Part shown: one piece after another, positions 1 to 37,671 of the stretch
Position numbering within the stretch: position 1 is the stretch's first letter
How the letters are laid out: every line of letters begins with the position of its first letter
Source of the DNA: a virus
DNA: 37,671 bases
IMG/VR virus record: IMGVR_UViG_3300045049_000256
Coordinates: 1 to 37,671 of that record
Strand: one strand, 5' to 3'
The notes under the pieces: generated by a model
What the model was told of the DNA's origin: nothing
Database searches by the model: none
What the model saw: the letters and a program-made list of their open reading frames with translations, nothing else
Position numbers and translations under genes: made by a program

Positions 1-23
1 GACTCGCGGTCCTGAACTTCCAT
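1..23 (-). CDS. start of a late gene, cut by the window edge
   Basis: An ATG overlaps the stop codon of the 62-residue gene just upstream in a TGATG junction, the same kind of coupling used by most late genes here. Only MEVQDRE and part of the next codon are visible. If the genome is circular and only a short piece is missing, this could be the N-terminus of the large terminase whose C-terminal part ends the window. That is inference; the visible residues carry no motif. Confidence 0.4.
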
Positions 24-211
24 CAGACGATCGGCTCGATCACCGTCAACGCCTCAGGTTGCACCGGCTCCGGGGTGTCGTAGATCAGCGTGTTGATCGT
101 CGCCACGTCCGTGTAAGGCGAATCCAGCCCCGAGACCTTGGATGGCTTGTCGTTCAAGATTCCATCCACCAATGGGGTGTCCAGCAGCGGCTGGTCCAGC
201 ACTTGGGTCAT
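23..211 (-). CDS. small unknown late protein (62 aa)
   Basis: I do not recognise this 62-residue acidic protein. It has many Asp, Thr, Pro and Val residues, no Cys, no membrane segment and no clear motif. Its ATG overlaps the TAA of the upstream 152-residue gene (TAATG), and its TGA overlaps the next start, so it is translationally coupled on both sides. That arrangement is the main evidence that it is a real gene. Its position between a virion-like protein and the expected terminase region suggests a late, possibly structural or packaging-accessory role. Confidence 0.65.
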   Translation of the reverse strand: MTQVLDQPLLDTPLVDGILNDKPSKVSGLDSPYTDVATINTLIYDTPEPVQPEALTVIEPIV

Positions 212-669
212 TACGCCGCCACGCCCGAGCCGATCGAGAAGACGCCGTTCAGAACCACCGCCTGCGAACCAGACGTGATGTTCGTCACCGTGCCCATGAA
301 CACCCGAAGACCCGCCACCGGGATCGTCAGCGTGCCGGTAGTCGTCACGCCTGAACCGGCCGCCACCGTCACCGCACCCGATGTCGTGTTCAGGTTCACG
401 TAGAAGAACAGGAACGTCTGCCCCACGTACACGTTCGCACCCAGCGCCGCAACAATGTTGGCCGCCGTGTCAGTCGTCGAAGTCACCGCCGACGTAGCAC
501 CCGAACGCACAAACACTGGCGACAGCATCTGCGCCGCCGTCAGCGTGTCCGTCGTGCCCGCCGAAGACAGCGAGGCCGGTTGACCCAGCAACTGCTTCAC
601 AGCGGCCAGTAGGTCCGGCATCGACGGGAACGAACCCTGCTGCGGAATCAGCGGAAGAGAGAAAGACAT
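211..669 (-). CDS. virion-like protein, beta-rich (152 aa)
   Basis: This 152-residue protein is very rich in Thr, Ser, Ala, Val and Gly, with alternating hydrophobic strands in the C-terminal two thirds (for example TSGAVTVAAGSGVTTTGT at about residues 95-112). The style is that of phage fibre, decoration or tail proteins, and it resembles the middle of the tail-fibre gene at 22.5-23.5 kb (shared style such as TASGAVTV-like strands), but I cannot assign a family. A strong ribosome site (AAAGGTGATG) precedes the ATG. The leader lies directly behind an intrinsic terminator, so transcription must either read through that terminator or start in a very short gap. A minor virion protein is the best guess. 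Confidence 0.7.
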   Translation of the reverse strand: MSFSLPLIPQQGSFPSMPDLLAAVKQLLGQPASLSSAGTTDTLTAAQMLSPVFVRSGATSAVTSTTDTAANIVAALGANVYVGQTFLFFYVNLNTTSGAVTVAAGSGVTTTGTLTIPVAGLRVFMGTVTNITSGSQAVVLNGVFSIGSGVAA

Positions 670-684
670 GGCATCACCTTTCGG

Positions 685-712
685 AAAGAAAAAAGGGCAC
701 CGAAAGGCGCCC
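685..712 (-). terminator. intrinsic terminator in the late unit
   Basis: On the minus strand GGGCGCC-TTTC-GGTGCCC (7-bp stem with one G-T pair, tetraloop) is followed by six T and CTTT. It would stop leftward transcription only about 16 bases before the start codon of the 152-residue gene, whose ribosome site follows the T-run. Confidence 0.85.
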
Positions 713-866
713 AGAACGGTCGTCGCTGCGACCTGTCATGGAATCTGACGTTTTGACGGCCCGGTAGAGGAAGGGGTGCCCTGAGGCAAAGTCCCCCGTC
801 CGTGGTTCCCCGAGTTTGGGAATCTCAGGTCAAAATAATTCTTCCCGGCTACTTTCTGCGCACCGG

Positions 867-990
867 GTAGTACCTGTCAGCTGTGGATAACCGGCCCTGG
901 TCCGTCTCAATCCAAGAATATCCTTATGAATCAACGACTTACGCCGTATCTCCATTTGACATAATGGGTGACGTATCTAGCAGGTACTAC
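867..990. repeat. 10-bp perfect inverted repeat, 104-bp spacer
   Basis: GTAGTACCTG at 867-876 is matched exactly by CAGGTACTAC at 981-990. The pair brackets the DnaA box and the AT-richer segment. It could be two sites for one regulator or the base of a long hairpin; chance is not excluded. Confidence 0.4.
882..890. promoter_or_regulatory. perfect DnaA box
   Basis: TGTGGATAA is the exact reverse complement of the consensus TTATCCACA. It is the only exact copy I noticed in this gap. A single copy may be chance, but it lies in the longest non-coding part of the late region, beside AT-richer DNA. Confidence 0.45.
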
Positions 991-1048
991 ATCCGCCGTC
1001 GTGCAGGATGCAGACGTTTGCGGCGTGTGTGAAGCGGCTCGGGGCCGT

Positions 1049-1297
1049 CTACGCTGCTTGCTCGTCCTTCTGTGCTTCCAGCGCTTTCGCTTCAGGCCAA
1101 TGCTCGGAGATGCAGTCCCGCTCTATCGAGACCAGCTTCGTGCACGTCCAGCATCGCAAGATCATGCCCGGCGTTGGCGTAGTGCCATCCAGCAGGCGCA
1201 CCTTCTCTGGTATCACGCACTGGCCCGGCTCTGGCTGGCCCATGTAGTTGAACAGGTGACCACCACAGCGGCGGTGAAGAATCCGCGTCATGGTCAT
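1049..1297 (-). CDS. small Cys/His-containing late protein (82 aa)
   Basis: The protein reads MTMTRILHRRCGGHLFNYMG at its start and contains C11, H14, C27, C49, C52 and C62, including a CWTC pair, so metal binding is plausible. The start is chosen at 1297 because this ATG overlaps the TGA of the upstream gene (ATGA); an open frame extends further upstream but only as out-of-frame sequence of that gene. The C-terminus is charged and helical. I do not recognise the family. It follows a possible small terminase gene and precedes the gene-free stretch, so a packaging or DNA-related late function is a guess only. Confidence 0.65.
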   Translation of the reverse strand: MTMTRILHRRCGGHLFNYMGQPEPGQCVIPEKVRLLDGTTPTPGMILRCWTCTKLVSIERDCISEHWPEAKALEAQKDEQAA

Positions 1298-1686
1298 TCC
1301 GCATCCTCGCCCAAGCTGCCTCTCGGCCCTGCTGTGACGGTGGCGCGTTGCTCGGTGCTCTCCAGCACTTCCCTTGCCTGCACGGTGATCGTGTTGCCTT
1401 GCTGCTCGGTGAGCCTGCGAAGCTCCTGCCTCAGCTCGTCGTCGGTCATCCGGCTCAAGCTGCCTTCCACCGTGTGATGCACCGTTGCCAGTGTGGGCAA
1501 GGCTCGGTCTAGAAGCATTGAGGCGCATCGCGCTCCTGTCGGAGTCATCTCCCCTACCGGCTTGGCGTGCACTTCATCGAGCAGCCGTTTGACCAGCCTG
1601 GGCCCTTCGATCTCCCGCAGCCACTCCACGGTCCCGGGCACTAGCCCTCTGGGTCTCTTGGTGGTCAGGTGGGTGAGGTCGCTCAT
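1294..1686 (-). CDS. possible small terminase subunit (130 aa)
   Basis: A helical 130-residue protein. The segment TPTGARCASMLLDRALP followed by SRMTDDELRQELRRLTEQQ resembles the middle and C-terminal parts of phage small terminase-like proteins, where a helical core is followed by a 'L-[ST]-x-[LM]-[ST]-D-[ED]-E-L' tail. In that role it would recognise phage DNA and hand it to the large subunit. The ATG at 1686 is preferred; an in-frame TTG lies two codons upstream at 1692, and neither has a strong ribosome site. Its location between the antiterminator and, after wrapping round, the large terminase fits the role. It could equally be another small DNA-binding protein. Confidence 0.45.
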   Translation of the reverse strand: MSDLTHLTTKRPRGLVPGTVEWLREIEGPRLVKRLLDEVHAKPVGEMTPTGARCASMLLDRALPTLATVHHTVEGSLSRMTDDELRQELRRLTEQQGNTITVQAREVLESTEQRATVTAGPRGSLGEDAE

Positions 1687-1706
1687 GGTCAATAGTCAAT
1701 CGCGCG

Positions 1707-1916
1707 TTAGTTAGGCTTTTGACTCGCGTTCAGGACTTTGCTTTGCTGGGCCTGCCACTTCTTGTCTCGGCTGGCCTGGTGGCGCCTTTCCTGCTCACAG
1801 CTTCTGGAACAAGCGGGGCTTCTGCCTTTGGATTGGGCGAGGCGAATCTGGTAGCTCTGAGCCAGGAAGTCCCGACCGCAGATCGGGCACTTGGCCGGGA
1901 TGACCTTGAACCCCAT
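1707..1916 (-). CDS. small zinc-ribbon-like protein (69 aa)
   Basis: The protein begins MGFKVIPAKCPICGRDF and carries C10-C13 and a second pair C36/C40 (ACSRSC), so one zinc site is likely, followed by a basic, Gln-rich tail. A ribosome site (AAGGT, six bases before the ATG) lies inside the upstream gene. The first 40 or so codons overlap the end of the 89-residue gene in another frame. Either both are separate genes, or a frameshift in the GGGG run at the junction joins two zinc sites into one protein of about 117 residues. The function is unknown. Confidence 0.55.
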   Translation of the reverse strand: MGFKVIPAKCPICGRDFLAQSYQIRLAQSKGRSPACSRSCEQERRHQASRDKKWQAQQSKVLNASQKPN

Positions 1917-2064
1917 CGTCTACCTTCTTGGGCTTGGGGCTGTCGTGACAAGCTGGGCACGGCTGGTTTCTGACCATCGCCACCAAAGGCAGGTCGTACT
2001 CATGTCCGCATGATCGGCAACGGGTCGTGACGCTCGGACCACGCAACGCTGCCTTGTCTGTCAC
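1795..2064 (-). CDS. small zinc-ribbon protein, overlapping frame (89 aa)
   Basis: The first 48 residues look like a real zinc ribbon: C16-C19 (RCRSCGHEY) and C36-C39 (PCPACH). The start is a GTG that overlaps the upstream TGA (GTGA). From about residue 51 the sequence is only the shifted reading of the next gene, with many Pro, Arg and Ser residues, so the natural product may end early in function or be joined to the 69-residue frame. Possible roles are regulator or packaging accessory; nothing in the sequence decides this. Confidence 0.5.
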   Translation of the reverse strand: MTDKAALRGPSVTTRCRSCGHEYDLPLVAMVRNQPCPACHDSPKPKKVDDGVQGHPGQVPDLRSGLPGSELPDSPRPIQRQKPRLFQKL

Positions 2065-2267
2065 TTGGTCTTGCGGCCGTTGGCCTTGCCCAGCGTGTCA
2101 CCAGCGACGCCGGGCTTTTGTCCCATCAGCGGGTTGGTGGCGAAAGAGCCGACCTTGCCGACTTGGTGCTGGATCGGACGGGTGGTGTAGCTGCCCGGGA
2201 GTTCCTGGGCGCCACCGTCTTGAGAGCTGATGCCGTTGCTGCGAACGACAGGTTTCAGGGAAGGCAT
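2061..2267 (-). CDS. small basic late protein (68 aa)
   Basis: An unrecognised 68-residue protein beginning MPSLKPVVRSNGISS and ending in a lysine-rich tail (GKANGRKTK). It is rich in Gly, Pro, Gln and Ser and is probably disordered. A ribosome site (AAGAGGT) lies six bases before the ATG, and part of it overlaps the stop codon of the upstream gene. The TGA overlaps the GTG of the next gene, so it belongs to a coupled chain of small genes. Such basic proteins are common just upstream of phage packaging genes, but the role is not known. Confidence 0.6.
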   Translation of the reverse strand: MPSLKPVVRSNGISSQDGGAQELPGSYTTRPIQHQVGKVGSFATNPLMGQKPGVAGDTLGKANGRKTK

Positions 2268-2270
2268 GCG

Positions 2271-2501
2271 TTACCTCTTGGGTCGTAGGTTGGAGCCGTT
2301 GGTCTTGACAGGCGACCCACCCTTGCGGCTCGTCAGGCGGGGAGGTGCACTCGGTGCGAACACGACAGAAGCGCCCTTCTTTACCTGGGGTCTTGTGCCG
2401 CGTCCGTTGCTGTTGTCGCTCGACGCGTTCGTCTTCTGCGTCGAAATCCTGGTCATGGTTTTGGTCTTCGTCTGCTTCAGACGGCCATTCCTGGGTTCCA
2501 T
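2271..2501 (-). CDS. small, very basic late protein (76 aa)
   Basis: The product is dominated by Lys, Arg, Thr, Ser and Asn (for example RLKQTKTKTMTRISTQKT) and has no hydrophobic core, which suggests a nucleic-acid-binding or disordered protein. The ATG at 2501 is chosen because it has a strong ribosome site (CAGGAG, seven bases upstream); an in-frame ATG eight codons earlier has none. It is the first gene after the terminator that follows the Q-like gene and so would be the first late gene in this arrangement. Confidence 0.55.
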   Translation of the reverse strand: MEPRNGRLKQTKTKTMTRISTQKTNASSDNSNGRGTRPQVKKGASVVFAPSAPPRLTSRKGGSPVKTNGSNLRPKR

Positions 2502-2852
2502 GCGGTATCTCCTGAAAGTGCCCATAGCCCGCCGTCGTGGTCCCGCAGGAGGGGCGGCGCATGTCGCGTCTGAGGGCTGCGCCTGTTGATCGTCTAGCCC
2601 ACCTGGCGCTGGGGCGAGCTGTCGCTTCGGACTTGGAAAGCTGCCGCCTTTGGATACGTCCGGGTTGGACAGCGTGAAAACTGAAAAGCCCGCCGACCTT
2701 GCGATCTAGCGGGCTTGATTCTTCGAGGCGAGCTTATCCATCGCTCGCTTCCAGCCGCACTCTCGCGGCCTTCAATTCCTAGGGCTTTCGGCCCATTGTC
2801 TGCTGCTCATAACAGCGGCTCCCTCGCGCGGGAATGGCGCGATGCTAACAGA
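2502..2852. other. gene-free stretch between Q-like gene and late genes
   Basis: Open frames here are Arg- and Pro-rich shadows without ribosome sites. In lambda-type phages this place holds the late promoter, the Q-recognition site and the first terminator. A terminator is visible at 2677-2716; I could not pick a convincing promoter. Confidence 0.5.
2677..2716 (-). terminator. intrinsic terminator downstream of Q-like gene
   Basis: On the minus strand AAGCCCGC is matched by GCGGGCTT (8-bp stem, 15-base loop) and followed by TTCAGTTTTC. The position, between the Q-like gene and the first late gene, matches the tR' terminator that Q proteins overcome. Confidence 0.7.
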
Positions 2853-3500
2853 TCAGCCTTCCGGACGCAAGCGCTTCTTGAGGGAATGACGGGCAACGCC
2901 AACGCAGTAGTCCAGGTGCGCGAGTAGCTTCCCTGCGCCGCGGGGCTGTGGAGCGTTGCCTGTCCCCTGGCAAAGATGGCAGATGCGCGCCGAGAGCACT
3001 GGGGCATCTGGCTGCTTCTTCAGTCCGTGGCCGTCGCACGCTTTGCAGGTCGAGTGCAGCCAATAAAGCAGCCCCTCTGCGGCGATTTCCGGCGCGACTC
3101 CCTTTTGTTCGATCCAGGGGGACAGCTGCGCCCATACGCTGGCGCGAGACTTCAGGCCGTTGGCGAGCAGTCGCAGCTCGTTGACGTACCAGTGATCCAG
3201 TTCCGCCTGTGCGCGTTCTGCGGCCGTGCCTGATGGCCTGCGCGCGCAGGCCGCTTCCTCGGCTTTGATTCGGGCGACAACCACGTCGAACACCTGCTTG
3301 CCGGCGCGACGCGGTTTTGCGAGCCCGTTCCATTCGGAATGCAAGCGCAAGAGAGCCATGCCCAGGCGGCTTTCGTTCCAGCCCGCGGCGATCATCACGT
3401 CTCCTGCCCCGCGACGATCGGCTTCCACCGTGAGGTCGCTCGTGTTTCCTGCGACGCTGTATTGCTCTTCTACGCCTGGCTTCTCCGTCGTGTGCAACAT
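2853..3500 (-). CDS. Q-like late antiterminator (215 aa)
   Basis: The C-terminal half holds two zinc knuckles of the DnaJ type, CKACDGHG (residues 152-159) and CHLCQGTG (174-181), set in a helical protein with a Trp-rich segment before them and a basic C-terminal helix (ARHSLKKRLRPEG). This layout is that of the lambdoid antitermination Q family, which binds DNA near the late promoter and lets RNA polymerase pass terminators. The location supports it: last gene of the early leftward unit, then an intrinsic terminator, then late genes that contain several more terminators. A possible ribosome site AGAGGA lies nine bases before the ATG. Another zinc-binding regulator is the main alternative. 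Confidence 0.7.
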   Translation of the reverse strand: MLHTTEKPGVEEQYSVAGNTSDLTVEADRRGAGDVMIAAGWNESRLGMALLRLHSEWNGLAKPRRAGKQVFDVVVARIKAEEAACARRPSGTAAERAQAELDHWYVNELRLLANGLKSRASVWAQLSPWIEQKGVAPEIAAEGLLYWLHSTCKACDGHGLKKQPDAPVLSARICHLCQGTGNAPQPRGAGKLLAHLDYCVGVARHSLKKRLRPEG

Positions 3501-3535
3501 TGCCTATGTTCCTCTTCTGGATTCTCATTGCGGCT

Positions 3536-3916
3536 TCAACGCGGCACCGTGCTCGACGTTTGCTCTGCCTCGATCGCATGAAAGTCGTCGGTCAGCGGTC
3601 GCCTGCAGGCGAATACGAGTTGCCGTTCGGACTCGGCAAGGATTCGGTCGGCCTCTAACGTGCCGAACTCGTAGCCCAGGAGGCGCATCCGCAGCTGCTC
3701 GTCCTCTGTGAACCAGCGGTTCATTTGCTCGATGGTGCGGAACGCGCAACCTAGCACCTCGCGCGGCCGACGCTGCCAGACGATGTCCATCCCGAACTCG
3801 CGATAAAAGGCTGGGTTCTTGGCTTGGTTGTCCGCGTCGGCCCAGAACTGCGTGGTGCCTGGCCTGTACGGGCCGCGGCCGTCCTTGTCTTGCCAGCGAT
3901 AGACAGTGATGGTCAT
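3536..3916 (-). CDS. unknown early phage protein (126 aa)
   Basis: An unrecognised 126-residue protein beginning MTITVYRWQDKDGRGPYRPG, which looks like a short beta-strand domain, followed by an aromatic, charged helical region (EQMNRWFTEDEQLRMRLLGYEF). No Cys pairs beyond two isolated residues and no membrane segment. It starts 10 bases after the previous stop with a modest ribosome site (AAAGAG) and ends 35 bases before the Q-like gene. Small genes between the helicase and Q in temperate phages often encode replication or host-takeover accessories; no function is claimed. Confidence 0.7.
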   Translation of the reverse strand: MTITVYRWQDKDGRGPYRPGTTQFWADADNQAKNPAFYREFGMDIVWQRRPREVLGCAFRTIEQMNRWFTEDEQLRMRLLGYEFGTLEADRILAESERQLVFACRRPLTDDFHAIEAEQTSSTVPR

Positions 3917-3926
3917 CGCGTCTCTT

Positions 3927-4283
3927 TCAGCCCAAAGGCCCGAACTTCAACGCGGCGATGGTGCGCGCGTAATCTGCATCGGAGCCGGTGGCCAGCAACC
4001 TTGCCTCTTCGCGCTTCCAGAGCTTCGGATGCACCGCTTCTGCGACCTTGTCGCACTCGGACTGGGTCCCGATGTAGATCACGACGTAGTCCATCGGGCG
4101 ATCACAGCGCAGGGCTTCGATGTTGGACTCCAACATCTCGCGCACGGATTCGATGTGAAGCACGTTCTGGCGCTGGCTCCAAAGCAGAACGGTCATGTCC
4201 TGCAATAGCGCTTGATGAGGGAATAGCGCTTGATGGGAGGTGAGGGCTGCACCTTGTAGCACTTCTGCTGTTGGAGTTGTCAT
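3927..4283 (-). CDS. unknown early phage protein (118 aa)
   Basis: The N-terminal third repeats a short Ala/Gln/His-rich motif (HQALFPHQALLQ), followed by a folded-looking region with strands DYVVIYIG and helices. The ATG overlaps the primase-helicase stop codon (ATGA), so it is made in step with replication proteins. No known motif is visible. The near-duplicate HQALFPHQALL comes from a short tandem duplication in the DNA at about 4203-4233. Confidence 0.65.
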   Translation of the reverse strand: MTTPTAEVLQGAALTSHQALFPHQALLQDMTVLLWSQRQNVLHIESVREMLESNIEALRCDRPMDYVVIYIGTQSECDKVAEAVHPKLWKREEARLLATGSDADYARTIAALKFGPLG

Positions 4284-6118
4284 TCCGTTTGCTCCTGGGA
4301 AAACTCGACGTAGCGCCGCGGAAAGTTACGGGCTTGCGAGCGGTATTGCATCGATGCCTCGTCAAACCAGAGGCTCCATGTGTATTCCTGATGCGTGCCG
4401 TAGCGAGACTTCTTCAGCACCAACTTCGCATCGATGCCGTTTTGCTTTTCTTGCCACTGCGCAAACTCTTCGTCGGTCGCGCCGATCGGGGGCGCCTTGT
4501 CTTTCGATGCGCGCCAGATGGAGAACACGTTGTCCGCGCCGTTGACAATTCCGCCGGCACCGGCCACGTCCATCTTTCCGGGCTCTTGGAGTTCGTCTCG
4601 GGTTTTGCGAGGGTGAGCGACGAGGTGAAAGTGAGCGTCGTGAGCTTTTTTGAACGCGACGATTTTTTGTACCGCCTCGTTCTGCTTGGTAATCGAACCC
4701 GGGCCATCTGCCGGTACGTCAATCATCATCAGGCTGTCGATGACGAAGTGACGAATGCCGTACCGCTTCGCTGCATACGCGAAGACCTCCAGCAAGCGAT
4801 CGAGTCTGGCGATGCCGACGAGATCGAAAATCCAGCAGCGATCTCGTAACCACGTACCTACGGCGCGGATGTACGCCTTCGATGGTCTGCGTAGACCCGT
4901 GGCCTGACGGTGCATGCGCTCCAGATGCTTGCCGGGCGGCATCTCACCGGAGAAGATGGCTATGCGCTCGCCCTGGTACATGAGGCCGAGCAGGATCTGG
5001 TCGAGCATCAGCGATTTGCCGTGCCCGTTGATCCCGGTCCAGCAGGTGTATTCCCCGCGGCGGAAGTAGAACCACGTCACCGCCTTGTCAAGTTCGAGGC
5101 TCGGATCGGTCGGCGCGCCCTCGGGCGGATGAATCAGCAATTCCACCTGGGCCGTGTAGTCGTCTGCGCTGCGCAGTTCTTCGGGATCGAGCGGCTTGGC
5201 ATCTTGCAGCGCGGCGTCGAAGTCGGAGCCGTCTGCACCGTCACGCAACCAGTCGTTCGCGTCCTTCACCGCGGCGCCACCATGTCCCACGCGCATGCGC
5301 CTGCAGCGCTCCAGGCCAAGCCGCGTCATCACCTCGCGCGCGCCCTTCTCGCCCGCCTCGTCGTTATCGAAGCACACTACGATGTCGCTGAACTGCTCCA
5401 GTCGCTCCCAATCGCTTTCGATCCATTGATGGTTGCCAGCGCCCTGGTTGACCGACAGCACGGGGCGGATGCCGACTTGGTACAGGGACATCGCGTCGAC
5501 CTCACCCTCGCAGATGACGAGCCGGCGCGCGTTTTGGTCGACGAGATGCCAACCGAACAGATGCGGCTCCGCATCCTTCTCCTGCCGCATGTCCTTTTTG
5601 TCATCGATGTTTCTGTACTTGCCGTTGACGTAAGAGCCATCCGGCAGGAGATATGCGAAGAGCGCGTAGACGCTGCTGCCGCGCGCAAGCTCAGCGACCT
5701 TGAACGCTGCGATGGTCTCCGGGGTCAGCCCCCGTCCCGTCAGCCATTCGAGCACCCGCCCTTGCGCGCGCTTCGCGCCTTGCGGCCTTTCCGGGCGCGT
5801 GTAGGTCCGCTTCGGCTGATTGCCCGGCATCGTGTCCCGGATGCCCAGGAAATCCGCGGCCTCCTTCATCGCGTCGGGCAACGTCATGCCGCGCGCCTTC
5901 ATCCACAGGTCAAGGAGGTCGCCCGCCTCTCCGGATTGGAAGTCTGACCACACGCCGGCCTTCTGGCCGCTCACGCACACGCACAGGCTTTCGCCCTCTT
6001 CGCCGCCGATGCTGCCCACCTTCCACTCGCGACCCTTGCGCTTGCCGTTCGGCAGAAGGTGGCGCGCGATGTCTTCGGCACGGTCGCGCATGCGGTCGCT
6101 CAGCTCTTTCGCGTTCAC
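4280..6118 (-). CDS. T7 gp4-type primase-helicase
   Basis: Bifunctional replication protein. Residues 200-216 (LVICEGEVDAMSLYQVG) and FDNDEAG at 250-256 are the TOPRIM primase core. Residues 362-369 (GINGHGKS) are the Walker A site of a RecA-type helicase, with Walker B HFVIDSL at 457-463 and a C-terminal NGADNVFSIWR motif. The N-terminal 60 residues occupy the place of the CHC2 zinc-binding domain but keep only two cysteines (CVCV), so template recognition probably differs from T7. The start is a GTG that overlaps the stop of the replication gene upstream (GTGA). At 612 residues it is of normal family length. It would prime and unwind DNA at the phage fork. Confidence 0.93.
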   Translation of the reverse strand: MNAKELSDRMRDRAEDIARHLLPNGKRKGREWKVGSIGGEEGESLCVCVSGQKAGVWSDFQSGEAGDLLDLWMKARGMTLPDAMKEAADFLGIRDTMPGNQPKRTYTRPERPQGAKRAQGRVLEWLTGRGLTPETIAAFKVAELARGSSVYALFAYLLPDGSYVNGKYRNIDDKKDMRQEKDAEPHLFGWHLVDQNARRLVICEGEVDAMSLYQVGIRPVLSVNQGAGNHQWIESDWERLEQFSDIVVCFDNDEAGEKGAREVMTRLGLERCRRMRVGHGGAAVKDANDWLRDGADGSDFDAALQDAKPLDPEELRSADDYTAQVELLIHPPEGAPTDPSLELDKAVTWFYFRRGEYTCWTGINGHGKSLMLDQILLGLMYQGERIAIFSGEMPPGKHLERMHRQATGLRRPSKAYIRAVGTWLRDRCWIFDLVGIARLDRLLEVFAYAAKRYGIRHFVIDSLMMIDVPADGPGSITKQNEAVQKIVAFKKAHDAHFHLVAHPRKTRDELQEPGKMDVAGAGGIVNGADNVFSIWRASKDKAPPIGATDEEFAQWQEKQNGIDAKLVLKKSRYGTHQEYTWSLWFDEASMQYRSQARNFPRRYVEFSQEQTE

Positions 6119-7182
6119 GCCGGCGCCTCCGACGTGATGCGCCTGCCCTCGCGGAATTCACGATAGTTGCCGATGTGACAGCCTTCATTCGCCGCTTCGG
6201 CCGGGTGCTCGAATCCAGCATCGAGCCACCACTTCACGCCTGGCGCGGCCTGGCCCGGGACCAGCGCGCCGCAGACTTCTTCGTCGTCCCACATCTCGCC
6301 GTTCAGCCACGTAGAGCAGTTGTGGATGAACTGACGGTCGCGCCACCTTGAATGCGCTTTCCACTTCGCCAATCCGGCAAGGATGCGCACCAGCAGCTCG
6401 GGCGTGACCTTCAGCTTTTTCCAGGCCTTGTACGCCGCCTTCTTGTCCGCCTTGTTCGGGTACAGCGGCCAGAACTGAGTCTCGAAGACCACCATGTCTT
6501 CGGTCATCTCACCGGAAGTCCTGCGCGCACGCCCCCCTTTGGGGGGTAGGGGGGTATTACCTATAACTTGGTGATTGGTGTCTGGTGATTGGGGAGTGGT
6601 GATTGGTGTTTGGGTAGCCGTAGCAGGCGTTGCAGTTCCCGTTGCAGGTGGCGTTGCAGAAAGCGTTGCGGGTTGCGTTGCAGGCGTTGCAGTTGCCGTA
6701 TCAGGCGTTTCAGGTGCCGTTGCAGTTCCTGTTGCAGGCTTCGCGTCGCGCAACTTCGCCGCCGCGGCGCGCAAGTCGTCCATCTTCGTGTTCCAGGGCA
6801 AGTGCTGCCCGGCGGCGTTGATGATCGAGAACAGCTCCGAACGCTCCTGGCGATGGCGCGCGAGCCGTGTTTCTTCGTTCTTCTGCTTCGCATCCCGCTC
6901 GGGCTGCCCGGCTTTGTACTTCGCGATGACCTCGTCGCAGACCTTGTGATGCCAACCGTCCTCGGCCAGCGCGAAGAACTCGTCCAGGATGGCGTCCACG
7001 GCCTGGCGCTCCTGCTCATCGCGAGCGCGCGCAATGCGTTTCACCTTGTCTCTGTCGCTCGGTAGCGGCGCTTCCTTGTCGTAGTAACGGCGGATCAGGC
7101 GGTGGTAGATCCCGTCCTCACAGGCAGTCAGGTGCGCCGTGTTCTTGTCGTAGTCGCCGATGTGGTGCTCGAAGTAGTTCAT
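6115..7182 (-). CDS. DUF1376-type replication initiator-like protein (355 aa)
   Basis: The N-terminus MNYFEHHIGDYDKNTAHLTA with EDGIYHRLIRRYY is the DUF1376 domain found in phage replication proteins. Residues of about 150-215 form a Thr/Pro/Ala-rich linker, and the C-terminal part (FETQFWPLYPNKADKKAAYK onward) resembles the C-terminal domain of phage O-like and DnaT-like proteins that contact the helicase. The ATG at 7182 is chosen over a GTG at 7191 because it overlaps the stop of the preceding gene (ATGA) and AAGGAG lies ten bases upstream. The linker DNA contains three 14-bp direct repeats, as the lambda O gene contains its own origin. It probably marks the origin and loads the primase-helicase next to it. 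Confidence 0.85.
   Translation of the reverse strand: MNYFEHHIGDYDKNTAHLTACEDGIYHRLIRRYYDKEAPLPSDRDKVKRIARARDEQERQAVDAILDEFFALAEDGWHHKVCDEVIAKYKAGQPERDAKQKNEETRLARHRQERSELFSIINAAGQHLPWNTKMDDLRAAAAKLRDAKPATGTATAPETPDTATATPATQPATLSATPPATGTATPATATQTPITTPQSPDTNHQVIGNTPLPPKGGRARRTSGEMTEDMVVFETQFWPLYPNKADKKAAYKAWKKLKVTPELLVRILAGLAKWKAHSRWRDRQFIHNCSTWLNGEMWDDEEVCGALVPGQAAPGVKWWLDAGFEHPAEAANEGCHIGNYREFREGRRITSEAPA
6569..6610. repeat. three 14-bp iterons, candidate replication origin
   Basis: TGGTGATTGG occurs at 6569-6578, 6583-6592 and 6597-6606, exactly 14 bp apart. Because 14 is not a multiple of three, the repeat exists in DNA and not in the encoded protein. A short AT-rich segment (GTATTACCTATAACTT) adjoins the left end and a G-run lies beyond it. 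Confidence 0.6.
6629..6737. repeat. GTTGCAG-type tandem repeat in the linker codons
   Basis: About ten copies of GTTGCAG or one-base variants occur at 9- or 12-base steps. The steps are multiples of three and encode the Ala-Thr-Pro linker of the replication protein, so selection on the protein or replication slippage explains them. Confidence 0.7.
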
Positions 7183-7370
7183 GGGCGCCACGCTCCTTCG
7201 TAGTCACATACCCAGCCCGCGTGCTTCGGCGAGCCGTGGCGGATGGCCCAGTAGGTGAAGCGCGCGACGTAGCGCAGCCGACGCACGATCGACCCGCGTA
7301 GGCGTGCACTGACGCTTTGTTTCGGTGATGACGCACGCTCACCGCGCACGTCGGTGCGGCATGCTGTCAT
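7179..7370 (-). CDS. small basic early protein (63 aa)
   Basis: An unrecognised basic protein (for example RLRGSIVRRLRYVARFTYW) with aromatic residues in the C-terminal half. Support comes mainly from its junctions: its ATG overlaps the stop of the 72-residue gene, and its TGA overlaps the start of the replication protein, both as ATGA. Removing it would leave those coupled junctions and 190 bases unexplained. No function can be assigned; its place just before the initiator suggests a replication or regulatory accessory. Confidence 0.55.
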   Translation of the reverse strand: MTACRTDVRGERASSPKQSVSARLRGSIVRRLRYVARFTYWAIRHGSPKHAGWVCDYEGAWRP

Positions 7371-7585
7371 GGGGTAGTTTTGCCTTCATCGTCGAAGCCG
7401 AAAAACTTATGTAGGTCTTCGGCGTTGATGATTGCCCTGCCGTCGTTCAGGCGGTACACGCGCAGCTTGTGGCCGAAGAGGTCCATGACGCCGTGGTGCG
7501 TGGCATACGGCAGGTCGCCCTGCGAGCTGGTTTGCGACGTGGCGGTCCATCCGACCTGCTGCAGCATCTGCTCCATCGGCGTCAT
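7367..7585 (-). CDS. small early phage protein (72 aa)
   Basis: A 72-residue protein beginning MTPMEQMLQQVGWTATSQTS, with a central segment HGVMDLFGHKLRVYRLNDGRA that looks like two strands and a turn, and an acidic end (NAEDLHKFFGFDDEG). I do not recognise it. It is coupled on both sides by ATGA overlaps, in an early operon whose order (Cro-like, CII-position gene, small genes, initiator, helicase) matches lambdoid phages. Function unknown. Confidence 0.65.
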   Translation of the reverse strand: MTPMEQMLQQVGWTATSQTSSQGDLPYATHHGVMDLFGHKLRVYRLNDGRAIINAEDLHKFFGFDDEGKTTP

Positions 7586-8001
7586 CCCGCAGTCCTCCCG
7601 TTGATGGCATCGACGAGGATGCGGTTCTTCTCGCGCTCGCGTGCCAAGGCTTCGCGAGCCAGGCGCAGTTCTTTCTCCGTTTCCGTTTCGAGCCTGCGCA
7701 GGCAGGTGATGTCATACCCGCGTGAGTGAAGCAGCCACAGCATGGGGGCCTCGTTACCGGCCTTGTCCATGAACATGTTCAGCTTGTCGTGCGGGAAGTT
7801 GTGTTGCCCTGCGCCCATGATTCGGGACCACTGCGCGGTGTCTTTGACGATGCCGCCGTCGCCCGTGAATTGCTGATCGCTCAGCCCGCTCAGGGTCTGA
7901 CAGAGCGCCAGCGCCTTGCTCATGGAGGGCTGTCGCGCGATCAGGTCAGCATCGACGACCATCATCGGCGGCCTGGTGCAGAACTCATGCTGGCTCGACA
8001 C
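7582..8001 (-). CDS. protein in the CII position, DNA-binding-like (139 aa)
   Basis: The core reads DTAQWSRIMGAGQHNFPHDK followed by LNMFMDKAGNEAPMLWLLHS and RGYD, a pattern seen in small regulatory proteins of Burkholderiales and related prophages in which a helix-turn-helix-like core is followed by a conserved 'GNEAPLxWLxxxRGY' segment. The C-terminus is a charged coiled coil (about residues 105-135). The GTG at 8001 is preferred because GGAGG lies six bases upstream; the frame is open for another 16 codons without such a site. Its place between the Cro-like gene and the replication genes is that of cII in lambda, so an activator of lysogeny or early genes is plausible but unproven. Confidence 0.6.
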   Translation of the reverse strand: MSSQHEFCTRPPMMVVDADLIARQPSMSKALALCQTLSGLSDQQFTGDGGIVKDTAQWSRIMGAGQHNFPHDKLNMFMDKAGNEAPMLWLLHSRGYDITCLRRLETETEKELRLAREALAREREKNRILVDAINGRTAG

Positions 8002-8069
8002 AGCACGCCTCCAAAGAATTGATTCGTTCTGTCTCGTCCGAAAGGCCAAAAAAATTCACAGTGCGGGGC

Positions 8070-8318
8070 ATGCCGACTTCGAGACATCCCTCGCCCGCCC
8101 TCGCGTTGCTCCACACCAGCGTGCATACCGCCACTTCGGTGAATGCGGACCGCGATGGAAAACAGTGGCTAGCCGTCGATACCCGCCGCCTGGAGATCGG
8201 ATGGGAGAACGGCGACCTGATCGTGCGCTTCGAGTCGCGGGGTGTGCGAAGTGCTGTGGTCAGGCACGCTGCAAACGAGTCGCGCCGCGCGACGCGGCCA
8301 CGACCTACGGGGGAATAG
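8070..8318 (+). CDS. possible small gene on the opposite strand (82 aa)
   Basis: This frame has good third-position GC and a protein-like centre (KQWLAVDTRRLEIGWENGDL), but it runs against the early operon, lacks a strong ribosome site and becomes Arg-rich at the end. The competing minus-strand frame (7985-8329) starts with an ATGA overlap on the Cro-like gene but is Ser/Arg-rich and unlike a folded protein. One of the two may be real; the strand cannot be settled from the sequence alone. Confidence 0.35.
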   Translation: MPTSRHPSPALALLHTSVHTATSVNADRDGKQWLAVDTRRLEIGWENGDLIVRFESRGVRSAVVRHAANESRRATRPRPTGE

Positions 8319-8325
8319 GCACGCG

Positions 8326-8538
8326 TCATTGCGTGCGGGCTTCCGTGCGGCCGCAGATGTGGTCACGGACGCGGCACAGGGTGGCGTGACCCGGGTTATC
8401 AATCTTTCCGTTGACGAACTTTGAGATCCACGACTGGCTGACCCCTGACAGGTAGGCGATCGACGGCCACTCGCCGCGGCACCGGTTGAGAAGGTCTTTG
8501 ACCTCGGAGATGGATACAGCGTCAGAAGAAGCTTCCAT
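8326..8538 (-). CDS. Cro-like helix-turn-helix regulator (70 aa)
   Basis: A small HTH protein: the segment WPSIAYLSGVSQSWISKFVN places the recognition helix (SQSWISKFVNG) after the turn, as in Cro/CI-type regulators. It is divergent from the repressor gene, with 72 bp between the two starts that contain a pair of matching operators, so it would be the first product of the lytic (leftward) promoter and the antagonist of the repressor. The ribosome site is weak (GGGG, one to four bases before ATG). The C-terminus lacks any further domain. Family membership is clear; the Cro role is inferred from position. Confidence 0.8.
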   Translation of the reverse strand: MEASSDAVSISEVKDLLNRCRGEWPSIAYLSGVSQSWISKFVNGKIDNPGHATLCRVRDHICGRTEARTQ

Positions 8539-8550
8539 GCCCCGATGGTA

Positions 8551-8586
8551 AGGAAAGAATTCCTAAAAGTAAAGGAAGACTTTCCT
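8551..8586. promoter_or_regulatory. paired immunity operators
   Basis: AGGAAAGAATTCCT (8551-8564) and AGGAAGACTTTCCT (8573-8586) share the form AGGAA-N4-TTCCT and start 22 bp apart, two helical turns. They lie in the gap between the divergent Cro-like and repressor genes. A third half-site pair, TTCCTAGGAA, abuts the second copy. Confidence 0.7.
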
Positions 8587-8610
8587 AGGAATGTTTGGCA
8601 TTCTCCGTCT

Positions 8611-8886
8611 ATGGCGAAAAGTGTGAACGACGTACTGGCGGAGAACATCGCGCGGTACATGGAGGCCAATCCCGAGCTCGGGACTCAGGCGCGCTTGGCG
8701 GCCCGGTCGGGCGTGGATCAAAAGACCATCAGCAACTATCTGAACCCGCAGCGCCGGCTAGCCACGGCCGCGGGGCGTCCAGGTTCGGCCAAGCTGTCGG
8801 AGGTGGAGAAGATCGCAGCGGCATTTGGTCTTGAAGCATGGGAACTGATCAAGCCGCTCAAGTCTCGCGTCCGTCGGGAACCATGA
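8611..8886 (+). CDS. CI-like repressor, short form (91 aa)
   Basis: The protein MAKSVNDVLAENIARYMEAN contains a helix-turn-helix (about residues 28-48: TQARLAARSGVDQKTISNYL) followed by a short basic linker and a helical end. It has no C-terminal peptidase domain, so it cannot be cleaved like lambda CI. The ATG at 8611 is chosen because the frame upstream, although open from 8545, runs through the two operators. The next gene begins one base after its stop. It would bind the AGGAA-N4-TTCCT sites, repress the Cro-like promoter and keep lysogeny. Induction must then come from another route, such as proteolysis or an antirepressor. Confidence 0.75.
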   Translation: MAKSVNDVLAENIARYMEANPELGTQARLAARSGVDQKTISNYLNPQRRLATAAGRPGSAKLSEVEKIAAAFGLEAWELIKPLKSRVRREP

Positions 8887-8887
8887 C

Positions 8888-9661
8888 ATGGCGCAAGACG
8901 TGCCGTTCTCGTTCTCCTTTCTCACGCTAGACGAAGTTGGCGTCGGCTTCCGACATGACCACCTCGATCTCGAGGCTATTGCGCAGTCGAACGCCCCGCG
9001 TGGCGAGTCTCTTGACGACATTCGGAATGTCGCGGAGGCAGCCTTGGCGATGTTTCGAGGCATTTACCCTACCAATGCGCCGTACTTTTGGTGGGGAAAT
9101 GGATTAGAACTTCCCTGGCACGCGGGATATTGGGTGAGCGATGGCACCGGCGAAGAAGAGATGATGAAGCCGGTTGATGTAACCGCTGAAGTTGCCGTGA
9201 TCGCGGCTAAGTTGGCAGCATCTGCGGAATATCAGCGGTCGCGAGTCCCATTAAATTTCGAGGCGTTCTCGTCGCCGCAGCATGAGGTACAGACGAAAGC
9301 TGTTCAAGTGCTTATGGTGCTGGACACATGCGTTGGTGATTTGGCCTCTGAGAAGTACTTTGATGCGATCAATTGGCTCGCATTTGCATATCACCTCCAC
9401 ATCGATGCCGTTCTCGCGTGCGAGCGCGTCCTTGACAGAGCTACTTCGAACGCGCGGATGGCGGCTAGTGTGCGACACGCCGAGAACCGAGCGATGAAGC
9501 GCCAAGTCATGGAGTGGTATACGCAGCATCACAGCCACTACCCAAGCATGGATGCAGCGGCCGAGGCCGTCGCGGGGAAACTAGTCCCTGTGACCTTTCG
9601 CACCGCGCGTGCTTGGATCGGCGAATCGAAGAAGCAACTACGGTCTGCGAGCACACCGTAG
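8888..9661 (+). CDS. unknown protein of the repressor operon (257 aa)
   Basis: A 257-residue protein with no family I recognise. The start is one base after the repressor stop, so the two are co-transcribed and would be made in lysogens. The N-terminal half is acidic with aromatic stretches (APYFWWGNGLELPWHAGYW), the centre (residues about 100-180) is helical and hydrophobic but not transmembrane, and the last 60 residues resemble a helix-turn-helix-like end (MDAAAEAVAGKLVPVTFRTA, then RAWIGESKKQL), which suggests DNA binding. Base composition in the middle is more AT-rich than the neighbours. It may assist repression or act as a superinfection-exclusion protein. Confidence 0.7.
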   Translation: MAQDVPFSFSFLTLDEVGVGFRHDHLDLEAIAQSNAPRGESLDDIRNVAEAALAMFRGIYPTNAPYFWWGNGLELPWHAGYWVSDGTGEEEMMKPVDVTAEVAVIAAKLAASAEYQRSRVPLNFEAFSSPQHEVQTKAVQVLMVLDTCVGDLASEKYFDAINWLAFAYHLHIDAVLACERVLDRATSNARMAASVRHAENRAMKRQVMEWYTQHHSHYPSMDAAAEAVAGKLVPVTFRTARAWIGESKKQLRSASTP

Positions 9662-9761
9662 GGTTTGCTCAGAGACTGCGCGCTCCTCGTGCAAGACGGC
9701 GTTGCAGCAGCCCGCCTTCGCAGCCAAATTGGCGCGTATGGCGAAAAGCACGGTCTCGAGC

Positions 9762-10586
9762 TCACCTTGTCTTCTTGGCCTTTTTGGGCTCTGGAGCATC
9801 GAGGGAGATTTTTGCGCCGCCGAAAAGATTCTCGATCGTGCGTATCTCGTCTTTCGAGATCGAGTGATGATCTCCCGGTGCGGCCATGCGCTGAAAAAGC
9901 GCCAGGGTAGGCAGACTCACTCCCTTCAAGATGTTTCGCGCGAGCGCGTCCCAAAGGTCCATTTCTCCGCGGCGCGCCTCTTGCGGCAAGCGCTCAATTG
10001 CACGCACGGCCGCCCCAGCCATGGTTCGCATCATCATGGCCATCAACTCCCCCTCCCGACTCTTGGTATCCGCCAGCGCGGAGAGGTCGGCAACTCGCTT
10101 GCGCAGAGAGTCGATTTCGCGTGTCGCAGCGACTTCCTTTCGCTCATTGATCGCAGCATTCATCATCTCCACGATTTCTGCGCGCCGCTCACCTTTGAGC
10201 GGTTCCAACGCCGCGCGGGCGGTATCCAGCGCCTTTGTCAGTTGGGCAAGCTGGGCGCGCAGGTCGGCCTTTTGCTCATCAGAGGCCCTCAGCAAAGCTT
10301 CCTGTTCCGCAGTCAGCGCAAGGGCCGCTTTGACTTCGCGGTCGAGACGTTCTACTTCGGCCCTCAGCTGGTCTCGTTCTGCCTTGAACTGGTGAGCAGT
10401 AGCGACGTCGTGTCCCATCTGCTTCACCAGCTCCGTCAATCGGCGCTCGAGATGCTCCGCATTGACCAAGCGCTCAATGATTTCGGCATTGAAGGATCGG
10501 CCCGCCGCATCAGCCGCTGCGTGCACCTGGGCGTGCAGTTCCGCTGGCAGCCGCAGCGCCGTCCTAACCCAGTCGTCCTGTGCCAT
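9762..10586 (-). CDS. Arc-type ribbon-helix-helix protein with long coiled coil (274 aa)
   Basis: The first 45 residues (MAQDDWVRTALRLPAELHAQ, then VHAAADAAGRSFNAEIIERL) form an Arc-family ribbon-helix-helix domain: a short strand followed by two helices. Residues of about 55-190 are a heptad-rich coiled coil with many Glu, Arg, Leu and Ala, and the C-terminus ends in a Lys-rich tail (PKKAKKTR). A KfrA-like architecture fits. The ATG at 10586 is chosen because the domain begins there; the frame is open much further upstream but crosses the operators. It is divergent from a second Arc-like gene, and palindromes lie between them, so autoregulation is likely. Confidence 0.75.
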   Translation of the reverse strand: MAQDDWVRTALRLPAELHAQVHAAADAAGRSFNAEIIERLVNAEHLERRLTELVKQMGHDVATAHQFKAERDQLRAEVERLDREVKAALALTAEQEALLRASDEQKADLRAQLAQLTKALDTARAALEPLKGERRAEIVEMMNAAINERKEVAATREIDSLRKRVADLSALADTKSREGELMAMMMRTMAGAAVRAIERLPQEARRGEMDLWDALARNILKGVSLPTLALFQRMAAPGDHHSISKDEIRTIENLFGGAKISLDAPEPKKAKKTR

Positions 10587-10587
10587 G

Positions 10588-10603
10588 CCGGTAATTCTAC
10601 CGG
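10588..10603. promoter_or_regulatory. palindrome at the RHH gene start
   Basis: CCGGTA-ATTC-TACCGG is a perfect 6+4+6 palindrome that ends two bases before the start codon of the 274-residue gene. It covers the place of its ribosome site, so a protein bound there or a hairpin in the RNA would limit expression. Confidence 0.5.
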
Positions 10604-10605
10604 GC

Positions 10606-10675
10606 GGCTTCAAAATGAAGTTGACTTCAAATTGAAGCCGAACTATTATTTTCCACACGGCTTCATTTTGAAGCC
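10606..10675. promoter_or_regulatory. three-copy operator array between two RHH genes
   Basis: Three 17-bp palindromes follow GGCTTCA-N3-TGAAGCC: 10606-10622 (core CTTCAAAATGAAG), 10623-10639 (CTTCAAATTGAAG) and 10659-10675 (GGCTTCATTTTGAAGCC, perfect). The first two abut, and the third starts 36 bp after the second. The DNA between the second and third copies is AT-rich (AACTATTATTTTCC). This fits cooperative binding by one of the adjacent ribbon-helix-helix proteins. Confidence 0.75.
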
Positions 10676-10691
10676 GATTTGAGAGAGGACT

Positions 10692-10862
10692 ATGGAAAGA
10701 CCAGTGACCTTCACGTTTCGGATGCCGCAGGCCGTTCGGGTCGGCGCAGCAGCCGCGGCGAGCAGGGAACGGATTTCGCTGAACACCTGGTTGCTGCGCT
10801 TGATCGATGGCGAACTGGCCCGCCAAGCGCGCGCAGCCAAGCGCACTGCGACAACGCCGTAG
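10692..10862 (+). CDS. small Arc-type regulator (56 aa)
   Basis: The product MERPVTFTFRMPQAVRVGAA continues with ASRERISLNTWLLRLIDGEL: a short beta strand (VTFTFRMP), helix A, then helix B beginning at SLNTWLLRL, as in Arc, Mnt and related ribbon-helix-helix repressors of 50-80 residues. It would act as a dimer or tetramer with the strand in the major groove. GAGAGGA precedes the ATG. It is the first gene rightward from the three-operator array, and the 840-residue gene and integrase follow. The arrangement recalls the arc/mnt region of P22, but no antirepressor gene is recognisable here. Confidence 0.75.
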   Translation: MERPVTFTFRMPQAVRVGAAAAASRERISLNTWLLRLIDGELARQARAAKRTATTP

Positions 10863-10877
10863 CTGCTCCCAAAAGGC

Positions 10878-10909
10878 GAAGCCCAGGCAGGTGAGAGCGC
10901 CTGGGCTTC
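10878..10909. repeat. perfect 11-bp hairpin before the 840-aa gene
   Basis: GAAGCCCAGGC (10878-10888) pairs with GCCTGGGCTTC (10899-10909) across a 10-base loop. Rightward it is not followed by a T-run; leftward it is followed by GCCTTTTGG. It may act as a weak terminator or RNA-stability element between the Arc-like gene and the next gene. Confidence 0.6.
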
Positions 10910-10951
10910 TAGTACCCCGATCCAACCCGTCTAAAAGTTAGTGAGGACTAC

Positions 10952-13474
10952 GTGAATGCTACCACCAGCGCGCGCAAGCGTGCAACCTCGTCATCGGAAA
11001 CCCGCCCTGCCAAGGGTTCAGATGCTTCCGCGCCGATCTACTCGACCAACGACCTGCCAGCGCTGTACGACGTGATCTCCACGCAGCTCGAGAAGCTGCG
11101 CCGGATCGACGACGACGTGACGGGCGGCTTCACGATCCGCATCTGCATCATCGCGCGCCACGCTTTCGCGGCATTCCTCAAGAATCGCGACTCTTGGCCG
11201 GTCGCCGTGCAGGCCGAACGGCTGTTCGACATCGAAGCGCTGTTGATGGGCGCGCAGACCTGCGAAGCCATCGGGCAGGAGCGATACGCGCTGCTCGACA
11301 CGGCCTTGCGCGCGATCGACCGAGCCACCGATGTCCTCATGGAGCATCCCGACTACAAGACCGCGGACACGGTCGCGGATGAATCTATCTACGGTCAGCC
11401 GAAGCCGGCCCGGGATGCGGCGCGCAACGTGGAGCGCGCCGCATGCATCCTCAACACCATCGCCGGGATTGCTGCCACGATCGAGAGGTTCGGCGTGCAA
11501 CTGGTTAGCGCCTCGGGTGAAGACTCGCGCCCGAACGAAGTCGAGGCCCTGTCCTGTGGTGTCCGCGACCTGAGCGCGCAAATCGGTCTCCTTGCCGATT
11601 TCGCCATGGAAGAAATGGGCAGCGCTTCCGTCACTCGCGGCGGCATCCGCGAGTGGCTCCTTCCCCCGGTCTACGGCAAGACAAGCAACACCGAGACGGG
11701 GGGCAACGGCATGAATACGCCCCGCACAACCCGCCTTTCGGCCGAGGCTGCCGAATCCATCCGCACGAACGCGCTGACTCTCGCGCGCCAAGCCCTGAAC
11801 GGTATGTTGGCCGCAGAAGATGCCGGCGAGACGGGCGACAACGTGGCGCGCGTCCTGCGCCATGCCGAACGTCTCCTTGACGCGTGGGTGCGTGAGGTTG
11901 ACGCGTCGACGCTGCACACATGGAGCGCGCATGCCTGGTCCGACCGGCTGCACGACATCGACTCTATGGTCCTGTGCGCGATCGCGTACGAGAGTGCTCA
12001 CGCGAACGATTCACCTCGCCTTGCGGTGCTCGACGGCTCTGTTCGAGTGCCGTTGCTCGACATCCTGCAATCGCTCGATCGCATCGACTTGCCCCAAGCG
12101 GACCAGGGCGATTATGAGCGCCACTCGTTCATGCGAGGCAAGCAGATGGTCTGTGATCTCCTCGACGAGATCGCGTCCGAAGCGGCGAGCGACCAGTTTG
12201 ACATGTGGGCCAAGCATCGCGGTCGAGACGTGCCGCAGCGGAATGTGGTCCACGAGTTCCTGGAGCAAATTCGCTTCGATGAAGGCGCGCTTGCGGGAAT
12301 CGGCGCAACGCTCACCGGCATGATTGGCATGACGATGAACGGCTCTCTGCCAGAGAGCGATCAGATTCGGAACGCCACCTACGAAGACTGTTTCGGCACT
12401 CCGGACATGATGTACATGGGCGAGCCGGGCTTCGACGGAGATGCGGGTTCAAGCATGCAACCCGAAGATAGCTCGAAGGACGAGGCCTCCAGCGAGTGGC
12501 GCGCGAAAGTCCGCGAGCTCGTCGAGAAGGTATCAGACATCGCGGGTCATGCGATCAACGCCTTTGACCTGCAGGATGGCGATGCCGTGTTTGCCGAGCT
12601 GCTGCTGCAAACGGCCATGTTCCTTGCGGAGGACCACACCGGAATCCTCGACAAGGAACCTGGCGAGGTCCGCCGCGAGTTCATCAACAAGCTTGAAGCG
12701 TGCTTCATGGGCGCGCGCAACATGCCCGATGTTCCCGAAGTCGTCTTCGCAGCCGCTTTGCAGCCCGCAATCGATCTGTTGAACGAAGCGTGGGACGTGA
12801 CCGAGCGGGAAGAGAGCCGACTCCATGCCGAGGCGCGGCAACAAGACGCTGCTAGGGAACGCGATCAGCGCCGGGAGCGTGTTGAAGGCGGGAACGGCTC
12901 GCATCACGACAACATGCTGTACACCGTTGATGTGGTGCAGGACGCGATGGACGCCTTCGCGCAGCTCGGTCCGCAGCAATCTCAGGCGATCGGACCCTCA
13001 CGCGAGCTTTCAATCATTGCGCGTGCCAAGGCCGATGTCGGGCGCCACGGGGACGCCATGGAACACCTTCATCAGATTTACGCCATGGCTTCCAAGATCG
13101 AGTGCACGAGCGAAGAGCAGGCGCAGCGACTTGGCGACATTCTCGACGCTCTTGCTCCCATCGAGAAGTACTTCGCGGAAGTTGAGAAGAAGCATCTGGA
13201 GAAGGAAACGCGCGAGCAGTTCGCTCGCGAAGTGTCCAATTTTCTGAAGCGGCTGCGTGGCGGGCGCGCCGATGAAAAACTGACAGCGGCCGAATTGGCG
13301 ATAGCCGAAATGTCCCGTGCGACCATCCTGTCGGCGATCGGCGATGATGACGTTTCACTCGAAGTACTGCGGGTGCAATTCGAGCGGATAAAGGCTCTCG
13401 CTGGCCCGCTGCGCGATGAGCGGCAGAAAGACGGGACGCCCATACCGGGAGCGCAGGAGTCGGAGCACCGCTGA
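10952..13474 (+). CDS. large unknown protein next to the integrase (840 aa)
   Basis: The largest gene in the window and not one I recognise. After a disordered N-terminus (MNATTSARKRATSSSETRPA) it is almost entirely acidic and helical, without membrane segments or enzyme motifs. It appears to contain related helical blocks: compare FDIEALLMGAQTCEAIG (about 92-108), HDIDSMVLCAIAYES (about 335-349) and NKLEACFMGARNMPD (about 583-597), each followed by a helix of the type 'ALxPAIDLL'. A coiled coil lies near 725-760. The start is a GTG with GAGGA upstream; its TGA overlaps the next ATG (TGATG). It is in one rightward unit with the integrase, so it is likely made in lysogens. A scaffold or sensor role is conceivable. 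Confidence 0.8.
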   Translation: MNATTSARKRATSSSETRPAKGSDASAPIYSTNDLPALYDVISTQLEKLRRIDDDVTGGFTIRICIIARHAFAAFLKNRDSWPVAVQAERLFDIEALLMGAQTCEAIGQERYALLDTALRAIDRATDVLMEHPDYKTADTVADESIYGQPKPARDAARNVERAACILNTIAGIAATIERFGVQLVSASGEDSRPNEVEALSCGVRDLSAQIGLLADFAMEEMGSASVTRGGIREWLLPPVYGKTSNTETGGNGMNTPRTTRLSAEAAESIRTNALTLARQALNGMLAAEDAGETGDNVARVLRHAERLLDAWVREVDASTLHTWSAHAWSDRLHDIDSMVLCAIAYESAHANDSPRLAVLDGSVRVPLLDILQSLDRIDLPQADQGDYERHSFMRGKQMVCDLLDEIASEAASDQFDMWAKHRGRDVPQRNVVHEFLEQIRFDEGALAGIGATLTGMIGMTMNGSLPESDQIRNATYEDCFGTPDMMYMGEPGFDGDAGSSMQPEDSSKDEASSEWRAKVRELVEKVSDIAGHAINAFDLQDGDAVFAELLLQTAMFLAEDHTGILDKEPGEVRREFINKLEACFMGARNMPDVPEVVFAAALQPAIDLLNEAWDVTEREESRLHAEARQQDAARERDQRRERVEGGNGSHHDNMLYTVDVVQDAMDAFAQLGPQQSQAIGPSRELSIIARAKADVGRHGDAMEHLHQIYAMASKIECTSEEQAQRLGDILDALAPIEKYFAEVEKKHLEKETREQFAREVSNFLKRLRGGRADEKLTAAELAIAEMSRATILSAIGDDDVSLEVLRVQFERIKALAGPLRDERQKDGTPIPGAQESEHR

Positions 13475-13734
13475 TGCCGGCCGTAACGCTGCAGATCGCA
13501 CTTCCCGACGCGCCGACGCTTTCGCGTGAGAGGCTCGAGGAGATCACAGGCCGCACCAGAACGCCGAGCATCATGGCGTGGCTAGACGAGCATCACTGGC
13601 TCTACCAGCTCGACGCCAGCGGAAATCTGGTAGTCGGGAGCCTGTACGCGCATCTTCGCCTCGCCGGCCTCGATCCAGCGGAAGTGTCATTGCCCGACAT
13701 CCCAGACGGCTTTGACCTCGGCAAGGTGCGTTGA
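13474..13734 (+). CDS. DUF4224-like, integrase-associated protein (86 aa)
   Basis: The N-terminal part, LSRERLEEITGRTRTPSIMA followed by WLDEHHWLYQLDASGNLVVG, matches the DUF4224 pattern (L-S-x-E-x-L-x-E-I-T-G, a spacer, then W-L and a strand pair with Asp-x-x-Gly). These short proteins are regularly encoded just ahead of tyrosine integrases in proteobacterial prophages and are suspected to be excisionases or integrase partners. Here it is coupled on both sides: TGATG with the 840-residue gene and TTGA with the integrase. It is the best candidate for the recombination directionality factor. Confidence 0.75.
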   Translation: MPAVTLQIALPDAPTLSRERLEEITGRTRTPSIMAWLDEHHWLYQLDASGNLVVGSLYAHLRLAGLDPAEVSLPDIPDGFDLGKVR

Positions 13735-14969
13735 ACGTCTGGGTCGCACTGCACTACGCTATTGACGCCATGAGGCTCCCTTACCTCCGCATCCGCAAGT
13801 ACAAGAACAAGGCTGGCAAGGTCTGGCTTGGCTACTACTACGAGCCGCCGCGCGGCTCAGGCGGCGAGCCCGGCGTTCGCCCTAAGCCCGTTGCGCTCGG
13901 GTCCGAGATGCTCCGTAAGGGCGACGACGCGACCGCGCGCGTGCCGCCGCCTGAAGTCCTGGCGAAGTACTCGGCAGTGGCGAAGGTGAAGATCGCCGAC
14001 ACGCCGGCACAGGGCACGATCGCTGCGGTCTACGAGCGCTGGCACGAGTGGGCTGTCGCGGAGGTCAAAGCCGACCGCTTAGGGAAACGCACGCTGCAGG
14101 ACTATGAGAAGCACTGGCAGGAGCTGAAGCCGGTTTTCGGCGCTGGACCGATCGATGGGCTCACGCAGCCGCTCATGCTCGCCTACTACGACAAGCGAAG
14201 TTCGAAGGACCGGGCGAAACGCGAAATCGCGTTCCTCGGCCTGATGTGTTCGTGGGCCAAGCCCCGCGGCTACATGCGCGCTCCCAATCCGGTCGACCGT
14301 GGCCTGCGCCATCAGCTCAAGCTGCGGAAAGTGCCTAAGCCTGCAGTGCCGGCGAACGTGTATTGGGTCGTGTGGTCGTGCGGTGATCAGCTGGTGCGCG
14401 ATACCCTCGACCTTTCGTACATGCTCGCCACGCGGCCCAGCGAGGCCCTGCGCGTGCCGATGCCTCCCGCGGGCGCCGTGCAAGTGGAAAAGCATCTGCC
14501 CAAGACTTCCAAGCGCGGCCGCGCGATCGTAAAAATCCCGATCACGCCCGACCTGCAGGCGTTCATCGATCGACGGCGAGCGCTGCGGCCCGAGAGCCTG
14601 TACCTGCTGTTCGATGACGATGGGAAGCAGCTGCTGCCCCAGGGCATGGTGCGCACGCGGCTGTACAAGGCCATCAGGCTGGCCAAACAGGTATGCGAGG
14701 AGCTGCAGGTTCCTTGGGTGAACTTCACGCGCCAGCAGCTGCGGCCCACCGCGCTCACCGCCACGAACCGCGTGCACGGCCGAGGCGAAGCGCGCAAGCT
14801 CGCCGGGCACACGACCGAAAAGCAGACCGCCGACTACATCCGCGAGCCCGAGATTGCGCAAGCGGCCACGCTGCCGCCGTCCGATCCTGTGCTGCTTGAG
14901 CGCGTGAAGGCGGCACTTCGCGCACGCACATCGCCGAAGGAGGAGCCCAATGCAACTGCTGCAGCATGA
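13731..14969 (+). CDS. int: tyrosine integrase
   Basis: Phage integrase of 412 residues with an N-terminal arm-binding and core-binding region (about 1-200) and a C-terminal catalytic domain. Visible catalytic residues are R235 (TRPSEAL), a lysine in the PKTSKRGRAIVKIP hairpin, R338 in the QQLR box (Gln instead of the usual His), H360 (KLAGH) and nucleophile Y369 (ADYIRE). The start is a TTG overlapping the upstream stop, with AAGGTG before it; an in-frame ATG at 13770 (MRLPYLRIRK) has no ribosome site but begins where the conserved part starts. It would recombine the attP 550 bases downstream with the 3' end of a host tRNA-Phe gene. Confidence 0.93.
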   Translation: MNVWVALHYAIDAMRLPYLRIRKYKNKAGKVWLGYYYEPPRGSGGEPGVRPKPVALGSEMLRKGDDATARVPPPEVLAKYSAVAKVKIADTPAQGTIAAVYERWHEWAVAEVKADRLGKRTLQDYEKHWQELKPVFGAGPIDGLTQPLMLAYYDKRSSKDRAKREIAFLGLMCSWAKPRGYMRAPNPVDRGLRHQLKLRKVPKPAVPANVYWVVWSCGDQLVRDTLDLSYMLATRPSEALRVPMPPAGAVQVEKHLPKTSKRGRAIVKIPITPDLQAFIDRRRALRPESLYLLFDDDGKQLLPQGMVRTRLYKAIRLAKQVCEELQVPWVNFTRQQLRPTALTATNRVHGRGEARKLAGHTTEKQTADYIREPEIAQAATLPPSDPVLLERVKAALRARTSPKEEPNATAAA

Positions 14970-15435
14970 GGACCATCGTTTCACGTTGACGCTTGAGGGG
15001 CGCGCGCCGCACTTCACCGGGTATGTGCTTCGCTTTCGTCAACCGCAAGGCGAAGCGCGACGACCGCGAGTCGGCAACCGATACGACTTGCCCGGCACGT
15101 ATCAGGACAGCAACCAGGCGTTCCATGCTGCGATGGATGCAGTCCACCGGATGATCAACGGCGAGCTGCGCGCCATGGTGTCCGAGGTGAGAAAGCGCGT
15201 GAAGGAGTACGACCTTTACGCATCCGCGCTGTTCCAGCTGGAGCGTTGCGCATGGGAGCCAGCGCTGCGCATCGTCAGCCGGCGCGCGGCGAACAAGGGC
15301 GCGACGCAAGACTTCAACGAAGAGCAGAGCCCATTGCAGCGCAACACCACTGGAAACAAGGATGCCGCGCGAGACTTCGCGCTCTGGTACGGCGAGCGGC
15401 TGGTGCTCGGCGCGGTGCCTGGGCTACGAATCTGA
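14950..15435 (+). CDS. unknown protein between integrase and attP (161 aa)
   Basis: A perfect AAGGAGG lies before the ATG, inside the last codons of the integrase, so it is translated from the same message. The N-terminal part is beta-rich (DHRFTLTLEGRAPHFTGYVL), the middle is helical with basic residues (MVSEVRKRVKEYDLYAS), and the end is aromatic (DFALWYGERLVLG). I do not recognise the family. Its last codons lie only a few bases before the palindrome that begins the att region. A role in recombination or prophage maintenance is possible from position alone. Confidence 0.7.
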   Translation: MQLLQHEDHRFTLTLEGRAPHFTGYVLRFRQPQGEARRPRVGNRYDLPGTYQDSNQAFHAAMDAVHRMINGELRAMVSEVRKRVKEYDLYASALFQLERCAWEPALRIVSRRAANKGATQDFNEEQSPLQRNTTGNKDAARDFALWYGERLVLGAVPGLRI

Positions 15436-15490
15436 CGGCTCCTGGCGAAAAGTCTTTTCGCCAGCACGGGAAGCCGCTACACAAATGAAA

Positions 15491-15512
15491 GCGCCAGCTC
15501 GAAGGCTGGCGC
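15491..15512. repeat. hairpin beside the att core
   Basis: GCGCCAGC and GCTGGCGC form an 8-bp stem with a six-base loop. On the minus strand TTTCATTTG follows, so after integration it could end transcription of the tRNA-Phe gene, which reads in that direction. Confidence 0.6.
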
Positions 15513-15518
15513 GGGATT

Positions 15519-15565
15519 TGGTGGCCTGGGGCGGAATCGAACCACCGACACGCGGATTTTCAATC
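15519..15565 (-). other. attP core: 3' half of tRNA-Phe(GAA)
   Basis: On the minus strand the sequence runs from the anticodon loop (TTGAAAA, anticodon GAA) through the anticodon 3' stem TCCGC, variable loop GTGTC, T-arm GGTGG-TTCGATT-CCGCC and acceptor strand CCAGGCC to ACCA. The 5' side does not continue as tRNA: the expected GCGGA stem is replaced by unrelated bases, so this is not a functional gene. Phages that integrate into tRNA genes carry exactly such a 3' copy to restore the gene. With the integrase on one side and phage genes on both, it is attP rather than attL or attR. Confidence 0.85.
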
Positions 15566-15735
15566 AGTAGCCTACCCCAAAGAAATCAATCGGTTACGCG
15601 ACGATTCCTTTCGCCAGCAGCAGATGATAGCGACCTTGGAAGCCGCGCGGCGCCGTGAGCGTCGCTGAGAAGGCGAAAAGACTTCGCGAACTGACGCATC
15701 GATGCAGCGACGCCGAGGCAAGCCTGTGAGGCCCT

Positions 15736-16431
15736 GTGCGCTTATATTGGCGCCCGATGCCCTGGCAAGACACCTGGTCCGAAAGCTGCATTCTCAAGCT
15801 GCACGAGCGCGAGATTTACCCGCGCGCTGAGGCCCCGTACAGGTACATGCGCGAGTGGACCGGCGACATCGTTATCGAAAACCTCGGGCTCGATGATCGA
15901 GAGCGCGCGGGCGAGCGAGACTTCGCCGGCACGTTTTCGGTGATGGTGCTGGACTTGGAAAGTGCTGTGAATGAGCGCGAGTCTGTCTTCGAGGTGTTTG
16001 ACGCTCACCAGTCAACGATCGGGTACTTCGAAGCTCTCTATGAGGAGGACGCCAGCTTCAAACCAGGTGTCGTGAAGGTCGCCTTCGGGGGCGACGAGAG
16101 GTGGAGTCCCAATCTTCTGATCTTGGATCGCTTGATGATTCTAGAACGGCACCGCGGCAGTGGCCTCGGGCTGGAGGTGCTGGCGTCACTGATCGCCTAT
16201 TTTCGTACGGGGACTGGCCTGATCGCGATGAAGCCATTCCCGCTGCAATTCGAACATGACGCCGGGACGCGACCGAATTTCGAAGAGTTCGCGCTCGGCC
16301 GATTCACGAAGAGTGAGCGGTCATCCACGGCCGCTCTTCGACGCTATTACCGAAAGCTCGGCTTTCAGCTGGTGCCCGGAACAGAGTACATGGTGCTCAG
16401 CTCGGATGCGGACTTGCCTGACTTCCGCTGA
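15736..16431 (+). CDS. GNAT-like acetyltransferase, cargo gene (231 aa)
   Basis: The C-terminal half fits the GNAT fold: LLILDRLMILERHRGSGLGL gives the strand and the acetyl-CoA loop (R-G-x-G-L-G), and RRYYRKLGFQLV near the end is the usual 'Y-x-x-x-G-F' segment. The N-terminal 110 residues are acidic and unlike ribosomal-protein acetyltransferases, so the substrate cannot be guessed. The GTG at 15736 has GAGG four bases upstream; an in-frame ATG at 15757 has no ribosome site. It is the first gene right of attP and would sit at a prophage end, a usual place for lysogenic-conversion genes. Confidence 0.65.
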   Translation: MRLYWRPMPWQDTWSESCILKLHEREIYPRAEAPYRYMREWTGDIVIENLGLDDRERAGERDFAGTFSVMVLDLESAVNERESVFEVFDAHQSTIGYFEALYEEDASFKPGVVKVAFGGDERWSPNLLILDRLMILERHRGSGLGLEVLASLIAYFRTGTGLIAMKPFPLQFEHDAGTRPNFEEFALGRFTKSERSSTAALRRYYRKLGFQLVPGTEYMVLSSDADLPDFR

Positions 16432-16534
16432 CGAGTCTCGTGAGGTGTGAGTGGCGCCGCGCCTATCCGCACGGGCGCCGCACGAAAATCCAGTCGAGGA
16501 CCGGTGCAATCGTCTGCGTGGCACGACACGAGCC

Positions 16535-16564
16535 ACAAAAAGAAACCGGCCCACGCGGGCCGGT
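16535..16564 (-). terminator. terminator of the SOS-linked leftward operon
   Basis: On the minus strand ACCGGCCC-GCGT-GGGCCGGT is followed by TTCTTTTTG. It lies about 100 bases after the last codon of the two-gene leftward operon. The intervening bases (16565-16665) hold no gene I can support. Confidence 0.8.
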
Positions 16565-16665
16565 AGAAGACGCTGAGCAAAAGGGAGGGTGTTCAGGAGA
16601 TAAGCCGCTCAGCGCGGTGCTCAGTGTTGTCAGTGCTGCCTGAGCAGCGCCTGACTCGACGCGAC

Positions 16666-17031
16666 TCACACCCAGCGCCAAGTCTCGGCCTTGCACTTGG
16701 CTTCTGACCTCTTAGCATCCTGGTAGTTGGTTGGTTCGCATTGCCACCGCTGGATCAGCCATCGGCGACGCCCAGCAATCTCTGCGCGTTCAAATCCGCT
16801 GAACGCGATTTCGGTGACATGGACGCTGCTCAATGTCGGGCGCCACAAAGTTGCAAGCGGCTTGGTCGTGGTTGATGCGCGCGTGTTCATCGCGAAATCG
16901 AGCGGCCACAACTGCAAAACCGGAACGTTGCGAACGGTATACGAGTAAAGCTGACCGAACCTCGGCCGCATCTCGCCATTGCCGGGCGTTGGCACCCCGC
17001 CGTCATAGCCGAAGCACACACGCACGTACAC
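16666..17031 (-). CDS. unknown second gene of the SOS-linked operon (121 aa)
   Basis: Beginning at the GTG at 17031 (AGG five bases upstream) the protein starts MYVRVCFGYDGGVPTPGNGE and continues with beta-rich segments (FGQLYSYTVRNVPVLQLWPL) and a basic, Trp-containing end (RRRWLIQRWQCEP ... ETWRWV). A longer frame reaches 17145 but its first part is only the shifted reading of the upstream gene. It starts eight bases after the stop of the 121-residue gene upstream and ends before a terminator. I recognise no family; if the LexA box controls the operon, it is a damage-induced phage protein. Confidence 0.6.
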   Translation of the reverse strand: MYVRVCFGYDGGVPTPGNGEMRPRFGQLYSYTVRNVPVLQLWPLDFAMNTRASTTTKPLATLWRPTLSSVHVTEIAFSGFERAEIAGRRRWLIQRWQCEPTNYQDAKRSEAKCKAETWRWV

Positions 17032-17038
17032 CGCCGCC

Positions 17039-17404
17039 TCACTCCGGCCGCTCGTAGACCTCGTCGTAGAACGACAGCCACAGCCTGGCGCTGGGCGGCG
17101 GCTCAAAGCCATCAAACGACGCCGCGCGCGCAGCTGCAGCTGCAACGTCCCATTCCGTGGTGATCGGGTCGGTGTCGGGGCCGCTCGTCTCCGCGTGCTC
17201 CTCGCGCTGCATGTAGCTGGCGAAGAACGCGACCTTCACGCCCTCAGCGCTGCCGAAGCGCTTCTCGAGCTCGCGCGCGAACCGCGACTCGATCGTCGCG
17301 CGATCAGCCGCCGGCAGCTGCGGCCAGTACATCAGCTCGACGGTGTAGGGGGTGTGGAATTGCTCGCTCAGCGCGGAGCGAGCGTTGCTGGAAGCCTCAT
17401 CCAT
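17039..17404 (-). CDS. unknown first gene of the SOS-linked operon (121 aa)
   Basis: An acidic 121-residue protein (MDEASSNARSALSEQFHTPY at its start) with a predicted strand-helix-strand middle (TVELMYWPQLP, then IESRFARELEKRFG, then VKVAFFASYM) and an acidic C-terminus (FYDEVYERPE). No known motif is visible. GGAG lies seven bases before the ATG, and a perfect LexA box lies 17 bases upstream of that ATG, so transcription should rise on DNA damage. The SRAP gene diverges from the same region. A DNA-damage response or prophage-induction role is inferred only from this control site. Confidence 0.65.
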   Translation of the reverse strand: MDEASSNARSALSEQFHTPYTVELMYWPQLPAADRATIESRFARELEKRFGSAEGVKVAFFASYMQREEHAETSGPDTDPITTEWDVAAAAARAASFDGFEPPPSARLWLSFYDEVYERPE

Positions 17405-17420
17405 GCTGACTCTCCAAATA

Positions 17421-17442
17421 CTACTGTACGAGCATACAGTAG
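17421..17442. promoter_or_regulatory. LexA (SOS) box
   Basis: TACTGT-ACGAGCAT-ACAGTA (17422-17441) matches the beta/gammaproteobacterial LexA consensus CTGT-N8-ACAG with perfect 8-bp symmetric arms when the flanking C and G are included. It lies between two divergent genes, 17 bases from one start codon and 71 from the other, and could control both. Confidence 0.88.
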
Positions 17443-17512
17443 AATTCGGTGGACTTGTTCCGCTTTACGCTGACGAACACACTGCTGCTGGGCATCGACT
17501 GCCCGGCAGGCT

Positions 17513-18436
17513 ATGTGCTACTCCGCGAAGATCGTTGCTGAATGGAAGAAGTACCAGCGCGCGTACGGCGTGGAGATCAGCGTCGAGGATTACTTCGACC
17601 TGTTTTGGCGTCGGCGGATGGGCGAGAAGATCAAGATTCCGAAGGGGATCGAAGATGGCTTCGCCGAGCCGGAAAACGCTCGTGAGCGCGAGATTAAAGC
17701 TCTCATCGATGAATGGCGAAGCACCGAGTCCACGCGACTCGAGCAAGAGCTTTTCAAGCAGCGCCGACGCCTTGCTGACGCTCAGCGGATTCTCGCAGCC
17801 AAGCCGACGAAGAAGGCAGCAGACGATCAGCGCATCGCGTCGAGCAAGACAGATCAGATCCTCGGTTGGCTTGAGGATTTGCAGCGCACCACGCCGGCAG
17901 AGCGCGATGCGCGCATCTACCCACAGCACTACTCGCATGTGATCGTGATGGAGGGCGGCAGGCGCGTGCTCAAGCCGATGCGTTACGGCTGTCGCCCCGC
18001 AGGCAAGCCGGCCTTCTACGACACGAAGTTCCCCGGCACGTACAACGCGCGCCGCGACAACCTCGAAGGGTTCTGGAAAGGGCAATTCGGCTACAGCCAC
18101 GGAATCATGGTCGCCACCGAGTTCTTCGAGAACGTCGACCGTGATGGCAAGAACGTCGTGCTGGAATTTCGGCCGGCGACGCGGCACCCAATGCTCGTCG
18201 CGTGCTTGTGGTCGCGGTGGACCGCACCAGGTGAGTCCGATCTTCTATCGTTCGCTGCGATCACCGATGACCCGCCGCCCGAGATCGCCGCAGCCGGTCA
18301 CGATCGTTGCATCGTGCCGATCAGGCCGGAGCACATCGACGCTTGGCTTGAACCCGGACGATCAACGCCAGCGTCGCTGCAGGTCATTCTCGATGACCGC
18401 GAGCGCCCTTACTACGAGCACCGGCTCGCAGCTTAG
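17513..18436 (+). CDS. SRAP-family (HMCES/YedK-like) protein
   Basis: SOS response-associated peptidase-type protein, a family that shields abasic sites in single-stranded DNA by a covalent bond to Cys2. Visible residues fit: C2 (MCYSAK), N178 (TYNARRDNL), E206 (TEFFEN) and H263 (GHDRC). At 307 residues it is longer than YedK; the extra part is a charged helical insertion at about 45-135. The ribosome site is weak. It diverges from the unknown operon across the LexA box. It may protect phage DNA during damage-induced replication. The family call is firm; control by the box on this side is inferred. Confidence 0.88.
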   Translation: MCYSAKIVAEWKKYQRAYGVEISVEDYFDLFWRRRMGEKIKIPKGIEDGFAEPENAREREIKALIDEWRSTESTRLEQELFKQRRRLADAQRILAAKPTKKAADDQRIASSKTDQILGWLEDLQRTTPAERDARIYPQHYSHVIVMEGGRRVLKPMRYGCRPAGKPAFYDTKFPGTYNARRDNLEGFWKGQFGYSHGIMVATEFFENVDRDGKNVVLEFRPATRHPMLVACLWSRWTAPGESDLLSFAAITDDPPPEIAAAGHDRCIVPIRPEHIDAWLEPGRSTPASLQVILDDRERPYYEHRLAA

Positions 18437-18504
18437 GGGCTGGGGCAGGAGCACCGCAAACCTGTAGGTGGTGCAGGAGCCGCAGCAGCGCTACAGTCGC
18501 GCCG

Positions 18505-18849
18505 ATGCGAAAAGCAACGACGGTAATCGCTCACGCCGGGTTAGGTGCATGCTTGGCTTTCGTCCTGCCCCTCGCCGATGCCGGACAGGAGCGATCGGCA
18601 ACCGCGAAGGCGGCATTCAAGCGCGGGCATCCCTGCCCTTCCACCGGTCAGCGCCGCGGCGCCTGCCCTGGCTACGTCATTGACCACAAGCAGGCCCTGT
18701 GTGTGGGTGGCGAAGACGCCCCGCGGAACATGGCCTGGATGACCGTGGCCGCCGCGAAGGCCAAGGACCGCTGGGAGTGCAAGCCAGGCTGGGAGATCAA
18801 GCTCCATAAATGTGAGGAGGACGGCGGCTGCTGGGCAACGCGGCAATGA
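18505..18849 (+). CDS. exported HNH-like nuclease (114 aa)
   Basis: The first 26 residues form a signal peptide (basic MRK, hydrophobic core, cleavage likely after LADA). The mature part has CPSTGQRRGACPGYVIDHKQ with D60-H61, then N75 and a KDRWE segment, as in small HNH-type nucleases of about 100 residues, with cysteines that could form disulphides in the periplasm. The full ββα-metal motif cannot be confirmed without alignment. It is a lone rightward gene in the cargo block. An exported nuclease could cut incoming DNA in the periplasm and so exclude competing phages; degradation of environmental DNA is another option. Confidence 0.7.
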   Translation: MRKATTVIAHAGLGACLAFVLPLADAGQERSATAKAAFKRGHPCPSTGQRRGACPGYVIDHKQALCVGGEDAPRNMAWMTVAAAKAKDRWECKPGWEIKLHKCEEDGGCWATRQ

Positions 18850-18957
18850 GGCACACTACCGCTGAGCCGCCCGCCATAGACTGGGAGGCGAAAGAAGGCC
18901 GGCAAGAGCGTTTGCTGCCTGCGGCCGGAGAATAATTGGCGAGAGGGAGGAGATGTC

Positions 18958-19410
18958 ATGCCGATTCCGGCATTGGATGGTCACGGCCTACTCCCGGTAG
19001 GCATTCATGATTGCACATGGCCTGAGGTCGAAGAGCGCTTCTGCTGGAATGCAAAGCGTGTCGAAATATTCGGCAAGCTGACGGACTTCTTAGCCCAGAG
19101 ATGGGCACCCTTGAATCTGAACTTGCCGATCTTCGTCGACGGCAGTTTCACCAGGCAGACAGACACGCCAAAGGACGTCGATATCGTAATTGACGCATCC
19201 GTCGTCGACGCCGCCGCGATAGTCCCTGTTTACCTGCTTTGGTTCGTTCGTGATGAAATCAAAGCGAACTTCATGGTTGACTTTTGGTTCAAACATCCGT
19301 CATTGCCGACCGATCTCTCCGCGTATTTCTGCTATACCGGATTGAAAGCCGGCGCGGAGCTTGGCCTTGACGCCAAGCACCCTAAAGGCATACTGCGAGT
19401 CAATCCATGA
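18958..19410 (+). CDS. DUF6932-like nucleotidyltransferase-fold protein (150 aa)
   Basis: The opening (LPVGIHDCTWPEVEERFCWN) and the motif IFVDGSFTRQTDTPKDVDIV match a family of small nucleotidyltransferase-fold proteins: Gly-Ser at 62-63, the metal-binding pair D73 and D75, and a possible third Asp at 108 (VDFWF). Such proteins may transfer a nucleotide to a protein or tRNA, as MNT- and AbiE-type toxins or antitoxins do, but the substrate is unknown. GGGAGGAG lies a few bases before the ATG. The stop overlaps the next gene's start (ATGA), so the two act as a unit. This pair is more AT-rich than the surrounding phage genes, which suggests separate acquisition. Confidence 0.75.
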   Translation: MPIPALDGHGLLPVGIHDCTWPEVEERFCWNAKRVEIFGKLTDFLAQRWAPLNLNLPIFVDGSFTRQTDTPKDVDIVIDASVVDAAAIVPVYLLWFVRDEIKANFMVDFWFKHPSLPTDLSAYFCYTGLKAGAELGLDAKHPKGILRVNP

Positions 19411-20372
19411 GCCAGCACGACCACACCGTCGAAGAAACCAAAATGTTCTTGGAGAACATGGTTGGCTTCGCCTTGAATGCTCGCGCTGCCGGAATCGAGG
19501 TTACGCCTCAGCAGGTAGTTGCGTCGACTCTCAGCAAGATCGTAGAGATTGCGGAACAGCATTTCCCTCTCGCCAGAGTGCTAGACAGCTCTGACTTGGT
19601 GCTGCACGCCGAAGGACCCGGCGCAGCGCAGTCCATGCCTTGGCTGTCGGCGTTGAACTGGATGACGACCACCGCAGAATCAAACGTGCGTAAGGTCGCG
19701 GCTGCGTACTTTGATATGCGCGGCGCAAACGGCAAAGAGATCGCTCGAAAAATGGATCCCCGCCTGACTGGCATCGCGCCGGGAAGCCTTTGGATGGGCA
19801 TCAAGCTTGAGGAAGCACAAGAGGCAGTCCTTGATCTGGAACAAGGTGAGGCTCATACGCTTAGCGATGAACTTCAAACGCTCCCCGGCTTGGTTCGCTT
19901 CATAGACGATGAGGGCATGCGACCGGGCGTCGAAGAATATGTCTCGGACCCCGCGATGCGCGACATCGGGTTAGCCGCCCTATTGCGGTTTTCACCCACC
20001 GGCCGTCGTGGCATCCATACATTGGAAATCGGCTCCCGCGGACAGGGTCTGGTTAGCCTGAGTCAGCGCGAGCGTGTTGTTCTGCGCGAGGTGATCGAAC
20101 GTCCGGATTTGCGGCAGTCAAGAACCGGTTCATTTGTTGGCGAGATCCGCGAGGCGGATTTGGACAAGTCACGCCTTCACCTGCGCGGCGTGGAGGGGAT
20201 TGGCACGCTGCGCTGTATCGTCGCCGAGATGAGCGCGGACCAGGCGAGAACGCTCCTCGGCGAACGAGTTTTGGCGATCGGCAGCTACCAAGTCGACAAG
20301 AACGGTCGCCCGCGCCTTTTGATTGTTGATCGTTTCGAGCCGGCTCCGTTGCCGAAACAACTGCCGCTTTAA
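19407..20372 (+). CDS. unknown partner of the nucleotidyltransferase gene (321 aa)
   Basis: Two parts are visible: an N-terminal helical region (about 1-160, starting MSQHDHTVEETKMFLENMVG) and, after a linker, a C-terminal beta-rich module from about 240 to the end (GSFVGEIREADLDKSRLHLR ... VLAIGSYQVDKNGRPRLLIV), which looks like a small ligand- or peptide-binding barrel. No catalytic motif is recognisable. It is coupled to the nucleotidyltransferase gene by ATGA and ends at a strong terminator, so the two genes form a closed operon. Toxin-antitoxin partner, target, or defence sensor are possible roles; none is shown by the sequence. Confidence 0.7.
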   Translation: MSQHDHTVEETKMFLENMVGFALNARAAGIEVTPQQVVASTLSKIVEIAEQHFPLARVLDSSDLVLHAEGPGAAQSMPWLSALNWMTTTAESNVRKVAAAYFDMRGANGKEIARKMDPRLTGIAPGSLWMGIKLEEAQEAVLDLEQGEAHTLSDELQTLPGLVRFIDDEGMRPGVEEYVSDPAMRDIGLAALLRFSPTGRRGIHTLEIGSRGQGLVSLSQRERVVLREVIERPDLRQSRTGSFVGEIREADLDKSRLHLRGVEGIGTLRCIVAEMSADQARTLLGERVLAIGSYQVDKNGRPRLLIVDRFEPAPLPKQLPL

Positions 20373-20391
20373 TCGGTCCCCACCTGAGCTC

Positions 20392-20414
20392 AGCCACCTT
20401 CGGGTGGCTTTTTT
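20392..20414 (+). terminator. terminator of the nucleotidyltransferase operon
   Basis: AGCCACC-TTCG-GGTGGCT is followed by a run of T. It lies 20 bases after the stop of the 321-residue gene and separates the rightward cargo from the leftward late unit, whose last gene ends at 20419. Confidence 0.9.
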
Positions 20415-20418
20415 GTGC

Positions 20419-20664
20419 TTAAGGGCTCCGTTTCTCGGGCAAGTTCAGCGAGAAGCGCAACGGGCCTCCGAGAGACGAGGGCTCTGATGTCGCAGGTAGC
20501 CGCGCCTTGCAGTGGGGACAGGTTACGAATGCTCCAGCGGAGTCCTGCTCTAGCTCCGGGAGCGTGCTTCGAATGATCGTCTGAGTCCCGTCTTCTTTCG
20601 CCGCGGACTCGTACAGCGTCTCGCCGCAAGACGGACAGCTATGAGCGGTGTGTCCTGGAAGCAT
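20419..20664 (-). CDS. zinc-ribbon protein at the end of the late unit (81 aa)
   Basis: Two CxxC pairs, CPSCG (about residues 10-14) and CPHCK (about 49-53), are separated by a charged segment and make a probable zinc ribbon; the C-terminus is Pro/Ser/Leu-rich and probably flexible. It is the last leftward gene, 12 bases after the PsiF-like gene. No ribosome site of strength is visible. Such ribbons bind nucleic acid or protein partners; there is no specific evidence for a target. It may be a moron gene and not part of the lysis function. Confidence 0.6.
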   Translation of the reverse strand: MLPGHTAHSCPSCGETLYESAAKEDGTQTIIRSTLPELEQDSAGAFVTCPHCKARLPATSEPSSLGGPLRFSLNLPEKRSP

Positions 20665-20676
20665 GGGCAGCCCCGG

Positions 20677-20943
20677 CTACTTCTTCAGGCACTCGCTCAT
20701 GAACTTCTTCCGCTCGTCGCCTTTCTTATCGGCGGCCTGAGCGTTGCAGTCCTTCATCTTTTGCTGCTGCGGGGTCAACTTCTTCGCTGACAAGCACTCC
20801 TTCATGAACGCCTTGCGTTCGTCCCCCTTCTTGTCCCCGGCATCCTTGTTGCAGGCGGCCATCTTGGTCTGCTGCGAGTTCTCAGCAGCGTGGGCAAACG
20901 TGAACACGAAGCCGCAGATCGCGGCAAGGGCAAGTTTCTTCAC
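20677..20943 (-). CDS. exported PsiF-repeat protein (88 aa)
   Basis: The GTG at 20943 is chosen since GGAG lies seven bases upstream and the product then begins with a clean signal peptide, MKKLALAAICGFVFTFAHA, cleaved before AENS. The ATG at 20955 would add four residues and has no ribosome site. The mature part contains two copies of the PsiF repeat: KMAACNKDAGDKKGDERKAF and KMKDCNAQAADKKGDERKKF, each ending in MxECL. PsiF is a phosphate-starvation-induced exported protein of unknown function in enterobacteria. Here it follows the lysis genes, so it is either a late envelope protein or a lysogenic-conversion gene. Confidence 0.8.
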   Translation of the reverse strand: MKKLALAAICGFVFTFAHAAENSQQTKMAACNKDAGDKKGDERKAFMKECLSAKKLTPQQQKMKDCNAQAADKKGDERKKFMSECLKK

Positions 20944-21024
20944 CTGGATCTCCATCAGCGCTGAAATGCGCGGACGGATTTCAGCACGCCGGCGCCAGCA
21001 TGCCAAGCGCTCCGCACCGGCAGG

Positions 21025-21624
21025 TTAGAGCTGCTCCTTCACCGCGGCCTGAATCTGCGCGATCTGCGCTCGGCCACGATGCCATGCCGTGATCCCCACT
21101 GCTGCGCCAGGGACCGCGAGAATGCTCGCAATCGCGAAGGCCAGCTGAGGAATCATGGCTACGACCGTCGCAATGGTGGGGCCGTCCTTGAGTGTCATGG
21201 CCTGGTAGAACAAGACGCACACGAAGATCACGGCGATCAGCGAAGCAAGGGCGAGCACATACCCGTTTGCGGGGCGCCATCCCTTCTGCCACCAGTTTTC
21301 GCTTGCCGATGCTGCCGCCTCGGCCTGCATCGTGGCGTTCACCGCTGCGAGGTCGGAGCTGTCAGCCTTGCGAAGCTCCAACTCGTAGTTGTAGGCCATC
21401 TCCATGAGCTTTTCGCGGTGCTGCTCTTCGAACTGCTTGGCCTTGGCTAGAGCATCGGCGCTCGATTGCAGGGTCGCGAGGATGTCTGAAGGATTGGCCG
21501 ACGATGAGCCGATGGCTGATGCGAGAGCAGAGCCGATCGCAGCGCCCCCCGGAATAGGAAGGGCTGCCCCAAGCAGCGGCAACCCCAATTGCGCGATCGA
21601 TTTCGCGACATCTTTCCAGTCCAT
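21025..21624 (-). CDS. 3TM-type holin (199 aa)
   Basis: The protein opens MDWKDVAKSIAQLGLPLLGA, has a Gly/Ala-rich first hydrophobic stretch, a charged helical middle (about 55-110), then WWQKGWRPANGYVLALASLI and two strong hydrophobic segments (about 125-145 and 152-175). This matches the 3TM holin family known from phages and gene transfer agents. It would form inner-membrane holes that release endolysin. The ATG at 21624 is chosen as the start of the family pattern; the longer open frame upstream is out-of-frame sequence. A short holin also precedes the lysozyme, so one may be holin and the other antiholin or pinholin. Confidence 0.75.
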   Translation of the reverse strand: MDWKDVAKSIAQLGLPLLGAALPIPGGAAIGSALASAIGSSSANPSDILATLQSSADALAKAKQFEEQHREKLMEMAYNYELELRKADSSDLAAVNATMQAEAAASASENWWQKGWRPANGYVLALASLIAVIFVCVLFYQAMTLKDGPTIATVVAMIPQLAFAIASILAVPGAAVGITAWHRGRAQIAQIQAAVKEQL

Positions 21625-21634
21625 GGCGATTCCT

Positions 21635-21841
21635 TTATTGCGGGTTTGCCGTGTTGAGGAAACCGATAACGAGCCTGCCGACGCAGATCGCGCCAATTAC
21701 AGCGCCCGTGATCGCACCGATCATCCAGTGACCACCGAGGAGGCCAATTGCCGTGCCGATCAAGGCGCCGACAATGGCACCTACGAAGGCAAAGGGCAGC
21801 ACGATCAGACTGCCGTAGAGGAAGTTCAGGATCGATTCCAT
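21635..21841 (-). CDS. small two-helix membrane protein of the lysis cassette (68 aa)
   Basis: MESILNFLYGSLIVLPFAFV starts a protein with two hydrophobic segments (about 8-37 and 39-60) full of glycine-zipper spacing (GAIVGALIGTAIGLLGG, GAITGAVIGAICVG). Glycine zippers favour tight helix packing and membrane pores. It sits between lysozyme and the 3TM holin, two bases after the lysozyme stop. A second holin, antiholin or pore accessory is likely; a host-derived glycine-zipper protein is an alternative. The ATG at 21841 was chosen since upstream frame codons belong to the lysozyme gene in another frame. Confidence 0.65.
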   Translation of the reverse strand: MESILNFLYGSLIVLPFAFVGAIVGALIGTAIGLLGGHWMIGAITGAVIGAICVGRLVIGFLNTANPQ

Positions 21842-21842
21842 G

Positions 21843-22286
21843 TCAGGCTCCAGGCGCGTATTGCCAAAGGCCCGTGCGCATCTGCTCCGACAGGCGCTTG
21901 GCCCGGGCCGGGGTTTGCTGCGCCCACTTGGACTGCAGCATGTAGAAGGCGGCTTCGTCATATCGAGCGCCCTGCACTGCGTCCAGCGTCTGTTTGAACG
22001 CGAGAAGACCATCCGTCCCGAGCTGGAACGCCATGTTCAACAGCAGCCCTTTGCGCACGTCGTCCAGGTTCTGGAACCAAGGGAGAGCCCGGGTCAGCGC
22101 ATCGATCCGATCATCAATGTCGTTCTGGAGCAGGAAATCGATTTCGACGTTTCGCAGGCCCGATCCGGGCTTTCTGGAATCGACCAATCGCCCGACACCA
22201 ATCGTGTCAAAGCCGAGCGAGTCTTTGTAGACGCAGGGCTTGACGCCTTCGTCTCCGCGCAGTTGGCGTGTCAGTTCCGTTTTCAC
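21843..22286 (-). CDS. T4-type lysozyme (GH24 endolysin)
   Basis: Muramidase of 147 residues. The catalytic set is E13 (DEGVKPC), D22 (YKDSLG) and T28 (FDTIGVG), with the same 9- and 6-residue spacing as E11, D20 and T26 in T4 lysozyme. The C-terminal half (LQSKWAQQTPARAKRLSEQM) is the usual helical lobe. No signal sequence is present, so it needs the holin for export. The start is a GTG that overlaps the holin stop codon (GTGA); an open frame reaches further upstream but it is shifted holin sequence. Confidence 0.93.
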   Translation of the reverse strand: MKTELTRQLRGDEGVKPCVYKDSLGFDTIGVGRLVDSRKPGSGLRNVEIDFLLQNDIDDRIDALTRALPWFQNLDDVRKGLLLNMAFQLGTDGLLAFKQTLDAVQGARYDEAAFYMLQSKWAQQTPARAKRLSEQMRTGLWQYAPGA

Positions 22287-22453
22287 GAGCGCTCCTTTCC
22301 TAGCCAGCGTTGAACCGTTTTCGTCTCGTAGATGCGAATGCACGTCCACACCAACGAGGCCAATGCAGCAAGAGGAGGAAGCCACGCCGCTAACGACGCG
22401 ATGACCGTGGCAAGGGAGATTCCGTCAATCAGGTGTTTGGTTTGTTCGTTCAT
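22283..22453 (-). CDS. small holin (56 aa)
   Basis: Reading MNEQTKHLIDGISLATVIAS, then LAAWLPPLAALASLVWTCIR and IYETKTVQRWLG, this short protein has two hydrophobic segments (about 12-26 and 27-42) and a charged C-terminus, the pattern of class II-type phage holins that begin 'M-T/N-E-Q-T-K-H'. It is coupled to the lysozyme by GTGA. There is no clear ribosome site; an intrinsic terminator ends 17 bases before the ATG, so its expression must depend on transcription passing that terminator. Confidence 0.8.
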   Translation of the reverse strand: MNEQTKHLIDGISLATVIASLAAWLPPLAALASLVWTCIRIYETKTVQRWLGKERS

Positions 22454-22470
22454 GGGCGTCGTGGTTGGGC

Positions 22471-22498
22471 AAAAAAAGGCCCGGGGGTTAGCCGGGCC
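22471..22498 (-). terminator. terminator between tail fibre and holin
   Basis: On the minus strand GGCCCGG and CCGGGCC form a 7-bp stem with a 7-base loop, followed by seven T. It would separate tail genes from the lysis cassette unless antitermination is active. Confidence 0.85.
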
Positions 22499-22507
22499 TC
22501 GGATTCA

Positions 22508-23482
22508 TCACTCGTACAAGAGGCTCACTGTTCCAGCATCGAACGTGTTCGTGCCAGACGCAGAAAGTCGAACGCGTTGAAGCGCAGTCGCAAGGGCCTT
22601 AGACCCTGCGATGGAGAACACGTTGAGCAGGCCAGCTCCGCGAGCGATGTTCCCGGATGCAACCCACTTATTCGTTGAAGGGTCGAGCAATCCAATCGTC
22701 ACTAGGCCAGTGAATGCACCAGCCGCAGAGTTGGATTGCAGCGCCCATGAATCAGTGCGTTCTGTGACCGAAGGAGTAACGCCATTTGAGGTGCTGGCGA
22801 ATGAAGTCGCATAGCCCGAGGTCTCAATTCCCGCGGAGCCTCCAAGCTGAAGGAGCAAGAAGTCCGTGCCGGTGAAGCTCACGCCGTCAAACATCAGCGT
22901 GATGCGTCGAGCCCAGCTAGGCAGCCCAGTGAAATCGACGGTCGCGCCTGAAGCCGTGACAAGGGCCGTAGGTGTCAGGCGAGAGCTTGCCGAGAGAAGA
23001 TGGAATTGCGTGCCGTCGTAGAACACTTCAACCGGGATGCCCGCGATGAGTGCCCCTGCCGGCGCGATCGCGCCGCCGGAAAAGATGTTCTTGGCACCGC
23101 CTGCGTTGATGTTCAGTGTCGCCGTGCCTGTACTCGTGTTCACCGGGATGAATCGAAACGTCTGACCCGCCGTGTATCCAGGGAAAAACGGGGCCGTCGC
23201 AGTGATCGTGTTCGTACCTGCAACGCTGGTCAGATAGATCAACCTGCCCGACTGAACGTCGTTCGCGTTCACCGCATCAGCGCTCGCAACCACTGCACCC
23301 AGGCTTGTGATGCGCTGCCCGTTCATCGGCAGCGCATTGGTGGCCTGCACCGATCCATCCGCAGCCAGTGCGTTTGCGTTGACGTTGTTGGCGATCTGGT
23401 TCAGGTTCGCCATCTGCTGAGAAGCATCGATGGTCTGCCCGTTGGCGTATTGGTATGGGAGCGGAAGCGAAACGATGGCCAT
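22508..23482 (-). CDS. tail fibre / receptor-binding-type protein (324 aa)
   Basis: The N-terminus MAIVSLPLPYQYANGQTIDA with the Asn/Ala/Gln-rich segment that follows (ANLNQIANNVNANALAADGS) is typical of the particle-binding end of phage fibres. Repeated Thr/Ser/Gly strands follow (TAPFFPGYTAGQTFRFIPVN), and the C-terminal third (from about 175) looks like a jelly-roll-type head (TLMFDGVSFTGTDFLLLQLG). It would bind the host surface. The ATG follows the T-run of a terminator directly and has no ribosome site, so translation must begin by an unusual route or by reinitiation from the gene before it. Confidence 0.8.
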   Translation of the reverse strand: MAIVSLPLPYQYANGQTIDASQQMANLNQIANNVNANALAADGSVQATNALPMNGQRITSLGAVVASADAVNANDVQSGRLIYLTSVAGTNTITATAPFFPGYTAGQTFRFIPVNTSTGTATLNINAGGAKNIFSGGAIAPAGALIAGIPVEVFYDGTQFHLLSASSRLTPTALVTASGATVDFTGLPSWARRITLMFDGVSFTGTDFLLLQLGGSAGIETSGYATSFASTSNGVTPSVTERTDSWALQSNSAAGAFTGLVTIGLLDPSTNKWVASGNIARGAGLLNVFSIAGSKALATALQRVRLSASGTNTFDAGTVSLLYE

Positions 23483-23506
23483 AAAAAAAGCCGCCCGAAG
23501 GCGGCT
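23483..23506 (-). terminator. terminator abutting the tail fibre start codon
   Basis: On the minus strand AGCCGCC-TTCG-GGCGGCT is followed by TTTTTT and then ATG of the fibre gene within two bases. The stem is 7 bp with a stable UUCG loop. Nothing separates the terminator from the coding sequence. Confidence 0.88.
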
Positions 23507-23525
23507 CCTTTGCGTGTGTGGTTGT

Positions 23526-24830
23526 TCAGTACGTCATGCCCTGGGCGTACCCAAGTGACTGCAGAATCGGAAGCTCTTTCTTTATCCGCTCGCCGATGTC
23601 GGTTCGATACATCGGGGAGTTGGGAATCTCGATGCCCTTGAGAACGTCGTAAGCCTTCTTGGCCGACGCGGACACAGAGGACGCTGTGCCTGTCGCCACG
23701 AGCAAGTAGGAGCCCGCCGTCACCCAGCCGGGCATGTCCACGACCTTCCCGCCAGCCTGAATCGGCACCGTCCCCGCCATCACCTCGCACGGGTGGATGT
23801 TCTCGTTCATGTCCGAGTAGATCGGAATGCCCGTCGTGTCCTCACGCGGGACCTTGTTGTAGGGGAAGTCAGGTATGGCACACACCACGCCCGTTGCGAT
23901 GTCCTTGGACACCTCAAGCGAGTCATACCCTGCGAGCAGGTCTGCCATCCAGGCCGCGGGGTCACCTTGGTGCAGGGCCGTGGCGATCTGAAAATGCGGC
24001 CACCCGAATCGAGCGGTGAACTCCATCGGATACGGAGTGCCGCTTTCATCAATGATGACCGCCACGTCGATGAACCCCGTGTAGCCGATCTTGAACAAAT
24101 AATCTGTGACCGGGAACAGAACTTTGTCTGCGAGCTTGGACTTGTCCACGTAGCGCAGGACCGTGCCCATCTCGCCCGTGTTCACGCCCTTGTCGCCGTT
24201 CATCAGCTTCTTGTGTTCCCAGTTCTCATTGATTGCATGATTCCAGCCACCCGGGCCGAACCATCCACCGACGGCCATTTCCACGCCGGGGCAGAACTCT
24301 TGCAGGATGAACGGGGCTTTCGCCTTCCCGAGCTTCTTCCATCGGCGAAGCATGTAGATCATGTCCTGCGGGGACTTGCTCACGTAAGACAGAGCCTTGT
24401 CCACATCAGCCGAGGGCTTGGACACGAATCGCCCCATGGTTTTGCGCACATAGGCTTCGGCCGAGTCGTAGTCGTTGAAGGTCTTGTAGGGCAGCGTGTC
24501 GATGCCGGCGTCCTTGAACACCTTCTGACCGACTGACCGGTCCAGCTCCATCGCCTGCCCGGCAAGATTCGCTCCAAAGATCGGATAGCCGTACTTGCGG
24601 TAGCCCTCAAGTGCCTGGATATAGCGGGTGTTGTCGGACAGCACCGTGAGTTCCGACCAGCGCATCCACTTCTGCCAGTCGTTCACCCGCTCGACAAGGC
24701 CGTCCCCGATGGGAATCCGGTTGCCGTTCTTGTCGGGGGCGATGAACCACTTGACCTCGTGACCCCACTGCTTGCAGCGAAGGGCGAAGTCCAGAAAGTT
24801 TCCGCCGCAGTCGATCAGAAGGATTTTCAT
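23526..24830 (-). CDS. PurD-like ATP-grasp protein in the tail region (434 aa)
   Basis: The fold is that of glycinamide ribonucleotide synthetase (PurD): N-terminal strand and turn MKILLIDCGGNF, ATP-grasp strand FILQEFCPGVEM (about 174-185), the signature NGDKGVNTGEMG (211-222) and the metal-site strand MEFTARFGWPHFQ (269-281). In PurD the last motif reads E-x-N-x-R-F-G-D-P-E, so the metal-binding Asn and the following D-P-E are changed here to Thr and W-P-H. Length is normal for PurD. The ATG is coupled to the preceding ejection gene by ATGA. Purine synthesis is one option, but its place among virion genes suggests a ligase that modifies a virion or host molecule. Confidence 0.82.
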   Translation of the reverse strand: MKILLIDCGGNFLDFALRCKQWGHEVKWFIAPDKNGNRIPIGDGLVERVNDWQKWMRWSELTVLSDNTRYIQALEGYRKYGYPIFGANLAGQAMELDRSVGQKVFKDAGIDTLPYKTFNDYDSAEAYVRKTMGRFVSKPSADVDKALSYVSKSPQDMIYMLRRWKKLGKAKAPFILQEFCPGVEMAVGGWFGPGGWNHAINENWEHKKLMNGDKGVNTGEMGTVLRYVDKSKLADKVLFPVTDYLFKIGYTGFIDVAVIIDESGTPYPMEFTARFGWPHFQIATALHQGDPAAWMADLLAGYDSLEVSKDIATGVVCAIPDFPYNKVPREDTTGIPIYSDMNENIHPCEVMAGTVPIQAGGKVVDMPGWVTAGSYLLVATGTASSVSASAKKAYDVLKGIEIPNSPMYRTDIGERIKKELPILQSLGYAQGMTY

Positions 24831-26662
24831 GGCGGGGGTGCAATCGGACCCAAGGCATCGTTGACGCGCTTGCCCAGGCGGTTGTCCTTGAATTTCCTGA
24901 CCCCGTAATTTGCCGCTGACAGCACGGGCACAGGCAGGAAGTGACCTGCGTAGTGAGACGCCGAGATTGCAGCGGTGTCGGCCATCGCCGCGAGAACGCT
25001 GGCAGTGTTGGAGTGATTGACCGCATCCTTCGGGGACGTTAGTACGTCCTTGGCGACCTCGTTCAGGGTGCGCAATTGGTCCGCCCCCTTCTTGCCGAAC
25101 ATGAAATCCAGCTTGCCGTCCTTGTCCAATTCGGTAATGAGCTTGTTCAGCTTGCTCGCCGAAGCAACTGCCTCGCCGCGTTCGTTGATGTTCAGGCTGG
25201 CCGCCGCAGCGTCCTTGATGTGTCGAATGGTCTGACCCTGAAGTTCGGCCCACGCCTGTTTGCCCTCGTCTCCTGCGGTTTGCAGAACTCGGCGAAGGTG
25301 GCGCACGTCGTCCGTGGAGCCCTTTAGGATTGAGTGGTCGAACACGTCCTCCAGCGCCACGGCCCGGTCGCCCTTGTTCATCGCCATGAGCTTGCGAACG
25401 GAGGCGCGGTCTTCGAACTGCCGGAAGTGGTTTTCGGCCATTCGGCGCGCTTGGCGGTACAGATCGCCGCCCTTGCCCTCGGTGGCTGCGTCGATCAATT
25501 CCTTGAGCTTAGGCGCGTAGTTCGCATCGGGGCCTGCCAAGTCGGCGGCCTTGTTGATCGTCTTGCGCAGTTCTTCCATCTGGGAGATGGTCAGAACGTC
25601 GTTCTTCCCCTTGGTCAGCCGCTTGATCTCGTCCTGAACCGTCTTCATCACCGGGGCGTTGCGCATGACGGAGCGGTTTTCCTCAAGGTATGAGGTGAGC
25701 GCCTTCACGCTGACCGGCTCTTGCATCTGGCCGGCATCCTTGGCGGCCTTGTAGGCGGCGCTAATCTTGCCGCTGACCTGTTTGTCCTTGGCTTCGAGTG
25801 CCTTGACGACCGACTCGCCGACCGAGCGCAGGCCGCGCGCTTGCGCGCCGGTCTGTTCATCGAAGGCATCGAGATTGCGGTAAATCCCCGCGTTCTGCTC
25901 GGCGTACCGCTCCCGAAGAGGGGCGCCTACCGTGGGGTTCTTTGCGGTCTCGCGCTCAAATTGGATCTGAGAGAAGTCCCGCGTCTTCTGCCCCTTCGTC
26001 AGACGTATGGGAACTGGAAGCGATGCAGCCTCGACCTCTCGGCGCAAGCCGTCTGCCGTCATCGCAGCGCCCATCCCGGCCATCGGTGCAGGTCGGGGAC
26101 GCAAACGGTCCACTGCGGAAGAGGCTGCGTCGGCAACTTTCCCTGCGCCTTGGAAAGCGGCAGGACGCGCCAGCGGCCCGATGCGGGGAACCTCGGGAAT
26201 CAGCGGGGGGATGTTGGCTTTCTCGATTAGGCTGCCCATCGAGTCAAGCATGTCCCTGCCCGCTTCGGTGCGAGGCTGGTAGGCGGCTTGCTGCAGCCTT
26301 TGGGCGAACGCCTCGGCCTGTTGAAGACCCTTTTGCGTTCCGTAGTTGCCGCCCGTCACGCCACGGATCACACCGCCGGCCTGGGCGAACGGAGTGGCGA
26401 CCATGTTGGACACCATCGAAGCGGCGGCATCCGCAGCCCCGACGGCGTTCTCCAGGAAGCCCCGTTTCGGCTCGGCCTTGGGAGCGCTGGTGGACTTGCC
26501 ATTAGCGGTCTGCCCATACGAGGGCGGAATCTGTGCGTAGGCCGGCTGCTGCGTCTTCAGCTGCTGCTGCAGGATGCTCCACGCTTGCTCCTGCGTGGCC
26601 CCTTCTGGGCCTTGTACCTGGTAGGTCTTGCCCTCGGGGGACTTGAACTCGAACGTGGGCAT
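24827..26662 (-). CDS. ejection-type internal virion protein (611 aa)
   Basis: Starts MPTFEFKSPEGKTYQVQGPE, an opening seen in large internal proteins of podoviruses. Residues of about 30-55 are Gln-rich, then comes an Ala/Gly-rich amphipathic region (AVGAADAAASMVSNMVATPF), and most of the remainder (about 200-580) is long charged helices. No peptidase or transglycosylase motif is visible. Such proteins leave the head with DNA and build the channel across the envelope. It is the third in a row of large Gln-rich proteins, coupled to its neighbours by overlaps. Confidence 0.7.
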   Translation of the reverse strand: MPTFEFKSPEGKTYQVQGPEGATQEQAWSILQQQLKTQQPAYAQIPPSYGQTANGKSTSAPKAEPKRGFLENAVGAADAAASMVSNMVATPFAQAGGVIRGVTGGNYGTQKGLQQAEAFAQRLQQAAYQPRTEAGRDMLDSMGSLIEKANIPPLIPEVPRIGPLARPAAFQGAGKVADAASSAVDRLRPRPAPMAGMGAAMTADGLRREVEAASLPVPIRLTKGQKTRDFSQIQFERETAKNPTVGAPLRERYAEQNAGIYRNLDAFDEQTGAQARGLRSVGESVVKALEAKDKQVSGKISAAYKAAKDAGQMQEPVSVKALTSYLEENRSVMRNAPVMKTVQDEIKRLTKGKNDVLTISQMEELRKTINKAADLAGPDANYAPKLKELIDAATEGKGGDLYRQARRMAENHFRQFEDRASVRKLMAMNKGDRAVALEDVFDHSILKGSTDDVRHLRRVLQTAGDEGKQAWAELQGQTIRHIKDAAAASLNINERGEAVASASKLNKLITELDKDGKLDFMFGKKGADQLRTLNEVAKDVLTSPKDAVNHSNTASVLAAMADTAAISASHYAGHFLPVPVLSAANYGVRKFKDNRLGKRVNDALGPIAPPP

Positions 26663-26663
26663 G

Positions 26664-28100
26664 TCAGGGCTTCACGGTGACGGACCAGCCGGAGGGGATC
26701 GCACCTGCAGGAGCAGGCGCCGCCTCCCGCTTCTTTCCGAATCCGGAATTGATGTCGGCCATGATCTCTTCGCGGGTCTTCTTGAGCGACTGCTTGGCAT
26801 TGCCGATGATCCGCTTCATGCCCTCGATCGCGCCCAGCATCATCGCGGGCGTGCGGGCGTTCATGTACGCCTCGTGCGCGTTCTGCACGTCCTGCACGTT
26901 CAGCGTGCCGGGATTGCCGGTGACGATGCCCTCGAACTCGCGGAACACAGTTTCGGCAGCTTGATCCAGTTGCGTGATGCGCGGGTCGCCCGCCTCACGC
27001 ATCGCCGCAAGTTGCACATTCGCGAGCGCAGGGAATCGCGACGGGTTCAGCTGCGACATTGCGCTTTCGAGCACCGGGATTTCCAAGTCGAGTTGGTTCT
27101 CGGCGCGTTGCAAGTTCTGGGCACGAACCTCGAAGTTCTTCTTAGCCGCCAACTTGCTCTTGACATCGGCCGACGCGGAAATGATCTCCTGCGTGCTCAT
27201 GCCGTTTTCCTTGGCGAGCCTGCCCACGTAAGCCATCACCCTTTCGTAGGTGCCGCCACGCTTGGGAGGAGTGGCTCCACGAATCAGGTAGTCCCACGCC
27301 GCGGCTTCGATCGGGTCGTTGGCCGGTGCGCCGTTCGCGCCGACCTTGCCGAAGCCTTGGCCTGCACCAGTCTTGCCGCTTAGCTTGTCCGCCCGAGCAC
27401 CGCTGGCGCGGCCACGTTCTTCGATCTCTTTGCGGCGCGCGTCAAGAAGGGACTCGTCGTCCTCCAGCTTGCGCCGCTTCACGTCCAATTCCCCGGCTCG
27501 AACCTGACCGAGAAGCCCGGCGTTCTGCGCCCGCAGGAACGCTGCCTCTTGCTTGGCTTCCTGGTTCAGGTAAGGCGTCAGCCGATCCAGCACTGCCATC
27601 GCCAGGCGAGGGTCGGTGATGCCCATGCGCTTGATCTGCTGCGCCGCCTGCTCAAGGGACATGCCCTGCTGCATTTGAGGTGGCGGGGGAACCTGCGGCA
27701 TCTGCATTGCAGGTTGTTGCGCACCCTGAAGACTGCGGTATGGGGGAATCTGGGGCTGCTGCGGCGCCTGCGACACTTGCGGCATCTGAGGCGGCCGGGA
27801 GAACTGCGGGATTCCCGGCGCCAACTCCGGTTGCATCGGCACGGACGGCTGACCAGGCTGGGGCGTCTGCACCTGTGGCGGCGGTTGCACCATGGGCGGC
27901 TGGTTCCCACGGGCCATGATCTGAAAGACCGCGTCGTTGATCTTGGCGTTGTTGGCCTGGTTCCACTTCGCCTGATCGAGCTCCATCTGGCCGGCAGCAA
28001 TACGCTGTTCGTCCAGAGCTTTCTGGCGCAGGAATTGGTCGTAGTCTCGCTGACCCTGCATCGCGCCAGCGAACATCGGCAGGAGCATCGAAGCCATCAA
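26664..28100 (-). CDS. ejection-type internal virion protein, Pro/Gln-rich (478 aa)
   Basis: A short hydrophobic start (MMASMLLPMFAGAMQGQRDY) is followed by a Pro/Gln-rich low-complexity stretch (about 67-155: repeated PQVPPPPQMQ-like segments) and then a mostly helical, charged C-terminal half (about 190-450). The layout matches internal or ejection proteins of podoviruses rather than any enzyme. Its ATG overlaps the stop of the upstream gene (ATGA), so the three large proteins are probably made in fixed ratio. Identification rests on position and composition. Confidence 0.65.
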   Translation of the reverse strand: MMASMLLPMFAGAMQGQRDYDQFLRQKALDEQRIAAGQMELDQAKWNQANNAKINDAVFQIMARGNQPPMVQPPPQVQTPQPGQPSVPMQPELAPGIPQFSRPPQMPQVSQAPQQPQIPPYRSLQGAQQPAMQMPQVPPPPQMQQGMSLEQAAQQIKRMGITDPRLAMAVLDRLTPYLNQEAKQEAAFLRAQNAGLLGQVRAGELDVKRRKLEDDESLLDARRKEIEERGRASGARADKLSGKTGAGQGFGKVGANGAPANDPIEAAAWDYLIRGATPPKRGGTYERVMAYVGRLAKENGMSTQEIISASADVKSKLAAKKNFEVRAQNLQRAENQLDLEIPVLESAMSQLNPSRFPALANVQLAAMREAGDPRITQLDQAAETVFREFEGIVTGNPGTLNVQDVQNAHEAYMNARTPAMMLGAIEGMKRIIGNAKQSLKKTREEIMADINSGFGKKREAAPAPAGAIPSGWSVTVKP

Positions 28101-29077
28101 ATGCCCCAGTTCTGACCCGTGCCGTAGTACGTGTCACCGCCATCAAAGGGCGTGCTGTAGTTGCCGGGGTTGTAGGACTGGCCGCCTTGAAGCCAGTTCC
28201 AACCGCTGTTGATCGCCTGCGAAACCGGCCCGCCAAACTGCTGCGCGAACTGGTTGGCTTGCTGCGCAGATGCCATGTTGTTGTTGAAGGCCTGGTTCGC
28301 CGCCTGGTTCGCGCCGTTGATGTACCCCAGCGAGTTGGATTGCAGCTGCTGCAGCGCCTGCATGTAAGGCTGCTGACTCGCCCAGTACTGATTGATGGCT
28401 TGGTTTTGGTTCCCGAACACAGTGTTCGATGCGTCGTAGGGAACTTGACCGGACGCGAGTCGCATCTGCGCGGCCGTGTTGCCCAAAGCGCTGCCGCCAC
28501 GGTACGCACCCTCCATGCCTTGTAGGCCCATTTGGGCGCGCTGCAGTTGCTGGTTTTGCCAGTCGTTTTGAAACTGCCCGAGCACGTTCCCCTCCACCGC
28601 AGCTCCATAGGGCGTCATCGAAATTCCGCGCGCGTATTCGCCGGCTCGGGTGTTGTCCACCAATTGGTCACGAGCCATGTTGTATTGCGACTGTCGCGGG
28701 TCCATCCCGAGCTGATACATCTGAGTTCCAGCGTCGTACAGGCGCCCTGCGGCCCCCTTCGCAAGAGCTACCTGTTGGTCATACAGGTGCCCCGCGGCAT
28801 TCGCATTTTGTTGAAATCCACCAGCGTAGGGATTGTTCATCTGCTGCTGAAACAGCGGCCAGATGTATTTGTCCATTGCGTTCTGGTTTGCACCAGCACG
28901 AGACGCATAGGCGTTGTAGTTGTCTTGGAAGCTCTGGTCGTACTGCGGCCGAGCCGTTGGGACGTAGGCATTCGGATTGCCGCCAGTGGGCGCGGACGAA
29001 CCACCCCCAAACATGCTTCCCACGGCATCACCGATGACGGCAGAGCCGATGCTCCCAAGAATCATCCCGAACGGCAT
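28097..29077 (-). CDS. ejection-type internal virion protein, Asn/Gln/Ala-rich (326 aa)
   Basis: The N-terminus MPFGMILGSIGSAVIGDAVG is Gly/Ile-rich and could insert in a membrane; the rest is very rich in Gln, Asn, Ala, Gly and Tyr (for example NYNAYASRAGANQNAMDKYI) with few charged residues, and ends in a Tyr/Gly-rich tail (YNPGNYSTPFDGG). The composition fits small ejection proteins such as P22 gp7-type. Its ATG lies two bases after the cupin stop. No catalytic residues are visible. Confidence 0.65.
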   Translation of the reverse strand: MPFGMILGSIGSAVIGDAVGSMFGGGSSAPTGGNPNAYVPTARPQYDQSFQDNYNAYASRAGANQNAMDKYIWPLFQQQMNNPYAGGFQQNANAAGHLYDQQVALAKGAAGRLYDAGTQMYQLGMDPRQSQYNMARDQLVDNTRAGEYARGISMTPYGAAVEGNVLGQFQNDWQNQQLQRAQMGLQGMEGAYRGGSALGNTAAQMRLASGQVPYDASNTVFGNQNQAINQYWASQQPYMQALQQLQSNSLGYINGANQAANQAFNNNMASAQQANQFAQQFGGPVSQAINSGWNWLQGGQSYNPGNYSTPFDGGDTYYGTGQNWGI

Positions 29078-29079
29078 GG

Positions 29080-29439
29080 CTAGTCCTTGATCTCGTGTTT
29101 TTCAGACACCAGCACGTCGTCAAGTTCGCCCTTGCGCCCGTGCAGGTTGTGGATGCAATAGACCACGGTCCTGTCCGACAGCGCCTGCATCATGTGTTTC
29201 TTGTGGGCCTTGATCGTCAGGCCGGTCGGAGCCCAGAACGCTCCAAGGAACTCGTCTTCGCACCACACCGCCACGCCTCCTGCGGCAACCATCGACGTGT
29301 GGTCGTAGTCGTGAGCGTGCTGGGGAACGACATACCCCGCCCGCTCTAGGAACATCTGCTTGATGGCAACGTCGTCCGAGCCGTGGAACTCCCACTTGTC
29401 CGGCTGCGCTACCTCATAGAACTCTGTGGGCTTATGCAT
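29080..29439 (-). CDS. cupin-like protein of the tail region (119 aa)
   Basis: The segment GYVVPQHAHDYDHTSMVAAG is a cupin motif 1 with H41, H43 and H47; the second motif may be IKAHKKHMMQAL (H79, H82). A metal-binding small beta barrel is therefore likely. The usual glutamate of motif 1 is replaced by His. The gene overlaps the end of the tail-hub gene by eight bases and precedes the ejection proteins. Phage tail regions sometimes hold such small cupin-like proteins, whose role may be a tail fitting or enzyme; the sequence does not decide this. Confidence 0.75.
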   Translation of the reverse strand: MHKPTEFYEVAQPDKWEFHGSDDVAIKQMFLERAGYVVPQHAHDYDHTSMVAAGGVAVWCEDEFLGAFWAPTGLTIKAHKKHMMQALSDRTVVYCIHNLHGRKGELDDVLVSEKHEIKD

Positions 29440-31042
29440 TCGTGTACCCCAACGTTTGGAATCGGTGCTTGGTCTCGCGCATCGAGAATCCCGACGAGGC
29501 CGTCCCGCTCACGGTGACTTGCAGTTTCTTGAACACCAGCGGCTGCGTCCAAGGGATCGTCGTGACCTGGCTGGTGATCGTCGCGGTGGCATACGTGGAC
29601 ACCCCGTAGATTGCCGTTCCGTACACCGCAGCAACCGGTGAATACGTGAACTGCAATTGATTGAGCAGGTTGCCGTTTCCGTCCTGAGCAATCACGCTGT
29701 ACGAGGAACCCGCGCTGCTCTTGCCAAGTTCAATCGTGGATTCGATCACCGCCGTTTCGCTCATCTCGGACGGATGGATCAGAACATCCGAAGCCACGCT
29801 GCTGGAGTAGTTCGCGCCGTTGTCTTGGTAACCCGTCGTCGCGGACGCAGTGACCTCGGACGAAAACAGGCCAACACTTGTTGGGCTTGCGAGGTAAAAC
29901 ACGTTCGCAACCGGCACCGCCACCGAGTAGCTGAAAGAGTGAGGCCCCGTCCACCGGCTGAAGATAGTGTCAAACCAGTAGTCGGCACCGATGATCTGCT
30001 TGCCCGCGACGATGGTGTCCAGGCACACCCGATAGATGCCGTTGTTGTAGGCGCCACAAGCACGAGAGATGGTCGTGGCGTTGGCGAACGGCACCACGAT
30101 GTCCGGTGTCTTTCCATCCTCAGCCTGCACATACTCCAACTGACCCCGCAGGTCGATCAGGCGAGGGCCATCGGAGGCGATGAAGTAAATCCCCTGGGGA
30201 GTGGATGCTGCGGTTCGCGGAGCGGAACATCCGATGTTCGCCGAGATGATGTTGAGGGAAAGGGCCGTGGAGCCCGTCCCTGTGATGTCTCCCGAGATCT
30301 GGTAGATCGAGTTGGCCTTGAACACCGCCAGCGAAGACAAGATGCCGGCCGACGAGGTGGAAAACGCAAGGCCCGAAGCTCCAATGATCGGCGACGTATC
30401 CCCAAGGGTCAGCGCACCAGCGAAGTTCGTGTTGTTGATGTTCGTCGCGTTCAGCGAGTCCGAGAAGTACGCGACGTTTCCACAGAAGAAGTACGCCCGG
30501 TTGAAGAACTGCTGAACCCACACCGGAGGACTTGGTAGCGCATTGGTTGCTGTGTTGCCAGCGCTCCACACGGGAGCTGATGGGTTCGAGATGTCAATCC
30601 AGCCGAAGAAGTTGGAGCCGGAGAACCCGGGATGGGTAAACACCACCTTTGTGCCGACCACATCGCACGAAGGTGGTGTCCACGCGCCCGAGGTCGCCTG
30701 CGTGGTCGGGGTGTTCGCTCCCGTCGCCCCGGCGATCGTGACGAACGCCCCCACGGACGTGTCCCAGCAGAAGGGGTAGTCTGTTCCCCCGGCTACTGCG
30801 ACGAGGCCGTAAATCCTCGTCCCAACTGAAATTGCTGCACTCACCGCGCCCGGGCTGGTGAACCCCGAGAACGTGGTCCGGTTGATCACACCTGGTCGCG
30901 ACACCACCGCTCCACGGTTTTGACGATCGAACACCACGTTCGACAGAGACTGACACGCTCCCGGGAACGCGGACAACTGCTCCAGCGAGTCAGCCAGCCC
31001 CAGCGGAAAGAAGCTGACCGGTTGAGCGTTACGCAGCGGCAT
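29432..31042 (-). CDS. tail hub / DNA-stabilisation-type protein (536 aa)
   Basis: A beta-rich 536-residue protein with regular blades rich in Ser, Thr, Gly, Phe and Trp (FGWIDISNPSAPVWSAGNTA, YWFDTIFSRWTGPHSFSYSV), the pattern of a beta-propeller. By position and style it fits the P22 gp10-type packaged-DNA stabilisation protein or the podoviral tail nozzle, which closes the portal after packaging. It begins MPLRNAQPVSFFPLGLADSL and overlaps the previous stop by one base (TGATG). Specific family membership would need an alignment. Confidence 0.75.
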   Translation of the reverse strand: MPLRNAQPVSFFPLGLADSLEQLSAFPGACQSLSNVVFDRQNRGAVVSRPGVINRTTFSGFTSPGAVSAAISVGTRIYGLVAVAGGTDYPFCWDTSVGAFVTIAGATGANTPTTQATSGAWTPPSCDVVGTKVVFTHPGFSGSNFFGWIDISNPSAPVWSAGNTATNALPSPPVWVQQFFNRAYFFCGNVAYFSDSLNATNINNTNFAGALTLGDTSPIIGASGLAFSTSSAGILSSLAVFKANSIYQISGDITGTGSTALSLNIISANIGCSAPRTAASTPQGIYFIASDGPRLIDLRGQLEYVQAEDGKTPDIVVPFANATTISRACGAYNNGIYRVCLDTIVAGKQIIGADYWFDTIFSRWTGPHSFSYSVAVPVANVFYLASPTSVGLFSSEVTASATTGYQDNGANYSSSVASDVLIHPSEMSETAVIESTIELGKSSAGSSYSVIAQDGNGNLLNQLQFTYSPVAAVYGTAIYGVSTYATATITSQVTTIPWTQPLVFKKLQVTVSGTASSGFSMRETKHRFQTLGYTNA

Positions 31043-31716
31043 CAGTCACCTTGCAGCTTGGTGGGCTTGACTGATCGCGCGGCGCGGAATCGAGCCGGAT
31101 CAAGCTTGACGGTCAGTGCTCGGTCTTCCTTGTCGTTTGCCATCCGAAGCATGCGACGGAAGTCTTCGTCGTTCTTCTGAGAGAACTGAGGCTGCCGGGC
31201 GTCGTCTGCAATCTTCATCAGGTCTTCGGCGACCATGTCCACCAGAAGGGCCTGATCCTGGAACCAAGGGATCACCGAGGACGTTTCGGGAGTGGTGATC
31301 TCCACGTTGGTGTCCATGTACCGCACCGTCAGCGTCAACGCGATTGACGGGGTGGGGTACAGGTAAAGGAGCGGTGGAGACTGCGCGATGTCGGTCGCGT
31401 AGATGTACGGCCAGTCCTGAAAGCCCGGGGCGTTGTACAGCGCGTCATAGTCCTGCAGGGACCGCGGCGTGAGCGTGTACTTGACGCCCTGGATGGAATA
31501 GAAAACCTCCCGCGCCCGCAGATAGTTGGCCGGGAGGTTGTAGCTTGGCGTGCCTGTCAGGACGTTGATCGTCGTCGTGCGACGGATGATGTCCAGGTCC
31601 TGATCCAGCGCGATCTTCACAAGCCGGGCGTTCAAGAACTGCCCCGCCTGCGAAGTAAAGCCGGGCGTCTTCGCGATCTGGCACGCCAGCGCGACGATCT
31701 GCGAAGACATCATCAT
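31042..31716 (-). CDS. head-tail adaptor-type protein (224 aa)
   Basis: Helical protein with the phrase TTTINVLTGTPSYNLPANYL and later YPTPSIALTLTVRYMDTNVE, which resembles the 'P-x-Y-x-L-P-x-D-F-L-R' pattern of phage adaptor or tail-tube proteins that sit beneath the portal (gp4/gp11 type). Three ATG codons in a row start the frame, so the exact start is uncertain by one or two residues. It follows the coiled-coil gene after one base and precedes the tail hub, the usual place of an adaptor. The C-terminal 40 residues are charged. Confidence 0.75.
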   Translation of the reverse strand: MMMSSQIVALACQIAKTPGFTSQAGQFLNARLVKIALDQDLDIIRRTTTINVLTGTPSYNLPANYLRAREVFYSIQGVKYTLTPRSLQDYDALYNAPGFQDWPYIYATDIAQSPPLLYLYPTPSIALTLTVRYMDTNVEITTPETSSVIPWFQDQALLVDMVAEDLMKIADDARQPQFSQKNDEDFRRMLRMANDKEDRALTVKLDPARFRAARSVKPTKLQGD

Positions 31717-31717
31717 C

Positions 31718-32104
31718 TCAAGCCGCCTTCTTCAGTTCTTCCTGAAGCTCGGCAAGGTGCTCCTCGCCCTTGGGGATCACCTCTTCGAGCTTGGCGATCA
31801 CTTCTTGCAAGCCCTTGACGTTGTGCTGCTCAGCACCGACCAGACGAGGTTTGGCTTGCAGTTGCGCGAGCTTGGCCTTCTCTTCGGTCAGACGCTCCTT
31901 CTGCTGCTCCAGCGCGTCCTGAACGGCAGGAATCTTCATGCGCTTGAGCGACTGGATCGCCAGCGCCTCAAGGCACCGATCCAGTTCGGTGGACATTTCC
32001 TGCGACGTGGCGCCCTTGGCGAAGTTGCCCGAGATGTTGATGCTCAGGTCTTGCTTGAGTTGCTGCGTGACCTGGAACAGGTAGCCGACTTCTTTCTTGT
32101 CCAT
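31718..32104 (-). CDS. coiled-coil protein of the head-tail region (128 aa)
   Basis: The ATG at 32104 (MDKKEVGYLFQVTQQLKQDL) is chosen because GGGAG lies five bases upstream; a GTG at 32119 would overlap the previous stop codon but has no ribosome site. The second half is a long heptad-rich coiled coil (about 65-125, EEKAKLAQLQAKP ... EELKKAA). No enzyme motif. By place, between capsid and adaptor, it could be a head-completion or assembly protein. Confidence 0.65.
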   Translation of the reverse strand: MDKKEVGYLFQVTQQLKQDLSINISGNFAKGATSQEMSTELDRCLEALAIQSLKRMKIPAVQDALEQQKERLTEEKAKLAQLQAKPRLVGAEQHNVKGLQEVIAKLEEVIPKGEEHLAELQEELKKAA

Positions 32105-32115
32105 GTCTGCTCCCA

Positions 32116-32391
32116 TCACGCGAAGGTGCGGCCGCTGCGGCGCTTGCTGTAGTCGGTCGCGTCCTTCAGGGAGGCTTCATGCGACCAGCCGCGGTTCATG
32201 ATTTCTTTCAGAGCCCAGGCGGTGTTTCGCTCCACCGAATAGGTCTGCCCGTGCGCGTACTGTCGGCCGGCGTAGTTGATGTGCTGCATGCTCGGGGGCA
32301 GGTCCATGCGGAGCGACTCCAGCACGGGAGCGTCCAAGACTTCGGTGACTTCGGCCTTCTCGACCTTGTCTTTCAGTGAGAGCGTCGACAC
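32116..32391 (-). CDS. small protein downstream of the capsid gene (91 aa)
   Basis: An unrecognised 91-residue protein with a central patch of conserved-looking aromatics (HINYAGRQYAHGQTYSVERN) and a basic end (SKRRSGRTFA). It starts at a GTG with AAGGAG five bases upstream, just after a terminator that separates it from the capsid gene. Its stop overlaps the next frame. Similar small genes follow capsid genes in many phages and may encode cement or assembly proteins, but nothing more specific is supported. Confidence 0.7.
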   Translation of the reverse strand: MSTLSLKDKVEKAEVTEVLDAPVLESLRMDLPPSMQHINYAGRQYAHGQTYSVERNTAWALKEIMNRGWSHEASLKDATDYSKRRSGRTFA

Positions 32392-32410
32392 GTTTTCTCC
32401 TTCGTCAATG

Positions 32411-32442
32411 AAAAAGGGGCGGCCCCGTCAGAGACCGCCCCT
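32411..32442 (-). terminator. terminator after the capsid gene
   Basis: On the minus strand AGGGGCGG and CCGCCCCT form an 8-bp stem with a 12-base loop, followed by TTTT and CATTG. It begins 19 bases after the capsid stop codon. Confidence 0.82.
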
Positions 32443-32460
32443 CGTTTGGCCTACCAAGGA

Positions 32461-33882
32461 TTAGTAGGTGGCACCCGTGGTGATGACGTTGCTGTAGTTG
32501 CTGCCGGATTCGCAGCGAACGAAGAACGCCTGGTTGAGGATGATGGTTCCGTAGAACACCTTCCACGACACCACCCGCAGTTGGTTGTGCGGGTCAGACT
32601 TGTCGGCCGAGTTCAGGTACTCGAACCGCGCGTTGTCCAGCACCACCTGACCATAAGCACCCTTGCCCATGAAGAACGTCGGGTAGACGGTCACGCCCGC
32701 AGCCGGAGCCGAGGGGGCGATCAGTGCAGGGGTGGCAGACGATTGCAGCGAGGCAACCGTGGGGCCGGGGCCGGTGATGACCACCGTCTGGCCGCCCGTG
32801 AGCTGGGTGGCATACCCGGCGTAACCGCCCGAGGTCGGGCCCGAGGTGGACAGGCCGATGTTGTTGGGGGTCGTGCCACCAGCGGCAGACACGTACACGT
32901 TGAACGTGTAGGCGTAGGGGCTGGTCTGCGTGGCCGTGGGCAGCGTGACCGAGATTGCCTGGTTGGTCGTCAGCGTGATGTTGCCCGACATCTGGTGGAT
33001 GACGCGCTCGTAGCCGAACACCGGATCGGTCTCCGTGACCATGATCTGGTACGTGCCCGAGGCGAACGAACCGCCGGAGGTGGCCGAGCCGTTGACTGCC
33101 GTGGCGCCCACGTAATACGGCACCATGTTCGACTCGCAAAACCGGGTGCCGGCGAACATGCCGATCTCCCAGTTGTACAGGCGGTTGATGTCGCTGTAGC
33201 TCCAGGCCGTGGCGATGGTGGTGTTGGAGCGCAGGTCTTGAGCCACCAGCGGGTGCAGGATCGACACGTAGTGCGGAGCCTGCTGGGGAGAGGCGCCGCG
33301 GTCGCCATTGGCCACGCGGATGGTATCCACGTCCAGCTTCTCGTCCTCGACCTCGTTGCCCATGAAGCGGGGAGCGCCCACGGTGAACAGAGAGCCCACG
33401 GCCTTGTTGATCTCGGTCACGCCCACCACATCGGTGGCCACCAGCGAAGCCCGGTTGGACTTCGAGTTGGCGAAGTAGATGTTCGAGCCCGCCATCAGGG
33501 CGTTGAAGGTGTTGCGCTCCAGCGTCTCGGCCATTTGCATGGCGGTGAGCTGGATGGCCTTCTGGAACAGCGGGTGCGCGATGGTGAGTTCGGCCACGTC
33601 GGTGATGAACACCGAGTCGCCCCACTGCTGGGCCGTCGCGGAGACCTGCGAGATCGGCATGCTCTCGCCCACGCTGGGCACGCCTTCGGCCAAGGGTGCG
33701 CCCGGCAGGTTCAGCCGGGAATACCGCGTGGCGGTGTAGGTGGTGCCCATGTTCTTGGGCAGCGTGAGCTGGTCGCCGAACTGGTAAGCCACCAGTTGTC
33801 GTTTGGCCAGGGGAAGAGTCTTCTCCTGGATGTAGTTTGCAATGTCGGCGGAAAAGCCCGACGACTTGTTTTGCGTTGCCAT
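32461..33882 (-). CDS. major capsid protein, N4-gp56 type, with inserted domain
   Basis: The opening (QEKTLPLAKRQLVAYQFGDQ) and later segments (GDSVFITDVAELTIAHPLFQ, YVSILHPLVAQDLRSN, YPTFFMGKGAYGQVVLDNAR) follow the N4-gp56 family of HK97-fold capsid proteins. Residues of about 258-397 are a Ser/Thr/Gly-rich beta domain absent from the minimal family fold, probably an Ig-like surface decoration. AAGGA precedes the ATG. The scaffold gene lies upstream and terminators flank the capsid gene on both sides, so its mRNA may be trimmed to one gene in part, allowing high yield. Confidence 0.9.
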   Translation of the reverse strand: MATQNKSSGFSADIANYIQEKTLPLAKRQLVAYQFGDQLTLPKNMGTTYTATRYSRLNLPGAPLAEGVPSVGESMPISQVSATAQQWGDSVFITDVAELTIAHPLFQKAIQLTAMQMAETLERNTFNALMAGSNIYFANSKSNRASLVATDVVGVTEINKAVGSLFTVGAPRFMGNEVEDEKLDVDTIRVANGDRGASPQQAPHYVSILHPLVAQDLRSNTTIATAWSYSDINRLYNWEIGMFAGTRFCESNMVPYYVGATAVNGSATSGGSFASGTYQIMVTETDPVFGYERVIHQMSGNITLTTNQAISVTLPTATQTSPYAYTFNVYVSAAGGTTPNNIGLSTSGPTSGGYAGYATQLTGGQTVVITGPGPTVASLQSSATPALIAPSAPAAGVTVYPTFFMGKGAYGQVVLDNARFEYLNSADKSDPHNQLRVVSWKVFYGTIILNQAFFVRCESGSNYSNVITTGATY

Positions 33883-33899
33883 ATCGATTCCTTCTCAGA

Positions 33900-33926
33900 A
33901 ACGAAAACGGCCCGCTTGGGGCCGTT
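33900..33926 (-). terminator. terminator between scaffold and capsid
   Basis: On the minus strand AACGGCCC and GGGCCGTT pair (8 bp, short loop) and are followed by TTCGTTTC. The first base pairs overlap the scaffold stop codon; the capsid ribosome site follows within 15 bases. Confidence 0.75.
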
Positions 33927-34581
33927 AGATGGGTTGGTCCTTGAGCCGGTCGTACAGCGATTGATCGCTCTTGCCGGCCGCCACACTTGCGGGAGTGCCG
34001 AGAGGTCTTCCTTGGGCGGCTCTCACGCGGGCTTGTGCTTCCTGGCGAGCCTTGGGCGCCTTGTTCATGCGCTCCATGGCCTGCTCTCCCAGAAGGAGTG
34101 TCAGCACCTGCTTGCGGGTGGGGTTGCCGCCTTGCATGCGAAACTGTTGCAGTCGGGTCTCAACCGCATCGGAGAACTGGCGAAGGTCCGCCCTGTCCGC
34201 GATCTCCAGGCGGAAATCCGCCTTGTCGGCCAGGTCCATGGTCATGCGTTGGTGTTGCAGCAACGCGTTGTTCGTCTCGCGCTGCCACTTCTCCATCGGG
34301 TCGAGGTTTTCGTCCTGGGGCTGCTGCCGCTGAAGCAGCTGCGACCGGTAGAACTCCGCCTCGCGCCTGGCCGCTTCCGCTTCCATGCGCGCGCGCTCCT
34401 TCTCGTTGGCCAGCGTCTGGATTCGATTGGCGGCGCGCCCCTTGGGCTCGTCGTCAACCTCATCGCGTTCCGGCGCCTGAGGGCTTGCTTGCGGTTCCTC
34501 GACCTGTTCGACTTCCTCGACTTGCTCCACCTCACCCGTGGGGGTGTTCAGTTGAGCGTTCAGTTCTTCCTCGTGTTCCAT
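33925..34581 (-). CDS. scaffolding protein (218 aa)
   Basis: The N-terminal 50 residues are acidic and repetitive (GEVEQVEEVEQVEEPQASPQ), followed by a long charged helical region with heptads (NEKERARMEAEAARREAEFY), and a basic, Arg/Lys-rich C-terminal third (NKAPKARQEAQARVRAAQGR). Acidic-helical-basic layout and a place between portal and capsid are those of podoviral scaffolding proteins, which guide capsid assembly and leave the head. GAGAGGA lies five bases before the ATG. Its leader contains three short direct repeats. Confidence 0.82.
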   Translation of the reverse strand: MEHEEELNAQLNTPTGEVEQVEEVEQVEEPQASPQAPERDEVDDEPKGRAANRIQTLANEKERARMEAEAARREAEFYRSQLLQRQQPQDENLDPMEKWQRETNNALLQHQRMTMDLADKADFRLEIADRADLRQFSDAVETRLQQFRMQGGNPTRKQVLTLLLGEQAMERMNKAPKARQEAQARVRAAQGRPLGTPASVAAGKSDQSLYDRLKDQPI

Positions 34582-34599
34582 GCATTCCTCTCGAAGTCA

Positions 34600-34675
34600 T
34601 TACGTGACCAATCGACGTTGATTCCTTACGGGAACCACTCGACGCTGTGTGGCGGCTTACGGCAGCCAATCGACA
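34600..34675 (-). repeat. three direct repeats in the scaffold leader
   Basis: TTACG(G/T)-N3-5-CCA(A/C)TCGAC(A/G) occurs at 34600-34617, 34626-34644 and 34657-34675 on the plus strand. Read in the direction of transcription each copy would spell Val-Asp/Glu-Trp, and in the first two Leu/Phe-Pro-stop. The spacing (26 and 31 bases) is not constant. They fill the space between a terminator and the scaffold ribosome site. Confidence 0.6.
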
Positions 34676-34700
34676 AAAGAAAACGGCCCCGAGGGGCCGT
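34676..34700 (-). terminator. terminator after the portal gene
   Basis: On the minus strand ACGGCCCC-TC-GGGGCCGT is followed by TTTCTTTTG. It lies 18 bases after the portal stop codon and ahead of the scaffold leader repeats. Confidence 0.85.
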
Positions 34701-34717
34701 CGTCTGTTGAACCTGTT

Positions 34718-36745
34718 TCAGCCTCTGGGCTGGGCTCGCGGGTCCATCATCTGGTCCGCGTGTATCGCCCCTGGAGGGTTTTGCCCACCACGGGGAGCCG
34801 AAGGCATGGCCCCCGGTCTTGGAGTTCCCGCAATGCCAGGACCGGCCCCGCCCGGAGCGCCTTGTTGTCCCTGCGGCATCTGGGCTTGAAGCATCTGCAT
34901 TCGAGCCTGCATCTGTTTTCTGAACACGCCCGTGGGGTCGCCCGTTTGCTGCGATGCCTGTTGCAGCGCCTGAAGATGTTCGACGTGATTGTCCAGAGGG
35001 TTCGGGGCAACGTCGAAGCCGTTCAGAAGCATCTCCACTTCCACCGCTGGAGGAATGAGCATCTTGTGACGCTCATCGATCAGGATGTTCTGGCTCATGG
35101 TCGGGCCGAACGTGGTGGCCGACACGAAGTCCAGAATCGGCCCGACATCCAGCCGACGACCATTGAGCTGCTGCGGGGGAACTCCCCTGAGCACGTTCAT
35201 CATGGCAATCATCTGCTGGGTACGTTGAGCCCCCGTGGTCTGGTCCATCCCCAGCCATCGGAAGTGATACCGCTCGTTGACTTGTTGGGGCGCAAGGCGT
35301 TGCATCTTGGCTTGGATGCCGTGTTCGCCTTCAATCGTCACCCACAGGTCATCATCGCGAAACTGCACATCGAGCTCATAGAACCACTCGAGCAGCGGGT
35401 TCAGGATCTCGTTTTCAACCCTTCTCGCCACATCGCCGATGGTTGCCAAAGCTTCCGTCGATTGCGCGGCGATCGCCTGAGCGTTCTTTCGTCCCTGCGG
35501 TGCTTTGCCGAGCATGGTCTCGTTGACTTCCATGCTCTCCATGATCTGCTGCTTGACCACGTTTCGTAGATTCACCGCGTGTTGGTACAGCTGCGGGAAC
35601 TCCACGAACTTCGTGTCTTGGGGCGAGGTCTCCCAGATCGCCGCCTTGCCCATCACCATCGAACCCACCCGCGGGTTTTTCACCGGGTCGGTCATCACGA
35701 TGGGCAGCAGTGAATACTGCGCTGAGTCCATCCCCATGTTGGTGATGTCGTTCAGCTGGTAAGCCAGCATCCGCACCGGCTCCACCTTGCTCTTTCCCCA
35801 GAACGACCCGGGCACACGATCCACAGGCGCCGAGATGATGGGCACCTTCCCACACCAATAGGGGTTCTTGACGATGCCGATGACGTTCTGAGGTCCACCG
35901 AAGAACACGATGGCGCTTTGCTTTTCGCCATCGAGCTTCAGCCGCATGAACACCATGTAGACCAGGCAGAACTTGCGCCCTGACTTGATCTTGATCCCAG
36001 CATCAGCGGACCTGCTCTTGTCGGCCCACTTCTGAGAATCTTCACCGGCGTCCCTGACGATCTTGTCCACTCCGGACTGGGTGAACATGCCCGCCTCGAC
36101 CATCTCGTCCAGGTCGTTGTCGGTCAGGCGAAGAGCAACCGCGACCATCTCGGCCTGGTCGATCTTGGACACCGTGGAAGGAAACACCCACAGGTCTTGA
36201 GCAGGAAGGACGCGAACGGTCGGCCCGCACTCGGTGACCTCTTCCACGTCCACGTCCACGATGTCCTCAGTGGCGCCTTCGTCCACCGGCTTCCAGGCCT
36301 TTTTGGTGACCTTCCTTTTGATCTCTTTCCAGTCCAGCATCAGAGACCACTGGCCCTCAACATCCCCGGCAAGAAGCATGGAAGAAAGGACCGAGCGAAG
36401 GTCCGACTTGCTCACATGCCGCTGAAGGATCGCCAAGACTTCGGCCGGCTGTTCCCCGGTCTCACTGACACACTGGATGTTGTTGCCGACCTGGGGAAAC
36501 AGCATCGCGGTGAAACGCTTCCTGCGCGCTTCCACCGCATCGCGCACGATGGGCTCGAAGATTTGCGATTCGCCTTCGTACATCTGCGCGTCACCCAGGA
36601 CGCAGTTGTAGATGTCCCAGCACTCATCGATCAGGTCGTTCTGCTTCTTTTTTTCTTCCTTGAAGCCTTCCCTGATCTGGGTATAGACGCCCAAGGCTTT
36701 CTCGACCACCTTCGACGAGGTCGCGTAGTTCTTGGGTTTATCCAT
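34718..36745 (-). CDS. portal protein (675 aa)
   Basis: Podoviral portal-type protein: helical N-terminus with EPIVRDAVEARRKRFTAMLF, a central region with the AYQLNDITNMGMDSAQYSLL helix and the wing-type strands, PVIRVLPAQDLWVFP-like segment (actual TVRVLPAQDLWVFPS at about 175-189), and a C-terminal Gln/Pro/Gly/Met-rich tail (about 590-675) that probably forms the barrel end or is flexible. As a dodecamer it would be the DNA entry channel that the terminase docks on. GGAG lies five bases upstream of the ATG; the start overlaps the last codons of the large terminase by eight bases, the usual order of packaging genes. Confidence 0.85.
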   Translation of the reverse strand: MDKPKNYATSSKVVEKALGVYTQIREGFKEEKKKQNDLIDECWDIYNCVLGDAQMYEGESQIFEPIVRDAVEARRKRFTAMLFPQVGNNIQCVSETGEQPAEVLAILQRHVSKSDLRSVLSSMLLAGDVEGQWSLMLDWKEIKRKVTKKAWKPVDEGATEDIVDVDVEEVTECGPTVRVLPAQDLWVFPSTVSKIDQAEMVAVALRLTDNDLDEMVEAGMFTQSGVDKIVRDAGEDSQKWADKSRSADAGIKIKSGRKFCLVYMVFMRLKLDGEKQSAIVFFGGPQNVIGIVKNPYWCGKVPIISAPVDRVPGSFWGKSKVEPVRMLAYQLNDITNMGMDSAQYSLLPIVMTDPVKNPRVGSMVMGKAAIWETSPQDTKFVEFPQLYQHAVNLRNVVKQQIMESMEVNETMLGKAPQGRKNAQAIAAQSTEALATIGDVARRVENEILNPLLEWFYELDVQFRDDDLWVTIEGEHGIQAKMQRLAPQQVNERYHFRWLGMDQTTGAQRTQQMIAMMNVLRGVPPQQLNGRRLDVGPILDFVSATTFGPTMSQNILIDERHKMLIPPAVEVEMLLNGFDVAPNPLDNHVEHLQALQQASQQTGDPTGVFRKQMQARMQMLQAQMPQGQQGAPGGAGPGIAGTPRPGAMPSAPRGGQNPPGAIHADQMMDPRAQPRG

Positions 36746-37671
36746 ACCTTCTCCGAGGAAGCGAGGTCATGTACCTCACCCCCTGCGAGTTCGTCGCGTA
36801 GTGGCCCTCCCCTGCGTATGTCAGGTGGGCCAAGGCTCGGACCAGATACCGCATGGCATCGGTCGCGTGGTCGTTCTTCTTGACGATCTTTCCGTGCTCG
36901 TCACGGTGGTATATGCCAAGCTCTTTGATGAGATTGGTGAGCGTGCGAAATATGCGAAGCCGCCCCGAGGTCATCCTCTGGTAGACATCGAAAATCCCCG
37001 CCTCCACCGCGTTGTCCGCCTCCAGCAGCATCAAGCCTTCTTGTCTGTAGAGACTGATGAGCTGTTCCCCGTCATGCTGGGAGCGTCCCCTCGAAGCGGG
37101 GTCAATGAACCCCGTCATCTTTCCCCTGCCCTTGATCGCACTGGCGTGAACGGCGGGTTCCGCCTGGCCCATGTAGTGCTCGGAATAGAGGTACAGCACG
37201 TCCGAATCTCGATCCAGAGCACCCCACACCGCAGCGGTGCGGTTCCACCCGACATCCAGCCCGTAGCCCTTCTGCCAGTGCTTGGGAAGATCGATCGGGT
37301 CGATCAGGATGGATTCCAGATCGACCGGATAAATCTTGCCCACCCCGATGGTGGGAATGCCGCGGGAGCGGGCGTCCCTCTCATGCGGGGGAATCGCCGC
37401 CCACAGTTCCGCCTTGGTCTTGGCGTCAAGGTGCAGAACATCGTCCCACGTCGCCGTGCAGACGAATTTCGACTGCGCCTTGTCCACCTCCAGGAACGAC
37501 TGAGTGACCTCCGTCATTCCCTTCATGGGCGTGAAGGTGCAAAGGATCAATCCCCCGGTGGTCATCGTGCGGATGACAGCTTCCGAGTAGATGTCCGCAG
37601 GCGGTTCCTCGTCCAGGCCGATCAGGTCTTGTTCCGTCCCCTGCCACGCCTCGCGGCCCTGGTCGTAGGAC
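36738..37671 (-). CDS. terL: large terminase subunit, N-terminus outside the window
   Basis: The visible 310 residues begin SYDQGREAWQGTEQDLIGLD and include the end of the ATPase domain, with Walker B LIGLDEE (fragment residues 16-22) and the coupling segment LILCTFTPMKG, and the complete RNase H-type nuclease domain: D in GLDVGWNR, D in GFIDPASRG and the DHATDAMRYL motif. The enzyme pumps DNA into the head and cuts it. The upstream Walker A region lies beyond the right end. The frame is open to the edge. The stop overlaps the portal start. If the genome is circular the missing part would join near base 1. Confidence 0.93.
   Translation of the reverse strand, partial: SYDQGREAWQGTEQDLIGLDEEPPADIYSEAVIRTMTTGGLILCTFTPMKGMTEVTQSFLEVDKAQSKFVCTATWDDVLHLDAKTKAELWAAIPPHERDARSRGIPTIGVGKIYPVDLESILIDPIDLPKHWQKGYGLDVGWNRTAAVWGALDRDSDVLYLYSEHYMGQAEPAVHASAIKGRGKMTGFIDPASRGRSQHDGEQLISLYRQEGLMLLEADNAVEAGIFDVYQRMTSGRLRIFRTLTNLIKELGIYHRDEHGKIVKKNDHATDAMRYLVRALAHLTYAGEGHYATNSQGVRYMTSLPRRRYG

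Follow-up and report, generated by a model that had tools for sequence, protein, structure and literature searches.

Organization of the SOS-Associated Locus

We analyzed a stretch of 37,671 nucleotides, hereafter the window, which is a linear virus contig from IMG/VR (record IMGVR_UViG_3300045049_000256) and possibly incomplete. It carries temperate-phage genes, namely those for capsid, portal, terminase, primase/helicase, excisionase and integrase. The features relevant to this study are as follows:

8545–8886, plus strand: putative phage repressor, helix-turn-helix (HTH) only, no S24 peptidase
15519–15567, no strand assigned: sequence resembling the 3′ end of tRNA-Phe, likely attP
16545–16564, minus strand: terminator-like hairpin with a T-rich tail, downstream of ORF2
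16666–17031, minus strand: ORF2, second gene of the operon, 121 aa, GTG start at 17031
17039–17404, minus strand: ORF1, an acidic protein of 121 aa (net charge −11) from an unnamed family associated with LexA boxes
17421–17442, no strand assigned: LexA (SOS) box whose 8-bp arms match perfectly, core 20-mer at 17422–17441
17513–18436, plus strand: SRAP gene of the MCYSA type, 307 aa, PF02586, divergent from ORF1

The tRNA-Phe-like sequence showed a 91.7% match with Rhodovulum phage RS1, and since this probable attP lies inside the record, the contig likely derives from a circular or concatemeric form of the phage. The box and the genes on its two sides are located across the tRNA-Phe-like sequence from the integrase, among accessory (cargo) genes. 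A weak GNAT acetyltransferase-like gene (15736–16431) is convergent with the operon terminator, and a DUF6932 protein gene (nucleotidyltransferase-like, 18958–19410) adjoins SRAP in the same cargo region.

The operon had been described from the sequence as two genes of unknown function. Neither protein has a match in Pfam, PHROGs or NCBIfam, and either one used as a single query retrieved nothing from viral contigs, so that both are indeed unannotated; ORF1, on the other hand, turned out to belong to a conserved family. ORF2 has a codon-position GC of 0.54/0.54/0.70, and searches of phages, viral contigs and 251 genomes yielded no relatives of it.

The SRAP Gene

The assignment of the divergent gene to the SOS response-associated family was upheld by the Pfam profile PF02586 (68.4 bits against a cut-off of 27.1, E 8.3e-19). 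Its product retains the catalytic Cys2, Asn178 (NARRD), Glu206 (FFEN) and His263 (HDR), which are invariant in six full-length-aligned SRAPs of the same type; all six also share the extra region that follows the N-terminus, between Cys2 and the core. There is no further in-frame start upstream of the gene after the stop at 17471.

SRAP genes have been associated with umuDC, imuAB-dnaE2 and dinB (PMC3765255). A perfect CTGTN8ACAG was present within 300 bp upstream of 6 of the 30 Burkholderiaceae SRAP genes of this type, and one of these six stands opposite umuDC. SRAP relatives in three viral contigs (L004–L006) face a umuD-like gene. In L004 (umuD-like gene at 4511–5120) and L005, the palindrome TTAGTACAATT(A/G)CTAA lies between the two genes; judged by eye, it resembles a LexA box of the Xanthomonas type.

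A Perfect LexA Box Between the Divergent Genes

The segment 17421–17442 reads CTACTGTA-CGAGCA-TACAGTAG, an 8-bp perfect inverted repeat whose core 20-mer (17422–17441) is TACTGTACGAGCATACAGTA. It fits CTGT-N8-ACAG, the SOS box of most Betaproteobacteria (PMC6595937). The start of ORF1 lies 17 nt from the box, in agreement with the preliminary description, and the SRAP start lies 71 nt away on the opposite side. The window has one further CTGTN8ACAG, located at 24104 within the structural-gene region.

With a 20-bp matrix derived from 49 distinct boxes at other loci, the window being excluded, the box scored 24.55 bits, while the second-best place in the phage reached 4.91. The best scores in 60 simulated sequences of 37.7 kb had a mean of 8.7 (sd 3.1) and a maximum of 17.2. 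The top matrix matches included no direct LexA site in the phage immunity region.

Two hexamers that could be read as −10-like elements, TAGTAT (minus strand) and TAGAAT (plus strand), flank the box. A generic promoter scan reported no promoters, however, so bidirectional repression is putative.

ORF1 Belongs to a Family Found in Burkholderiaceae

The first lead to relatives of ORF1 was a weak match in Acidovorax phage Aval (34% identity, E 3e-3), which has a perfect LexA box directly upstream. ORF1 and the Aval protein pooled together retrieved a chromosomal gene of Acidovorax sp. sif1233, which likewise follows a perfect box, and a profile of these three members detected relatives in 73 of 400 Burkholderiaceae genomes. 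A phylum-wide sample of 398 genomes yielded seven matches, all in genomes already contained in the Burkholderiaceae sample. By sequence, ORF1 is thus a member of an unnamed family of single-domain proteins of ~100 aa, found phylum-wide only in Burkholderiaceae and present also on plasmids and phages of the Burkholderia/Acidovorax group; we infer the phage host solely from this taxonomic spread. Our search of the open-access literature found no paper naming the family.

Because the earlier profiles contained the window itself, a check profile was rebuilt from 76 members with the window left out. Against the six-frame open frames of the window it recovered ORF1 at E 1.1e-16 (57 bits), and none of 300 shuffles scored. 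ORF1 is long-branched in the family tree, with a best identity of 36%. For the contig scan, an alignment of 23 sequences proved too diverse, and a closer subset was used instead.

The predicted fold of ORF1 is beta-alpha-alpha-alpha-beta, a two-stranded sheet with three helices (pLDDT 84.7), and the same arrangement was predicted for an Acidovorax member (pLDDT 88.5). Searches of the PDB with both models gave no confident match: the best Foldseek E was about 1, the best VIA match had Z 4.9 and an rmsd of 5.2 over 66 residues, and a PDB profile search produced chance-level matches only. Two uncharacterized phage proteins were retrieved from BFVD (E 4e-3 and 1.5e-2). A missing structural match is not evidence for a new fold, but it means that the mechanism cannot be read from structure. 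Most family members are acidic (median pI 4.6), the Aval protein being an exception with a pI of 11.6.

LexA Boxes Recur Across the Family

Far from being consistently absent from homologues, a box with no more than one mismatch was found within 150 bp upstream of the assigned start at 54 of 72 family loci, and a perfect one at 40. These counts are descriptive, since the rows are related to one another and a simple Shine-Dalgarno rule served to assign the starts. Among 2517 control windows taken from these loci, 63 (2.5%) contained a box by the same mismatch limit and four (0.16%) a perfect box. The median spacing between box and start was 21 nt.

Mapped onto a 79-member tree, the box label requires 6 changes, compared with 20.8 when shuffled. 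One large group has the box in 36 of its 37 rows, and in the exception, L057, the box is located inside a mis-called start. At three other loci the distance from a perfect box upstream was 748 nt (L093), 461 nt (L098) and 134 nt (L054). A distant subgroup of 13 tree rows (L065, L067, L069, L070, L072, L074, L076–L078, L080, L082, L085 and L086) lacks any perfect box within 1 kb, and SOS control therefore does not extend to the whole family. Several members of this subgroup seem, by eye, to stand beside glycine-cleavage or dioxygenase-like genes. The conservation of the box upstream of ORF1 relatives in other genomes supports the LexA control proposed from the phage sequence.

Genomic Neighbors of ORF1 Relatives

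SRAP and/or umuDC are located near family members in prophages and at other loci (L035/L087, L050, L051, L057, L093, L095/L096 and L097). L057 reproduces the order of the window, with SRAP and the ORF1 relative diverging from the box, and its SRAP frame contains a stop. In Variovorax paradoxus VAI-C, SRAP likewise faces an operon with an ORF1 relative across a LexA box; this SRAP-facing Variovorax relative is located on a megaplasmid. On the Polaromonas plasmid pH6NP1, the ORF1 relative adjoins umuD and a Y-family polymerase, the box lying between the family gene and umuD and not before the family gene. Within the window itself, no match to umuC or umuD, and hence no umuDC/Pol V operon, was found.

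Many other members are solitary, without SRAP or umuDC, or lie among metabolic genes; of ten flanking proteins tested, eight had a chromosomal character and two were phage- or plasmid-like. In Variovorax (L145, 3311–3520) and in Aval (L002, 897–1088), the ORF1 relatives are followed downstream by a small gene whose product has a similar terminal HIRAV(F/M)Y motif, which suggests another shared component of the SOS operon.

The Phage Repressor and Prophage Induction

The preliminary description stated that the phage repressor lacks a peptidase domain, and this was borne out: no S24 peptidase was found in the six frames of the record, which is possibly incomplete. At 8326–8886, a small Cro-like HTH frame on the minus strand faces the HTH repressor on the plus strand, and palindromic operator-like repeats are located at about 8550–8592. 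The operon is about 8 kb from the repressor gene and outside the immunity region.

Among nine phage records carrying the ORF1 family, five encode an S24 protein of the self-cleaving type, including Aval, where it is a 223-aa open frame; in one of the five, G787, one of the two matches is umuD.

Proposed Role of the Cassette

The box, the gene layout, the ORF1 family and the recurrence of both the box and the SRAP or umuDC neighbors emerge directly from sequence comparison; LexA binding and induction at the box would follow from them. Boxes at most family loci, together with the recurrent neighbors, support SOS control and a role in DNA-damage tolerance. We consider it somewhat probable that the locus is temperate-phage cargo under SOS control, a cassette in which SRAP and ORF1-ORF2 are repressed by LexA and ORF1 is an accessory factor of damage tolerance. 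Host LexA bound to the single box, which abuts two putative divergent promoters, would keep both SRAP and ORF1-ORF2 off; upon damage, RecA filaments would trigger LexA self-cleavage and both units would be transcribed, in the lysogen and probably also during post-damage phage growth. Like YedK and HMCES, the phage SRAP would be expected to bind abasic sites in single-stranded DNA and to shield them. ORF1 would most likely assist the damage-tolerance machinery as an accessory factor that binds other proteins, a guess from its genomic context, with the RecA filament, UmuD/UmuC and SRAP as candidate partners. More tentatively, ORF1 may represent a new class of SOS effectors of Burkholderiaceae that also occurs in phages and plasmids. 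Such an effector would modulate either the mutagenic polymerase or the RecA filament directly, and the phage would pair it with SRAP so that damaged DNA stays replicable during induction.

The preliminary description offered two roles for the operon, a link between DNA damage and prophage induction or the protection of DNA. The former would resemble the Gifsy phages and phage 186 Tum: ORF1 and/or ORF2 would be a LexA-controlled antirepressor of the non-cleavable HTH repressor. In Gifsy phages the repressor is not cleaved; it is displaced by LexA-controlled antirepressors whose genes lie outside the immunity region (PMC3121763), and the window has both a repressor candidate without S24, with none elsewhere in the record, and a LexA-controlled operon of small genes placed in the same way. 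The lack of relatives of ORF2 is likewise expected for a fast-evolving, phage-specific antirepressor. However, the absence of S24 is judged on a possibly incomplete record, and nothing ties ORF1 or ORF2 to the repressor. Nor is the ORF1 family restricted to phages with non-cleavable repressors: it has chromosomal and plasmid members behind the same box, among metabolic genes and on the Variovorax megaplasmid, and others in S24-encoding phages such as Aval. As judged from the flanks examined, the family lies largely outside prophages, and this, together with the S24 phages, makes the antirepressor case weaker for ORF1, for which the link between damage and induction is not supported; ORF2 could be the better candidate. 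Overall, we regard an antirepressor function of the operon as unlikely. Protection of DNA fits better, since the family recurs beside SRAP or umuDC.

The same neighbors bear on the idea that ORF1 is an SOS-induced brake on growth or cell division, a lineage-specific checkpoint protein comparable to SulA, YneA or SosA. Known SOS division inhibitors differ between lineages, and a small, LexA-controlled, taxon-restricted family would fit this pattern, but the recurrent neighbors are SRAP and umuDC rather than division genes, and ORF1 matches no known inhibitor in Pfam or NCBIfam, which leaves a division brake quite unlikely. We find it very improbable that SRAP is the sole meaningful SOS gene here, with ORF1-ORF2 being incidental cargo that shares its promoter region. 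SRAP is a known SOS-associated gene and related SRAPs have boxes without an adjacent ORF1; yet ORF1 relatives have their own box where SRAP is not near.

Comparison with Known Systems

The proposed damage-tolerance cassette resembles the SOS cassettes of the SRAP/YedK/HMCES type (PMC3765255) in its SRAP with catalytic residues, its LexA box and a divergent or adjacent SOS partner; it differs in being phage-borne and in having, in place of a translesion polymerase, a small partner protein from an unnamed family. With Gifsy GfoA/GfhA (PMC3121763) and Tum of phage 186 it shares a LexA-controlled small gene outside the immunity region and a peptidase-less repressor, whereas the ORF1 family is also chromosomal, plasmid-borne and present in S24-encoding phages, and an antirepressor role is only putative here. 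The DdrR-UmuDAb pair of Acinetobacter (PMC7273328) is similar in that a small, lineage-restricted, damage-induced protein shares its operator with a divergent SOS gene and has a functional link to umuDC; that system is LexA-independent and belongs to another genus, and the likeness is one of arrangement and regulation. The gp48c-gp46c genes of Acidovorax phage Aval (OP131589) are alike in that gp48c is the ORF1 relative with a perfect LexA box directly upstream, but no SRAP is annotated in the stretches read, the second and third genes have no match to ORF2, and the phage encodes S24.

Descriptions of SOS regulons often center on well-known genes, while here an unnamed family of small proteins has a box at most of its loci. 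The ORF1 family thereby offers concrete targets for studying damage survival in Burkholderiales and their mobile elements, and bears on the question of whether induced phages recruit host damage tolerance.

Follow-up and report, generated by a model that had tools for sequence, protein, structure and literature searches.

A far-diverged DUF6932 nucleotidyltransferase gene pair in a phage genome as a candidate toxin–antitoxin or defence module

What a small nucleotidyltransferase (NTase) and its unrecognised partner do for the phage that carries them is the question raised by two hypothetical genes, A and B, of a 37.7 kb viral contig from IMG/VR, which was analysed over its whole length of 37,671 nucleotides (the window). 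The original prediction, made from the sequence alone, took the two genes for an operon that might act as a toxin–antitoxin or defence system. The pair is a strongly diverged new variant of a candidate system that is listed in PADLOC and uncharacterised, and the two hypothetical genes can now be read as a testable hypothesis.

The locus and its surroundings

The two reading frames and the ATGA by which they are coupled are exactly as predicted, and so are the ribosome site of their own and the terminator (Table 1). The pair is also more AT-rich than its surroundings, with a GC content of 56.8% against 61.1% for the record, which is the lowest value among 363 stretches of the pair's length (1415 bp). 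It lies on the strand of the cI-like and integrase genes, the lysogeny strand, where it closes the block that follows the integrase, and it is the last gene pair ahead of the convergent lysis genes on the opposite strand. About 10 kb separate the pair from the phage's own cI, so that it stands outside the cI slot, and nothing at the pair could be recognised as a convincing promoter for expression in the lysogen. Both genes are under purifying selection: a comparison of two bacterial relatives (loci L002 and L003) gave dN/dS values of about 0.19 (A) and 0.05 (B).

Table 1. Positions of the gene pair, its signals and motifs, and landmarks of the phage genome in the window
Feature	Position	Strand	Description or basis
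Gene A	18958..19410	+	DUF6932 nucleotidyltransferase, 150 aa; matches to Pfam PF22014 and PADLOC PDC-M63A
Gene B (protein P2)	19407..20372	+	321 aa, divergent homologue of PDC-M63B
ATGA stop/start overlap of A and B, 4 bp	19407..19410	+	sequence
Shine-Dalgarno GGGAGGAG	18945..18952	+	5 nt before the ATG of gene A; sequence
Intrinsic terminator, stem-loop with UUCG loop	20392..20409	+	AGCCACC-UUCG-GGTGGCT, then TTTTT
G62-S63 of the NTase motif, gene A	19141..19146	+	alignment of relatives
D73-V-D75, gene A, putative metal-binding carboxylates	19174..19182	+	alignment of relatives
D108, gene A, third carboxylate	19279..19281	+	alignment of relatives
Predicted OB-fold domain of B, residues 237-312	20115..20342	+	AF2 and Foldseek
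CI-like HTH repressor of the window phage	8545..8886	+	HMM E 5e-6; same strand as the A-B pair
cro-like gene, divergent from the cI-like gene	8326-8538	-	switch region
Integrase	13731..14969	+	phrog_1 E 1.4e-18

Three other genes of the window may be mentioned in their own right. About 0.5 kb separate a SRAP gene (HMCES/YedK-like; 17513-18436) from the pair downstream of it; a SRAP-like gene also adjoins DUF6932 in a bacterial locus (L017, 698-1363), and SRAP turns up once more among the viral flank proteins that were scanned, a recurrence that may be due to chance. Upstream of the integrase, positions 10952-13474 encode an 840-aa protein without a Pfam or PHROG match. Adjoining the lysis genes, a gene for a psiF-repeat protein (20677-20931; PF07769, E 2e-32) represents unusual phage cargo.

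The two proteins

Gene A matches DUF6932 (PF22014) with an E-value of 2.9e-23 and 83.3 bits, against a gathering cut-off of 27, over profile positions 1-141 of 142, as well as the PADLOC model PDC-M63A (E 1.3e-10, 39.5 bits); no CD-NTase model is found among its PADLOC matches. The NTase motif noted in the original prediction is real and is extended by a third carboxylate, D108. Across the alignment of 67 distinct relatives, seven residues, P13, R34, G62, S63, P71, D73 and D75, are invariant, K143 is found in 66 sequences, and position 108 is D in 61. In the AF2 model (mean pLDDT about 75; 74.6), G-S follows one strand, D-x-D opens the next and D108 lies in a third, which is the arrangement of pol-beta-type NTases. 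Foldseek matches of this model are weak, none falling below E 0.04 and NTases starting at E 0.11, and those of NTase type include the MNT antitoxins 7ae9, 7bxo and 6m6u, HI0073 and 2rff. On the plain reading of alignment and model, gene A apparently encodes an active pol-beta-type nucleotidyltransferase. A borderline similarity to botulinum neurotoxin G chains among PDB sequences (E 0.14-0.16) was rejected as chance. Neither A nor B gave close relatives when viral contigs, phages and plasmids were scanned with the protein sequences themselves, the sole exception being a weak plasmid match of A from Aliarcobacter (E 2e-3).

Protein P2, the product of gene B, has no match in Pfam, NCBIfam, PHROG, PADLOC or the PDB sequences, and direct hmmscan gave no PADLOC match to PDC-M63B at E-values up to 1; it is not a common housekeeping enzyme, an identity that would have spoken against the predicted role. 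When P2 was aligned by hhalign with a profile of 51 distinct M63B-like proteins, the two were collinear along the whole length with a score of 34.4, which none of 200 column shuffles reached (maximum 23.5, mean 14.3) and which lay above that of the reversed profile (17.2), at an hhalign probability of only 37%, so that the similarity is to be taken as a remote homology backed by synteny and not as a database-grade match. The score became significant only once 51 distinct sequences were used; an earlier profile comparison with few M63B sequences was not significant, 2 of 60 shuffles scoring about equal or higher. Only G64, G122 and S123 are invariant in the M63B alignment (51/51), and P2 keeps the G-S as G126-S127.

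The beta-rich C-terminus that had been noticed in B corresponds to a predicted OB barrel. Residues 237-312 of the AF2 model follow the order strand-strand-strand-helix-strand-strand, with block pLDDT values mostly of 63-86, and this is the only part in which the model is confident, the remainder being unreliable. Foldseek relates these residues to the OB domains of LysRS, archaeal RPA, PolD DP1, RecG and CusF/SilF (probability about 1, E 0.003-0.05), while searches against viral models returned low-quality OB-like or disordered matches only. From the predicted fold, the domain may bind nucleic acid. On the basis of profile comparison, conserved gene order and the predicted OB fold, gene B is identified as a very divergent, remote form of the PDC-M63 B subunit, and its divergence shows the limit to the reach of current detection models.

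No conserved catalytic residues were found in B. It does not appear to be a HEPN toxin, as P2 has no RX4-6H and M63B has no R or H conserved at 80%, nor a RexB-like membrane protein, as no membrane segment is present and the maximal Kyte-Doolittle value over 19 residues is 0.84 for P2. Kinship to DUF7946/DUF7947 found no support: P2 has no Pfam match, a DUF7947 search of G000-G003 was empty, and the DUF7946 sequences were too few for a profile comparison. The M63B proteins of two bacterial loci (L009, L023) show weak matches to the PDC-M32A and PDC-M02B models (E 1e-4 to 1e-2), which hint at a wider superfamily of such partner proteins.

Relatives, partners and genomic settings

Full-length relatives of P2 (56-74%) were found by the bacterial genome scan in a Rhodocyclaceae MAG (L002, 74%), a beta-proteobacterial MAG (L003, 71%) and a Gallionella MAG (L004, about 57%). 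In each of them A lies directly upstream with the same ATGA overlap, so that both genes are present in four of four P2-type loci, the window included. Profile searches of 369 and 300 genomes returned no further P2-type genes beyond the seed genomes; P2-type B is rare. The conserved co-occurrence that the original prediction proposed to look for is also seen in viral contigs found via M63B alone, in scans with two M63B alignments, where DUF6932 stands immediately upstream in 68 of 68 loci, the ends of the two genes again overlapping. No near DNA match to the pair of locus L035 was found in E. coli genomes.

DUF6932 itself is present in 17 of 398 genomes of a phylum sample and 5 of 369 of a class sample (the seed genome counted in each), and its downstream neighbour is usually a protein of about 310 aa. 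In L009, L023 and L024 this partner matches PDC-M63B models, with E-values down to 1.5e-154, and the partners in L011-L013, L016-L019, L022, L025 and L029 are related to these (profile E about 1e-7). Other DUF6932 genes are followed by Xre-HTH-M78 proteins (L010 1450-3374, L014 130-2038, L015 1459-3197, L028 194-1932) or by an Xre-HTH protein (L027), those of L014, L027 and L028 being typed by sequence likeness and not by family scan; no nameable partner was seen in L020 and L021. The combination of DUF6932 with Xre-HTH-M78 is a two-gene system different from the A-B pair. Its partner in L015 matches PD-lambda-2_B (E 1e-75), and the one in L028 resembles it. PD-lambda-2, an experimentally confirmed abortive-infection toxin–antitoxin system (PMC9519451), consists of a HigB-like gene, an Xre-M78 gene and a third gene; in L015, DUF6932 takes the place of the HigB-like gene ahead of the PD-lambda-2_B match, whereas the partner in the window is not Xre-M78.

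In the tree of A, the P2-type sequences form a separate clade (99/98) on long branches, beside the Xre-partnered clade (94/86) and not with M63. Partner type is strongly clustered on this tree, as is expected if A and B bind specifically. The window pair resembles PDC-M63 in the match of A to PDC-M63A, in gene order, overlap and sizes, in the collinearity of B with M63B and in its carriage by a prophage, and differs from it in a B that the PADLOC, Pfam, NCBIfam and PHROG models do not recognise and in an A whose nearest relatives are Xre-partnered DUF6932 proteins.

Among viruses, 29 of 40 distinct loci have a CI-like repressor gene immediately upstream of A and in its orientation, a count made up of 24 strict cases and 5 with overlaps of 20-38 bases (perhaps from mechanical ORF starts). 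The repressor model used was built iteratively from four seed genes, which makes individual assignments approximate; taken together, they accord with PHROG and Pfam scans of 82 flank proteins (22 phrog_4 repressor, 17 Peptidase_S24). The isolated coliphage mEpX1 carries, in this order, cI (gp43), A (gp42), B (gp41) and N (gp40), with the pair at L100 3525-4933, and PhiR30_1 has cI, A and B followed by a small hypothetical gene of opposite orientation and then kil, with the pair at L101 3579-4933; the identity of the hypothetical genes behind cI as a DUF6932/PDC-M63B pair was confirmed in both. Both rexAB of lambda and bstA lie behind cI, and the second component of RexAB is an inner-membrane protein. 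Exclusion genes are known from the slot between cI and n, where lambda has rexAB and BTP1 has bstA (PMC8585504), and the mEpX1 pair lies exactly in this slot, between cI and N. Lysogeny-linked expression is likely for the relatives in this slot. As far as the searched literature shows, a link of DUF6932/PDC-M63 to the cI slot is unreported. The likeness to the prophage exclusion systems, lambda RexAB, P. putida RexAB and BstA, lies in this shared position of relatives such as mEpX1 and PhiR30_1; unlike them, the pair combines an NTase with a partner devoid of membrane segments, it showed no sequence relation to them, and the window copy is not beside cI.

The neighbouring defence genes that the original prediction had suggested looking for adjoin 8 of 23 bacterial DUF6932 loci, against 1 marginal match among 68 ORFs in 20 regions picked arbitrarily from part of these genomes; the neighbours were chosen by eye, the numbers are small, and related loci do not count as independent samples. 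L003 lies beside a complete Thoeris system (ThsA at 2e-180 and two ThsB), restriction genes adjoin DUF6932 in L002, L011, L013 and L029, and the other defence-type neighbours are a TIR protein (L025), a NERD protein (L009) and a second NTase (L019).

Possible function of the pair

The candidate reading as a toxin–antitoxin or defence system is well supported: it gains from the co-occurrence, the PDC-M63A match, the defence neighbours, the cI-adjacent relatives and the antitoxin-like partners. Against it stands the sole published deletion of a relative, that of PDC-M63AB in E. coli NILS69, which left the plaquing of 10 virulent phages unchanged (PMC12409345) and is the strongest evidence against a defence role.

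We infer that the pair is a lysogeny-expressed abortive-infection or toxin–antitoxin-like module. Spelled out, this makes it a far-diverged DUF6932/PDC-M63 module on a temperate phage, in which a lysogen-expressed A, restrained by B, aborts infection, an explanation to which we give slightly better than even chances. A would be a catalytically competent pol-beta-type nucleotidyltransferase, and B a non-enzymatic partner, predicted to consist of an N-terminal helical hairpin, a middle domain and the C-terminal OB fold. In the uninfected lysogen, B would keep A inactive; a superinfecting phage would be sensed by B, for example through nucleic acid on the OB fold, and A would be released; the freed A would move nucleotides onto a cellular target (tRNA or protein), with the outcome that growth stops and the infection is aborted. 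An NTase effector held by its partner and freed on infection, with the OB fold as the likely sensor, is the simplest model. It fits with A as the effector that A is constant while its partners alternate between OB-type and antitoxin- or regulator-like Xre types, and MenT toxins demonstrate that NTases can halt translation via tRNA modification (PMC10435456, PMC11375011). Counting against this explanation are the remote similarity of P2 to M63B, the placement of A beside the Xre-partnered clade, the position of the window pair off the cI slot and the missing promoter. The Xre-M78 protein of PD-lambda-2, and not its small upstream partner, is toxic alone (PMC9519451), which counts against A as the effector.

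Two-gene modules around a small NTase with G-S and D-x-D are found both in MenAT and AbiE, where the NTase is the toxin, and in HEPN/MNT (type VII), where it is the antitoxin; DUF6932 is a family distinct from either, B is a different type of partner, and a HEPN partner with RX4-6H is absent from the pair. MntA, of a fold similar to that of NTase toxins, acts as an antitoxin (PMC7641770), and the roles might be reversed in a type VII-like system, with B as the toxin and A blocking it by nucleotide attachment. That minimal NTases of MNT type are antitoxins in HEPN/MNT modules (PMC7641770, PMC11586414), that the best Foldseek matches of A, weak as they are, include MNT structures, and that the second protein of PD-lambda-2 is the toxic one all speak for such an arrangement. 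P2, however, has no HEPN motif, B has no conserved catalytic residue, and A is also partnered with unrelated Xre or Xre-M78 proteins, so that it would have to modify unrelated toxins; we regard the reversed roles as unlikely.

The position beside CI in 29 of 40 viral loci and the negative NILS69 deletion (PMC12409345) would also suit a pair that serves prophage regulation or maintenance (lysogeny stability, induction timing) and not defence. Chromosomal copies in bacteria, however, adjoin Thoeris and restriction genes, and the cI-n slot is known to house the exclusion genes rexAB and bstA (PMC8585504), which leaves a purely regulatory role rather improbable. It is very doubtful that A makes a nucleotide signal on infection for which B is the receptor and effector, loosely as in CBASS: the active site of A, an enzyme of NTase fold, is intact, and the OB fold of B is of a kind able to bind nucleotides or nucleic acid, but A is a minimal DUF6932 protein of 150 aa that matches no CD-NTase model in PADLOC, B lacks a known effector domain in Pfam, NCBIfam, PHROG and PADLOC, and two genes that overlap in translation and keep a fixed arrangement point rather to a physical complex.

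If the explanation with A as the restrained effector is extended to the whole family, DUF6932-B modules might constitute, besides RexAB and BstA, a third family of prophage exclusion systems linked to cI, widespread but uncharacterised and with an NTase effector, and the window a new subtype with an OB-fold sensor beyond current models; we hold this wider proposal tentatively, at somewhat less than even chances. What was a bare PADLOC candidate is now tied to an NTase active site, an OB-fold partner and the lambdoid rex slot. Isolated coliphages carry the intact pair (mEpX1; one record gives the host as K-12 MG1655), which makes the function of the family testable in laboratory strains.
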